Part shown: positions 1-64,000 of the stretch, piece after piece
Numbering within the stretch: the first letter of the stretch is position 1
Layout: every line of letters begins with the position of its first letter
Assembly (NCBI GenBank): GCA_963921795.1
Contig: OY997642.1
Span: forward strand, 63,494,749 to 63,558,748
Length of the DNA: 64,000 nucleotides
DNA from: Nannobrachium achirus
Lineage: Eukaryota > Chordata > Actinopteri > Myctophiformes > Myctophidae
Direction: 5' to 3'
Position numbers and translations under genes: made by a program
Notes under the pieces: model-generated
The model's database searches: none
Seen by the model: only the letters and a program-made list of their open reading frames with translations
What the model was told of the DNA's origin: nothing

Positions 1-350
1 CATCAGGCGCCCCGGCTGGCCAGGGGGAGGCAGTATAGAGACCAGGATTACTGCATGTTTTAGTGAGGGTATCTACCCTAGGAGACACGGGGAGAACATG
101 CAAACTCCACACAGAAAGGCCCTTCGCATCACAGCTAGAAGGTCCTGGGTTCGATTCCCGCCGGGGGACGCTGTGGGCGCAGGGGGCATGTTCCTCCCTC
201 CGCGTCATCAGCGCTCACACCCTAGGTGGGGTTGGTTAAAGGGCCTTTCTGTGTGGAGTTTGCATGTTCTCCCCGTGTCTCCTAGGGTTGATACCGTCAC
301 AGAAACATGCAGTAATCCTGGTCTCAATACTGCCAGCCGGGGCACCTGAT
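1..350. repeat. Foldback repeat with tRNA-like B box
   Basis: Positions 1-122 and about 239-350 are inverted copies of each other. The right arm includes the string TGGAGTTTGCATGTTCTCCC, which is common in fish repeats. The spacer contains GGTTCGATTCCC, a good RNA polymerase III B box, as in tRNA-derived SINEs. The ends read CATCAGGCGCCCCGGCTGGC and its near complement. I read it as a SINE-related foldback; the window starts at its edge, so the left boundary is unsure. Confidence 0.6.
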
Positions 351-745
351 GGAGGGGAAAGGAACTGGTTGGAATAACGTGTTCCTTCCACGCGCTACGT
401 CCATCCCAGGGAAATCCCCCCCTGTCAGGGGAAAAGAAACAACTTGGACTCCTCATGCATAGAAGGAAGCATGAGGTCAGTCCGTTGTCTCCCCAGGCGC
501 GGCAGAGGGAGAGCAGAGCCCAGGATTACATAGGCAACTGGCACTGGGTGAAAATGGGTTACAAAATCGTGGGATAATCTTTTTTTCTTTTTAAAGAAAG
601 GCCCTTTAGCCAACTCCACTTAGGGTTTCAGTTTTTATATTGTAATGTATTATTTGGTGGCCGGGGACGAGATTAAGGGAAAAAAAAGAAAAATGATCAG
701 GCTCTTGGTGAATGTTTTAATGTTTGCTCTATACTTACTGTATGT
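351..745. other. No gene seen
   Basis: No coding, RNA or repeat signal that I can support apart from short A- and T-rich tracts. Confidence 0.5.
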
Positions 746-749
746 TTTA

Positions 750-995
750 ATTACCTGATGAAATGTTTGATATAAATCTTTATAATTAAATATGTTATGA
801 TTACCTGATGAAATGTTTGATATAAATCTTTATAATTAATTATGTTATGATTACCTGATGAAATGTTTGATATAAATCTTTATAATTAATTATGTTATGA
901 TTACCTGATGAAGTGTTTGATATAAATCGTTATAATTAAATATGTTATGATTACCAGATGAAATGTTTTATATAAATCAATCTTTCTATAAGCTA
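750..995. repeat. 50-bp tandem repeat, five copies
   Basis: Units start at 750, 800, 850, 900 and 950, each beginning ATTACCTGATGAAATGTTTG (the last with CAGATG). The period is exactly 50 bp and the copies differ by only a few bases, so the expansion is young. The flank 996-1215 is AT-rich and shows nothing else. Confidence 0.9.
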
Positions 996-1219
996 CTGAT
1001 CACCTGATGTGAATTACTGATCAAATCAAATGTGTTTCATTTTGATCATTATTTTCTCATAAATAATTCCTTCATGTGTTTCTGTACTACTGTGTTGTTT
1101 ACATTGTGTCTAATAAAGTCTTTGATCAATCAGTCTGCCAATCAATTCTTGTATAAACCACCAGAATAAAGTCAATATTAATAACGTGTATCAATAACCT
1201 CATATGACCTCATCCTTAA

Positions 1220-2912
1220 CACTTGGGTGACTGAACTGAAAAAACTATCCCTCCGCCTGCATTTACCGTTCATTTAGACCGTTAGATTTTCTCCCTTTTG
1301 GCCGAGCTGCGCAACACCTCCTCCCCCTGCTGCCGGCGGGGGTTCTATTGTCTTCCAAATGTGAATTAGCATTTCAATTGACCTCTCAAAATACGACGGG
1401 ACAACAAGCTCACCAAAGCCACGCAATTTGTGAGCTTATATAATTAAACATTTGTTTGGCAAAGCTTTCATATATGTCCCGACTTTATTATTATTATTAC
1501 TAGAAGTTGATATAAGTTAGTTAATTATAAAGAGAACGTTGATCAGTAGGCTCACTAGAGCGAAGCCGTGGCGAGCGAAGCCGTGGCCCAACACAAAGTT
1601 AACAAAGAAATTACATAAACAAGGGAAATAACAAATAAAGAATGGTCTAAACACAACTTATAAAGCAACGAAAATAATAAGCTAAATAAGAGGAAACGAA
1701 AAATACAATAACTTAGCCAAACAGAACCTTTCCGAAGCGTTCAGAACTCAACAAAAACTCAACACATCTTAAAAATAAATAAATAAATAAATCCCGTCCT
1801 GTCCCACTCGTGTACAAGGACTCCTCATACCTGGAGTTGTTGTCTTATGTCTTTCTCTGCTTTACTGTAGCCTACTCACTACTCAGGGATTAGACACAAG
1901 TTCATAGGCCTACTCTTCTTGGACCCCGAAAACTTTAAAGGTAGAAATGTATTTTATTCACTGCTTTTATGCGCAACTCTATTGTTGCGCTGACGGCGCC
2001 TGGTTTGTGCTGCGTCAGCCTGCGTGCATCTCTTAGTTTTCACTTGAGTTGAGAAACAAACCACTTCAATATGATGGACGTTGTCGTTATGTAACATTTT
2101 GTCAACAATCTCTGCACCTTTGGAGTAATATAAAAGTTCACTTTGAGTCTTTGACACTTATTTATATCCATCGCGCTGTTCAACTCTGTACAACGCGGCA
2201 CAAAGCGTTGCAGCGTGATGCGATCTATAGGCTATATAGAGAGAAAGAGAGAGAGAGAGATAATTCACATTCTCTTCACTCTGTAAAATGTTCACGTAGT
2301 GTTTTTTGCTTAGGCATGTAACAATGAAAAGCAAATGATTATCCATTAGAAATTAAACGTGCAGGACACAAGTGTCGGGTGCCTATACTGTTTGATCGAC
2401 ATGCGTGCCCGTCTAAAAGCCGTCTCCACTCGGACAGAACAGGCTGACTCCCCGCAAATGATTGCTCCTGCACGGCTAAAATAATAATAGGCCTACATTA
2501 TATAGGTCTACACCATAGCGATTCTCATAATTAATATTATATTGATACTATTTATGAAATAAAACATTTCCAGGTAGTGGTTTTAATGTCTTTGCTAAGC
2601 TGACAGTGAAATGCAAATGATCCATTACCTTGAACAAAGGCGCACAACGGGAGCGCTAAATGTGTGAATTCTCTTAGGAGGGGGAGAATGGGGGAGAGCG
2701 GTCTATTCTGCCGATAATTACCGTCAGAGTGGTATAATTGTATTTTATTTCATAATTAGGAAACGTTTCAGAAGGGGAAAAAAAATGAGAACATATATCT
2801 TGAGTATTTAGGAAAAGTCATGGAAGGGGAAATTTCTGAGACCTTCACAGGGAGAGTTATTGCACTTTGAAATCTCAAAATCGGCCTAAGGGACCGGTTA
2901 GTCACCCGTGTG
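1220..2912. mobile_element. TTAA-flanked non-coding transposon (piggyBac-like MITE)
   Basis: TTAA at 1216-1219 and at 2913-2916 flank inverted ends: CACTTGGGTGACTGAAC on the left and, as reverse complement, CACACGGGTGACTAACC on the right. The 1.7-kb interior has no credible gene. TTAA duplication with a CAC start fits the piggyBac superfamily, though Kolobok also uses TTAA. Inside are a doubled 15-mer GAGCGAAGCCGTGGC (about 1558-1587) and a short GA-rich run near 2240-2260. The right TTAA is also the left TTAA of the next element. Confidence 0.65.
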
Positions 2913-3824
2913 TTAAAGGCATATTCAGGACTTGTTTTTCATTCAAATAAAAATCCAGTCTGCACATTTCCCATTAGTTTTCGTCGCTATAAGGTGCGCT
3001 GACCATATAAGGACTTCCACCCTGTCCCCTGTTACGAGCATAGCTCGCTCGAGTTTTTCCCGTTCGCCACAAAGATCTCCACCAATCAGGATAGAGAATG
3101 ACTGGTGCGCGTTCTGGCTGGCTTGAGATGCACGTTCACACAGCCCTCAGCTTGGGAGGCGCGCGTTCACATTACATTGAATGTTTACAAGATGGCGGAG
3201 AAACAGGACAAGATTCCCATCCCAGCTCTCCCACTTGCACCAAGAGAAGCCAAAAGATTAAAAACTATTGAAGAGAAGAAAGCTGCTACTGAACAGAAGA
3301 AGTTGGCAAGGAAAGAGAAGAAAAAAGCGTTAGATAAAACCAGAATTTGCCTCGGAACGGCTATGGAACGGTGGAACCAGCTAAAAGAAACAAAAGGACT
3401 GAAGACCCACAAGGATGTAGCTTTGCTTCTACTCGATCAGTAAGTAATGTTATACTTTGCAGTTGGCTTTTTCTCCTCAAATATTTACCGAGGGTACTCC
3501 GAGGCTATTTGAAGCAGCAATAAAACGCTTGTGTGTTTTTTTAATTGTCTTTAGTTACGAGAAAGATCCATACCAATCCACGCCATCAAAGCCTAGTCGA
3601 AAAAGATCCCCTCCCCCATCGTCACTCTCTAGCATCTCAAAGAGCGAGAAAGAGTAAGTAACATTCTGCATTCAACAAGTGTTTCTCTTTCAGTTCGTGT
3701 TATTATTCAGCTAAATGGAATGGTTATTTTACAGGGATGATGATGATGATGATGATGACATAGCGTTAGAGGAAGAACCCCCATTGACTGAAGCTGCAGC
3801 TCGTCTCACGAGAATAAGGTTTGT

Positions 3825-4220
3825 GTTTTCGCTACTGGATGCATTGGCTTTATACATATCAAGGGGGTGGAGATCCGCGGTGGTCCCCGTAGCATCGAGG
3901 ACCCCCGCGACCGACCCCCACATCCCAAACGAGTGTTTGTTATATCTTATTTAGCCGAGTTGTTTTCGCTACTGGATGCATTGGCTTTATAAATATCAAG
4001 GGGGCGGAGATCCGCGGTGGTCCGCGTAGCATCGCCCGCGACGGACCCCCACATCCCAAACGAGTGCTTGTATATCTTATTTAGCCGAGTTGTTTTCGCT
4101 ACTGGATGCATTGGCTTTATAAATATCAAGGGGGCGGAGAACCGCGGTGGTCCCCGTAGCATCGCCCGCGACGGACCCCCACATCCCAAACGAGTGCTTG
4201 TATATCTTATTTAGTTATTA
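3825..4220. repeat. About 130-bp tandem repeat in a transposase intron
   Basis: Three units begin with GTTTTCGCTACTGGATGCAT at 3825, 3962 and 4092. They contain a CpG-rich stretch around GATCCGCGGTGGTCC. The first unit overlaps the donor side of intron 3. Confidence 0.85.
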
Positions 4221-4967
4221 GGTATAGTTTCCGATTTCATTACTACCTACTGCAATCATACGTTTTGTTTTTGTCTGTGGTGTTATGTTATTCTTCAAGT
4301 TTGTGGTATGAGCGAATCCTGCATGCAAATCCCAAACTATTACAATAACAAAGAAGAGTGTTGGCTCACTCAGTGTTGTCTCAAATTGCTGGGTCGTTAG
4401 ACCAAGGAGTGAAACATGTCACATTGTTGTAAATAGGGCCATTCTGTGTAAATTGCTCTGTCCATTCCTTCCATGATGTATAAATTGTAGGCCTACTCAT
4501 TATCTCCATCTACTTGTAAGCAAACTCTAAAAATAATTGTGGCTGTCTGCATTTTATTTTTTGAAGGGAGGACAACAACCCTGATGCCCAGCCAATGGAG
4601 CTACAAGTTCCCTTACAGGAACCTGAGATTCATGTGTTAGAGGCTAGGTATGTGCTAATCTTTTTCTTCCTACTTGATGCATTGAGTTGCTGACCAAGAC
4701 TATATTTTGAATGTATGTGTATTGTTTCAGATTACATTGTTATCTACAGCACACTTGCTATTTTTAATTAATATAATTTGTTTTACCGTAGCCTAATACA
4801 ACACTGTTTATCTTTCTAGTAGATGGTATGAGAGTATCTTTTTGACCCAAAAATAATAAGAAAACATTGGTAATAACAGATTAGTTTTGAGCGCTTATAC
4901 ATAGGAGTGAAACGTCTCACCTAATTGGTGCTCTGGTCATTTTGTGTAAATTGCTCTCTCTCTCGCG

Positions 4968-4968
4968 C

Positions 4969-5019
<51 letters not shown>

Positions 5020-5043
5020 TTCAATATGCACACACACACACAC
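4968..5043. repeat. (TGTC)n then (CA)n microsatellite
   Basis: An uninterrupted CTGT run from about 4971 to 5018 is followed shortly by (AC)n at 5029-5043. It lies in an intron of the transposase gene. Confidence 0.95.
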
Positions 5044-8000
5044 ATTAAAATGTATATATTTTTTTATTAACGCAGCATGTCCTCATTGGATTTAAACGTG
5101 CCAATTGACGCAGATGAGTTCAACAGCCCACATAACGCTACGTAAGTTGACCACATAAATCCTGACCAAATTAATCGTTACCAAAAACATCACATTTTTG
5201 CATTTTTAAAAGTAGTAACAACTCAACAATTTTTATTCTGTAGAATTGAGATTGAAGATGATCCATCCTGGCAGCTTGGGCTGGATGATATACCTTTGTC
5301 ATCGTCTGAGGAAGATCTGACAATAGAATTTGACAGCGATGATTCTGACAGTGATGAAGAATATTATCCCCGCTTATCTTTTCGGTAGGTTATTATGACA
5401 TAGTTGCTGAATTTTATGCGATACCCAACCTTTGTGTGTGATTATTTCTGAATTTGACACAACTTATTCTTGCAGTGCTGGCGGAGCTCTAAAAGTGAGC
5501 ATTGAACATCTTCCAATCCTCAGTGTTGGTGACTCTGTACATGACGCGGGATCTGACGAAGCAGAACCCATTCCAGAAGATTCAGAACATGATGTCGATG
5601 CTGGGGACAACATTCTGCAAGATCCAGCCTTCATCGCTTACCACATTATCTCTACTTCAACTAGTGGAATATATCGTTCTACCGGTGGATGTGTGTAAAC
5701 AGTGTCAGAGCACAAAACCTTTTCATGTTCGTGTTAGATCGAGGGGGACAGCAGCAATCATTGAATGGGTGCGTGTTTGTTTGTTATATTCTTTTATGTG
5801 TTGCTGAAAGTCTTCCTTTTGCAAACAATGTACGCCACTGAATCTAATTATCCTGTTTTTTTTTGTTTTTTTTCAGGTATGCACAAAGGGATCCAAAACA
5901 TATTGTGTGGAAGTGGTCATCCCAGCCGTATGTGAAATCAGGAATGCTGGTTGGAGATTTCCTTCTGTCCTGCAATCTCCTTCTCTCTGGAAACAACTAC
6001 AGAAAACTCGCTCTTCTCTTCAAATTTATGGTAAATTGTGCATTTATATATCGCCTTTATCCAAGGTGTTTTACATAGATTGGGTGCATTAGATTCACCC
6101 ATTCTCTCTCTCACAAGCGCGCGCGCGCACACACTGATGGCGGAGGAAACCATGCAAGGCACCAACCTGCTCTGTGTTCTCTAAACCTCTACTCTATCTC
6201 TGACAGAACATGCGCATGGTGAACCACGACACGTTCCATAAAATCCAAGACCAATGCTGTGTTGACACTATCACTGACTTCTGGACCAGGAAGAGGAGTG
6301 CCATCATCACCAGACTACAAGCCAAAGACAAAGTTGTGGTTCTTGGTAAGTGTCCCAATACAGCACAATACACAGTCCAAATTAAACATTTATTATAGGC
6401 TGATGTCTTTTCTAAAATTGTGTCTTGTGAGAAGGCTAACCTTTCTCCTTCCCACCTTTATGTTTATGCTTACGCCAGGTGATGGTCGGATGGACAGTCC
6501 CGGTTACTGTGCACAGTACTGCTCTTACTCTGCCATGGATAACGACACCAAAGAAATCATCAATGTCGTCAACATTGACAAGAGAGAGACCAGCAGGAAC
6601 TCTGTGATCATGGAGAGGGAGGCATTCATCAAAACATTTGGCCAGCTCCATGCAGAACTGAACCTCTCAGAGTTCTGCACAGATGCACACACACAAATTG
6701 GAGCTCTGTTTAGTAAGTCATTTTGTATTGATTGGTTACATTTCATACTAGTGTTTTATGTATTAGAGCATTATATCACATTCCTTCTTCATTTACCAAA
6801 ATGTACCTATGTATGCGTTATGACCATGACAAAGAAATCCACAATTTAATGATGCCAACATTGTTTTTCAGCGAAGGGAAAGTACAAAGACAGTGGAGTA
6901 ATTCACTCTTTTGACATCTGGCACGGCGCCAAAAACCTGGGCAAAAAGATAGCTGCTGTAAGTGAAAGGTTTGAGTGCAAATTTAAAGTGTGATCAGTGT
7001 GCATAATGTGTAATAATAATAATGTAAAAGCAATTTAATTAATTTTGCTCCCTGTCCTAGCTGTCATTTTGGCCTGTTTAGTGTTTTAGTGAAGTGTAAA
7101 ATAGAATTACATTTGCTTCCATTTTATTTTCAGGCTTCCCAGCTAAAGGACTGCTCAATCCTCGCTGACTGGAACAAGGACATTTGCACTCACTTTTGGT
7201 ACTGCTGTGAAAAGGCTGATGACTATGACACTTTCTTCGTAAGTATTTCAAAACAAATACATATCATGTTGCCTTCAATGAATCACTTTGTCTGGAAAAC
7301 ACACAAGCGAGTTGGGAGAGTAAACTCATCTTGTGCTGTGGTGACCACCTATCCAAGTATCACTTGACGCTCAGAGATGTCAATTTGTAGTTACAACGGA
7401 TCAACAATGTGTTTTGAGCTTTTAGATCTGCTCTTTTGCCCGTGTACAGAAAGGATGATCCAACTCGGGTCTAAAGGGTTTATGATGTCAAATAAATTAA
7501 CTTTTTTTTTTTTAACTGTATTTTGTGTAGGATAAGTGGACTGGGGTCTTACACCACGTGGTGAATGATCACACATGGGTCTTCAACAACGGTGCCTGTG
7601 ACCACGTGATGCCCTTGCCAGCAGAAGAGAGAGACAAGCCTTGGATGGACAGAACCTCAACAGCTCATCAGAAACTGTCTGAGATCGTTTTAAACGAACG
7701 CTGGCTCAAGTCTGTCCACCATTTCCTGACCTTTAGGTTAGTAAATTTGTTTTCTCTCTGGTTTCACAAAAATCCTTTACCAAATGACCATTTAGAAATG
7801 CTAAATTTGTTGTATTTCGGGGTATAATAAGTGTGCAACTGCAATGCGTCTTTGTATTCAATGTTGGATTTACCTGTGCTCAATTAAAAAAAATGTATTC
7901 CTTGTGCGTGTCAATGTTTAGGTCAACTGCACAGCTCGAGAGCTATCATAACCATCTCTTAATGTATGCATCCAAACGCATATCGTTTTCTCCGCCTGTG

Positions 8001-8134
8001 TATGGAGCACGGATACTGCTGGCCGCATTAGACTACAATCATCATGTACACAGAGCAGCCAAACGAAAGGCAGATGGATCAGTAAGGTATGTTTTACATG
8101 AAGTTAGCTCATGCTTTAGCCAGGTATTCTATAT

Positions 8135-8637
8135 CAGGGGTTTTTAAAGTGGGTGACGGGGCACCCTGGGGTGCCGTGAGATAATTTGATAATATTTGGA
8201 ATTTATTTGGACACTTGAAAAAATATTTAAACTCCCAATTGAAGTACAAAGTTATTTTCAGTTAGTTTTAACCTACATGGCTATTATCTCAATGTAATCT
8301 AATCACTAAAATATCGTCACTGTCGGACATAAACCTTGTATCGCCAATTTTGAAATGTGTACTTTTGGTAAAGCAAAGCCCTGCTTCATCATACAAGACT
8401 GTCGCACATCATACAAAACAGACGATCTACAAGCACACAACGCCGCTTGTAGATAGTCTGTTTTCACTAGTTTAGTACATTTTAGAGATGATAAATACAA
8501 AACAAACGGTTTTGGACACGTGATGGTTTACACCCGACAAAATATAAGGTGTTGGGAGTGAAATTTATAATGTAGGGGTACCTCGGATTAAAAACATTTT
8601 TATGGGGTGCCCGGAGACAAAAGTTTGGGAACCCCTG
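8135..8637. mobile_element. hAT MITE, family A, in intron 14 of the transposase gene
   Basis: Ends CAGGGGTTTTTAAAGTG and TTTGGGAACCCCTG are imperfect inverted repeats. They are flanked by TTCTATAT (8127-8134) and TTATATAT (8638-8645), 8-bp duplications with one mismatch. No ORF. The centre holds the recurrent hairpin at about 8416-8464. Other family members lie at 11214, 35519 and 37955. Confidence 0.85.
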
Positions 8638-9484
8638 TTATATATATGTTTTGGAATGTAGGAAGTATTATATTACGTATATTAATTGAAATCACTGTTT
8701 CTCCATCTCTTATCAGCCATGGAAAAATGTACAGCAAGAAGTCCAAGGGCTATAAACTGGTGGTTCTGAAGGAGGACAAGGACTACAGCTATATTCCAGA
8801 ACTTCAAAACGCTCTCCTGCAGCGACGGTTGACCATGGAGGCACTGGGTAAAAAAAGCATCAAGAGGCCTGACGATGCTCGGCGTCTAGGAAATCTGCCT
8901 GGTGTACCATCCCAAACGATTGAGAAGATGTTGCAAGATCGAGCGAGCAGAGGGAGATGTGAGTACTACAGGCTATATGCTATGTATTTATTTATGATGG
9001 TTCATGGGCTAGGAATTGGCTCAAGGGAGGGATACCAGGGCACAGCATTTGGTATTATGCACTCAACAGTTTGTCTTGGATCGTCATTGATTCGGTGTCT
9101 ATTGAACTATTGTTATACTGTGCCTGACTAGTGATCAACTTCCATTAATGACTGATATCTTTTGTGTATCTTTTGTGTTTTCACAGGACAAATGAGAGAT
9201 AGACCAGTGACTTCCATCTCTTCTTCCTGCCCCCGGGTCTCAGTCATCATCCTCAGCAGGATTTGCAGGGACGTTGATCCAGCTCAAAGGGCTCAGCTTC
9301 AACTAAAGACGGATCCATTTGTTGCAGAGTGCGGGTCACAGTACAATGTGTAGTTCTGTCTTTTGTGAATTAAACATTTTAATTCTTACAAATGTGTCCT
9401 TCTTGTTGCATGAAATGAAACACACTGAGAATGTTGCTACATAATTTACTTTAAAAGGTGGATCATATATGCAGTTGTGACATT

Positions 9485-11012
9485 GATTGCTGCCTTTTCT
9501 GGGCAAGGTCCTAGAAAAAATTATCTTTCATCAATTGGATGTATTTCTGCAGAACAATAAGGTGCACAACAAATTCCAATCCGGCTTCAGGAAAGGACAC
9601 AGCACAGAAACTGCACTTTTAAAAGTAATTAATGATCTTAGGGTGTCTGCTGATAACAAAAATGTATCCGTTCTCCTACTGCTGGATCAAACGGCGGCTT
9701 TTGACACAATTGACCATACAATTCTAATACAACGTCTTGAACACTGGGTAGGGCTGTCAGGCACAGCTTTGTCCTGGTTTTACTCCTACATAACAGGCAG
9801 AAGCTACTTTGTTAATCTAGCTGACTTTGAGTCAAACAAACACAACATCTGCTCTGGCATTCCACAGGGCTCAATTCTTGGTCCTTTATTATTCTCCCTC
9901 TATATACTGCCGCTGGGAGAACTTATTTCCGCTCACGGTGTGAATTTCCATTTCTATGCTGATGACACCCAGCTGTACCTTTCGGTAGCTCCGGACGACC
10001 CCTGTGCTCTAGACCCATTGCTGACGTGTGTGTCTAGCATAAAATGCTGGATGAGTGAGAACTTTCTCAAACTAAATGAGGACAAGACAGAAGTTCTCAT
10101 AATTGGTTCTACTGCGCAGAGAGAATCAATAATAAGTAGACTTGGTAACCTGTCTAAAGAAAGTAACACTTCTGTAAAGAACCTGGGAGTGATCATTGAC
10201 GCTGAATTGAATTTTAATACACACATTAATCATGTCACCAAGATTGCCTTCTTTCACCTTAGAAATATTGCGCGAATTAGAGCCTATCTAACATTGGACG
10301 ATGCAAAAAACGCTGATCCACGCTTTTGTTTTCTCTCGGCTTGATTACTGCAACACACTTCTCTCTGGTCTGCCAAAGAAAACAATTGACAGTTTGCAAC
10401 TTGTTCAAAATGCGGCAGCCAGAGTTTTAACTAAAGCTAAGATGAGAGAACATATTACTCCAGTCTTAGCGTCGCTACACTGGCTCCCGGTTGTTTTTAG
10501 GATTGATTTTAAAATTCTTTTACTTGTTTATAAAGCTCTAAATGGTCTGGCACCTTCGTACCTCTATGACTGCCTGCATAGATACGTTCCAAACCGCCCA
10601 CTCAGGTCTTCTAGTGCTGACCTACTCGATGTGCCTAAAATGAAATATAAAAAATATGGTGAAGCAGCTTTCTGCTTCTACGGACCGACAGTTTGGAATA
10701 AACTCCCACTACACCTAAGACAGGCAGCCTCTGTGGATAGCTTTAAAGCACAGCTCAAGACCTATTTCTTTACTCTTGCTTTTAGCTGAATTATTTTTTT
10801 TATCTCTTTGATGCTATTGACGTCCACACTGTTCTGAAATTGTTCTTCAATGTTTTATGTTTTTATTGTTCTGCTTTATTGTATTCATGTGTATTTTATT
10901 TTTTCTGTTAAGTAACTGTGCTTAATTTTCTGCTCTGTAAAGCACTTTGAGCTGCATTTCATGTCATGAAAGGTGCTATACAAATAAAGCTTTATTATTA
11001 TTATTATTATTA
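9485..11012 (+). mobile_element. 5'-truncated L2-clade LINE
   Basis: It begins abruptly within the reverse transcriptase domain. It ends in GGTGCTATACAAATAAAGC followed by (TTA)n to about 11012, the 3' end style of fish L2 (Maui-like) LINEs. It is inserted in the Kolobok-type element just downstream of the transposase gene. I could not find a clean target duplication. Confidence 0.85.
9487..10789 (+). pseudogene. L2 LINE reverse transcriptase, C-terminal part
   Basis: The reading frame runs from 9487 and carries RT signatures: GFRKGHSTETALL, AAFDTIDH, CSGIPQGSILGPLLF and the catalytic FYADDTQLY. The C-terminal region follows (SRLDYCNTLLSGLP, HWLPVVFRIDFKILLL, WNKLPLHLR), ending at 10789. It would reverse-transcribe LINE RNA at the target site. 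The two halves are in different frames that overlap at 10301-10344. A run of six A at about 10305-10310 explains the shift, one base too many or too few. The endonuclease domain is absent because of 5' truncation. Confidence 0.88.
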
Positions 11013-11213
11013 TTATATTGGTATAAAACCTTTGGAAACAAATTGCATCAATCATTCTATTTGGGCCAATAGCTTAAATGGTATTCAAAAAAAGGTCCAT
11101 ATTATGGATGACAGACTATTTATGGCACAATATGAGTCCAACTAGTATTTGTTTTCTTTGCAAGGACCCCCATAACTGAGTATACACAACTAGAAACAAT
11201 TGGACCTGCAAGT

Positions 11214-11723
11214 CAGGGGTTTTCAAAGTGGGTGACGGGGCACCCTGGGGTGCCGTGAGATTATTTGATAATATTTCGAATTTATTTTGACACTTGAAGA
11301 AAATATGATTTATTATAATTTTAAACTTGAAGGAAAAAGTTATTTTCAGTCAGTTCTAACCAAAATGGCTATTATCTCAACGTTTTCCTCGCAACATAAT
11401 CACTAAAATATCGTCACTGTCGGGCAGAAACCTTGTATCTCCTTGTATGTCTTTTTCCCTGCTTCATCAAACAAGACTGTCACATGAAACTAGTGAAAAC
11501 AGCAGATTACAAGCACACAACGGGCGTTGTGTGCTTGTAGATCGGCTTTTTTCAATACTTTAGTACATTTTATAGATGACAACGGTTTGGGACATACAAG
11601 GTTTCTACCAGACAACGACGATAGGCTATAAATGTAAGGTGCTGGGAGTGAAAATTATAATGTAGGGGTGCCTCGGATTAAAAACATTTATGGGGTGCCC
11701 TGAGACAAGTTTTGGGAACCCCT
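11214..11723. mobile_element. hAT MITE, family A, second copy
   Basis: It starts CAGGGGTTTTCAAAGTGGG and ends TTTTGGGAACCCCT, colinear with the copy at 8135-8637. The central hairpin is at about 11494-11551. Flanking duplication is not clear. 11013-11213 holds no gene. Confidence 0.8.
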
Positions 11724-11841
11724 ATGAATTACAGGACCTGTAATGGGCTTTGAGTGCTTTAATTTTGGTAATACTAGTCTTCTGAGTTGGTTGGTTTCTA
11801 GCTGTACACTCCAGAGTTACCTGTTTGTTGTGGTCATTTAC

Positions 11842-12010
11842 CAGCTTAGTGACCTTGTGGTTAGAGTGTCCGCCCTGAGACTGGGATGTCAGGGTTCAGT
11901 TCCCTGGCCGGGTCATACCAAAGACTAAAAATATAAAGAATCATGCTACAGAAACAGGAGATAGTTTCCGGCCCTATGGGCCTCATGGATCATCAAGGCT
12001 ACTTACTTAG
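11842..12010 (+). mobile_element. tRNA-derived SINE
   Basis: TGTGGTTAGAGTGTCCGCCC (A-box region) and GGGTTCAGTTCCC (B-box region) are followed by CGGGTCATACCAAAGACTA. That order is typical of abundant fish SINEs. The 3' limit is uncertain. Confidence 0.7.
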
Positions 12011-12182
12011 GGTCATTCAAGGCTGTATGTCTATCAGGTCATGGAATATCTTTTCATTTTGTAAATCCATGGCAAAAGTAATTTGAGAAATGAATCACAC
12101 AGATCTCGCAAACCAAATATTTACTTTAAAAAAGGGAGACATGGAGGGTACAGCATTGTGCATTCGGAGCTGTCACATATCA

Positions 12183-12236
<54 letters not shown>

Positions 12237-12600
12237 AGAAAGCTATTTAAAACAAAAAGGCAATAGCCCAAAGTGTTTGAAGGTAGAACCGTTAGTGCAC
12301 AAATTGTCATTTTAAAAGTGAAACAGAATTTCCTGACACTGAAATTATTTACATGAAAAGGAATATAATATATACATTTGGAGGGGGTACAGCATTGAGC
12401 AATCAGCTAGGTCACATATATACACAGGTATAAAGCTTCTTCTTGCAACAAATACTATAGCAGCATGTTTGCCCTAATGAATAATCTTACAGTATAATTT
12501 TAAAATGTGGTTGAAGGTAGCAGCTCTGTTTATGTGAATTAAGAATATAGGTCACTCAATGGTTTGTAGTCCTTACAGTCAGGGGTCAACCAAATGGACC
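12011..12600. repeat. Direct repeats and (AC)n tract inside the Kolobok-type element
   Basis: Two related segments, near 12140-12186 and 12380-12430, share GGTACAGCATTG and GTCACATAT; (AC)n occupies 12187-12234. No gene. Confidence 0.7.
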
Positions 12601-12620
12601 CGTAAGGGTGAACGTTTGCC

Positions 12621-14287
12621 CTACACCCGACTGGGGAGCCAGCCAACATAGTGTGCGTTACTATCAGGAAATCGGCTCCTTATGCGAATTACGCAACATG
12701 AGAAAACTACAACTCTGTTGCCAGCTCCCAGCACGCCATACTGCCACATGGCAAACTGTCTGTAAGCAGCATGGCGATACTGTCTTGCGGTCATTATGGT
12801 TGGCAGCTGCAACCTGAGCACGGACATCATTCCATATCCCAACAGCAAAGGTCAAAACGCCGTCTTCGAGGATGTACACATCCATGTGCGGCTCCCTGGA
12901 AGTGCACCGTTCTGGACGTTGACCACAGCAGAGGTTCTCAACATCTGTGTTCATCTCCTGACAGTTCCCACAGACACACCAAGTTGGTTGTTCTGTTGCT
13001 GGTGGTGGTAGATTCTCCATTAGTTCCTGAAAGGACGATTAGAAAGAATTAGGAGGATATACTCACACTTGATAAACGACATAAAGACAAATGATAGTAA
13101 TTATTTTTGGAGGCTATTTTGTAAGTGGTCTAAGAAGATCTCAAAATTCAAGAGTACATCTTCAGAGTAAACTTCTTGGGTATTGGTAGCTCAATTGCAC
13201 TTAGTAAGATGAATAATAATTTAAAAAAAAAGTAACTTGAATAAAAAAGAATCTGCAATAATAGTCAAAATAAAATCAATACATACTCTATCTCTGTCCA
13301 CCCTTGCTTGGTGCATTTGTTGGAGTTCTTGCACACGCTGGTGATCTGGAAGAGCTATTCCCCTCCCCCTGCGTCCACGACGTCTAGGTGCCCTGGGTGC
13401 TCCTTGGCCCTGTCCTCTCTGAGTCTGTCTCTGTCCAGCTGCCCTCCCCCCAGCTGGGGGGGGAATCCAATCTTCATCTCCAAGTGATCTGTGAAATAAA
13501 CAAAGCGAAAATTTGTTAAAATAAACATGTCTGCTCTACCTATTATACTGCCTTGTTACTCATGTATTGATAAAAATGATGATGAATGGATGATAGATAG
13601 TTTGAGTATGGACGGCTGGGGTGGGTAGGTAGGTAGGTAGATAGATAGTTTGATGTGGACAAAGTCCACATCAAACTATCTACCTATCCATACATAATTC
13701 ATGTAACGTAAAAACAAAAAAAGAAACGGTCGTTACTGTGACGAGGACCCCTCTCTCACTCACAAACAGTTCAATTAAAAACGTGATGTACACAATAGCG
13801 TTTTCCAAAAAAAGCCAGTGAACCAATCAATAGTTTACTCAACAGCTCTGCGTTGGTGAACATATATGGTGTGGTTGTAGCAACATAGTTTGGCCAACAT
13901 CGCTAAATGCTTCAGTTTACAGTACATAATACACATGGCTACAGAACCACCTCCGTAACTTTTATTGTTATTGAATAGTTTTACTGCTTGCCATATGAAT
14001 GGGGGAAGTGGTCTGAGGTCGCCAAATAATTCCACTCATAATAAGTGGCAGTTGTTGTGCGTGTGGTATAAAAACAAGTTTGAGAAGCCCAGTTCTCAGG
14101 TAGAGATAAAAACAGAAGACCAGACAGACTCGAGAGGCAAAAAACAAAATAGCTTCAGCATTAGCAGACAAACGTTGTGAGAGCATACTATAGGAACGTC
14201 GTAGTATGGGGGTTATGTTGCGTTGCATTGGTAACAAAAGTTTACATTGCATTGTACTTACTGATTTGAAGACGAACCAGATGCCAT
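12621..14287 (-). pseudogene. P2X7 C-terminal (ballast)-domain-like protein, three exons
   Basis: Minus-strand exons are 14287-14262 (start MASGSSSN), 13488-13287 (Arg/Gln/Gly/Pro-rich, RRRGRRGRG) and 13026-12621, all with GT/AG borders. The last exon encodes WCVCGNCQEM, then ENLCCGQRPERC. In the next frame it gives AYRQFAMWQYGVLGAGNR, SCCVIRIRSRFPD and a final GWLP before TAG at 12621-12623. The order WCxCGxC, CC, AYRxxxxW, SCC..IRxxFP matches the cytoplasmic C-terminus of vertebrate P2X7 receptors, a zinc-cysteine domain that binds guanine nucleotides. No P2X channel part is present. One base change near 12785 is needed to join the two halves, giving about 210 residues. Lying convergently with the transposase gene and inside the same inverted ends, it is best read as an accessory gene of the transposon. 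Its role there is unknown. Confidence 0.75.
13630..13690. repeat. Perfect short palindrome in an intron
   Basis: GTAGATAGATAGTTTGATGTGGAC is followed after 3 bases by a close reverse complement. It could extrude as a hairpin. It lies in the second intron region upstream of exon 2 of the P2X7-like gene. Confidence 0.85.
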
Positions 14288-14524
14288 GGTGTAGTTATAA
14301 AGTTCTTCAGTAATTTGCCGTTGTAGCTACTAACTCGCTGTGTAGTATTGTTGTTGTCGTTCCGCAGTTGTGTTTATAAGGAAACAGCTGTAGTGTCTAG
14401 TGCGCGCTCCCGTTTGAGCGTACACTTCTACGCTTGGAGCATGTGGAGGCAACCCCCACAGCCCCCGCAAGCGCCATCTGCTGGAGAGGAGCCACTTTTT
14501 GAATCATCCTGAATATGCCTTTAA

Positions 14525-14753
14525 AGGAGTAGTTCACCCCCAAAAATATTTGTTAGTTTTTTGTCGCAGTCAAATATTTTAGTAAATTTACCTTACTTGA
14601 TTCCGCGTTTCCCGGAATCAATTCCCCATCAGGAATCAATATGGGTAAATGTATTGTAATGAGTTTTTTGCTAAAAGATATTATTGAACTCAAGTCTCCA
14701 TGACGTGAGTAATCAATAGAAAAAAAAGTCATTTTGGGGGTGAACTTACTCCT
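14525..14753. mobile_element. TTAA-type MITE, AGGAG family
   Basis: Left end AGGAGTAGTTCACCCCCAAA follows TTAA at 14521-14524. The right end TTTGGGGGTGAACTTACTCC is its near complement, but the right TTAA is lost. The left TTAA is shared with the Kolobok-type element. A relative sits at 57932. Confidence 0.75.
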
Positions 14754-14791
14754 CCATTCAGAACGGGTACACATTATAGTGTAAAATAGTG

Positions 14792-14842
14792 TAAAATAGC
14801 AGATATACAAGCTCCTGCGAGCTTGTAGATCTGCTATTTTTG
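14792..14842. repeat. Recurrent hairpin (AATAGCAGAT...ATCTGCTATT)
   Basis: AAAATAGCAGATATACAAGC, a short loop and GCTTGTAGATCTGCTATTTT form a stem of about 20 bp. Here it is not within a MITE that I can delimit. A poly(T) tract follows at about 14905-14930. The rest to 14988 is featureless. Confidence 0.8.
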
Positions 14843-15055
14843 ATAAATCGTGAACATTTGAATTTTAACCCGATTCTATAAGTGTCTTTTGAATCCTTCT
14901 AAGGTTTTTTTTTTTTTTTTTTTTTTTTAACCTATGTTTCTATGTCAGCAATCTGGCCAGCCATCGTCAAAGAAAAGGTCCTTTTCACTTAAAGGAGCCA
15001 TCCAGACCAAAACACATATAGGGTTAAATCTATCTTTTATCATACCCTGTAGCAA

Positions 15056-15445
15056 CTCATAATGTAATAACGGCTCATAATGTAATAAGGGCTCATAATG
15101 TAATAAAAAAAAATGTAATAAAAACTCATAATGTAATAATCAGCTCATAATGTAATAAAAAAACTAGTGCATAACGTAATAACAGATTTTTCAATAATGT
15201 AATAATGTAATAATGTGTTACATTAAGAACCTCCACATAGGAGGCTCATAATGTAATAAAACTTCATAATGTAATATTTTATTTTTTATTACGTTATGAG
15301 CTGATTATTACATTATGAGCTTTTATTACATTTTAATTATTACATAATGAGCTAGTTTTTTATTACATTATGAGCTGATTATTACATTATGAGTTTTTAT
15401 TACATTTTTCTATTACATTATGAGCTGTTATTACATTATTGGTTA
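15056..15445. repeat. ATAATGTAATAA array, left
   Basis: Many copies of CTCATAATGTAATAA in plus orientation run to about 15280, then in inverted orientation (TTATTACATTATGAG) to 15445. The array is itself a hairpin. Confidence 0.95.
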
Positions 15446-16030
15446 TGGGTAACACACCCTGCCAACTTTGTTGATGAAGAATTGAGAAACTAGCTGCTAA
15501 GCATGCAGCAAATGAATACATATAGGGATCATTTAAAGGGAATACACCATGAATTTTCATTTTTCCAATTTTTATGTATTTCTTTTGTGTCCCACCAGCA
15601 GGTTATATCCTCACAAAGTCCTATTTCTGACCATTGTGTCTTTCTCAGTTTATGGGCAGATCTATGTAAGCAGGTTTCAGAACAGGCTGTCTGATTTTAG
15701 GTCCGATTGTGTGCTGAGTGGGGGTTGGGGAGGGGTGGGCAAGCCTGAGAAGGAGGCAGGAGGACCTGGGAGAGGGTTGGGGAGGGGTGGGCAGGCCTGC
15801 TGAGCAGGAGGTGGGGACTGGGGAGGGGTGTGGGGCCAAAACTGGCTCAATAGCGCAGTCTTCCCACTCAGGACAAGGTGGTACTGCAGCTGAAAATGCT
15901 CTGAAAGCCAGGCAGAAATGACAGGGGCTCTGTATTCAGGAGTGGTAATTTAGCCTTTTTTTTTTTTTTTTTTAGGACACCAACAATGTTATATTATTTT
16001 TAAATTATTACATTATTTTTAAATGCATGG
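15446..16030. other. Foldback arm with G-rich, quadruplex-prone block
   Basis: The arm sequence is interrupted by a G-rich block at about 15718-15836. It holds three clusters of runs such as GGGGGTTGGGGAGGGGTGGG (15720-15739) and similar at 15774-15791 and 15811-15835. A poly(T) tract lies at about 15957-15974. No gene. Confidence 0.7.
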
Positions 16031-16276
16031 TAGAACCATTAACTGTACAAAGAGCATCCAAAATGTTCAACGTACAGTTCGTGATTGTATCGACACTGAG
16101 TGTTGATGCAACATCGATAATATCCCCATTGTGGTCAGTATGACGACAGTCTGCTATTGCTAGTTTTGGGCCACTTTGCAGAAGGTCATGGGGACCATTA
16201 TGTAAGCCTTGATGGACCAGTCACACACTTGATTCAAAGAGCCAGGAAGCAGAGGAGAGAGCATCACTTCTATCTG

Positions 16277-16437
16277 GCCCTCACTCTGGCCCTGACCCGG
16301 TACCTCACTCTGGCCCTGACCCGGTACCTCACTCTGGCCCTGACCCGGTACCTCACTCTGGCCCTGACCCGGTACCTCACTCTGGCCCCGACCCGGTCCC
16401 TCACTCTGGCCCTGACCCGTACCTCACTCTGGTCCTA
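16277..16437. repeat. 24-bp minisatellite at the foldback centre
   Basis: About 6.5 units of CTCACTCTGGCCCTGACCCG plus GTAC. It sits at the loop of the large hairpin. Confidence 0.93.
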
Positions 16438-16582
16438 AATCTGGACAGATCGAAGTGGTGCGCTCTCCTCTGCTTCCTGGACTCTTTGAATCAAGTGTGT
16501 GTTATCGATGTTGCATCAACACCCAGTGTCGATACAATCACGAACTGTACGTTGAACATTGTGGATATTCGTTGTACAGTTA

Positions 16583-16860
16583 ATAATAATAATAATAATA
16601 ATAATACATTTTATTTATAAGGCGCCTTTCAAAGCACTCAAGGTCGCCGTACAACAGTATAAAAACAGCAGATAATACAAAATAGCAGTCAGAAGTTAGA
16701 ACAAATCACAAAATCACAATAAAAACAGAACAATTAGCAGCAGAGTAACAAAGAGGTCAGGCATATGCCTGCCTAAAAAAGTGGGTTTTGAGGTGGGTTT
16801 TAAACGTGGGGAGTGATTCACAGTTTCTGATGTCGGGGGGTAGGGAGTTAAATGATGTAT
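16583..16860 (-). mobile_element. LINE/SINE 3' tail fragment (antisense)
   Basis: (TAA)n at about 16583-16606 precedes CATTTTATTTATAAGGCGCC and AAAGCACTCAAGG. On the minus strand this reads as a retroposon 3' end in (TTA)n. It is present in only one arm of the foldback, so it inserted later. Clade not assigned. Confidence 0.55.
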
Positions 16861-16924
16861 TAATTTGCTGCATGTTTAGCAGATAGTTGCTCCATTCTTC
16901 ATCAACAAAGTTGGCAGGGTGTGT

Positions 16925-17490
16925 AGCAACCAATAATGTAATAACGGCTCATATGTAATAAGAGCTCATAATGTAATAAGAAATGTAATAAAAACTCATA
17001 ATGTAATAATCAGCTCATAATGTAATAAAAAACGAGCTCATAATGTAATAATTAAAATGTAATAAAAGCTCATAATGTAATAATGAGCTCATAATGTAAT
17101 AAAAATACATTATTACATTATGAAGTTTTATTACATTATGTGCCTCCTATGTGGAGGTTCTTTATGTAACACATTATTACATTATTACATTATTGAAAAA
17201 TCTGTTATTACGTTATGCGCTCGTTTTTTTATTACATTATGAGCTGATTATTACATTATGAGTTTTTATTACATTTTCTTTATTACATTATGAGCCCTTA
17301 TTACATTATGAGCCGTTATTACATTATGAGTTGCTATTTATTACATTATTGAAAAATCTGTTATTACGTTATGCGCTCGTTTTTTTATTACATTATGAGC
17401 TGATTATTACATTATGAGTTTTTATTACATTTTCTTTATTACATTATGAGCCCTTATTACATTATGAGCCGTTATTACATTATGAGTTGC
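16925..17490. repeat. ATAATGTAATAA array, right
   Basis: The same CTCATAATGTAATAA motif runs forward to about 17105 and then inverted to 17490. A segment of about 125 bp (TTACATTATTGAAAAATCTG onward) is directly duplicated near 17185 and 17342. Confidence 0.95.
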
Positions 17491-17509
17491 TACATACCCC
17501 TTTATACCT

Positions 17510-18056
17510 GCTTTAGTCCATTTTTTTCATAGCTGCCCCTGTTGCTAGATTTCGGCTGCCCCTGTTGCTAGATTTTGCGGGCCCTCTCATAACTAACAGA
17601 GTAGATAGACTTTATACTAGTGCGGTTATTTCTTCAGCTTCAAAGTTAGTATTTTTTTGTTGGATTTTGTTTACACAACATCCTGAGACCAACCACACCG
17701 CTGTTTTGACCTCACAGGCACCCTTACTTGTCAAACCGACCCCTCCTCCCCTCCCTTTCTAGCCTCTCCTCTCCCTGCTCTGGTGCAGAGCAGAAGCCGT
17801 TTGACAAGTAAGGGTGCCTGTGAGGTCAAAACAACGGTTTGGTTGGTCTCAGGACGTTGTGTAAACACAATCCAATAAAAAATACTAACTTTGAAGCTAA
17901 AGAAATAACCGCACTAGCCTAAGGACAATCCACTGTGTTAGTGAGAGCCCGCGAAATCTAGCAAAAGGGGCAGCCGAAATCTAGCAACAGGGGCAGCCAA
18001 AATCTATCAACAGGGGCAGCCGAAATCTAGCAACAGGGGCAGCTATGAAAAAAAAA
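17510..18056. repeat. Second palindrome nested in the foldback
   Basis: Arms of about 220-250 bp (17527-17745 and 17800-18050) pair around a C/T-rich centre. The outer arm repeats GGGGCAGCCGAAATCTAGCA. It lies just inside the right end. Confidence 0.85.
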
Positions 18057-18176
18057 ACGACTAAAGCAGGTAAAAAGGGGTATGATAAAAGACAGATTTA
18101 ACCCTATATGTATTTTGGTCTGGATGACTCCTTTAACTGGAGCTCAGTTAGTCTGTTCTTGAAAGACTACTATGTC

Positions 18177-18375
18177 AGTGGTTCTCAAACCTTTTCATGT
18201 GAAGGACCCCCAAAATGATATTGGGTATTTGGCCACGGACCCCCATCTCAAAGTATTTAGTTAAAGCGAACATTTGAGTTACAAATGTTCGCTTTAGATT
18301 TGCACACATTTTCATGACTTTCAAAAATAGTGAGCTTGTAGATCTGCTATTTTTCAATAGTTAAAGCATTCAATA
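18177..18375. mobile_element. hAT MITE fragment, family C
   Basis: CAGTGGTTCTCAAACCTTTT with AAGGACCCCCAAAATGATAT is a typical Charlie-like hAT end. Half of the recurrent hairpin (GAGCTTGTAGATCTGCTATT) is at 18331-18353. A right end is not seen. A related piece occurs at about 27565-27640. Confidence 0.6.
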
Positions 18376-19438
18376 ACCCTAGGCCTGAATGGGTTAAGGG
18401 GGACTGCCCATAAGTCTGACATCTCAATAGTCCTACAGGGTTAGGTTTAGGTTTAGGCTTAGGCATAGTTTTACTGAGCTTAGGGTTAGCATTCACCAGG
18501 TTAACATCCTGTAGGTCTGTTCTATTCAGTCAAAGATGTCTCAAATGTATATAAATATTAGGGCTGGGACTTTAACTGATTAATTGCAATTAATTAATTA
18601 CAGAAAATTGACGCGATTAAAAAAAGTAACGCATTTTAATCGCACTTAGTTTTTGCACCACAGAACCTTCAGTTTGGGGCATACCGATCATAGCGATGCA
18701 CCAACCAAGAAGAGACAACAAACGCAAAGGGAGAAGTAGCCGATCAGAGCGCTTTGCTTGGCCCAGTGGATGAGAAATTTAGATTAAAACAATTCACTTG
18801 ATTCACTCGTACAACACAATGTGTTTTACTAAAAAAAAAAAAAAAAAAAAATGCTTCTCGGGTCAATATGTTAGGCCAATAACAAAACTATTTACCAAAT
18901 GTCATACTTAAGCCCAAAAAAGGCCTGTTGTGACAAAACAGTGACATCACATCGTTGACTCAATAACCAATGTTCTGGCAATCATATATGGATCCCTGAT
19001 GTCATTAATATTAAGCCCATATTTGGCAATGCCCATAATAATATGGATGCCCCATATGGCAAAGACAGAATTAATTTGCAAATCAAGACTGCTGACTATC
19101 ATCACCTGGATATCCATATATGAAGATCACAACACTGACATCATCAAACCCTGGATATCCATACATGGAGACGACTGGATCATCACCTAGATCTCCATAT
19201 ATGGAGCTGACCTCTACATCTGATTCCCAGATGATGCATTGTTAGGGCAACCACACTAATGGAATCCCTTTTATGAATGCCCATACAATAGAATGTGTCA
19301 TTCTAACCTGTGGCTACATAAGTTACACTTGCAAATTAACTCCGCCCTTGTCCCTTTTATACCCATATATGGAGATCCCTGTCCCAAAGTCATCAATATG
19401 AAACTCTACGTTTGACCTCACAGACTCCATATATGAAC
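18376..19438. other. hAT end fragment and CCATATATGG-rich stretch, no gene
   Basis: 18555-18680 (AGGGCTGGGACTTTAACTG, GACGCGATTAAAAAAAGTAA) resembles one end of a fish hAT element without its partner. From about 18965 the sequence repeats CCATATATGG-like motifs, including CCATATATGG near 19193 and 19361. No ORF of note. Confidence 0.5.
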
Positions 19439-20805
19439 TAGGGATGGCCAAATGGAGATTTTTTCTTAACCGATAACCGCCAGGCCTTATCAGTTAATTA
19501 ACCGTTAACCGTTAAGGAAATGTGTTCAAAAATGCGCTATTTTAGCGATTTAAAAAAGGAAAATAGGCCTACACAAGTTTTGGTAACACTTTATAATAAC
19601 TATTCATTATAAGCAGTTAATAGACCATTAATAAACTAATGACTTGTTAAACATTTGTTAATAGTTGGTTAAGGATTAATGGCAAGGCCCTATAACCAAT
19701 TAATAGATCATTTATGAACCATATATTCATGAATTATTAATGTCTTGTTCAATATTTGTTAACAGTTAGTTAAGGAGTTATACGTTATGCCTTATAAATA
19801 TGTAATGGATTATCAACAAGCTATTTGTAAATCACTTACTAATAGCTAGTTAAGTATTTGTTAACAGTTTATATGTAACTATTCCTAATTTACTCATGTT
19901 GGTAAATGAGGAGTAGTTGCAACTTTAGAATAATAGCATATATAAACTATTAACACATATTAACTACAGATCAATTGTTAATGATTTGATTAACATCTAC
20001 TAATATAAGAGACACTTTACAACAGAAAATGGGCGGTACAGAAAATGTGATTTTATTATTTCCAAAATACACAAACATACAAGGTGAAAAATGACTGAAT
20101 AATAAAGATGAGGATATGGAGAAATGGCATGAACAAAATCACAGCTGTTCTTATCTTTACTGGGATACATCAGAAACAATTCAGGTGCTGCTAGTTATAG
20201 ATTTAGCACACAATCAAAAATTATAATTTAAGTTTTCAAACTTAGCTTAAAGACAATCAAGGAATCGTAAAGAAATAAACAGCACTGGAATTAGCTATAA
20301 ATTCAACCCATTCACTCACTAACATAGCTAGCTAAAATACACAGAGTAGGCCCTGCTATGCAAACATATCTTGCTTACAAACAGGCTAGCTCCTGCTAGC
20401 TCAACCACCACACTTTAGCATAGAAAATATAGGCACAAAACAAACTTTTTAAAGAACATATTGATGAATTCTGACCAACTAAATTGATACAAGATGAATT
20501 AATGTTGCACTGAATAAACAAATAATGAATTGCTCAGTCAAAAACACATTCTACTGTTTACCATAGCTGCACTCCAGAGGGGTCCTTTATCAACAGCAGT
20601 GACCAAACAGAAGCCTATACTAAAATCATAGACTAAAATAGAAAAATGGGTCCTCCAACATGACTAGAGGGTCATCAATACTGTAAGTAATGCTCAATTT
20701 ACTCTTTGGTGCAGGCCTATTTTCAGGCACCCAGTCATTTTTAGGGACCCAGCTGTCTATTCTAGTACAGGCTTTTATTTGCGGGTTGTATCCTACAATT
20801 CCCGT

Positions 20806-21404
20806 GGCCAAGCAAGACTTGGATAAATTAAACAACTTGCACCCAGACTTCCATGGTGCTGGTGAATCCACCACGGACCTGAGCACGGGAATTCACCGAG
20901 GTAGGATTGCTGGAGGAGTAGCAGTTTTATGGAACATTAAATATGACTCCATGGTTAATATTTTACGTTTAAATGTTGACTGGGCCATTGGGCTTGAGTT
21001 TAATTGTAACGGTAAAAAAAATGTTATTTTTAATATCTACACGCCTTATGAATCCTATGATCATCTTGATGAGTTTGTGAGCAGGCTTGCATTTATTCAA
21101 TCCTTTATTGAGGATAATAATTTGTCATGCATCTATGTTCTGGGAGACTATAATGCTGACCTGACAGATAATAAGTCTGTATTTGCAAAAAATATGCTGA
21201 GGTTCACAAATGATGGCAATTTAGTTATATCAAGCAAAATGCTCTTGCCTGACACAAGTTTTACTTATGTTAGTGAAGCATGGAATACTACTTCTTGGTT
21301 AGATCACGTGGTTTCCACTGTTGATGCTCATGCCTCGATAAAAAGTATGGAGATTTGTTATGGGTTGGCCACATCTGACCACATCCCTCTTGCCATGGTA
21401 TTAA
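20806..21404 (+). pseudogene. LINE endonuclease (EEP/APE-type) domain, truncated
   Basis: The open frame from about 20806 shows AKQDLDKLNNLHPDF, GGVAVLW, FNIYTPYES, VLGDYNADL (catalytic Asp/Asn region), SWLDHVVST and TSDHIPLAMVL (the SDH motif). That is the motif order of APE-like LINE endonucleases, which nick the target for reverse transcription. The N-terminal strand with the first catalytic residues is missing because of 5' truncation. The frame upstream (20690-20805) is not LINE-like. The domain is cut at TTAA by the piggyBac insertion and resumes at 42406 with NVDNVPTLTKN. Confidence 0.82.
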
Positions 21405-21993
21405 CTCATTTAGTGCCACCAGCTCCTCTAATTTGAGTAAGTAGCTTGTGCCAGCCTTTTTTGACCATTTTGGCACTACTTTGCTGAGCCGACAGCCAAT
21501 CCAAAATTAGTTATTTATAAGCAAATTTCATTTTGAATGAAGATTAAAATGTTTACTTTCAGCTGCAAAAGAGAGCAAGCTTTTATCTTGTATACTTTTT
21601 TAGTTAGAAGCCCGGAATGAAACAGGCTTTCGCCCAAAATGTCCCCTGGGAATTAGATTCAGGAGTTACAGCCATTTGAAAAAATAAAAGTTCTTTGAAG
21701 CTGAAACAGAGGATTCCTGAGGAGTTTTCAAACATGCAGCACACGTATAGAAACTGTAGAATGCCTGCTCTTGTAGGATGTAAGATATTGAGTTTCAATC
21801 TTGTATCAATTTGTCATATTATGCAAAAACGTGGGAAGACGTAGGACTTTTTGACCCCACATTTTGCTACACTCAGTGCAACAAAAGGGCCCCTATAAAA
21901 TACACCAGATGTCACTGTTCACTGTCTGCTCATTGTCACTGCACTGTGTGCAGTCTGTCAGGAGGCCAGCAGGGGGCAGAAACACTTCACTCT

Positions 21994-22007
21994 CACTCAC
22001 TCACTCA

Positions 22008-22084
<77 letters not shown>

Positions 22085-22150
22085 CAACATTTGCATTACA
22101 GAAAGGGCGTGTTGGAGGGGAACAAACACATCGCTGTTGACTGAGCACAG

Positions 22151-22226
<76 letters not shown>

Positions 22227-22530
22227 CCTTTACATTAGGGCAGGCCATTAGACTGTCAAACTTCATTCTCACTGTGACTGAGGCAGAACACAAGTACATG
22301 CACACGTGCACACACATGCACGTGCACACACACGCGCACGTGTACACGTGCACACACACACACACGCATACGTGCACACACACACGCATGTGCACACACA
22401 CACGCACGTGTACACGTGCACACACACACACATGCACACGTGTACACACACGCACACACACATACACGCACGTGCTCACATACGCACACGCACGTGTACA
22501 CGTGCACACACACGTGCACATACACACAAC
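21994..22530. repeat. (CA)n tracts and CACGTGTACACGTG-rich block
   Basis: Pure (AC)n at about 22012-22080 and 22152-22224. Then 22292-22530 is an irregular mix of CACACA with CACGTG and GTACACGTGCAC units, many self-complementary. Long reading frames here are artefacts of the repeat. 21430-21990 and 22531-22850 show no gene. Confidence 0.95.
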
Positions 22531-22855
22531 AAAAATACATGGTGCATTTATATAGAGGGTTTATCAGGCGCTGCACAATCACCCATTCACACACTTTGAT
22601 ATGTTGACTGGAGAAGCTGTGTTTTGAACTGCCAATACTCAGATCATTGGCCAACCTGCAATTACATCCAGACTAGAGCTACAAGCACCCCTACGGTAGA
22701 CTACGTCTGGCCTTGAGCTTGCATTACGTGCACACACACAAACACACATAATATACTTTCAACTCTGATTTGTGACTGTTCTTCTTTTCATTTCCTGTAG
22801 GGGTCGCTACAGCTTATCATCTGCCTCCATCTCCCCCTGACCCTGTCATGACATA

Positions 22856-23917
22856 GGCCGGGAGCCAATTCTGAAATTGGCACAAATTGGTACCACCCAA
22901 GGTGACCGTACATTTTTTACATTTTTGACTTCCTACATGTCTCTAGTTTACATTTTGGTATGATAACCCTTTCTGAGACCCAGCTTAATTGATGTTATCA
23001 GCCGCTAGAGTCGGTCTCCCATTGACTTTCTATACAGGAGGAAAATACCCAGAAAAGTTTTTTTTTCTGGGTATTTAAGTGGGATGTGAGGGGTCTAACT
23101 AGGGGTTTGTCATGATGCTGAATCCATTGCAGGCATTTGTTTTGCACAAAAAACATTCAGTGGGCTAGAAATGGCCTCAGAAAACAATACACGTATGGGT
23201 GAGTATTCATGTTAGTCGGAGGCCTTAGGGTTTTTCTTCTCGTGCTAATCAGTCTAAAAGTGCAAAATTTTGCACAGATGTAGCTCATGGCATGCTCTAA
23301 TGATTTAGCTAGGGCGCCCGAGTCTGCGACATTCGGGGTCACCACAGCGGCCAAATCAAGTTGGGCTCCCATCGACTTTAGTGATGAAAAGTGATGAGTC
23401 ATCACTTTTCAGAGTTTTGTGGGTGCTGTGGTGACCCCGAAGGTCGCCGACTCGGGCGCCCTAGCTAAATCATTAGAGCATGCCCTGAGCTACATCTGTG
23501 CAAAATTTTGCACTTTTAGACTGATTAGCACGAGAAAAAAAACCCTAAGGCCTCCAACTAACATGAATACTCACCCATACGTGTATTGTTTTCTGAGGCC
23601 ATTTCTAGCCCACGGAATGTTTTTCGTGCAAAACAAATGCTTGCAATGGATTCAGCATCATGACAAACCCCTAGTTAGACCCCTCACATCCTACTTAAAT
23701 ACCCAGAAAAAAAAGGTTTTCAGGGTATTTTCCTCCTGTATAGAAAGTCGATGGGAGACCGACTCTAGCGGGTGATAACATCAATTAAGCTGGGTCTCAG
23801 AAAGGGTTATCATACCAAAATGTAAACTAGAGACATGTAGGAAGTCAAAAATGTCAAAAATGTACGGTCACCTTGGGTGGTACCAATTTGTGCCAATTTC
23901 AGAATTGGCTCCCGGCC
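22856..23917. mobile_element. 1.06-kb near-perfect palindrome (foldback MITE)
   Basis: The ends GGCCGGGAGCCAATTCTGAA and complement pair along the whole length around a centre near 23386 (GAAAAGTGATGAGTCATCACTTTTC region). It is flanked by TA on both sides (22854-22855; 23918-23919). Arm identity looks above 95 percent, so either it formed recently or the arms are being homogenised. No gene; symmetric reading frames reflect the palindrome. Confidence 0.88.
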
Positions 23918-24035
23918 TAATATGTATATATATATTTTTTTTATCCTCTGTTTAGTCATATATTGTCTCTGAACTGTTCACACAAACCATCAGGTCCTAG
24001 TATTTACCACAGCAGTAAGAATATTCAACTGTGTT

Positions 24036-24830
24036 ATATTCAGGCCAGATTTGAACACACAACCTTCTGATCTAAAGGTCATGTATCTACCGATATAGCT
24101 ACGTGAACTCAAACTCAACATTGTCTTAGCAAAGCTACACTGTGAGAATGAGAGAGAGAGAGATACATTATCTGCTGGTGAATACACCAACAGCACTAAC
24201 ATTGGCAACTTTGCCAAAAATGGGGTTACCACAAACACATTTGTATAGCGATGGTGGGTTCTCAGAAAAGCACTACAGTATATAAGACTGATATATTTTC
24301 AATGTCATGAGTTTTGAACCCAGTTGAACAACCATAACGGTTGCTTCACTTGTTTGGTATTTACATAGAACCAGACAAGCTAAGGCAACCGTTCATATGT
24401 CTCTAAGTGACATGTCATATATGAACACACATAATATATATGAACACACATAATGCAGATCTATGTTTGCATCTATTCCATATTACAATCACATGTTTAT
24501 GACACACTAGCTCTAGCTCAATTGATAGTGCACTCACCTTTCATATGCAAGGACATGGGTTCGAGTCTGGTAAAAATATAATTATACCAATTGTATACTG
24601 GGCATTGCTGAGCATGGGTGAACTCAAGAAAGACAACATGACGGTTTAGTTTGGCACAACCCTGTGAGCTAAGCTAAGTCATTCACGTCATATATAAAAC
24701 ACAAATAATGCAGATCTATGTGTTTATCTGTTACATATTAGAATCACATGTTTATGACTCATTAGCTCACTTGACAGTGTCCATACCTGTAATATCAATG
24801 GTCATGAGTTCAAGTCTGGTAAAAGACTTG
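24036..24830. repeat. Cluster of three tRNA-like units
   Basis: Minus strand 24036-24115: CGTAGCTATATCGGTAGATA and GTGTGTTCAAATCTGGCC. Plus strand 24508-24575: CTAGCTCAATTGATAGTGCA and GGGTTCGAGTCTGG. Plus strand 24755-24822: TTAGCTCACTTGACAGTG and GAGTTCAAGTCTGG. Each has spaced A- and B-box-like motifs. They look like decayed tRNA-derived SINE heads rather than functional tRNAs, since acceptor stems do not pair. A small palindrome (ACCTCCAAGCTC / GAGCTTGGAGGT) lies at 24869-24896. Confidence 0.55.
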
Positions 24831-25239
24831 GGCTTCTCCTGAACTTGAATTCAGAATCAGCATCTTGACCTCCAAGCTCTTGTGAGCTTGGAGGTATTCT
24901 ATTCTCACAGCTCAGCTTCTAGAGATGAGATGATTGCTAGACAAAGAGACAGAATCATAGAATGCAGAGAAACAGTAAACTATAGGCTTGTAGAGAATGA
25001 GTCAATCCAGAGAGACAGTGTACTATATGATCACACTGACTTGTTTTGACCAATGATGAAAAACTCCCTTACCTACTGGGAGAAATACAACAATGGAAAA
25101 ACAGCAGCAAGATTTGTGAATTGTTGCGACAAAAGGCGGCTAGAAACACAACCACCCAAGGATCTAGACCTATTGCACATACAGTATGAAACACAGCTGA
25201 TACCTTTGAATGCATTTTGAGAAGAAATAATGCCATTTG

Positions 25240-25400
25240 TTCCAAAAGCTTACATAGCTCTGTTTACACAATGCTGTACCCCCTCCAACTGTACATATGT
25301 TCTCCATTTTCAACTGTTTTTACTTTATTTGTGACACTGCTTTGGCAATGTAAACGTATGAAGGCTCATTTGAATTGAAAATTTACTCATTTTGAAAATG
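25240..25400 (+). mobile_element. LINE 3'-tail-like fragment
   Basis: CACAATGCTGTACCCCCTCC through GGCAATGTAAACGTATG and TTTGAATTGAA is shared with 36297-36450, where AAGCCAATAAAGCTCCTTTG is better kept. Such ends with TTGAA repeats are common fish LINE tails. Further scraps are near 36525, 39485 and 40020. The coding part is absent. Confidence 0.5.
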
Positions 25401-25497
25401 TAAAACCCACAATGTGCCACAGTGCGACACTATATATTTTGTGTTTTTGTAGTTCCACTTCCTAGGGAAAACATAACTGGTCAAAACTGTCCACACA

Positions 25498-25571
25498 AGT
25501 CAGAAATCAAACTATGCTATTCATACAGTGAAGGCCTTCACCGTATGAATAGCATAGTTTGATTGCTGACT
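25498..25571. repeat. 74-bp near-perfect hairpin
   Basis: AAATCAAACTATGCTATTCA pairs with TGAATAGCATAGTTTGATT around GTGAAGGCCTTCAC. Stem of about 36 bp with few mismatches; precursor-microRNA-like in size. Confidence 0.85.
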
Positions 25572-25806
25572 TATGAGATGTGAAATGTACACTAGGACAA
25601 ATATAAAACATCCACAGCTCATCAGCTTCAGGCCTAGAATCAAGCAAAGCCAAGAATAACAACAAGCACAGACAGAAATATAGTTGTACTGTCATTAGGC
25701 AGCCACTTTTATTTACAACAATGTACAAATCTTTCAGGACAAGGACCCCACTGTGAAGTTATTTACAAAAAAATAAAGTGCAGTAGCTACTACAGGACTA
25801 CTACGT

Positions 25807-27560
25807 TTTCAGGCCAAGGACCCCTTAGTTGAGAGAGAGATGAAGCAGGGACCCCCACAACCTTTTGCAGATGCCATATAGTTTCATTGTTTGACAGCAC
25901 AATCATCAGTGTATTTTGGATTCATGTCAATTTGTTTCCAGACATTTAACCACTTGAGCCGTCAATACTTTATAAACCTGACCTTTCACTCTGTGCTTAG
26001 TATGCTCTTTTTCCCTTGCCGAAAATAGCCGATCTACAAGCTCACAACGCCTCACAGTGCGAGGCGTTGTGAGCTTGTAGATCTGCTATTTTTGGCTAAA
26101 GTTCTCAGAATATGGACTCTAGGGAAATAGGGAAAAAGGTTTCTATCATTCAGTTTTGGAGGACCCCCTGTAGTAACTCTGAGGACCCCCTAGGGGTCCC
26201 GGACCCCCTGTTGAAGACCTCTGATCAAGGGTCAACGTTTTCAGGCTAAGGACCCCTTAGTTGAGAGAGAGATGAAACAGGGACCCCCACAACCTTTTGC
26301 AGATTCCATAGTTTCATTGTTTGACAGCACAATCATCAGTGCATTTTGGATTCATGTCAATTTGTGTTTTCAGACATTTAACCACTTGAGCCGTCAATAC
26401 TTTATAAACCTGACCTTTCACTCTGTGCTTATTATGCTCTTTTTCCCTTGCCGAAAATAGCCGATCTACAAGCTCACAACGCCTCACAGTGCGAGGCGTT
26501 GTGAGCTTGTAGATCTGCTATTTTTGGCTAAAGTTCTCAGAATATGGACTCTAGGGAAATAGGGAAAAAGGTTTCTATCATTCAGTTTTGGAGGACCCCC
26601 TGTAGTAACTCTGAGGACCCCCTAGGGGTCCCGGACCCCCTGTTGAAGACCTCTGATCAAGGGTCAACGTTTTCAGGCTAAGGACCCCTTAGTTGAGAGA
26701 GAGATGAAACAGGGACCCCCACAACCTTTTGCAGATTCCATAGTTTCATTGTTTGACAGCACAATCATCAGTGCATTTTGGATTCATGTCAATTTGTGTT
26801 TTCAGACATTTAACCACTTGAGCCGTCAATACTTTATAAACCTGACCTTTCACTCTGTGCTTAGAATGCTCTTTTTCCCTTGCCGAAAATAGCCGATCTA
26901 CAAGCTCACAACGCCTCACAGTGCGAGGCGTTGTGAGCTTGTAGATCTGCTATTTTTGGCTAAAGTTCTCAGAATATGGACTCTAGGGAAATAGGGAAAA
27001 AGGTTTCTATCATTCAGTTTTGGAGGACCCCCTGTAGTAACTCTGAGGACCCCCTAGGGGTCCCGGACCCCCTGTTGACGACCTCTGATCAAGGGTCAAC
27101 GTTTTCAGGCTAAGGACCCCTTAGTTGAGAGAGAGATGAAGCAGGGACCCCCACAACCTTTTGCAGATTCCATAGTTTGATTGTTTGACAGCACAATCAT
27201 CAGTGCATTTTGGATTCATGTCAATTTGTTTTCAGACATTTAACCACTTGAGCCATCAATACTTTATAAACCTGACCTTTCACTCTGTGCTTAGTATGCT
27301 TTTTCCCTTTCTACACTAGAGCCGGAAATAGCCGATCTACAAGCTCACAACGCCTCGCAGTGCGAGGCGTTGTGAGCTTGTAGATCGGCTATTTTTGCTA
27401 TTTTTCCCCCTATAAACCAACCCTCTTTGCCGTAAATAGCAGAGGCATTGTGAGCTTGCAGAGCTGCTATTTTTGGCTAAAGTTCCCAGAATATGGACAG
27501 TTCAAGTGCATGTCTCACAGAGATTTGGAGGACCCCTGTAGTAACTCTGAGGACAGGGTC
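25807..27560. repeat. Tandem array of hAT MITE family B, about four copies of 432 bp
   Basis: Units begin GTTTTCAGGC(C/T)AAGGACCCC at about 25807, 26239, 26671 and 27103. Each carries the recurrent hairpin (26022-26093, 26454-26525, 26886-26957, 27325-27397) and ends ACCCCCTGTTGAAGACC. They are near identical and head to tail without target duplications between them. They therefore spread by unequal exchange rather than transposition. The last unit is altered and merges into the 2.8-kb duplication. Confidence 0.9.
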
Positions 27561-30500
27561 CTTGTAGAATCAAACATGTTCATGTGAAGGACCCCCAAAA
27601 CGATATGTATTTGGCCATGGAACCCAATCTCAAACTGTGGTGTGTCATGTCTGTCTCCATCCGCAGTGTTTACTCCCAGTAGTTTTTTTTTGTATGGTAA
27701 ACAGCAAAACACTGCGGATGGAGGCCGACATGACACACCTTGCACCAGTAGCGCGACTCTGCCCGCATCTTTGGGGTGGCTTTACTCTTGTTGCATACCC
27801 TGCAGGGCCTGGTTGGTTTCTCTTTTTTTGCTCCTGGGGCTTTGGGGATGAACTCCAGGCCATGGCCATTTAGGTTGCAGCTCAGCCTGCTGCCGGGGTC
27901 CTCCCTTGGGGCCCTAACGTTGAAGCGGGGTGGGCCTTGATGGACGTCGCTTTCCCCCGCCTCGTCCTCTCCATCGGCGTCAGCCGCAGCCTCCTCTCCC
28001 TGGTCTCCCTCGACGTCAGCCGCCGCCTCCTCTCCCTGGTCTCCATCGACGTCAGCCGCCGCCTCCTCTCCCTGGTCTCCATCGACGTCCGGGACGGGGT
28101 TGTCTGGCAGGACGGGGGGCTGCCCATGGAACTCCCGCAGGTTGGTCCAACTGTCTACAATGGCGAGGACGTACTTCATCAGCGAAACTGGTTTCTGTGC
28201 CTTGCATCTGTAGAGGATGAAGCTGTTGAAGAGCGCAATCTGGAACAGGTAGAGGCAGTACTTGGTCGTCCACTTCATCGTCTTTCTCGTCATCAAATAA
28301 TATCCCACATTCTGATCCATCTGGTCCACCTATGAAGACATTATGGAGGACATAGCAGAACAATGTCAATATACAGTATGTGCTATTGTGTATCTGTCGC
28401 AAAACACATTTTTGGACACTGCTCCTACAGCTTTTGCCCTAAAATCACACAAAGTGGTACACACACAGTATGTCTAGAGTCAAGTCATCAACATGGATCT
28501 GTCCCCTTTAGCGCCACCATCAGGCCCATTTTTCAAACACATTTTTGGACACCGCTCCTACACATTCTGCACTAAAATCATGCAAAGCGGTCCACAGTAT
28601 CTCTAAAGTCATGTCACCAACCTGGATCTGTCCCATTTCCCATATTCCCTCCTGATTGGCTACCATTGCCTTCTTTGCCTTCTAAAATTTGTGTATGCAA
28701 CCTGACGGTCGCTTATCTCTCGATTAGGGAGTCTTACTGGTGTTTAAATATTGTATTTGTATAAATATATGTAATCGATTACTCACCCCCTTCATCCATT
28801 TATTGTATGCCAGAACACACTCAGGTTTGCTGATCTTCTCCTTGGTTCCGTCCTTGTCCTTGTCCTTGGGCCTTTCCTCCACAGTGGACATCACATCCCG
28901 GTGGATGGTGGACACGACCTTTACCAGTCTCTTGTCCCTCCAGACAATGACCATGGCCTTGCCATTGTGCAGCATCATGTGCTCTCCGGGTTTCAGGCCG
29001 CGCACGGTCAGTTTGGCGGTCTCTGTTGGTTCCCCCCGCTTCTTGCGCAGTGTGCCGCATGTATGGGTGTTGAGCTCCAGGAGGCGGGCAGACAGAGACA
29101 AATGATTGTAATAATTGTCCATGTATAAATGATGGCCACGCCCCTTTAGGTCTCTGAGGAGGAACATCACCGTTTCGTCAAGTTTGGATTTCGTCCCGAT
29201 GTACGGCTTCATAGCATAGCAGTAACCGGTACGGGAGTCTGCCAGGATGTAGGATTTTATGCCATATTTGATGGGCTTCATGGGGTTGTACACCTTGAAA
29301 TTCAGGGCGCCCCGCCACATCAGCGTGCCCTCGTCAATTGAAATGTTTTGGTCGGGGTAGAACATCATCTTGAACCTATATAAGAGGTACTCCAGGACTG
29401 GCCTCACCCTCCAGATTCTGTCCACCTTGTCATCACCACCCTCGTTGTAGTGGAGGAACCGGGAGATCAGCTGGAATCTGTTCCTTGACATGGTCCTTGG
29501 GAAGTGGGGGGTTTGGATGACTTCCGTTGTGGACCAGTACATCCACCACTGGGGAAGTTTGAGGATACCAGTCAGGAACCACAGGCCAAGGTAGTTTTTC
29601 AACTCCCATCGGCTGACTGGCTTCCAGCTCCAGACCCTGGAACTTGGAGCGTCCTCTCTGCTAACCTGTAGTGACGATATAAACATTTCATGTCACGATC
29701 AGTGATCAAAGAAATTACCATAAACAATATCGCAATAATCAAAATATCCCCAACATCCATTATCCTGGGGTGGAACATTTTCCAAAAAAAAAACAAAGTG
29801 TGTGTGTGCGCGTGCAGTGAATTTGAATAAAGCCCCCACTAAGATAGTTAGTTTGAATAGTTTGAATAGTCAATTCAATGCAGCAAGCTCACAGCGCGGC
29901 ACCGAGTGCCACAAGCTATGTGATACAGTATGAAAGATGCTGCATTTTGACAAAGATGAATGCTGCCATTTCTCCCAAAATACCTTTTTAGAATCAGGTC
30001 AAACATATTCAAAGACTAGAGACAAAGTGTGCCATAACGGATGTAGCCCTAATGAGATCATTAGGCCTACATCCTATGACCTTTCACTCTGTGCTTAGTA
30101 TGCTTTTTCCCTTTCTACACTAGAGCCGGAAATAGCCGATCTACAAGCTCACAACGCCTCGCAGTGCGAGGCGTTGTGAGCTTGTAGATCGGCTATTTTT
30201 GCTATTTTTCCCCCTATAAACCAACCCTCTTTGCCGTAAATAGCAGAGGCATTGTGAGCTTGCAGAGCTGCTATTTTTGGCTAAAGTTCCCAGAATATGG
30301 ACAGTTCAAGTGCATGTCTCACAGAGATTTGGAGGACCCCTGTAGTAACTCTGAGGACAGGGTCCTTGTAGAATCAAACATGTTCATGTGAAGGACCCCC
30401 AAAACTCTATGTATTTGGCCATGGAACCCAATCTCAAACTGTGGTGTGTCATGTCTGTCTCCATCCGCAGTGTTTACTCCCAGTAGTTTTTTTTTGTATG

Positions 30501-32880
30501 GTAAACAGCAAAACACTGCGGATGGAGGCCGACATGACACACCTTGCACCAGTAGCGCGACTCTGCCCGCATCTTTGGGGTGGCTTTACTCTTGTTGCAT
30601 ACCCTGCAGGGCCTGGTTGGTTTCTCTTTTTTTGCTCCTGGGGCTTTGGGGATGAACTCCAGGCCATGGCCATTTAGGTTGCAGCTCAGCCTGCTGCCGG
30701 GGTCCTCCCTTGGGGCCCTAACGTTGAAGCGGGGTGGGCCTTGATGGACGTCGCTTTCCCCCGCCTCGTCCTCTCCATCGGCGTCAGCCGCAGCCTCCTC
30801 TCCCTGGTCTCCCTCGACGTCAGCCGCCGCCTCCTCTCCCTGGTCTCCATCGACGTCAGCCGCCGCCTCCTCTCCCTGGTCTCCATCGACGTCCGGGACG
30901 GGGTTGTCTGGCAGGACGGGGGGCTGCCCATGGAACTCCCGCAGGTTGGTCCAACTGTCTACAATGGCGAGGACGTACTTCATCAGCGAAACTGGTTTCT
31001 GTGCCTTGCATCTGTAGAGGATGAAGCTGTTGAAGAGCGCAATCTGGAACAGGTAGAGGCAGTACTTGGTCGTCCACTTCATCGTCTTTCTCGTCATCAA
31101 ATAATATCCCACATTCTGATCCATCTGGTCCACCTATGAAGACATTATGGAGGACATAGCAGAACAATGTCAATATACAGTATGTGCTATTGTGTATCTG
31201 TCGCAAAACACATTTTTGGACACTGCTCCTACAGCTTTTGCCCTAAAATCACACAAAGTGGTACACACACAGTATGTCTAGAGTCAAGTCATCAACATGG
31301 ATCTGTCCCCTTTAGCGCCACCATCAGGCCCATTTTTCAAACACATTTTTGGACACCGCTCCTACACATTCTGCACTAAAATCATGCAAAGCGGTCCACA
31401 GTATCTCTAAAGTCATGTCACCAACCTGGATCTGTCCCATTTCCCATATTCCCTCCTGATTGGCTACCATTGCCTTCTTTGCCTTCTAAAATTTGTGTAT
31501 GCAACCTGACGGTCGCTTATCTCTCGATTAGGGAGTCTTACTGGTGTTTAAATATTGTATTTGTATAAATATATGTAATCGATTACTCACCCCCTTCATC
31601 CATTTATTGTATGCCAGAACACTCAGGTTTGCTGATCTTCTCCTTGGTTCCGTCCTTGTCCTTGTCCTTGGGCCTTTCCTCCACAGTGGACATCACATCC
31701 CGGTGGATGGTGGACACGACCTTTACCAGTCTCTTGTCCCTCCAGACAATGACCATGGCCTTGCCATTGTGCAGCATCATGTGCTCTCCGGGTTTCAGGC
31801 CGCGCACGGTCAGTTTGGCGGTCTCTGTTGGTTCCCCCCGCTTCTTGCGCAGTGTGCCGCATGTATGGGTGTTGAGCTCCAGGAGGCGGGCAGACAGAGA
31901 CAAATGATTGTAATAATTGTCCATGTATAAATGATGGCCACGCCCCTTTAGGTCTCTGAGGAGGAACATCACCGTTTCGTCAAGTTTGGATTTCGTCCCG
32001 ATGTACGGCTTCATAGCATAGCAGTAACCGGTACGGGAGTCTGCCAGGATGTAGGATTTTATGCCATATTTGATGGGCTTCATGGGGTTGTACACCTTGA
32101 AATTCAGGGCGCCCCGCCACATCAGCGTGCCCTCGTCAATTGAAATGTTTTGGTCGGGGTAGAACATCATCTTGAACCTATATAAGAGGTACTCCAGGAC
32201 TGGCCTCACCCTCCAGATTCTGTCCACCTTGTCATCACCACCCTCGTTGTAGTGGAGGAACCGGGAGATCAGCTGGAATCTGTTCCTTGACATGGTCCTT
32301 GGGAAGTGGGGGGTTTGGATGACTTCCGTTGTGGACCAGTACATCCACCACTGGGGAAGTTTGAGGATACCAGTCAGGAACCACAGGCCAAGGTAGTTTT
32401 TCAACTCCCATCGGCTGACTGGCTTCCAGCTCCAGACCCTGGAACTTGGAGCGTCCTCTCTGCTAACCTGTAGTGACGATATAAACATTTCATGTCACGA
32501 TCAGTGATCAAAGAAATTACCATAAACAATATCGCAATAATCAAAATATCCCCAACATCCATTATCCTGGGGTGGAACATTTTCCAAAAAAAAAACAAAG
32601 TGTGTGTGTGCGCGTGCAGTGAATTTGAATAAAGCCCCCACTAAGATAGTTAGTTTGAATAGTTTGAATAGTCAATTCAATGCAGCAAGCTCACAGCGCG
32701 GCACCGAGTGCCACAAGCTTTGTGATACAGTATGAAAGATGCTGCATTTTGACAAAGATGAATGCTGCCATTTCTCCCAAAATACCTTTTTAGAATCAGG
32801 TCAAACATATTCAAAGACTAGAGACAAAGTGTGCCATAACGGATGTAGCCCTAATGAGATCATTAGGCCTACATCCTATG
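27275..32880. repeat. 2.8-kb tandem duplication inside the piggyBac element
   Basis: 27275-30078 and 30079-32880 are direct copies offset by 2802-2804 bp. I noticed only a handful of differences: CGATATG/CTCTATG near 27597 and 30401, GCTATG/GCTTTG near 29917 and 32719, and a 2-bp deletion. The junction ATCCTATG|ACCTTTCAC starts inside the fourth copy of the tandem MITE. Very recent, or an assembly artefact. Confidence 0.9.
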
Positions 32881-35800
32881 TAGGACCACAATATTGTTAT
32901 TTGTAGCCTGTCAAAATCAATTGGAAATATTACATTTTGATGTGGTGTTATGGCACACTTTGTCTCTAGTCTTTGAATATGTTTGACCTGATTCTAAAAA
33001 GGTATTTTGGGAGAAATGGCAGCATTCATCTTTGTCAAAATGCAGCATCTTTCATACTGTATCACATAGCTTGTGGCACTCGGTGCCGCGCTGTGAGCTT
33101 GCTGCATTGAATTGATTTTGTCCTCCCTGTGTGGGTCCTCAGACAGGGTCCTAGTAGAGGCCTAATGATCATTGTGATCATTGTGATACAGTATGATACA
33201 GTACACTCTGGACCAAACCAGATTATAAGAAAACAAAAAGAAAGCTACCAAACATACTGGAAAGAGGCAACCCAAAACCAAAGCAAAATGGAATGCTATC
33301 TGGGACTAAAAAGAGAATATACACCAGTAAGACGGGAGATAAGCGACCGTAGGTGGCTTATCTCCACAAATAGGGCAAAAATGTGTTTTTCCCAAATCTT
33401 CCTGATCCATGTTGATGACATGAGTGTAGACATGCTGTGTAGTGATATTCGTGATTTTAGGGCAAAAACTGTAGGAGCAGTGTCCAAAAATGTGTTTTAA
33501 AAATCGGCCTGAAGGTGGCGCTAGAATAGGGCCATGTGAGAAATGAGGGGTGGGGTCTCCGCGTTGCCTTGGCGGACGAATAGGTACCGGCCCCGGCTCT
33601 CCCGGACGCTCCTAGCCCGAGTTACGGCATTTTATGTGCGCTGCAGTGGCAGGGGGTCCTCCACTGGGGGCGCCACCACTTTTGCATCCGTTCTGGAGCA
33701 CCAGGAGTCGGTGGTCCCAGGGAATTCCCAGTGAGCAGCCCCATTGGGGTGGTCATTTGGTCATTTTTGCACATTTGGTCATTTTTTACATCTGGGGGTC
33801 CCCCAGGGGGGGGTCCTTGGAGGTTGTAGTTTGGCAGGCAAGGAGTGTGTGTGTAAAATCTGGCATGGATCGGGTCAACGGGTGCGGAGATATAAGCAGG
33901 GAAAAAGTGTGACGTCGACGTGTGAGCACATCTGGTCATTTTTTACATCTGGGGGTCCCCCAGGGACCTGGGGGTCCCTGGGGCTCCGGGGGTCCTTGGA
34001 GGTTGTAGTTTGGCAGTCAAGGAGTGTGTGTGCAAAATCTGCCATGGATCGGGGCAACGGTTGTGGAGATATGAGCAGGGCAAAAGTGTGACTGACTGAC
34101 TGACTGACTGACTGACTGACGCACAGACAGCCCGTGGAGGTTTTGGTAGTAAATGCGACCTACGGTCGCAATTAGCAGAATATCTGAGCACAGTAAAAGA
34201 CCCAAAACTTAGCCTTGACTAGGTACAAACACAGCCTTGAAAAATGACGAAATTTTCTTGTTGACTACGTTTTTGTTCACCGACGAAAAACGAAATAAAA
34301 ACTAAGCTGTGATGACTAAAACTAGACTAAATATAGTGTCAATTTCGTCAACAAAATAAAAACTAGACTAAAAGGTTAGGGAGGGACTAGTGGAGAAGAG
34401 TAATTTTATGTTTGGTTGGTCTCAGGTGTTGCGTGCTGAAAATAGCAGATCTACAAGCTCACAATGCGTCACGCTGCGACACGTTGTGACCTGACGGTCG
34501 CAATTATGACACCCCATACATACTTGATCACCGCTCAAAAACAGCAGATCTACAAGCTCAAAGTGCATCGCAAGACTCGCGACACATTGTGAGCTTGTAG
34601 ATCAGCCATCTTTTGGCAAAGAGATTTGGTAGAGAGTGAAAAAAGACTGTATCAAGTATGTCATTTCCAGGTCTGTTTCACCCATTAGAGGGTAAATGTT
34701 ACTGACCTGACTGATGCACCAAGCTGCATACACGTTGGTCTCCTCAACGATGTAATCGACCAGGTCATCTGTCATGAGGAGTTCAAAAAACTCCACCGGG
34801 TCAGCGTCCACCGACATGGCAGCAGCAGCTCCTAGTGGACCAGGGGACCCAGTAAAGGGGATGTCCCTTGGCTCCCACCCCTCAGACCGCCACACTTTAG
34901 GTTCAGGACAGCTGCCACCTGTAAATTATAGAAATATATCATTACTATTATTGCCTACTTTTGCTATGCTCATACCATGTGTGCATTTTACTTTGTAAAC
35001 CTCTGATATGATGTGTAGAACATGTTTTCACCTTTGGCAGTAGAGGCAGGGCGAGACCGACTTGAGCCTCTGGTCGACTGACCACCGGTCGCTGGTTGCT
35101 GGCTACTGGTTGCTGGCCCTGAAATAACAAATTCATTTATTTACATCAATGTGGGCATTGGCATTTTGGGGGTCCATCACATGAAAATGTTTGAGCAACA
35201 CTGTCATAGAAATATGGTTTTTCAAAAAATCTTAGAAGGATTTAGAACAGGGGTTTTCAAAGTGGGTGACAGGGCAACAATGTTATGATGTGCAGAACAT
35301 ATTTTCACCTTTGGCAGAGGCAGGGCGAGACCGACCTCTGGTCGACTGACCACTGGTTGCTGGTTGCTGGCTACTGGTTGCTGGCCGCCCTGAAATAACA
35401 AATTCATTCATGTACATCAATGTAGGCATTGGCATTTTGGGGGTCCATCACATGAAAATGTTTGAGCAACACTGTCATAGAAATATGATTTTTCAAAAAA
35501 TCTTAGAAGGATTTAGAACAGGGGTTTTCAAAGTGGGTGACAGGGCACCCTGGGGTGCCGTGACGGCAGTCCAGGGGTGCCGCAAGATAATTTTAGAATA
35601 TTTGGAATTTATTTGGACACTTGAAAACATATTTAGTATAATTTTAAACTTGAAGTAAAAGGTTATTTTCAGTCAGTTCCAACCAAAATGGCTGTTATCT
35701 CAACGTTTTCCTCACCGATCTACAAGCACACAACACCTCGCATCGCGAGGCGTTGTGTGCTTGTAGATCTGCTGTTTTCACTAGTTTTGTGCGACAGTCT

Positions 35801-38800
35801 ATGATGAAGCAGGGCTTTGCTTTACCAAAATACGTACACATTTGAAACTTGTTGATACGAGGTTTCTGCCAGACAGTGACGATATTTTAGTGATTATGTT
35901 GTGAGGAAAACGTTGAGATAACAGCCATTTTGGTTAGAACTGACTGAAAATAACTTTGTACTTGAAGTTTAAAATTATACTAAATATGTTTTCAAGTGTC
36001 CAAATAAATTCCAAATATTATCAAATGATCTTGTGGCATACTTCCCACAGATTACACACCCCAGAAGTGAATTTGAAAACTCGACCAATGATGAAAAACT
36101 CCCATACCTACTGGGAGAAATACAACAATGTGTAGATTTGTGATCTGTTGCGACAAGAGAAGGCACAACCACCTCAAGGACTACAAACCATGAATTGACA
36201 TCTAGACCTACTGCACATACAGTATGAGCTGATACATGCATTTTGAGGAAAATGCTGCTATTTGTACCCTGTATATATATAAAATGTCACAATGCGACAT
36301 AGCTCTGTTCACACAATGCCGTACCCCCTCCAACTGTATATATGTTCCCCATTTTCAACAGTTTTTATTGTATTTGTGACACTTGCTTTAGCAATGTAAA
36401 CGTATGTTTTCTCAAGCCAATAAAGCTCCTTTGAATTGAATTTCTTCTGAGTGGGAGAACCTCTTGATTCTATACTGCAGTTATTTAGCTGCATTAGTAT
36501 AGTCTGGCCAAGCCAGGCTAGTGTTATCATGCCAATAAAGCTCCTTTGGAATTGATATGACAAACTTTATTCTGATGTGCAGAAAGTGTTTTACCTTTGT
36601 TACCAGCAGAAGAGGCAGACCTTGCACGACGACCACTGGTTGGCACCAGGCATGGCGGTGACTGGTCATTAGGTTGTTCTGAAATAACAGTAAAAATTTT
36701 CATTTAGGCCCATGTACAACAATGTGTATTGCGTGATACCACTTAGCTAAAAAAATATACATGATAAAAACACATTCTAATCAGGCATTCTAATCTCCAT
36801 TCCCATGACATTCATATGTTCCTATATTTAAGTGTGCCTGCCATGCAACGCAATGGCAAAACACTTATTGTAATCCGCCATACTTAAGTAAGTAAGTAAG
36901 TAATTAAGTTCCTTGCAAATTTCGGCACGTAATAACTGCCGCACGATTTACACCACCGACGCAATATATACATCAAAACGTGCGGCTCGGCCGGGAATGG
37001 TGTGCTATTACTTTTCTAAGAGAAAAGTTTAATTGATATTAATTTATTAGTGAATTCATTTTACCCATTGACTTATAATGGGAATCGCAAAAACTCACAT
37101 TCAATATTTTTTATCTCGCAAACCATAGGGGCTACAGTTTCAAAACTTGGAGAGGAGATTTATAATGATATCAAGGATTAAATAAAAAATAATTTCGTCA
37201 GTTGGCCTCATGGTGGCGCTATAACAGTCCACTTTACCTTTCGGCCTGTAACTCTTGAACTGTGGGTCGGAAAATTAAAATTCCTTTTTCCCTGGATTCC
37301 TTGGGTCATGACGCATCTCCTCATATAGGCCACGCCCATTTGCGTCAGGATAGATTTTCCGCCATTTTGAATTTTCTTCAAAACACACTTTTTGCTCCTT
37401 TTCCTACATATTTTCTCCAAATGTCACAAAAATCAATACACACGATCTATGGACTCATGCGATAAACATATTTAAACGATATTTTGATATTCCATACCGT
37501 TCTTCCGTAACAGGGTTCCAAAGTTAGCGGGAGGAGCCCGTTTTGTAAGAAGTAGCCATAAATCACAAACGAAACATCCAGTCAACACCAAATTTTAACC
37601 ACAAGTGGGGGGCGCTATACTGAACATAGACCGAAAAGCATTTCCACTTCGACCCATGGGGGCACCATAAACGCGCAAAACGTAACCGTTTCATGCCAAA
37701 ACGTGTTTTTCAGGGGGAACGACCCTCTCAAAACGAAACACTAACACCAACCGCTACACAAGGTTGAACAGACTTAGCAAGCTGCAGGCACACTTAAAAT
37801 TTCTTAGAAATTTTCTTTTCTAGTTTGTATTTGCTGTGGCTCTGCAAAGTTGTGGCACAATGGTCAAAAAAGGCTGGGACATGCTACCCACTCACTGGAG
37901 AAGCTGCTGGCACTAAATGAGTTGTATTTACTGCTGTGTTGTGTTCTAATGCAGGAGTTTCCAAACTTTTTTGCCTCTGGGAACCCAATAAATATATTTT
38001 TAATCCGAGGCACCCCTACATTATAATTTTCACTCTCATCACCTTATATTTATAGCATATCGTCGTTGTCGGCTGAAAACCTTGTGTCCAAAACCATTCG
38101 TTTTGTATTTATCATCTATAAAATGTACTAAACTAGTGAAAACAGCAGATCTACAAGCACACAACGCCTTGCGATGCGAGGTGTTGTGTGCTTGTAGATC
38201 GGCTGATTTCACTAGTTGTGTGCGACAGTCTATGATGAAGCAGGGCTTTGCTTTACCAAAAGACGTACACATTTGAAATTTGGAGATACAAGGTTTCTGC
38301 CAGACAGTGACGATATTTTAGTGATTATGTTGTGAGGAAAACGTTGAGATAACAGCCATTTTTTCACTGAGGACCCACACAGGGAGGACAAAATCAATTC
38401 AATGCAGCAAGCTCACAGCGCGGCACCGAGTGCCACAAGCTATGTGATACAGTATGAAAGATGCTGCATTTTGACAAAGATGAATGCTGCCATTTCTCCC
38501 AAAATACCTTTTTAGAATCAGGTCAAACATATTCAAAGACTAGGTGTGCCATAACACAAAATAAAAATGTAATATTTCCAATTGATTTTGACAGGCTACA
38601 AATAACAATATTGTGGTCCTACATAGGATCAAAGATATTTAATTAATGAAGATGGCTCATCCTCATTGGATCCACTAGAGTGCGACATGGTACACAAATC
38701 CTACAAATTGACTCCTAAGTGGGCGCCGGCTCTGACTGCAAATCTCGCGCACGTCCTGTTTACTGGTGCTATAGATCCCGCGAGAGTGTGTTGCTGGGAC

Positions 38801-41704
38801 AGCTAAAGAGCAATAATAAAGTTGATTTTCTCCTTTGTTGTGTCGATGAAAAAAGCCACTTTAGTACGACAATTTTGTTAATATTATGTGGCTTGTGATG
38901 ATCTGGTCCAATATTTAGTTCAGTGAGCATAGCTTCTGAACTATTATTTTGATCTGTGTTCACGTTAGCTCTCTCATTGGAAATGAATAGACTCCAACCT
39001 GCTTCTGCCTCCTAAAAAGGCGTCCCCCCTACGTCATGCAGAAACGGGAAGTACAGGTCTTTTGCACTCTCTTGCTATCGCCCTCTTGGATAGGATGTAG
39101 GCCTAATGATCATTAGGCCTCTACTAGGACCCTGTCTGAGGACCCACACAGGGAGGACAAAATCAATTCAATGCAGCAAGCTCACAGCGTCCTGACTGAA
39201 AATAACTTTTTACTTCAAGTTTAAAATTATACTAAATATTTTTTTCAAGTGTCCAAATAAATTACAAATATTATCAAATGATCTTGTGGCACCCCTGGAC
39301 TGCCGTCACCCACTTTGAAAACCCCTGTTCTAATACCATGTTCTCAACATATTCAAAGACAAAGCATCAGCTTGGCAACTTGGTGTGTGAAATAACACAT
39401 GCCCTTTGTGTTCGGAGTGGGAGTAATATAAAGCTAGTTTAGCAACATTATTCAAAGACAAGAGACTGTCACCTTGGTGTGAAATGACTCTCATGCCAAT
39501 AAAGCCCTTTGAATTGAATTCCAAATGCCCCCAGCTCCCACCTCCCGCCTTAGCAAAATTATTCAAAGATTATGTAAAATTGCCTTCCTGTGTGCCGACC
39601 TGCAGCAGCAGCAGCAGCAGCAGCAGGAGGAGGAGGGCCTCCAGTTGGGGTGGTTGGCTGGACAGGAGCACCTGAAACACACACACAATATAAAGATGTT
39701 TAGATCCAAAATGGCTGTGTTGCACTGCCACCTGTTGGCTGGGAACTCGATTCATGGCTGTGTTGCACTGCCACCTGTGGGCTGGGAACTCGATTCACAT
39801 CTATGAAATGCATTTGATAAAACAAAATCTAAAATAAAACTAGGTGTCCGTTGGATCTAGAGATTGTTTGAGGTCATTCCACGGGTTGAACTTTTCTAAA
39901 CATTACACTTATTTGGGGGTCAGGCTGACATTTAGGGTCAGCTGACAAAACAGATGTTTACATGGGATGAAAGCTATCTGTTTTGTCAACGGTTTTACTG
40001 AACACAGCGTTTTCGCATGACTCATGCCAATAAACCTCCTTGCATTATCACAGAATGCAGAGAGACAATCTCAGTAAATGAAAAAGAGTAAAATAAAGTC
40101 TTTCTTACCTCCATCGGAGACTGGCCTTGGAGTGAAGGCGATATGTGACGAATGCTCCTCATCGATGTCTAAAAAACAGACCATATCTGAGTCAGTGAAT
40201 ATTGTATGTACATAAAGCGGCGCTGTTTTATAACCTTGCAGATCCAATGGCTTACTTTATCCCCAAAACAATGAAAAAAAAAAAAACGCCGCTATGAGCT
40301 TGCAGATCGATCGGATGATTTTTATCCCAAAACCAATGCAAATGAAGATGTTCTGTACATGGCGCTATGAGCTCATATTTGAGTCAGTGAATATTGATCG
40401 TGCATAAAGCATTTGCGAAAGCGGTGCCGTTATACGAGTTTGCAGATCCAAAACAATGGGGGAAAAAAACATGCAAAAATAGCGAGGAAGACACCTACAC
40501 CATGCATGGTTACATTACATAGCCTACACAGGGAATGTGGATAGGTCTACATATACCAATTGAATGACCGTCAGGTCTAATGGATACATTACAACTCACT
40601 AGATTAGTTTGATGTGATCTAAAACGTAATATACACCATGCAATGCATGGATACATAAACGCAATTGTGCACTAAAGAATTTTGCGCAAAGCGTCGCCGT
40701 TATGAGCTTGCAGATCCAAAACATGAAGAAAAGATTTTTGCAAAAATAGCGAGGGAGTCCCCTACACCATGCATGGTTACATTATACATAGCCTACACGG
40801 GGAATGTGGATACATACTTTGAATACATGACCGTCATGTATTCAGGTCTAGTGGATACATTACAACTCACTAGATTAGTTTGATGTCATCTAAAACGTGA
40901 TATACACCATGCAATGCATGGATACATAAACGCAATTGTGCACCAAAGAATTTTGCGCAAAGCGTCGCCGTTATGAGCTTGCAGATCCAAAACATGAAGA
41001 AAAGATTTTTGCAAAAATAGCGAAGGAGTCCCCTACACCATGCATGGTTACATTATACATAGCCTACACGGGGAATGTGGATACCAATTGAATACATGAC
41101 CGTCATGTATTCAGGTCTAGTGGATACATTACAACTCACTAGATTAGTTTGATGTCATCTAAAACGTGATATACACCATGCAATGCATGGATACATAAAC
41201 GCAATTGTGCAAAAAACATTTGCACAAAGCGGTGCCGCTTGCAGATCCAATACAATGAAGAAAAAAATACTTGCAAAAATAGCGAGGTATGTGGAAACAT
41301 GATAGCCTACAAGTCTTACCGAATCTCAATTGTTCAACATCCTCTCGTGAGGGCACCCAGTCTATATCGAAGTCATGATCCGAATCAGAGTCTGGGGGGA
41401 TAGGGGCGTCCAAGACCGCTGTTCTGGCTCTGGTACTGCGGCGTAGTGGGCGATCATCTCGGCCTTCTCGCCCGGAGGCGGCGGCGCTAGCTGGCGGTGC
41501 GGCAGAGCTCGGTGGCGGTGCTACTGCTACCGGAGCTGGCCCCTCGTCTCCGGAGTGGTCAGAGATTTCGTCGTCCGTGATCACAACATTGCGCTCAAGA
41601 ACAGTGAAAAAATCCGAGATCTTGTGCTGCTTCGGACCCCCACCATCAGAAGAATCCCCTCCCAATGAGCCTGCAGAGGCTAGGCGTTTGCGCTTTGGAG
41701 GCAT
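27670..41704 (-). CDS. piggyBac-type transposase (PGBD-like), nine exons
   Basis: Exons on the minus strand: 41704-41320, 40168-40109, 39671-39600, 36678-36595, 35389-35309, 35118-35032, 34918-34707, 29665-28787 and 28329-27670. All have GT/AG borders. They total 2520 nt, giving about 839 residues with no frame break. Residues 2-7 are PPKRKR (nuclear signal-like), 26-33 are QHKISDFF (PIP-box pattern), then acidic, and exons 3-6 are short Pro/Ser/Ala/Gln-rich pieces. Exon 7 has FTGSPGP and DDLVDYIVEETN, usual for the start of the piggyBac domain. Catalytic Asp are seen at about 438 (ISIDEGTL), 510 (LYMDNYYN) and 622 (VDQMDQNVGYY). A 12-residue acidic repeat (DVDGDQGEEAAA) precedes the C-terminal cysteine-rich domain (CRVCNKSK, WCKVCHVGLHPQC). 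This uses the distal copy of exons 8-9; the nearer copy has a 2-bp loss. Confidence 0.87.
30474..32467 (-). pseudogene. Duplicate exons 8 and 9 of the piggyBac transposase
   Basis: Exons 32467-31591 and 31133-30474 copy 29665-28787 and 28329-27670 almost exactly. Near 31614-31619 this copy has two bases fewer (GAACACTCAGG against GAACACACTCAGG). The frame shifts after KPEC, before the third catalytic Asp. A transcript using this nearer copy would make a protein lacking the end of the catalytic domain. Skipping to the distal pair gives the full protein. Confidence 0.85.
32677..33120. repeat. Palindrome with GCGGCACCGAGTGCC ends
   Basis: CAATGCAGCAAGCTCACAGC (32682 on) pairs with its complement ending about 33115, through ACAAAGTGTGCCATAAC at 32825 and 32941. 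The spacer is at 32860-32920. One-arm copies lie at 29877-30078 (inside the duplication) and at 38395-38640 and 39150-39190. Confidence 0.85.
33121..34620. repeat. Degenerate repeats, (TGAC)n and two hairpins; no gene
   Basis: 33330-34170 matches in inverted form parts of 28420-28720 and 52690-53030 (AAATGTGTTTT, GGTGGCGCTAG, GCGACC.ACGGTCGC). Two direct subrepeats (TCTGGGGGTCCCCCAGGG; GGTTGTAGTTTGGCAG) are near 33790 and 33947. (TGAC)n is at 34088-34120. The recurrent hairpin is partial at 34439-34490 and complete at about 34537-34614. 34200-34390 shows nothing. Confidence 0.7.
35032..35389 (-). repeat. Tandemly duplicated exon pair (exons 5 and 6)
   Basis: Exons 35389-35309 and 35118-35032 encode near-identical Ser/Gln/Pro/Arg-rich segments (PATSSQQPAT, GQSTRG, SRPAS). 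The flanking intron sequence is also repeated with an offset of about 271 bp (CATTGGCATTTTGGGGGTCC at 35158 and 35428). Both keep phase 1 and splice sites, so the duplication lengthens the protein without breaking it. Confidence 0.85.
35519..36035. mobile_element. hAT MITE family A turned into a palindrome
   Basis: The left end CAGGGGTTTTCAAAGTGGG runs to the central hairpin (35715-35780). Beyond it the same left half returns in reverse orientation (ACTGACTGAAAATAACTT, CCAAATAAATTCCAAATATT) instead of the normal right half. This looks like a copy-back event templated at the hairpin. Confidence 0.75.
36828..37837. repeat. Family F repeat (AAGTGTGCCTGCCATGCAAC)
   Basis: It starts AAGTGTGCCTGCCATGCAAC and ends GCTGCAGGCACACTTAAAAT, giving TIR-like GTGTGCCTGC ends. 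The interior includes GGCTCGGCCGGGAATGGTGT and CACAAACGAAACATCCAGTC. The same pieces occur at 60918-61110, 63215-63470 and 63725-63880. No gene. I cannot name the family. Confidence 0.7.
37838..37921. repeat. Inverted copy of the piggyBac left end
   Basis: CTGCAAAGTTGTGGCACAAT through GGCACTAAATGAG is a close reverse complement of 21405-21487, including the 13-bp terminus. It is followed by TTGT in place of TTAA. Probably a relic of a related non-autonomous copy. Confidence 0.75.
37955..39325. mobile_element. hAT MITE family A (reverse), interrupted
   Basis: Pieces 37955-38365 (GTTTCCAAACTTTTTTGCCT start, hairpin 38138-38210) and 39188-39325 (to CACTTTGAAAACCCCTG) form one MITE. The intervening 38366-39187 begins and ends with copies of GAGGACCCACACAGGGAGGA and the one-arm palindrome repeat. 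No gene within. Confidence 0.75.
40365..41300. repeat. About 270-bp tandem repeat in intron 1 of the piggyBac gene
   Basis: ACACCATGCAATGCATGGAT recurs at about 40634, 40904 and 41174, with GCGTCGCCGTTATGAGCTTG between. Three to four degenerating units. ATGCAATGCAT is self-complementary. Confidence 0.85.
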
Positions 41705-42186
41705 GGCGCAGACACCAAAAACACACAGGGACGGACGCACGTAGAGACGCAAGACAGACTATACAGTTACAGTAAACTACACTAAACACTCAACACACAA
41801 AAACTGGACTAAAGATATCTAAATAAATCCTAATCTAAACACAAACTATAACTAAATCTACCTAAAATGTACTCACTACCACACACACACGACACTTTTT
41901 TGTTTTTGTTTTTTTTGTTTTAGACAGACAGACACGCGGGCACACACACACACAAACACACACACACACACACCAACTAATCTAACCTAAATATACCTAA
42001 ATTAAATGCCACAAAACCTACCTAATGCTTCTAAACTACTTCTACTACTAAATATATAAACTAAACTGAAAACTATCGATCACCTATCACGCTAAAATGG
42101 ATTTCTCTCTCAATAAACTCAACTACAGCTCTGTCTCACGACTCGGCGTACTCCTTCTCCCACAAAATGAAAGGGGGCGGCCCCAG

Positions 42187-42198
42187 CGCTTTTATACC
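42187..42198 (-). promoter_or_regulatory. TATA box of the piggyBac transposase gene
   Basis: On the minus strand GGTATAAAAGCG lies about 200 bp inside the right end and about 480 bp before the start codon at 41704. No other TATA-like site stands out between the terminus and the ATG. It implies a 5' UTR of roughly 450 bp containing a CA-rich tract (41942-41972). Confidence 0.65.
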
Positions 42199-44391
42199 CT
42201 GGGAAATCTTGGTCACATGGTTTCTGGTTGTCCTAGAAACCCGTGTATGCATCGCGGAGGGGTGGATCTTTGTCACAACACAGTTCAGAGAGTGCTCTAT
42301 TAGATTATATAATAAAACATATATCACGAGTCTTCTCGGGATCGGCACTGCGGACGTCAAAAAAACTTTCACGAGTCTTCTTGGGATAGGCACTAAATGA
42401 GTTAAATGTGGATAATGTACCCACGCTCACTAAAAACGAAGAAAACAGAGAGGTTAAAATACATTGGGGTAAACTATCTAATGAAGCTGTCCTCAAATAT
42501 TGCTCTAACTCGAATGAATTATTGTTTAATGTAAATTTGCCTATGAATGCCATTTGTTGCACCAATGTGAACTGTGAAGATTCTTCACATGGAGAAAGTT
42601 TATGTTGTGTGTATAATAATATAGTGAGAGCAATTCAGGAGGATAGCATGTCTTTATTCACCCGCCCTAGAAAGGCCAGGAACATCAAGCCTGGGTGGAA
42701 TAAATGGGTGGCTTGCCATCACGTAGAGGCCAATGAGGCCCATAAGGCCTGGGTAATAGTTGGTAGGCCCAGACAGGGACCTGTCCTTGAACATAAAAAA
42801 CAAACAAATGCCAAGTATAAATATGCTTTACGATACATAAGCAAGCAGGAGCAGGCACTGAGTGCTCACTCTATGGCTGACAATCTGCTTAATAATGATG
42901 TCACAAATTTTTGGAAAGATGTAAAGTCTCTTAATAGGGCAAAAGCAGCTCTCCCATGTAATATAGAGGGGGTAACAGATCCGGTTGGCATCGCTGACCT
43001 ATGGAGACAGCATTATGAGGCTCTGTTTAATAGTGTTAAAGGGGAGCCTTTCCATGTAGGCATAATTGAAGAAGAAAATATTGTTTTTAATATTCATGAG
43101 GTTTTTAAAGTCATAGAGCAACTTGCTGACAGAAAAGCCAGTGGTCTGGATAATATCACAGCTGAACACTTAAAGTTAGCTGGCCCCAGGTTGGCAGTGT
43201 TGCTGTCTCTCTGTTTCTCTGGGATGTTGACTCACGGTACTCTACCTGACTCCATGCTGAGTGTAGTTCTGGTCCCTGTAATAAAAGACAAGGCTGGGAA
43301 TGTAGGAAGTAAAGATAACTACAGACCCATAGCTCTAGCTAGTATACTGTCCAAAGTTTTGGAAAAACTGCTCTTGGACAGATTAAGTGTATATATAACT
43401 ACGACTGACAATCAGTTTGGCTGTAAGCCTAAGCATAGTACGGACTTATGTATTTATGCTCTGAAAGAAGCAGTGGAGACCTATAGAAGGCAGGGCTCTA
43501 CTATGCTTGTGGGATTTATTGATGCGTCCAGAGCTTTTGATTGTATCCATCATAATAAGCTTTTTAATAAGCTCAAGCTTAGGGGTGTACCTAGCAGCTT
43601 AATACGCATTCTAGTTTATTGGTATTCCAACCAGAAAATGCAAGTAAAATGGGGAAGCACCTTATCCACCCCCTTTCAGGTGGGTAATGGGGTCAGACAG
43701 GGGGGGATTTTAAGCCCCGCCCTTTTTAATTTATATATGGACGACCTGTCCAAACAGCTGGGAGGGTGCAGCACAGGTTGTATGATTGGAGAAACCCTTT
43801 TAAATCATTTCATGTATGCTGATGACCTAACTATACTCTCCCCTAGTAGCAGTGGGTTCCAACAGCTGCTTAATATCTGTACTAACTATGGTATCGACTT
43901 TGATATTAAGTATAATGCTAAGAAGAGCATGGTTCTGATCTGTAGAACAAAGGATGACCTGGAAATCAAGTTTCCTGCCTTTTATCTGTCTGGTCAAACA
44001 ATGTGTGTGTCAAAAAGTACAAAATATCTTGGGCACATTATTACAGACACCCTTGAGGATGATGAGGATATGTATAGACAGAGGAGAATGATCTATGTAC
44101 AAGCAAATATGTTGGTTCGTAAATGTCACCATTGTACTACTGATGTTAAGGTTAACCTGTTTAGAGCTTACTGCACCCAGAGATGGGCGAAAATACATTG
44201 AAAAGTATTTTGATACAAAATACAAATACTGGGTCAAAAAATGTATCAAAATACGAAATATAAATACAGGCCAGAGAAATGTATTTAAGATTCAAATACG
44301 TATTTTGTATTTTGAAAATACATAAATACTTTTTATAAAAATTGATGCAATGATTAGTACTTTTATAGATTGACTGCCAAGTATTAAATTA

Positions 44392-44940
44392 ACTGGCGAG
44401 GCGAGCGGGCGCGTTCCCGTGAATTCCCCGCGAGTGTGCTAGTTTGTGCATGCATATGTGGGCGGTGAGAGATGGATTGTGTTCATCTTTGTGAAATACC
44501 CCGTGCGGTAACCGCTGACCCAATCGGCAGCCATAGCGGTGACCGCGTATCGTGTGGAAGGCACTTAAATTGACCATACTATGGTGTTAGTCTTGAGCAG
44601 GCTGCCTAAATGTTTACCACTGTGTGCCAGTGTGTGAGAGCTCAGGCCAGAAGTGCCTTCCACACGATAAGCGGTCAACGCTACGGCTGCCGCTTGGGTT
44701 ACCGCACCGCGGTGAGACACAAACACACTTGCTCAGTGAGTAAACGCCACAAGGTATTTCACAAAGATAAACACAATCCAACTCTCACTGCCCATGTACG
44801 CATGCACAAACGAGCACGCTCGCAGGGATTTTCACAGGACTGCGCCCGCTCGCCTCGCCGCCTCAAAACTTCGCTGCGCGGCAGAAATAGCCGCCCGCCT
44901 CTCATTGAAAATGAATTACTAGGAGGCGGTGGGTGACCGC
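44392..44940. repeat. Foldback inside the hAT MITE
   Basis: GGCGAGGCGAGCGGGCGCGT (about 44395) pairs with the complement near 44845-44865. GTGTGGAAGGCACTTAAATT (44554) pairs near 44650. Arms are about 190-230 bp. CpG-rich. No gene. Confidence 0.75.
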
Positions 44941-45298
44941 GTATCGTCTGGAACCCACTTTACCGTTATCTTCTAAAGGAACTATGGCATGAGACTGAAT
45001 GCACAGTTGCTTCTGCGCCAGTACTTCATAGAGTGCAAAACCCGCTCTGCCAGCCTTATAATTACTAAAACTGCACTCTGTTGAGGTGCCAACTTGCTCC
45101 TTGTGCACAAGTAGGCCATGTATGGCCTGCTTGCATGCCAGCAGAGCGCGCCATGAGGTGCGCTCACCACTGGCATCACCACTGGCGATGCCAGTGATAT
45201 CATCACTGACATCACCAGGAATGCTGGTCCCTCATTGGCTGTTAATGATGACATTGCCAGAAATGCTGGTCCCTTATTGTGCTACATATTATGCTTAA

Positions 45299-45720
45299 AG
45301 AGGTGGTGCCATGATTTTCCCCCCCCTCTAAAACATGATTATCAGGTATTATGATTATACTAGGAGGAAGATTCTTTCCAAAAAACTATACAGAAAGAGT
45401 TAAAATTGGGTTTTTATGTGGCCACATCCCCAGTTCATTAAGTATGCATGGATGTCATGGTGGGTGGTGACCCAGCTGAGTTAACCACACCCCACAGTGT
45501 TGGGTGAATGGTAAAAGGGGAGGGGTTGATTATATGATGTCATTTAATCTGTGTTTTCTGACTGGGCCTTTTGAGGCCCAGTCTTTCAGCTTTCAGGAAG
45601 AAACCAAAAATACACAGGGAAGACAAATCTTCTCATTATAACCACGCCTGTGGGTCTATTAATGTCAACTCCATAGACACATACAAAACAGAAAAAGTAC
45701 AAAACTATGGCACCACCTCT
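45299..45720. mobile_element. TTAA-flanked MITE, 422 bp
   Basis: TTAA at 45295-45298 and 45721-45724. Ends AGAGGTGGTGCCATG and CTATGGCACCACCTCT are inverted over at least 14 bp. No gene. The AGAGG start resembles the AGGAG family of TTAA elements. Confidence 0.92.
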
Positions 45721-48601
45721 TTAAACACACACAGCTACCTACCTACCTACCAACCTACATACATACATACGCAGATGAACGCAGTACTTGCGCGCAAGTA
45801 ATTCGAAATTGTAATCATAATGCTCAATACATTTGAAGCAAACCAAAGTCAAGTGCTATGGCTGTATCACACACAAACCAACAGCAAATTAGATTGAAAG
45901 AAAATGTGTCTTTCCCCCTACAGTTTAAACCTTTGTGAATGTTTAAAATGTGTCCATTTGAGAATAAAATTACATAAAAAGTATTTTGTATTTCAAATAC
46001 AGAAAATACTAGACCTGAAAGTATTTTGATACAAATTACATCCAATTTTTTCCGTCCCAGCCAAATACAAATTACAAAATACAAAAAAGTATTTCAAATA
46101 CGTATTTCAAATACATGTATTTCAAATACTGCCCATCTCTGACTGCACCCCTCTATACACTGCCCCTCTGTGGATGAAGTATAAGAAAGAGAGCTTACGA
46201 CTGCCTTCGAATCCTGTTAAAGAAACCCAGGAGCACAAGGGCCAGTGAGCTCTTTGTTTCTTTAGGTCTCACCACCTTCATGGCTCTATTAAGGAACCTT
46301 ACTTATAAGTTCATGTGCAGACTGGATCGCTCCTTAAATGGATTAATTGGACTGATGTCAGACCCTGGACGTAGCTCTGTCCGGTACATGTCTACTATAA
46401 GAGGACACTGGCATGAGTGCCTTTTTTGACTCCGGTGGGGCTAGGGAAATGTACTGTTTCTGTTTTTATTTTTTATTATGTTTGTAATGTAAATGTATTG
46501 TTTTCTACCCTGTGGGCCCTGAGCCTGTAATAAAGTTTATATATTTGGGCACTGCTGTTGATACAGGACCCCTTTCTCTGTGCAGCTATGGTAAACATTA
46601 TGTACACAAGTTCATTATGTGTCTATATAGTGCAATATTAATTCATCTTGAATCAATTTAGTTGGTCAGAATTCATTTATATGTTGTCTATATTTGCTAT
46701 GTTTAAGTGTGGTGGTTGAGCTAGCAGGACCTAGCCTGTTTGCAAGCAAGCTATGTTAGCTAACATGGACTACTCTGTGTATTTTAGTCTAAGTGAATGG
46801 GTTGAATTTATGGCTACTTCCAGGGAGAAGGGTGTTTATTTCTTTACAATTCGTTGATGGTGTTTTAAGCTAAGTGCAATGTGCAATTTGTCCACATTAA
46901 TCCATTTATTTGAATTGTGCTAAATCTATAACTAGCAGTCCTAACCTTTTTTTTCTTCTTCTTTATTTTGCTGTATCCCAGTAAGGATAAGAACAGCTAT
47001 GGTTTCGTTATGCCCTTCCTCCATATCCATTCATTCATCACTTTGTATGTTTGTGTATTTTGGAAATAATAAAATCACATTTTCTGTAACACCCATTTTC
47101 TGTTGTAAAGTGTCTCTTATATTAGTAGATGTTAATCAAATCATTAACAACTGATCTGTAAACAGTAAGTTAATATTTTGTAATAGTTTATATGTGCTAT
47201 TGGGACGTTATTCTAAAGTTGAAATTTCTCATTTACTAACATGAGTCAAGTATTTGTTAATAGTTTATTATGTTATTGGGACGTTATTCTAAAGTTGCAA
47301 CTACTCCTCATTTAGGAATAGTTACATGAAAAACTATTAACAAATACTTAACTATTAGTAAGTGATTTACCAATAGCTTGTTCATAATCCATTAAATATT
47401 TATAAGGCATAGTTATAACTCCTTAACTAAATGTTAACAAATATTGAACAAGACATTAATAAATCATAAATCATCAATAAATGGTTTATAAATGATCTAT
47501 TAACTGGTTATAGGGTCTTGTTATTCAATCCTTAACTAACTATTAACAAATGCTTAACAAGGCATTAATAACTCATTAACTAATAGTTTATTAATGGTCT
47601 ATTAACTGCTTATAATGGATAGTTATTATAAAGTGTTACCCAAGTTTTTCCCCATAATAAAGTGCTATATTTACACATTAAAAACAATAAAACTGGGAGA
47701 AACAAGAATACAAATGTTTTCTAAAAGAAATGTGTTTTTGCAAAGAAACGGTGGGATTGAAATGATCAGTCTGTAATGTGATGCGCTCTCGCCAGGCACG
47801 TGCGCACATACAGCAAAAGGGGCTTGAGCCCTTAACTTTTATCCGTCTGAAAAGGCCCTTTTAGAAATGTCAGCCCATGCCTCTCTATAATTCTGTGCAC
47901 TCCCTGGCTCTCGCCTAACAAAACAGCAGCAGCAGCGAGACGGCGAAGACGCTCGCATGTAGCCGCATGTTTAGCAATAACTTCCAATCGTATGACTTTT
48001 GGAATGGTTGAATCGGCTAAACGTGATGTCCATTTCATTCATTTTCTTCTCTCTCGCCCGTGTTTTGTGTGTGCTGATGCAGCGATCATTGAATTTGCGA
48101 CTCTGAGCTTTGTTATTTTCGCATAGCCAACTATGTAACCAAGACGACTTTAGCGTTCCTCACGTCATCAACATGTAACATTAGAAAGTTGTGTTTTAAG
48201 CTCTTCGTAAACAGGATTCAATGTGACGACGGGGGTCTGTATTGTAAAATCCAATCGACGAGGGAGCATTTGTTTCCTGATGAACAAGTCAGTAGCCTCG
48301 CGTAGCCAGGCTTACTCATCTGCATGTACAGCACCGTCGCAGACTCGCAGTTGCATGAATGCATGGATGTTACACAGACATTGGTGTCCAGAAATGTGTG
48401 ACCACAGCGCGTATAGTTGCATGGTTGGTGACTTGATGTTGCGTGGATATTGGTGTACGGGGCTTTTGGTGTGACACATGGGTTGATTTCCCTTTTCTTT
48501 TCTTTTTTTATCGGTCAAAATTAACCATTAGTGCTTACCGGTAACCAATTTCTTATCGGTTTAACGGTAACGGTTAAACGTTGGCCATCCCTAATATGGA
48601 C

Positions 48602-48895
48602 ATAGCTGAACTGTTCAGACATCAGTGATGACTGAAGGGTAAACATGCCAACGCAGCCATGTGAGAGGTCACTTCTCTCCCTTAGGGTGTCTTACTGATT
48701 CATATGAAGTCTACACAGTTAGAGAATCTCCATTTGCCTCTCTCCTCTCTCCTATGGCAGCAACATCAGTCTGAGAGGCTAAATGTCGTCAAATGGTGGT
48801 CCGCAGCTCAAAGGGTGAATGGCTCAACATGGCTCTTACAATCACACTCAGGACTCATTAGCTCTTGCGTGTTATGAAAATAATGTACAATAAAT

Positions 48896-48952
<57 letters not shown>

Positions 48953-49684
48953 TGAATCCAGTGTTGCAATACCTCATAGGGATCCAATGCATCATTGTTT
49001 TGCTATCCGATTGTATTAAACAACATGAAACTCATGAATATTGCGGCTCTAATGAAAGCTTGAATGATCCCCTTTCTATCGGCAAAGTGTTTGTTTCATA
49101 AAAACCCAGCGTAGACACGTTATGAGATTCTCCGAGCAGACATGTTTTTTGAACAGTGTTGAACTTTGGAAGCGCTCGTCTTCAACAACCCAGCGTCCCG
49201 CTGCCTCCTGCATTATGTGACATTTAGAACCAGCTGGTACACAGGACCGCTGAGTGACTTCTCACCAGCGCTTCCAAACTCCAGCACTTAAAAAAAACTG
49301 AACTGAATTTCTTGACAGAAAGTAGCTCATAATAACATGTCTACGGTGGATTTTTATGAAACAAACACTTTGCAGATACAGTGCCTTGCAAAGGTTTTCA
49401 CCCTGACATTGTGTTGTTAGAGCCTTATTCAAAAATAAATGATTAAATTACTTTTTATTTACAAAAACATCTCCACACTTTACCCCATAATGACAAAATA
49501 AAATCATTATTTTAGATACTTTTGCGAATATTATATAGGCTAAACATACAAAATCACATGTGCATAAGTATTCACCACCTTTGCTATGACGCTCAACATT
49601 GAGCTGAGGAGCATTCAACGACACAGTGCTGCAACATAACACACATTAACACAACATTCTCACAGCCCCTGGGTGGTTGTTATC
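48602..49684. other. Decayed foldback, (GT)n and Tc1-type remnant; no gene
   Basis: (GT)n at 48899-48951. 49040-49110 pairs with 49325-49375 (GCAAAGTGTTTGTTTCATAA). A diverged copy of that arm is at 51155-51265. 49378-49640 has ACAGTGCCTTGCAAAGGTTT and ATAAGTATTCACCACCTTTG, which resemble Tc1/mariner ends of fish, without a transposase. Confidence 0.55.
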
Positions 49685-50109
49685 AAGTATATCAGGGGTC
49701 TTCAACGTTTTCGGGCCGAGGACCCCTTAGCTGAGAGAGAGATGAAGCAGGGACCCCCACAACCTGTTCATAGATTCCATATACGTAGTTTCATTGTTTG
49801 ACAGCACAATCATCAGTATATTTTGGATTCATGTCAATTTGTGTTTTCAGATATTTAACCACTTGAACACTGTAAAACCCTATGAGGCCAGCTTGTTATC
49901 ATAACTACATTTTCCTATTCAATTCAACACAGATTTGAGCAAATAGTCGTTTTAACTTAAAATAATTAATTGAAAACGTCTCAACAACCAAGAAGTTTAC
50001 TTAATTAAAACACAGTGCCATGTCAACAACGTTAACTCAAGTTCTCTAGTTAAGTTGACAACTGACTGCTCATCAAAGCAGAGCCTTCTATCAGCGTCAT
50101 GACGCTGTA

Positions 50110-50226
50110 CGCTGCGTATTACGTCAGTGACGTCACGCGGTTCCCTGTTTGTGTTTGAAGTGGGCGCGCAGCATTGCGGTGTGGAACAACACAACAACGG
50201 ACAGACACATCATATTTTGTAACAAG
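50110..50226 (+). promoter_or_regulatory. CpG-rich promoter with CRE and first untranslated exon
   Basis: TGACGTCA at 50128-50135 is a full cAMP-response element, with a further ACGTCA at about 50121, in a CpG-dense stretch. About 90 bp on, AACAAG|GTAAGTG at 50226 is a good splice donor and would end a non-coding first exon. The next acceptor consistent with it is at 52547. Suggests transcription of the element's gene from a host-like promoter. Confidence 0.5.
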
Positions 50227-51572
50227 GTAAGTGTAAAATATTATAATGATATCTGCCAACTAATATTTAACATGTTTTACGTTTTTGATTTGATTACATG
50301 ATCTGCTGTGTTACTCGTTTATTGAACATGGAACGGCAAACTGGGCAGTGGGCACCCACCAACTGTTATGCAGCTAGCCAAGCATGCTAGCTGGAGCTGC
50401 CCTGTTTGTTAGTGTGACCACGATACGTTCTCTTTTCCCCGGCCGGACATGTACTCTTTTTTGGGGCTGTCCGGACTCCGGAGGGAGTTTATGAAATGCT
50501 TCAAATGTCGGGGGTTTTGAGTTTGTGTAGCGTGCGTGAGCGTCTACTTTATCAGCATCATAGACGATTGTATTTACCATACACGTTCAGGGGTTCGTTT
50601 GGGAACACACACTGAGAGGCGGTGGTCCACCCCGAACCCCGGAATGTGTGTGTTTTCATTATAAACCATTATTTATGAGGATAAATGCTTTAGATAAATA
50701 CATATTATTTATAAAGCAACCTAGTGAGTATTTTTGGGTATATTTAGTGTCTCCAAGAGTCCTGGTAAAGTGTAGGCATCAAAATGTACTTAAAGTACAA
50801 AATGTTTGAAAACAGCAGATCTATTATGAGCTTGTAGATCAGCTATTTTTAATGGCCAATATATGAAATGGGGAAATAAATTATAGTGGAGACTGGAGTA
50901 AAAGTACAATAATTGGATCAGAGATATAGTGGAGTAGAAGAATTAGAAATGGGAAATACAACTACAGTACAAATAACTAAATTGTTACTTTACAACACTG
51001 GTAAGGGGGTCCATTTGGTTACGTTTGCTCTCACATTTACAGGTCTATAACTCCCATTTGGTTCCCAACTATCATCAGATACCCCACTGTCTGGTTTACA
51101 AGCAACTGTAATCTTTGGTTGCAAACCATTGGTAGCCCATACAAAAAAGTCCCATCTGATTGTATTAAACAATGTTAACTCACCAACATTGCAGCTATGG
51201 AAAGCTTGAATTATCCTCTTTCTATCTGCAAAGTGTTTAATTAAAATCCATGAGACATGTTATGAGTTGCACTCAAATCACTCAATTGTCCTGCACCTGT
51301 CTACATTGCACATAATCAGGAGGCAGCTGTTAAATGTTGTTCAGTACAATCATAGAACGTTTCTGTTTGAATGGGCTGTCAATGGTTGGTGTTGAAACTA
51401 ATTTGGAGTGGCTTATGTTTTAGGCAAAATCATTTAGGCCTATTATGTTTTTGTATTAGAATATATATTTCATAACAAAGTGTGGTATTCAAACTTGTAA
51501 TTGCTATAGTTAAAATGTGTTGCAAATGCACTAAATAGGCTTTGAATAACCTTTGTGGAGAACATTTTAGGC
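50227..51572. other. Intron region, no gene
   Basis: Putative first intron. A recurrent-hairpin copy is at about 50808-50850 (AACAGCAGATCTATTATGAGCTTGTAGATC). 51155-51265 matches the foldback arm at 49020-49110. Nothing else. Confidence 0.55.
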
Positions 51573-51970
51573 CAGTGGTCTTCAACGTTTTCAGGCCAAG
51601 GACCCCTTAGTTGAGAGAGAGATGAAGCAGGGACCCCCACAACCTTTTCATAGATTCCATATAGTTTCATTGTTTGACAGCACAATCATCAGTGTATTTT
51701 GGATTCATGTCAATTTGTGTTTTCAAATATTTAACCACTTGAACCGTCAATACTTAATAAACTTGACCTTTCACTCTGTACTTAGTCTGCTCTTTTTCCC
51801 CTCTACACCAAAGCTCGCTGCGAGGCGTTGTAGATTGGCTATTTTTGGCTAGAGCTCTCAGAATATGGACATTACAGTTCAAGTGGTTAATATAAAAAAA
51901 GAAGAAAAAAAAGTTTCTATCACACAAAGATTTGGAGGACCCCCTGCAGTTGGGGACCCCAAGACCCCTG
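51573..51970. mobile_element. hAT MITE family B, intact single copy
   Basis: CAGTGGTCTTCAACGTTTTC to CCAAGACCCCTG, flanked by TTTTAGGC (51565-51572) and TTTAAGGC (51971-51978), 8 bp with one mismatch. The central hairpin is reduced here (about 51812-51845). Confidence 0.85.
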
Positions 51971-52119
51971 TTTAAGGCCATAGCCATTATGATGTGTTTA
52001 TTTTGGAGTGTGCACAGTATATAGTATATACAGTATTGCCCTTTATACTGTTAAACTGGTGACTGAAAATATGGTGCCATTTCTTAAAATTGCTTTGAGG
52101 AAAATATAAAATGCCTATT

Positions 52120-53030
52120 AAACCAGTGGTTTGTCTCAACCTGTGGGTCAGGACCTCCAGGTATCATTTATTTCTCTCTTAACAGTAAATTACAAAAATA
52201 GCTGATCTACATGCTACAACGGCGTTGTGAGCAGCATGTAGATCTACTATTTTCACTATTCATGGGTTGCTATTGTAGTCCTAAACTCGGCATGTTGAGG
52301 ACCAACACAGGTGTTTGATTGGCACAGAACTAATGCTAATCAGAACACCTGTGTTGTTCCTCAACATGGCCGCTGTAGGACTACAGTTGCAACCCCATGA
52401 TTAATACAAAACGTAATTCCTCAACTCTTAGTGCTTGTCAGGGGGGGTGGGGGTCCCCAGTTAAAATGAGTATTTCCGGGGTCACGGCTTGAAAAGGTTA
52501 AATACCAAGTCACATATCTGTCCTAATTCTGTCTTTTCTTTTTCTAGGGCTACATGATCCAATTGCGGAGGATTCCCAACTTCCCAACATAGCTGAACCA
52601 CTACATCCCCCTGTCAGGCTACATGTTGCACGGCCATCTCCTGATCTCTCCGAAGGCATACCTGCTACACTGAGGTAATCCCTTGGCTTATTTTCAGGAT
52701 AATTACTATGAAAACCTCCACCGGCTGTCTGTCACACTTTGCACACACTCTTTGGATGGCAAACCACAACCTCCAGCCCTGATTCTCACATGGCCCTCTT
52801 CTAGCGCCACCATCAGGCCGATTTTTGCAAAACACATTCTTGGACACTGCTCCTACAGATTTTGGCCTAAAATCACGCAAACCGGTACACAGTATCTCTA
52901 AAGTCATGTAATCAACATGGATCTGTCCCATTTACCAACCATATTCCCTGCTGATTGGCTATGATTGCCTTCTAAAGTTTGTGGATGCGACCTGACGGTC
53001 GCTTTTCTCCCGATTAGGGAGACAAGTCAA
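52120..53030. repeat. hAT-type MITE with hairpin, then a shared repeat
   Basis: 52122-52495 (CCAGTGGTTTGTCTCAACCT ... GGTCACGGCTTGAAAAGG) resembles a Charlie-like MITE. The recurrent hairpin is at 52193-52253, and a second stem (ACAGGTGTTTGATT / AATCAGAACACCTGTGTTG) is at 52306-52360. 52690-53030 matches 28420-28720 and the inverted 33330-33540. The coding exon 52548-52674 lies between. A weak hairpin copy is at 53214-53274. Confidence 0.6.
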
Positions 53031-54404
53031 TGGTGCAATTTTCATAGACAATGGTGTCTCTTATTGTCTGTTAACTCTGAACTAGCTCTGAAGCCTTTGT
53101 TTCATCACAACTCTACCTTATGGTCTATAGTTTTCTATAGTTTCATTATTTTACTGCCAGTGTTTTTAAATCCCTCTCTGCTCTCCTTTTCCCCACTATT
53201 TGAAATCTCTTGACCGAAAATAGCTGATCCACAAGCTCACGTCACACACAGTGAGCTTGAGATCTGCAATTTATGCAGAATGTTCCAAATATGGGGATAT
53301 TATATTAGGCTTCATGTGGTTAAATTACTCATGTTATCATAACATGTTTGTAATAAAAAGCCGGTTTGTTTTGTTTTTAGATTGACCATGTTGCTGCGTG
53401 TCATCCTAACCGAAGAGGACATTAGGAGGGTCTCCATTGAGAACATGCCCGACACAGTTGAAGGCCTGCACTTGATCCTCAAAAACAAGCTTGGATTGGA
53501 AGGTGTATTGAGGGTACAATTTCAAGACCCAATGTTCAATAATGAACTTTGCAACTTGACTTGCATGTCAGAACTCCCTACAGATAGAGTGACTTTGAAG
53601 GTGTACAGTCAGCCTCTTGAACTTATGTCAGACACATCAACTCTGGACACTGCAAGCCTAACCACATCCGATGAGGGGAGCCCCAGTCCCCCTGCCAGTC
53701 CCAGTGCCAGTCCTGCTGCCAGTCTTCGTTGTCGTGAGCTGCCTCAGCCATTCAACATCCCTACTTTTGCTTTTGATGTGGAGCTTAAGTTAAAGCAAGG
53801 AAACGAGGCCTTCCAGAAGGATGGAACCCTTCTTGACACCCCAAAGTCCATGAAATCTGACATTTTGGACAAAATAGCAGAAGCGGTGTATGAGTACACC
53901 CCATACCCAACCCGTGAGGAACGTGAAATGGTGGCACAGGCGCTCATCAAAAAACATCCATGTCTGAGGGAACCAGGGTCTGACGCTGGATGGTACGAAT
54001 GGAAGTTTAGTTTAAGTCATAAAATGGGTAACTTCAGACAGAAACTACGAGTGGCTGGATGCCCAGAACTCAAGATCAACTCACGGTCATCCAGTAGATC
54101 TGGTAAAAAGACTCTTAAGAAGGCTAGAAAATCAGAAGTCAACTTCTTGCCAGACGTCCCGGAAGGTAAAACAAATGGTTCCCTTGATGAAGAAAGGGTT
54201 GCAATGGTCACAGAAATGAAGAAAAGGAAGGTTGATTGGAGGCAAATTCAAGCAATGATGACCAGCACCTTCTCTTTACGGAGGAAGGAAATTGTGGAGG
54301 ACGAGCCAGCTGTGGCTGACATCCAAGCTAGATGGCCAGCACTCTTCTCTGAACGTCAGGTAAAGTATTTATTTCAGATGAGTTGAGGAAGACTTTAAGA
54401 ATAG

Positions 54405-54495
54405 CTAAATATGGCCTGGGCCACAGGGTAGTGGTCCAGGCACCTAGGCTGGTAATCCAGACAAGCCTTGCAGCGCCGCAGGTTCGAGTCCTTTG

Positions 54496-54546
<51 letters not shown>

Positions 54547-54645
54547 ACACACGCACATCTCTCTACCCGTTTCCTGTCAGCCTACTATATAACTATCAAT
54601 AAAAAGGCAGAAAAAGCCCCCCGAAAAATATTTAATCTGTCATGA
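54405..54645 (+). mobile_element. tRNA-derived SINE with (GT)n
   Basis: CACAGGGTAGTGGTCCAGGC (A-box side) and CGCAGGTTCGAGTCCTTTGC (B-box side), then (GT)n 54497-54542, CCCGTTTCCTGTCAGCCTAC and AATAAAAAGGCAGAAAAAGC. That order is typical of a widespread fish SINE. It sits in the intron after exon 53381-54359. Confidence 0.8.
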
Positions 54646-54859
54646 AGAGTGCTATTGAATTTACAGCCAATCCCTCTGCTTGTTTTTTGTTCTTTAATGC
54701 CTATAGATTGAAGCAGAGTTTGCTCGCCTTACATCTGTTGACCTGAAAGGTGCCCTCTTCGCTGGACTGGACAAGTATCTGACAAGGTTCCTGGATCTCT
54801 ACAGAGCCAAGACTGGTGTGGATGACCTGAAAAGTCTTTTGAAGACACTGGATAGTGAT

Positions 54860-55714
54860 GTAAGTATGTAAGTACGGGCCGTGAACACATTTTGGTGTAT
54901 TGCATACAGTACATGTAAAGTATGTACTACATACTGTTTTTGTAGGTTAATTTTTGACTAATATTGTTTTCAGAAAACTTGTCAGGCCAAAAGGATTAAA
55001 GGACGACTTTGTAAAGTGTACAACCTATCTTCATATAATGGGTCCTCACTAATGTTCATAATAAAATAGCACATTATTTTCTACTCTGTCCAAGTCTCTT
55101 AGGAGAGCTGTAGGAAGTTCAGAAACCCATTCTCCAGTGACATCATTGTTTGACAGATTTCTTTAAAAAAACACATTTGGAAAAAAACATTTAGATTTTT
55201 ATTATCACTTGAACAATGGCTTCCACTTTAACATTGCAACTTTTCAGGAATAGAAAGCCTGCATTTTCGATTAGCTTGGATTCCCCATCGATGATGTTAC
55301 TGGAGAATGTGTTTCTATTTTATCATGAACATTAGTGAGGACGAATTGTATGAAGATAGGTTGAAAAGTTACTTTTGCGTAAAATAATGCATTTCTATAA
55401 AGTGTTGGTTCAGTAACAGTCGTCTCCCAGTCCCCGTCTCTCCTGCTCTTTAATAAATACATTATTTTCAACATGGGTCAATGGATTCATACACCCAGGA
55501 GAAATAACCCCCTTACCAGCTTTAATTGTATCGTTTTCCAAATTTGTTTCATGATTTAGAAATTCACTTGTTGAAACTTGAAATTCACAGCATGTTTATC
55601 CTGTTTCTCTCTCTCTCTCGGTCTCTCCTGATTGGATGACATTGGGAATATAGAGCTTTACTCTCTCTCTCTCTCTCACTCACTCACTCACTCACTCTCT
55701 CACTCTCTCACACA

Positions 55715-55776
<62 letters not shown>

Positions 55777-55844
55777 GAAGTATGCTATAATACTCCATCC
55801 TGACTGAAACTGTTCCATTGGTTGTCTATTGTCTATTTTTTTAG
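54860..55844. other. Intron with inverted pair and (CA)n
   Basis: 55005-55070 pairs with 55320-55390 (ACAACCTATCTTCATATAAT and complement), and 55080-55130 with 55265-55310. A decayed foldback of about 390 bp. CT-rich then (AC)n at about 55605-55773. No gene. Confidence 0.65.
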
Positions 55845-55989
55845 TGTTCCAATCAATGGAAAAGGGCCGTGGTGTTGATGGGGCTCCCCCTCTACCTCAA
55901 AGATGCTGGATCCAACTTTGGCAAGAAAGTTCAGGTATATTTTATATTTTCCATCAGCATTTACTCTTACTTATACGTATCCTATGTTA

Positions 55990-56195
55990 CTGTGTGTCCT
56001 AACAGTGGGTTGGGACCTTGAGTTCTTGAGTAGTAGTGAAAATAAGTAGACCTAAACAATCACAATTCATTGCAATGTGAAGTGTTGTGAGCTTTTAGAT
56101 GAACTATTTTCACTAGTTGGGGTCCCAGGGAGACGGAGCATTTCTCTTTTGGGTCTCAAGTTAAAGGTTTTGAGAACCAATGGTGTGTTTCAAGC
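55990..56195. mobile_element. Decayed hAT MITE with hairpin remnant, family D
   Basis: AACAGTGGGTTGGGACCTTG to GGTTTTGAGAACCAATGG has Charlie-like ends. A worn form of the recurrent hairpin is in the middle (GTGTTGTGAGCTTTTAGATG, 56083-56102). Confidence 0.5.
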
Positions 56196-56929
56196 TTAAT
56201 GCACCAAAATCAATCAAGTTTTATCTGGTCTTAAAGTTTCTATTGTTTGTTCACTTTGTTTAGGCCACAGCTTCTGAGGCGGAGATGACCAAAGGAATTG
56301 CGGTGGGCATCCTGTGACAGAGTGACAGAGGACACTGAGGTTCTTGGATTCGCAGTGGTTATCGAGGAGAAAATCATCTTTCCAGAAGTCCGTGATTTTC
56401 CCAATGCTGTGGCACTGCTCATGGGTCTGCTGTACGCCCTGAACATCGATTATCCCAAGGGAATAAGGTACACTTTTGAAATAATCCAGAAGGTGCTGAT
56501 GGACATTGGTGGAGGCCAGTGCTCAGCATTGGTTCATGGGTTGAGAAACAAGCTATTGAGGAAGAAGTTGTAAGCAGAGTTTAAGCCTTGACCCTGACCT
56601 TTAAGCTGAAGTGGACATTGAAGGACAGGTCAATGGACAGGACTGAGAAATGGACTCCTTTAAGTTTTATTGTCGGAGAACTGCACACACAAGGGCAGTG
56701 TGCATTGTTGCATGGCTTGGGATAGACTCTTTAGGAAGCCCTTGAAAGCTTAAAGCCAACTGTAAATATTGATGCTGTATAACGTGCACGTTTAACTGAA
56801 CAATGTGAACATCGTATGAGAGGACTTATTTTTTGGGTACATGTTGTACTCCATTTAACACTTGCAGGTTTACATGCCTTAAGAAGGGCACGCACTGTGG
56901 ATGTGTTGGGATATTTACACAACACGGTA

Positions 56930-57720
56930 ACACAATGTATTTAGGACACAGTAACACACACGCAGTGGGTATTTGATACTTAAACACACAGTAACACACA
57001 CAGTGTGCATCTGACACATAGTAACACACACAGTGTGCATCTTAAACATAGTAACACACGCAGTGTGCATCTGAAACAGTAACACACACAGTGTGCATCT
57101 GAAACATAGTAACACACACGGTGTGCATCTGAAACATAGTAGCACACACAGTGTGCATCTGAAACATAGTAACATAGTAACACACACGGTGTGCATCTGA
57201 AACATAGTAACACACACGGTGTGCATCTGAAACATAGGAACACACACGGTGTGCATCTGAAACATAGTAGCACACACAGTAAACACACACGGTGTGCATC
57301 TGACACATAGTAACACTTGGTGTGGATCTATATTGGAATTCAATCTATCGAGTATCGATCTATATTGGTATTGTATCACACACGGTGTGAATTTATTTTG
57401 GTATTATCACACACAGTGTGAATTTATTTTGGTATTATCACACACGGTGTGAATTTATTTTGGTATTATCACACACGGTGTGAATTTATTTTGGTATTAT
57501 CACATGGTGTGAATTCATTTTGGTATTATCACACACGGTGTGGATTTTTATTTTGCTATTATCACACAGGGTGTGAATTTATTTTGGTATTGTCACATTG
57601 TGATATTATTTTGGTCTTATAGCACACAGTGTGTGGATTTATTTTGATATTGTATCAACGGTAAAATGGGACGGTAACACATGTGAATTTGGGGATAGTA
57701 TCACACATGTTGTGGATTTG
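56930..57720. repeat. Two minisatellites with GTGTG palindromes
   Basis: 56945-57320: units of about 30-32 bp built from AACACACACGGTGTGCATCT and GAAACATAGT. 57365-57715: units of about 31 bp with ATTATCACACACGGTGTGAA and TTTATTTTGG. CACACGGTGTG is a near-palindrome present in both. 3' of the SAMD3-like gene. Long antisense cysteine-rich frames here are repeat artefacts. Confidence 0.92.
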
Positions 57721-57931
57721 GAGCACCAAGGTTTTATCCACACTGAAACAGTTTTTTGTTTTGTTTTTCCTCCAGTGTTTTACCATTTGTGACTGTCCAT
57801 GACCTTTTTTATTTTATTTTGTATGCTCTGGTTTGTTTCCCCATGTTATAACTGCACTATTAAATACATAGTGTATTGTATTAATAATACACTATGACTT
57901 TTAGTTAAAATGCATTTTATTTTTGTCTTAA
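57721..57931. other. No gene seen
   Basis: AT-rich, with a short palindrome ATACATAGTGTATTG / AATAATACACTATG near 57865-57895. Confidence 0.5.
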
Positions 57932-58186
57932 AGGAGTAGTTACCCAAAAAGTGACTATCAAGTGGCTATCAATTACACACCCCAAGCCTTGAATTCATGG
58001 AAATTACTGTTGCATTGCTATGCCAATATGGTGACTGATGGAGACTCAGAGTGTGACTCTCCATTGAGTCACACTCTGATGGTCATCAAATGATTGGCTC
58101 AGGAATGCGACAATCTCAACAATGATTTCTGGCCTTCATGGGGTTTGCAATTGATAGAACATAGTCATTTTTGGGCGTACTGCTCC
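57932..58186. mobile_element. TTAA-flanked MITE, AGGAG family
   Basis: TTAA at 57928-57931 and 58187-58190. Ends AGGAGTAGTTACCCAAAAA and TTTTTGGGCGTACTGCTCC are inverted. A central hairpin CAGAGTGTGACTC / GAGTCACACTCTG is at 58048-58079. Related to 14525-14753. Confidence 0.88.
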
Positions 58187-58734
58187 TTAACATTGTTGCA
58201 TTTGAAATGTCATTAGTATTACAAAGTAATATTAAGTCCTGTTCAGGTGAACATTATTTCTACATTACATCCTCAGAATGTCAATGAATGTATTGGTTGG
58301 CACTACCTCCTGCCATTAGGGCAGTCAATGACATGTGTGACATCAATGTGTGGTAGGACACATTAATTGGCATAATGACAACAATTTAAGGGGGGAAAAG
58401 GGGAAAAATAATCAGCTACACTAGCTATCCATATTTGATATACTCTGAGGATATGATGTCATGAAATATTGGAAAACATGAAGCCATGTTGGTTTCCTAA
58501 TGCTGTTCCGATGCATTATTTTTGTTCCAAAGGAACAATTGTTTTGAACTCAAATTACTCAAATTAAAGAGGCTTGAGTTGGATCTTGGTGTTTGTGGTT
58601 CATAAAGTTTTATTATGTCTGGGGTGAAAACAGGAGGAGCACCCGAATAAAATATATAGGAAATGTAAGTAATCTTTATGGTATTAAATAAGTTGATACA
58701 TGTAAGTTAAACTCACTAGCATTGCAGTTAATTC

Positions 58735-59090
58735 AACCAAAACTTAAATAGTATTGACTTAAGGTTAAGTGATATCAACTAAAGGTATTAAGTGGTATCA
58801 ACTAAAGGAATCAAGTGGTGAAGTTATATCAACTAAGGTGTCGAGTTATATCAACTAAGGTTTCTGTGTTATATCAACTAAGGTGGAGTTATATCAACTA
58901 AGGTTTCTGAGTTATATCAACTTAGGGGGAGTTAAGGTGGAGTTATTTCAACTAAGGTTTCTGAGTTATATCAACTAAGGTGGAGTTATATCAACTAAGG
59001 TTTCTGAGTTATATCAACTTAGGGGGAGTTAAGGTGGAGTTATATCAACTAAGGTTTCTGAGTTATATCAACTAAGGTGGAGTTGAGTCA
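58735..59090. repeat. Subterminal tandem repeats of the CACTG element
   Basis: Roughly twelve copies of GAGTTATATCAACTAAGG with short spacers (TTTCT, TGGAGT). GTT.TATC.AAC is self-complementary. Position and density are like transposase-binding subterminal repeats of CACTA elements. 58191-58734 shows no gene. Confidence 0.85.
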
Positions 59091-59654
59091 AATAGAACCA
59101 TTTAGTTGAGTTAACACCATTATCGTTGTTGTCTTGACATAAAATTTCATCGCAGCATGAACACTCATTTTTTTTAGTTGAAACAACGAGTTGGGTTTAA
59201 CAGTGAACCGTCAATACTTAATAAACTTGACCTTTCACTCTGCACTTAGTCTGCTCTTTTTCCCCTCTACACCAAAGCTCTTTGCCAAAAATAGCCGATC
59301 TACAAGCTCACAACGCCTCGCAGCGTGATGCGTTGTGATCTTGTAGATCGGCTATTTTTGGCTACAGTTCTCAGAATATGGACACTAGGGTTCAAGTGGT
59401 TAATATAAAAAAGATTTTTTTCTCAAATTCATCACTCAAATATTTGGAGGACCCCCTGTAGTAACTCTGAGGACCCCCTAGGGGTCCCGGACCCCCTGTT
59501 GAAGACCCATGAAGTATATCATGACATGGTTAGCATTAGCAACGAGCTTTTGGGCCTTGTGGTTTAACATGACTGAATTGTCTTTGCTTCAACACTGTGT
59601 GTCTCACATTGACAACAGCCGTGGCTTTGTTAGAGAGCTTAGGCGCCGTACTAA

Positions 59655-59659
59655 CACGC

Positions 59660-59722
<63 letters not shown>
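59655..59722. repeat. (CA)n microsatellite
   Basis: ACGCACACGCACAC then pure (CA)n to about 59721. Next to it is half of the recurrent hairpin (AATAGCTGATCTACAAGCTC, 59731-59751). Confidence 0.95.
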
Positions 59723-59724
<2 letters not shown>

Positions 59725-59849
59725 TTTGAGAATAGCTGATCTACAAGCTCACAAGGAGTCACATGACTTGTGTTGGTGATGGATGGATAAATGATGGATA
59801 TGATCTTCATAACGACAACATATTTCTCGTTAAGTCTTGGTCAGTGCTT

Positions 59850-60595
59850 AACGTTATGAGGTGCCATCAGTGTGTTGCCAGGTGCAGAACATGTACTGTA
59901 ACTCTCTCCTCACTGGTCTCCCAGCATGTGCACTTAAGCCTCTCCAACTGATCCAAAATACCGCAGCACGACTGGTCTTCAACCAGCCTAAGTTCTCACA
60001 TGTCTCCCCCTTCTCCTCTCCCTCCACTGGCTCCCGGTTGCGGCCCGCACTGAATACAAAACACTGATGCTGACCTTCAAAGCAGCCAAAGGTATGGCTC
60101 CTCCATACCTCCAAAACCTGATCAACCCCTACACCCCCACCCGTTCACTTAGATCAGCCAACACAGGGATGCTGACAGAACCCTCGCTAAAAGCCACAGG
60201 ACAAAAATCCACTCGTCCGAGACAGTTTGCCCTCCTGGCCCCCAAGCTGTGGAATAAACTCCCTGTCGCACTTAGAACAACAGACTCACTCGTTAGCTTT
60301 CACCGTGGACTGAAGACTCACCTTTTCAGACTCCACCTAAACCCTTAGCACTACTGAAAAACTCAATGACCATACATGAAGCTAGTTAGCATTTGTTTTT
60401 AGGTTTTTTAGAATCCTTTTCTTTACTGATTATATATATTTTTTAGATTGATATTCATATGCATGTGCTATATTGTTGATGTTCTGACATGTTATCTTGT
60501 TTATTATAGTGATGTATTATCTGCTTATTGTAAGTCGCTTTGGATTAAAAGCGTCTGCTAAATGCCTAAACTGTAAACTGTAAACTGTAAGTCAG
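59850..60595 (+). mobile_element. 3' end of an L2/Rex1-group LINE
   Basis: It codes for the RT C-terminal region in two frames: CNSLLTGLPACALKPLQLIQ, NTAARLVFNQPKFSHV, then from 60067 MLTFKAAKGMAPPYLQNL and KLWNKLPVALRTTDS, stopping at 60346. The tail GTAAGTCGCTTTGGATTAAA, AGCGTCTGCTAAATGCC and (AAACTGT)n is a standard fish LINE end. Frame changes near 59880 and 60030-60060 mark it as dead. 5' truncated. Confidence 0.85.
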
Positions 60596-60917
60596 GGAAT
60601 GTAATCAGAAAAAAAAAATCCAATCTGGGAATTAATTCCTTACCAAACATGTTCACCGATGTGTTTGTAAAAGTGTATAGAAACACGTCAAAGATTGGAG
60701 TTCAATTGCCATAGGCGATTCTAGCCTCTTCTATCAGGAGGTGCAAGAGTCAGACAGACCGAGTACTTCTATTACCTCATGCACACGCGCGCCAGCGGTT
60801 TTGTCCTGTTGTTTTAACGGGTTTCTGCGGTTTATTTTTTACCCAAATGTAACCAAAAAAAAAAAGGTGCAAAACAGGTGCTTCTTTTTCTAGACACCAT
60901 GAGCAAATTTATTAAGT
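60596..60917. other. No gene seen
   Basis: Nothing beyond short A-runs and CACACGCGCGCC near 60782. Confidence 0.5.
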
Positions 60918-61198
60918 GTGCCTGCCATGCAATGCAATGGCAAAACACTTATTGTAATCCGCCATACTTAAGTCAGTAAGTAATGTTCTTGCAAATTTCG
61001 GCACGTAATAACTGCCGCACGATTTACGCCAGCCCCGCAATATATACATCAAAATGTGCGGCTCGGCCGGGAATGGTGTGCTATTACTTTTCTTTCCGAT
61101 CCGCGTTACCATGGCAACGTAATTCGTAAAAAACTAAGCTCAAAACCCCCCATTGACTTTGAATGGGGGACTGAAAAAAACCCAGAAACTTTGGCCCC
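60918..61198. repeat. Family F repeat, partial
   Basis: AAGTGTGCCTGCCATGCAAT through GCGGCTCGGCCGGGAATGGT, colinear with 36828-37020. Its right part is interrupted by the L1-type LINE that follows. Confidence 0.75.
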
Positions 61199-61285
61199 AC
61201 ATTTTTTTTTTTTTTTTTTATAAATCTTTATTCAAACATCATGACGTACAATTAACAAGACAATACGAAACAGACAATACAGTAC

Positions 61286-61675
61286 GCGAGTTTCTAAATT
61301 CTAGGAGAGCAAAGGCAAAACCACGCCCCAGACTCATTTTTGAAGCTTGTGATTGGCTGAACCGGACGTAGGGAGCGCTCCGTTGTAGTCACTTGGACCG
61401 CGCGAGGTGCACCAAACGTTGCGTTTATCGTGCGCTGGCCCTGGGCATAAATATAACGATTGCATTCACCACGGCTTCGTAACTCGCGCGGCGCTCCGCC
61501 GGCCGCGCGGCCCTGGCCCGCTCTTCGCGGCCACTCGCGTCTGCGGCGCTCGGGGGCGAAGAGCAGGACCAAGGTCCGCTGGCCTTCGCGCCGCTTGCAA
61601 TGTCGTGGACAATAACTGAATGTCGTTGAAAACGAGCGCTCCTTGCCTGCGCTCTCCTAGAATTTAGAAACTCGC
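61286..61675. mobile_element. CpG-rich MITE with 9-bp target duplication
   Basis: Ends GCGAGTTTCTAAATTCTAGG and its complement (61656-61675) are perfect inverted repeats of about 25 bp. The flanks are ATACAGTAC on both sides (61277-61285; 61676-61684). The interior is highly CpG-rich (61490-61600) and reads open in several frames without a recognisable protein. A 9-bp TSD suggests MULE-like elements. Confidence 0.88.
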
Positions 61676-61754
61676 ATACAGTACAGTACAACACAACACA
61701 AAAGACAAGTTATCAATACATCAATATAAAACAAATCATAGCCAGGGGGAATTA

Positions 61755-61991
61755 CTAAACGAAAATATTAAAATGTGAACACAAAAGAGTCGTTTTTTCA
61801 GCCTTCTTATTTTTTGAGTCACGAATTGTTTGAATATACTGCTTGGCTTCAATCTCAAATACCATGAATAATGGCTTAGAGTGACTAAATTTAGACTTAT
61901 GGATATGAAATTTGGCCAGAATTATTATTAAATTAATTATAAATACCTCATGTCTTTTCTTGTTACAATTACTATCATAGCCAAACAGCAC
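61755..61991 (-). pseudogene. L1-type ORF2 C-terminus
   Basis: The frame reads FIINLIIILAKFHIHKSKFS, then PLFMVFEIEAKQYIQTI and KNKKAEKT before the stop at 61755. That pattern (INL..LAKFHIHK...P.F..F..E...Y) is characteristic of the extreme C-terminus of L1/Tx1-type ORF2 proteins. Only about 75 residues remain; the reverse transcriptase and endonuclease are missing by 5' truncation. Confidence 0.75.
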
Positions 61992-62030
61992 ATTCTGCCA
62001 ATAAAGATTAAAGTCATACTTTTGCCTAGC

Positions 62031-62464
62031 AACGTCACTTAAACTTTAAAATGCACACACAACTTTGGTCTTTTTCCGACCAATAGGGATGAGCTGTAAT
62101 TGATTAAGCCCCGCCCCCTCTGTAACAGGAAGTGCCCTTCGCCAAACAGGAAGTGCCTCTACATCTCATGAACCGTTTGTCGTACAGACGCACGGATGGC
62201 GTCATATGACTTGATTAAGAGTCCTTAAGCTTAATTGGTGCTTCCTGCGCCAAACAGGAAGTGCCCTTCGCCAAACAGGAAGTGACCCTTTTTCTCATGA
62301 ACCGTTTGTCGTACAGACGCACGGATGGCGTCATATGACTTGATTAAGAGTCCTTAACCTTAATTGGGGCCTATTTCGCCAAACAGGATGTGCCCCTCAC
62401 CAAACAGGAAGTGACCCTTTATATCATGAACCGTTTGTCGTACAGACTTGTGGGTGGTGTCAAA
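62031..62464. repeat. About 125-bp tandem repeat (AACAGGAAGTGCCCTTCGCC)
   Basis: Units starting near 62146, 62270 and 62393 share CATGAACCGTTTGTCGTACA, GACGCACGGATGGCGTCATA and CCAAACAGGAAGTG. The last lines of the window (63925-64000) carry an inverted copy. Confidence 0.9.
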
Positions 62465-63180
62465 TGCTAATGCTAACACATGCTAATGCTAACAAATGCT
62501 AATGCTAACACATGCTAATGCTAATGCTAAAAAAAATGCTAATGCTAACACATGCTAATGTTAACAAATGCTAATGCTAACACATGCTAATGCTAACACA
62601 TGCTAATGCTAACAAATGCTAATGCTAAACATGCTAATGCTAACATATGCTAATGCTAACACATGCTAATGCTAATGTTAAAAATGCTAATGCTAACACA
62701 TGCTAATGCTAACAAATGCTAATGCCAAAAATGCTAATGCTAATGCTAACAAATGCTAATGCTCACACATGCTAATGTTAACAAATGCTAATGCTAACAC
62801 ATGCTAATGCTAATGCTAATGCTAACACATGCTAATGCTAACACATGCTAATGCTAACAAATGCTAATGCTAACCAATGCTAATGCTAACACATGCTAAT
62901 GCTAATGCTAACAAATGCTAATGCTAAAAATGCTAATGCTAATGTTAACAAATACTAATGATAACACATGCTAATGTTAATGCTAACAAATGCTAATGCT
63001 AACGCATGCTAATGCTAATGCTAACAAATACTAATGCTAACAAATGCTAATGCTAACAAATGCTAATGGTAACAAATGCTAATGCTAACAAATGCTAATA
63101 AAAATGTTAATGTTAAAGCTAATGATAAAAATGCTGATGTAAAAAATTCTAATAATGATGTTAATGTTAATGCAAAATGC
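62465..63180. repeat. ATGCTAATGCTAAC minisatellite
   Basis: About 700 bp of ATGCTAATGCTAACA units of 12-18 bp with loss of order toward the right. ATGCTAAT resembles the POU-factor octamer. Confidence 0.95.
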
Positions 63181-63184
63181 TAAT

Positions 63185-63480
63185 ACTAACACCAACTCTA
63201 TACAAGGTTGCACACACTTAGCGAGCTGCAGGCACACTTAAAATTTCTTCTAAATTTTCTTTTCTAGTTATTATTGTGACCTAAGTATGGCGGATTACAA
63301 TAAGTGTTTTGCCATTGCGTTGCATGGCAGGCACACTTAATCACAAACGAAACATCCAGTCAACACCAAATTTTAACCACAAGTCGCGGGTGGGATATTC
63401 AACAAATCCCCAAAAGCATTTCCACTTCGACCCTTAGGGGGCGCCACAGACGCGCAAAACGTAACCGTTTCATGCCAAAA
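63185..63480. repeat. Family F repeat, partial and inverted
   Basis: GCGAGCTGCAGGCACACTTA (63218) and GTGACCTAAGTATGGCGGAT to CATGGCAGGCACACTTAA (63342) are family F ends in opposite order, then CACAAACGAAACATCCAGTC as in 37560. Confidence 0.7.
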
Positions 63481-63614
63481 CGTGTTTTTCAGGGGGAACA
63501 ACCCTCTCAAAACGAAACACAAGCGATCTCGGATGCGACACGACAACGCAATCGCCTGGCGAAACGGGGCGGGGCGGGCAACCACACTCGCAATTTCACA
63601 AATTGCACATTTTC
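63481..63614. other. Family F interior, no gene
   Basis: CGTGTTTTTCAGGGGGAACA matches 37700 in family F. The apparent 105-residue frame here overlaps repeat sequence and has no recognisable domain. Confidence 0.5.
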
Positions 63615-63722
63615 TAGTTAGTGTGGTTGCCCTTACAGGGCAACACACTATAGTTCTAGGGAAACTTTATTTATTAGTGTGGTTGCCCTTACAGGGCAAC
63701 ACACTATAGTTCTAGGGAAACT
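63615..63722. repeat. Tandemly doubled palindrome GTGTGGTTGCCCTTACAGGG
   Basis: Two copies (63619-63670 and 63678-63722 region) of TTAGTGTGGTTGCCCTTACA/GGGCAACACACTATAGTTCT, offset 58-59 bp. The core TTGCCCTTACAGGGCAA is self-complementary. Confidence 0.85.
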
Positions 63723-64000
63723 TTATTAAGTGTGCCTGCCATGCAACGCAATGGCAAAACACTTATTGTAATCCGCCATACTTAGTTAATAATAATAACT
63801 AGAAGAGAAAATTTCTAAGAAATTTTAAGTGTGCCTGCAGCTCGCTAAATCTGTGCAACCTTGTGTAGCGGTTGGTGTTAGCATTAGCGTTATTTCATTT
63901 GACGCAACCCGCGTGTCTGTATGACAAATGGTTCACGAGATCAAGGGTCACTTCCTGTTTGGTGAGGGGCACTTCCTGTTTGGCGAAATAGGCCCCAATT
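63723..64000. repeat. Family F ends and inverted CACTTCCTGTTTGG repeat
   Basis: AAGTGTGCCTGCCATGCAAC to CGCCATACTTAGTTAA, then AAATTTTAAGTGTGCCTGCA, then GCATTAGCGTTATTTCATTT and CACTTCCTGTTTGGTGAGGG, an inverted relative of 62100-62460. It runs off the window. Confidence 0.7.

Follow-up and report, generated by a model that had tools for sequence, protein, structure and literature searches.

We propose that the three-exon gene on the minus strand at positions 12621–14287 of the window (the whole 64,000-nucleotide stretch of Nannobrachium achirus DNA analysed here) is very probably the KolX gene of a Kolobok cut-and-paste DNA transposon of the Kol0 type, that KolX would serve this element as a transposition cofactor, and that the C-terminal ballast domain of the P2X7 receptor derives from KolX. 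The core of this proposal is already known, because Kojima and Bao (2022; PMC9587614) named KolX in the Kol0 group, described its ballast fold and proposed that P2X7 originated when a P2X4-like gene fused with KolX; the window element adds a member. What we add is the genome-wide linkage of the domain to transposases, a full element, a rooted placement of P2X7, the Arg/Gly-rich tails of KolX, a predicted model that matches P2X7 structures alone, and a hint from cartilaginous fish. In the literature searched, we found neither a placement of the cartilaginous-fish protein beside P2X7 nor a description of AT-hook-like KolX tails, and no paper joining Kolobok and AT-hook; PMC9587614 was the one paper in which we saw the link between the element and P2X7, and PMC9319628 mentions P2X7 and Kolobok a single time each. 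P2X7 is a drug target in inflammation, and if its ballast began in a transposition machine, the zinc and nucleotide sites become studiable in transposon relatives and the origin of P2X7 becomes testable with fish elements and the cartilaginous-fish gene.

Results and Discussion

A ballast domain gene without an ion channel

Read from the sequence, the gene starts at an ATG (14287) and ends at a stop codon (12621). A short first exon (MASGSSSN; 14262–14287) is predicted from the start codon and a splice donor, the second (13287–13488) is basic and Arg/Gly-rich (PRRRGRRGRG), has readable splice signals and is homologous in the sibling copies L016–L019, and the third (12621–13026), identified by Pfam and by sibling comparison, encodes the ballast domain in a broken frame. 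PF20478 (P2RX7_C) matches the ORF at 12621–12851 (E 1e-12) and, with a second piece, the ORF at 12664–13038 (E 2e-8), while a Pfam scan of six ORFs around the gene gave no match to the P2X channel domain PF00864. The gene thus does not combine channel and ballast as a P2X7 receptor does, and the original prediction of a P2X7 tail-domain gene lacking the channel is borne out. The two halves of the domain lie in different frames, with the break near 12785–12787, and alignment to siblings reveals that 96 bp are absent near 13010; because the frame is open across the ballast-domain exon in four siblings (L016–L019), the window copy is a decayed member of a family that has intact-looking members.

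Each of the seven zinc-site cysteines is invariant in an alignment of seven rows that covers four transposon families of this genome, the genome's own P2X7 and two database proteins; in a set of 24 KolX proteins from the database, six of the cysteines are invariant and conservation of the seventh is at least 90%. The structure matches of the predicted KolX ballast model are to P2X7 only. Compared with the P2X7 ballast (PF20478; PDB 6u9v, 9e3o and others), KolX shares these cysteines, the AYRQ...W...SCC...R motif and, as modeled, the fold, but it lacks the channel and often has an Arg/Gly-rich N-terminus and an N-terminal helical stretch.

The gene lies in a Kolobok element

The ballast gene had been predicted to lie within TTAA-bounded ends, and these are real, although the element that they bound is far larger than the gene: it spans 11,604 bp (2917–14520), LINE fragment included. 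As read from the sequence, TTAA target-site duplications at 2913–2916 and 14521–14524 flank 14-bp terminal inverted repeats at 2917–2930 (AGGCATATTCAGGA, plus strand, beginning 5'-RR) and 14507–14520 (minus strand), so that the element begins with AG and ends with CT, that is, 5'-RR/YY-3'. A family A copy elsewhere in the genome (L009 with L029) is likewise flanked by TTAA on both sides. Adjoining the right TTAA, at 14525–14757, is a short stretch with inverted arms (AGTTCACCCCC...).

Converging on KolX from the plus strand is a transposase gene with two D, DxxH and E. Its first exon (3192–3439) is an open frame for a basic N-terminus (MAEKQDK...), with homologous pieces in L009 with L029, in L018 with L030 and elsewhere in the genome. 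An exon at 6480–6712, recognized by motifs and homology, has the first D (DGRMDSPG) and the second D (CTDAH); motifs place DxxH (DIWH) in the exon at 6873–6958 and the last catalytic E (LESYHN) in that at 7920–8084; and homology identifies the exons at 7133–7240 and 7531–7737 and the C-terminal exon at 8718–8957. This gene model omits any exons between 3439 and 6480. Where the corresponding exons were read, three families have DxxH and four have the last E. Between the two genes, at about 9492–11013 on the plus strand, lies a LINE fragment with a reverse transcriptase (RVT_1, E 1e-29) that is absent at that point in the siblings L017–L019.

TTAA duplication, RR/YY ends, two D, DxxH and E are the Kolobok marks as described in PMC9587614, and the window element has all of them; because the joined peptides of the seven exons matched no Pfam family above the cut-off, the assignment is one by motifs and ends. 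The second protein with a ballast fold is the feature of the Kol0 group, to which the window element is likened by motifs and description; it represents a fish family found in this window, whose copy here is broken by the frame shift, the deletion and the LINE. A piggyBac element as host of the gene is ruled out by the RR/YY ends and the transposase: the seven joined exon peptides gave no DDE_Tnp_1_7-type match in a scan in which a piggyBac-type ORF of the window scored 1.7e-58. Some piggyBac families described in PMC9587614 resemble the window element in their TTAA target and a ballast-like, KolX-like C-terminal part, but reportedly lack most of the seven cysteines, whereas the window family retains 7/7, has RR/YY ends and shows no piggyBac-type Pfam match.

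The domain is linked to two transposase types throughout the genome

Searching the 1.66-Gb genome yielded 50 PF20478 matches, which cluster into 48 places. A converging transposase lies within 15 kb at 38 of these (24 with the window type, 14 with a second type), and at none of the 48 was a transposase found in the other orientation; among the first 20 stretches fetched, 16 show the converging transposase inside the stretch. Ten places are without either transposase, one being the true P2X7 ballast exon, a separate locus (L001, contig C12), and another lying close to where a short contig ends. Ballast matches with no nearby transposase include L036, C5:38393022, C10:31008756, C22:27937817 and C3:56584733 of this genome (G000), which may be decayed copies or host genes. 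A chance host copy trapped in a single element does not account for this distribution, and the linkage, together with the Kolobok marks, supports the proposal that the domain moves with Kolobok-type elements or descends from them.

Seen from the transposases, the ballast is nearby at 24 of 31 places of the window type and missing from the vicinity of the other 7; with the second-type query it is nearby at 14 of 87 places and not at 73, although many of these hits are short and weak, of which some may belong to another element type, and 35 of the 130 rows fall on contig C14. The genome counts are lower bounds, since part of the candidates was scored in two genome searches (98 of 286 and 150 of 186).

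The second transposase type belongs to a second Kolobok-like lineage (lineage II), in which a ballast gene accompanies its own transposase (L034 with L038 and L039; L040 with L041). Two copies on two chromosomes are 99% identical and have TTAA at the left end; the two compared copies start TTAA-AGG, and one carries VTDRHPS, FDVWH and SSLEAFH. In L031, L033 and L036 the ballast gene of this lineage carries a YMFEP motif in its N-terminal part. At the far end, homology of the two compared copies stops with no clear inverted end, and a pattern search of L026 with L037 did not find the other end of a family D copy.

KolX tails and a possible role in transposition

Among 123 KolX-type proteins, 38 have a full domain and at least 80 residues upstream of it, some of these N-termini being doubtful gene models, such as one fused to an integrase. 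RGRGR occurs in 12 of the 38 (shuffle mean 0.11), [RK]GRP in 7 (0.57) and RGR in 22 (7.0), although repeat-rich tails can exceed such shuffles without function because the shuffles preserve letter make-up and not repetitiveness. Runs of four K/R, found in 7 of 38, show no excess (shuffle mean 3.1, maximum 9), and 28 of 38 N-termini have a net positive charge. In the 90 residues upstream of the domain in 105 of 108 P2X7 proteins, RGR occurs once and [RK]GRP never. Some of the KolX tails carry what we take to be AT-hook-like motifs. Omega was 0.13 in one pair of copies (19 synonymous, 11 nonsynonymous changes), 0.14 in a second (4 and 2), 0.50 in another (3 and 6) and 0.25 in one more; these values, from 16 pairs computed, are weakly informative because changes are few and several pairs have zero or saturated synonymous change, dS being saturated across families.

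These observations can be accommodated in a mechanism in which the two facing genes, the DDE transposase and KolX, lie between TTAA-flanked inverted ends and KolX would act as a cofactor of transposition. Within the nucleus, the KolX N-terminus, which is Arg/Gly-rich and in some cases AT-hook-like, would grip DNA, and the zinc ballast domain would bind the transposase or a further KolX molecule, which would help to pair the ends or to target the complex. KolX may be dispensable, because transposase places of both types (7 of 31 for the window type, 73 of 87 for the second) are without a nearby ballast, and the same counts fit a KolX that is a passenger of no benefit to transposition, or that is directed at the host, in silencing or in nucleotide or zinc sensing, rather than at DNA. 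The P2X7 domain is described as binding guanine nucleotides (PMC7016195), and by alignment position the residues of that site appear to be partly retained in KolX (R546, mostly H547, and R578), which also fits a sensing role. The convergence of KolX with two diverged transposase types and its Arg/Gly-rich N-termini, however, suggest a kept role near DNA, and we regard a passenger or host-directed KolX as unlikely, although it is the most serious of the alternatives.

Origin of the P2X7 domain

Rump et al. (2020; PMC7016195) described the ballast domain across animals, and the word stem 'transpos' is absent from the main text of that paper. Listing the 120 top-scoring of 741 protein matches showed proteins with the domain, most of them annotated as P2X7-like or as uncharacterized, in hemichordates, amphioxus, starfish and bivalves. 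We built two trees of 58 and 45 hand-picked rows, drawn mostly from 230 proteins with a full domain (P0094 was left out, its domain not being full); since the best 120 of the 741 matches were used, the sample consists of the best-scoring proteins. In both trees the P2X7 domain forms a single clade separate from the transposon copies of this fish, and in the 58-row tree this separation holds for all four of the genome's transposon families (AU p 1e-51). One might suppose that a transposon captured the host P2X7 exon in this fish and multiplied it as cargo, given that the genome has a true P2X7 ballast exon and that the domain is clearly common to both. The tree and the AU test rule out capture of this fish's own exon, the invertebrate proteins likewise speak against it, and only an ancient capture is left; we consider a capture within this fish extremely improbable.

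In the 45-row tree, rooted on lineage II as an outgroup that is itself a transposon lineage, P2X7 nests among KolX-type proteins with moderate support, and P2X7 together with a shark protein falls inside the KolX-type proteins of bivalves, a hemichordate and starfish. Trees with true P2X7 C-termini, as the original prediction called for, set P2X7 apart from the fish copies and, when rooted on lineage II, within KolX. With inner forks that are moderately supported, they point with moderate strength to a transposon as the source of the domain. Closest to the P2X7 domain in the 58-row tree is a free-standing protein of chimaera and bamboo shark (97/90), which is 74% identical between the two species over 161 residues; in the AU tests, all with groups defined after inspection of the tree, neither P2X7 with bony-fish KolX (p 0.083) nor the shark protein with bony-fish KolX (p 0.073) was rejected. 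We read the placement as a hint that the P2X7 domain has its closest relative in a free-standing cartilaginous-fish gene. PMC7016195 notes that a ray and the elephant shark have the domain in free-standing form and reports that typical P2X7 was not found in cartilaginous fish.

The shark and chimaera protein looks like a conserved host gene, and its position would also suit a history in which the ballast domain was first a host gene, was captured early by Kolobok, and passed to P2X7 from that host gene. With lineage II as outgroup, however, P2X7 and the shark protein appear to nest inside the KolX-type invertebrate proteins, and a host-first origin seems to us improbable. We favor derivation from KolX: early in the history of jawed vertebrates, a fusion with a KolX gene would have given P2X7 the zinc part but not the DNA-binding tail. 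More tentatively, a KolX gene may have become a free-standing gene of the host in early jawed vertebrates, have been retained in chimaera and shark, and have joined a P2X4-like gene in bony vertebrates; in this reading KolX would originally have worked as a cofactor of a DNA transposon and bound DNA through an Arg/Gly-rich, AT-hook-like tail, which P2X7 would have lost. Kojima and Bao regard nanor as a likely domesticated KolX (PMC9587614). As described in PMC7016195, nanor and nanor-like ZCD proteins resemble KolX in having a free-standing ballast and a short N-terminus, but they are described as genes, unlike the transposon KolX. A viral source was also considered; scanning viral contigs with one peptide pattern gave seven pattern matches and no confirmed relative.

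Other elements in the window

Two head-to-tail 2.8-kb copies with a piggyBac-type transposase, 99.8% identical, lie at 27273–30078 and 30077–32880; DDE_Tnp_1_7 matches the first (E 1.7e-58), and the frame of the second ends earlier. Next to the pair, 25803–27400 is occupied by a tandem repeat whose unit measures about 432 bp. Arrays of ATAATGTAATAA-like units occupy 15050–15450 and 16930–17000, those of the first stretch in both orientations, forming long inverted repeats. A second retroelement is represented by an open frame of 603 residues at 42390–44201 (RVT_1, E 8.9e-34).
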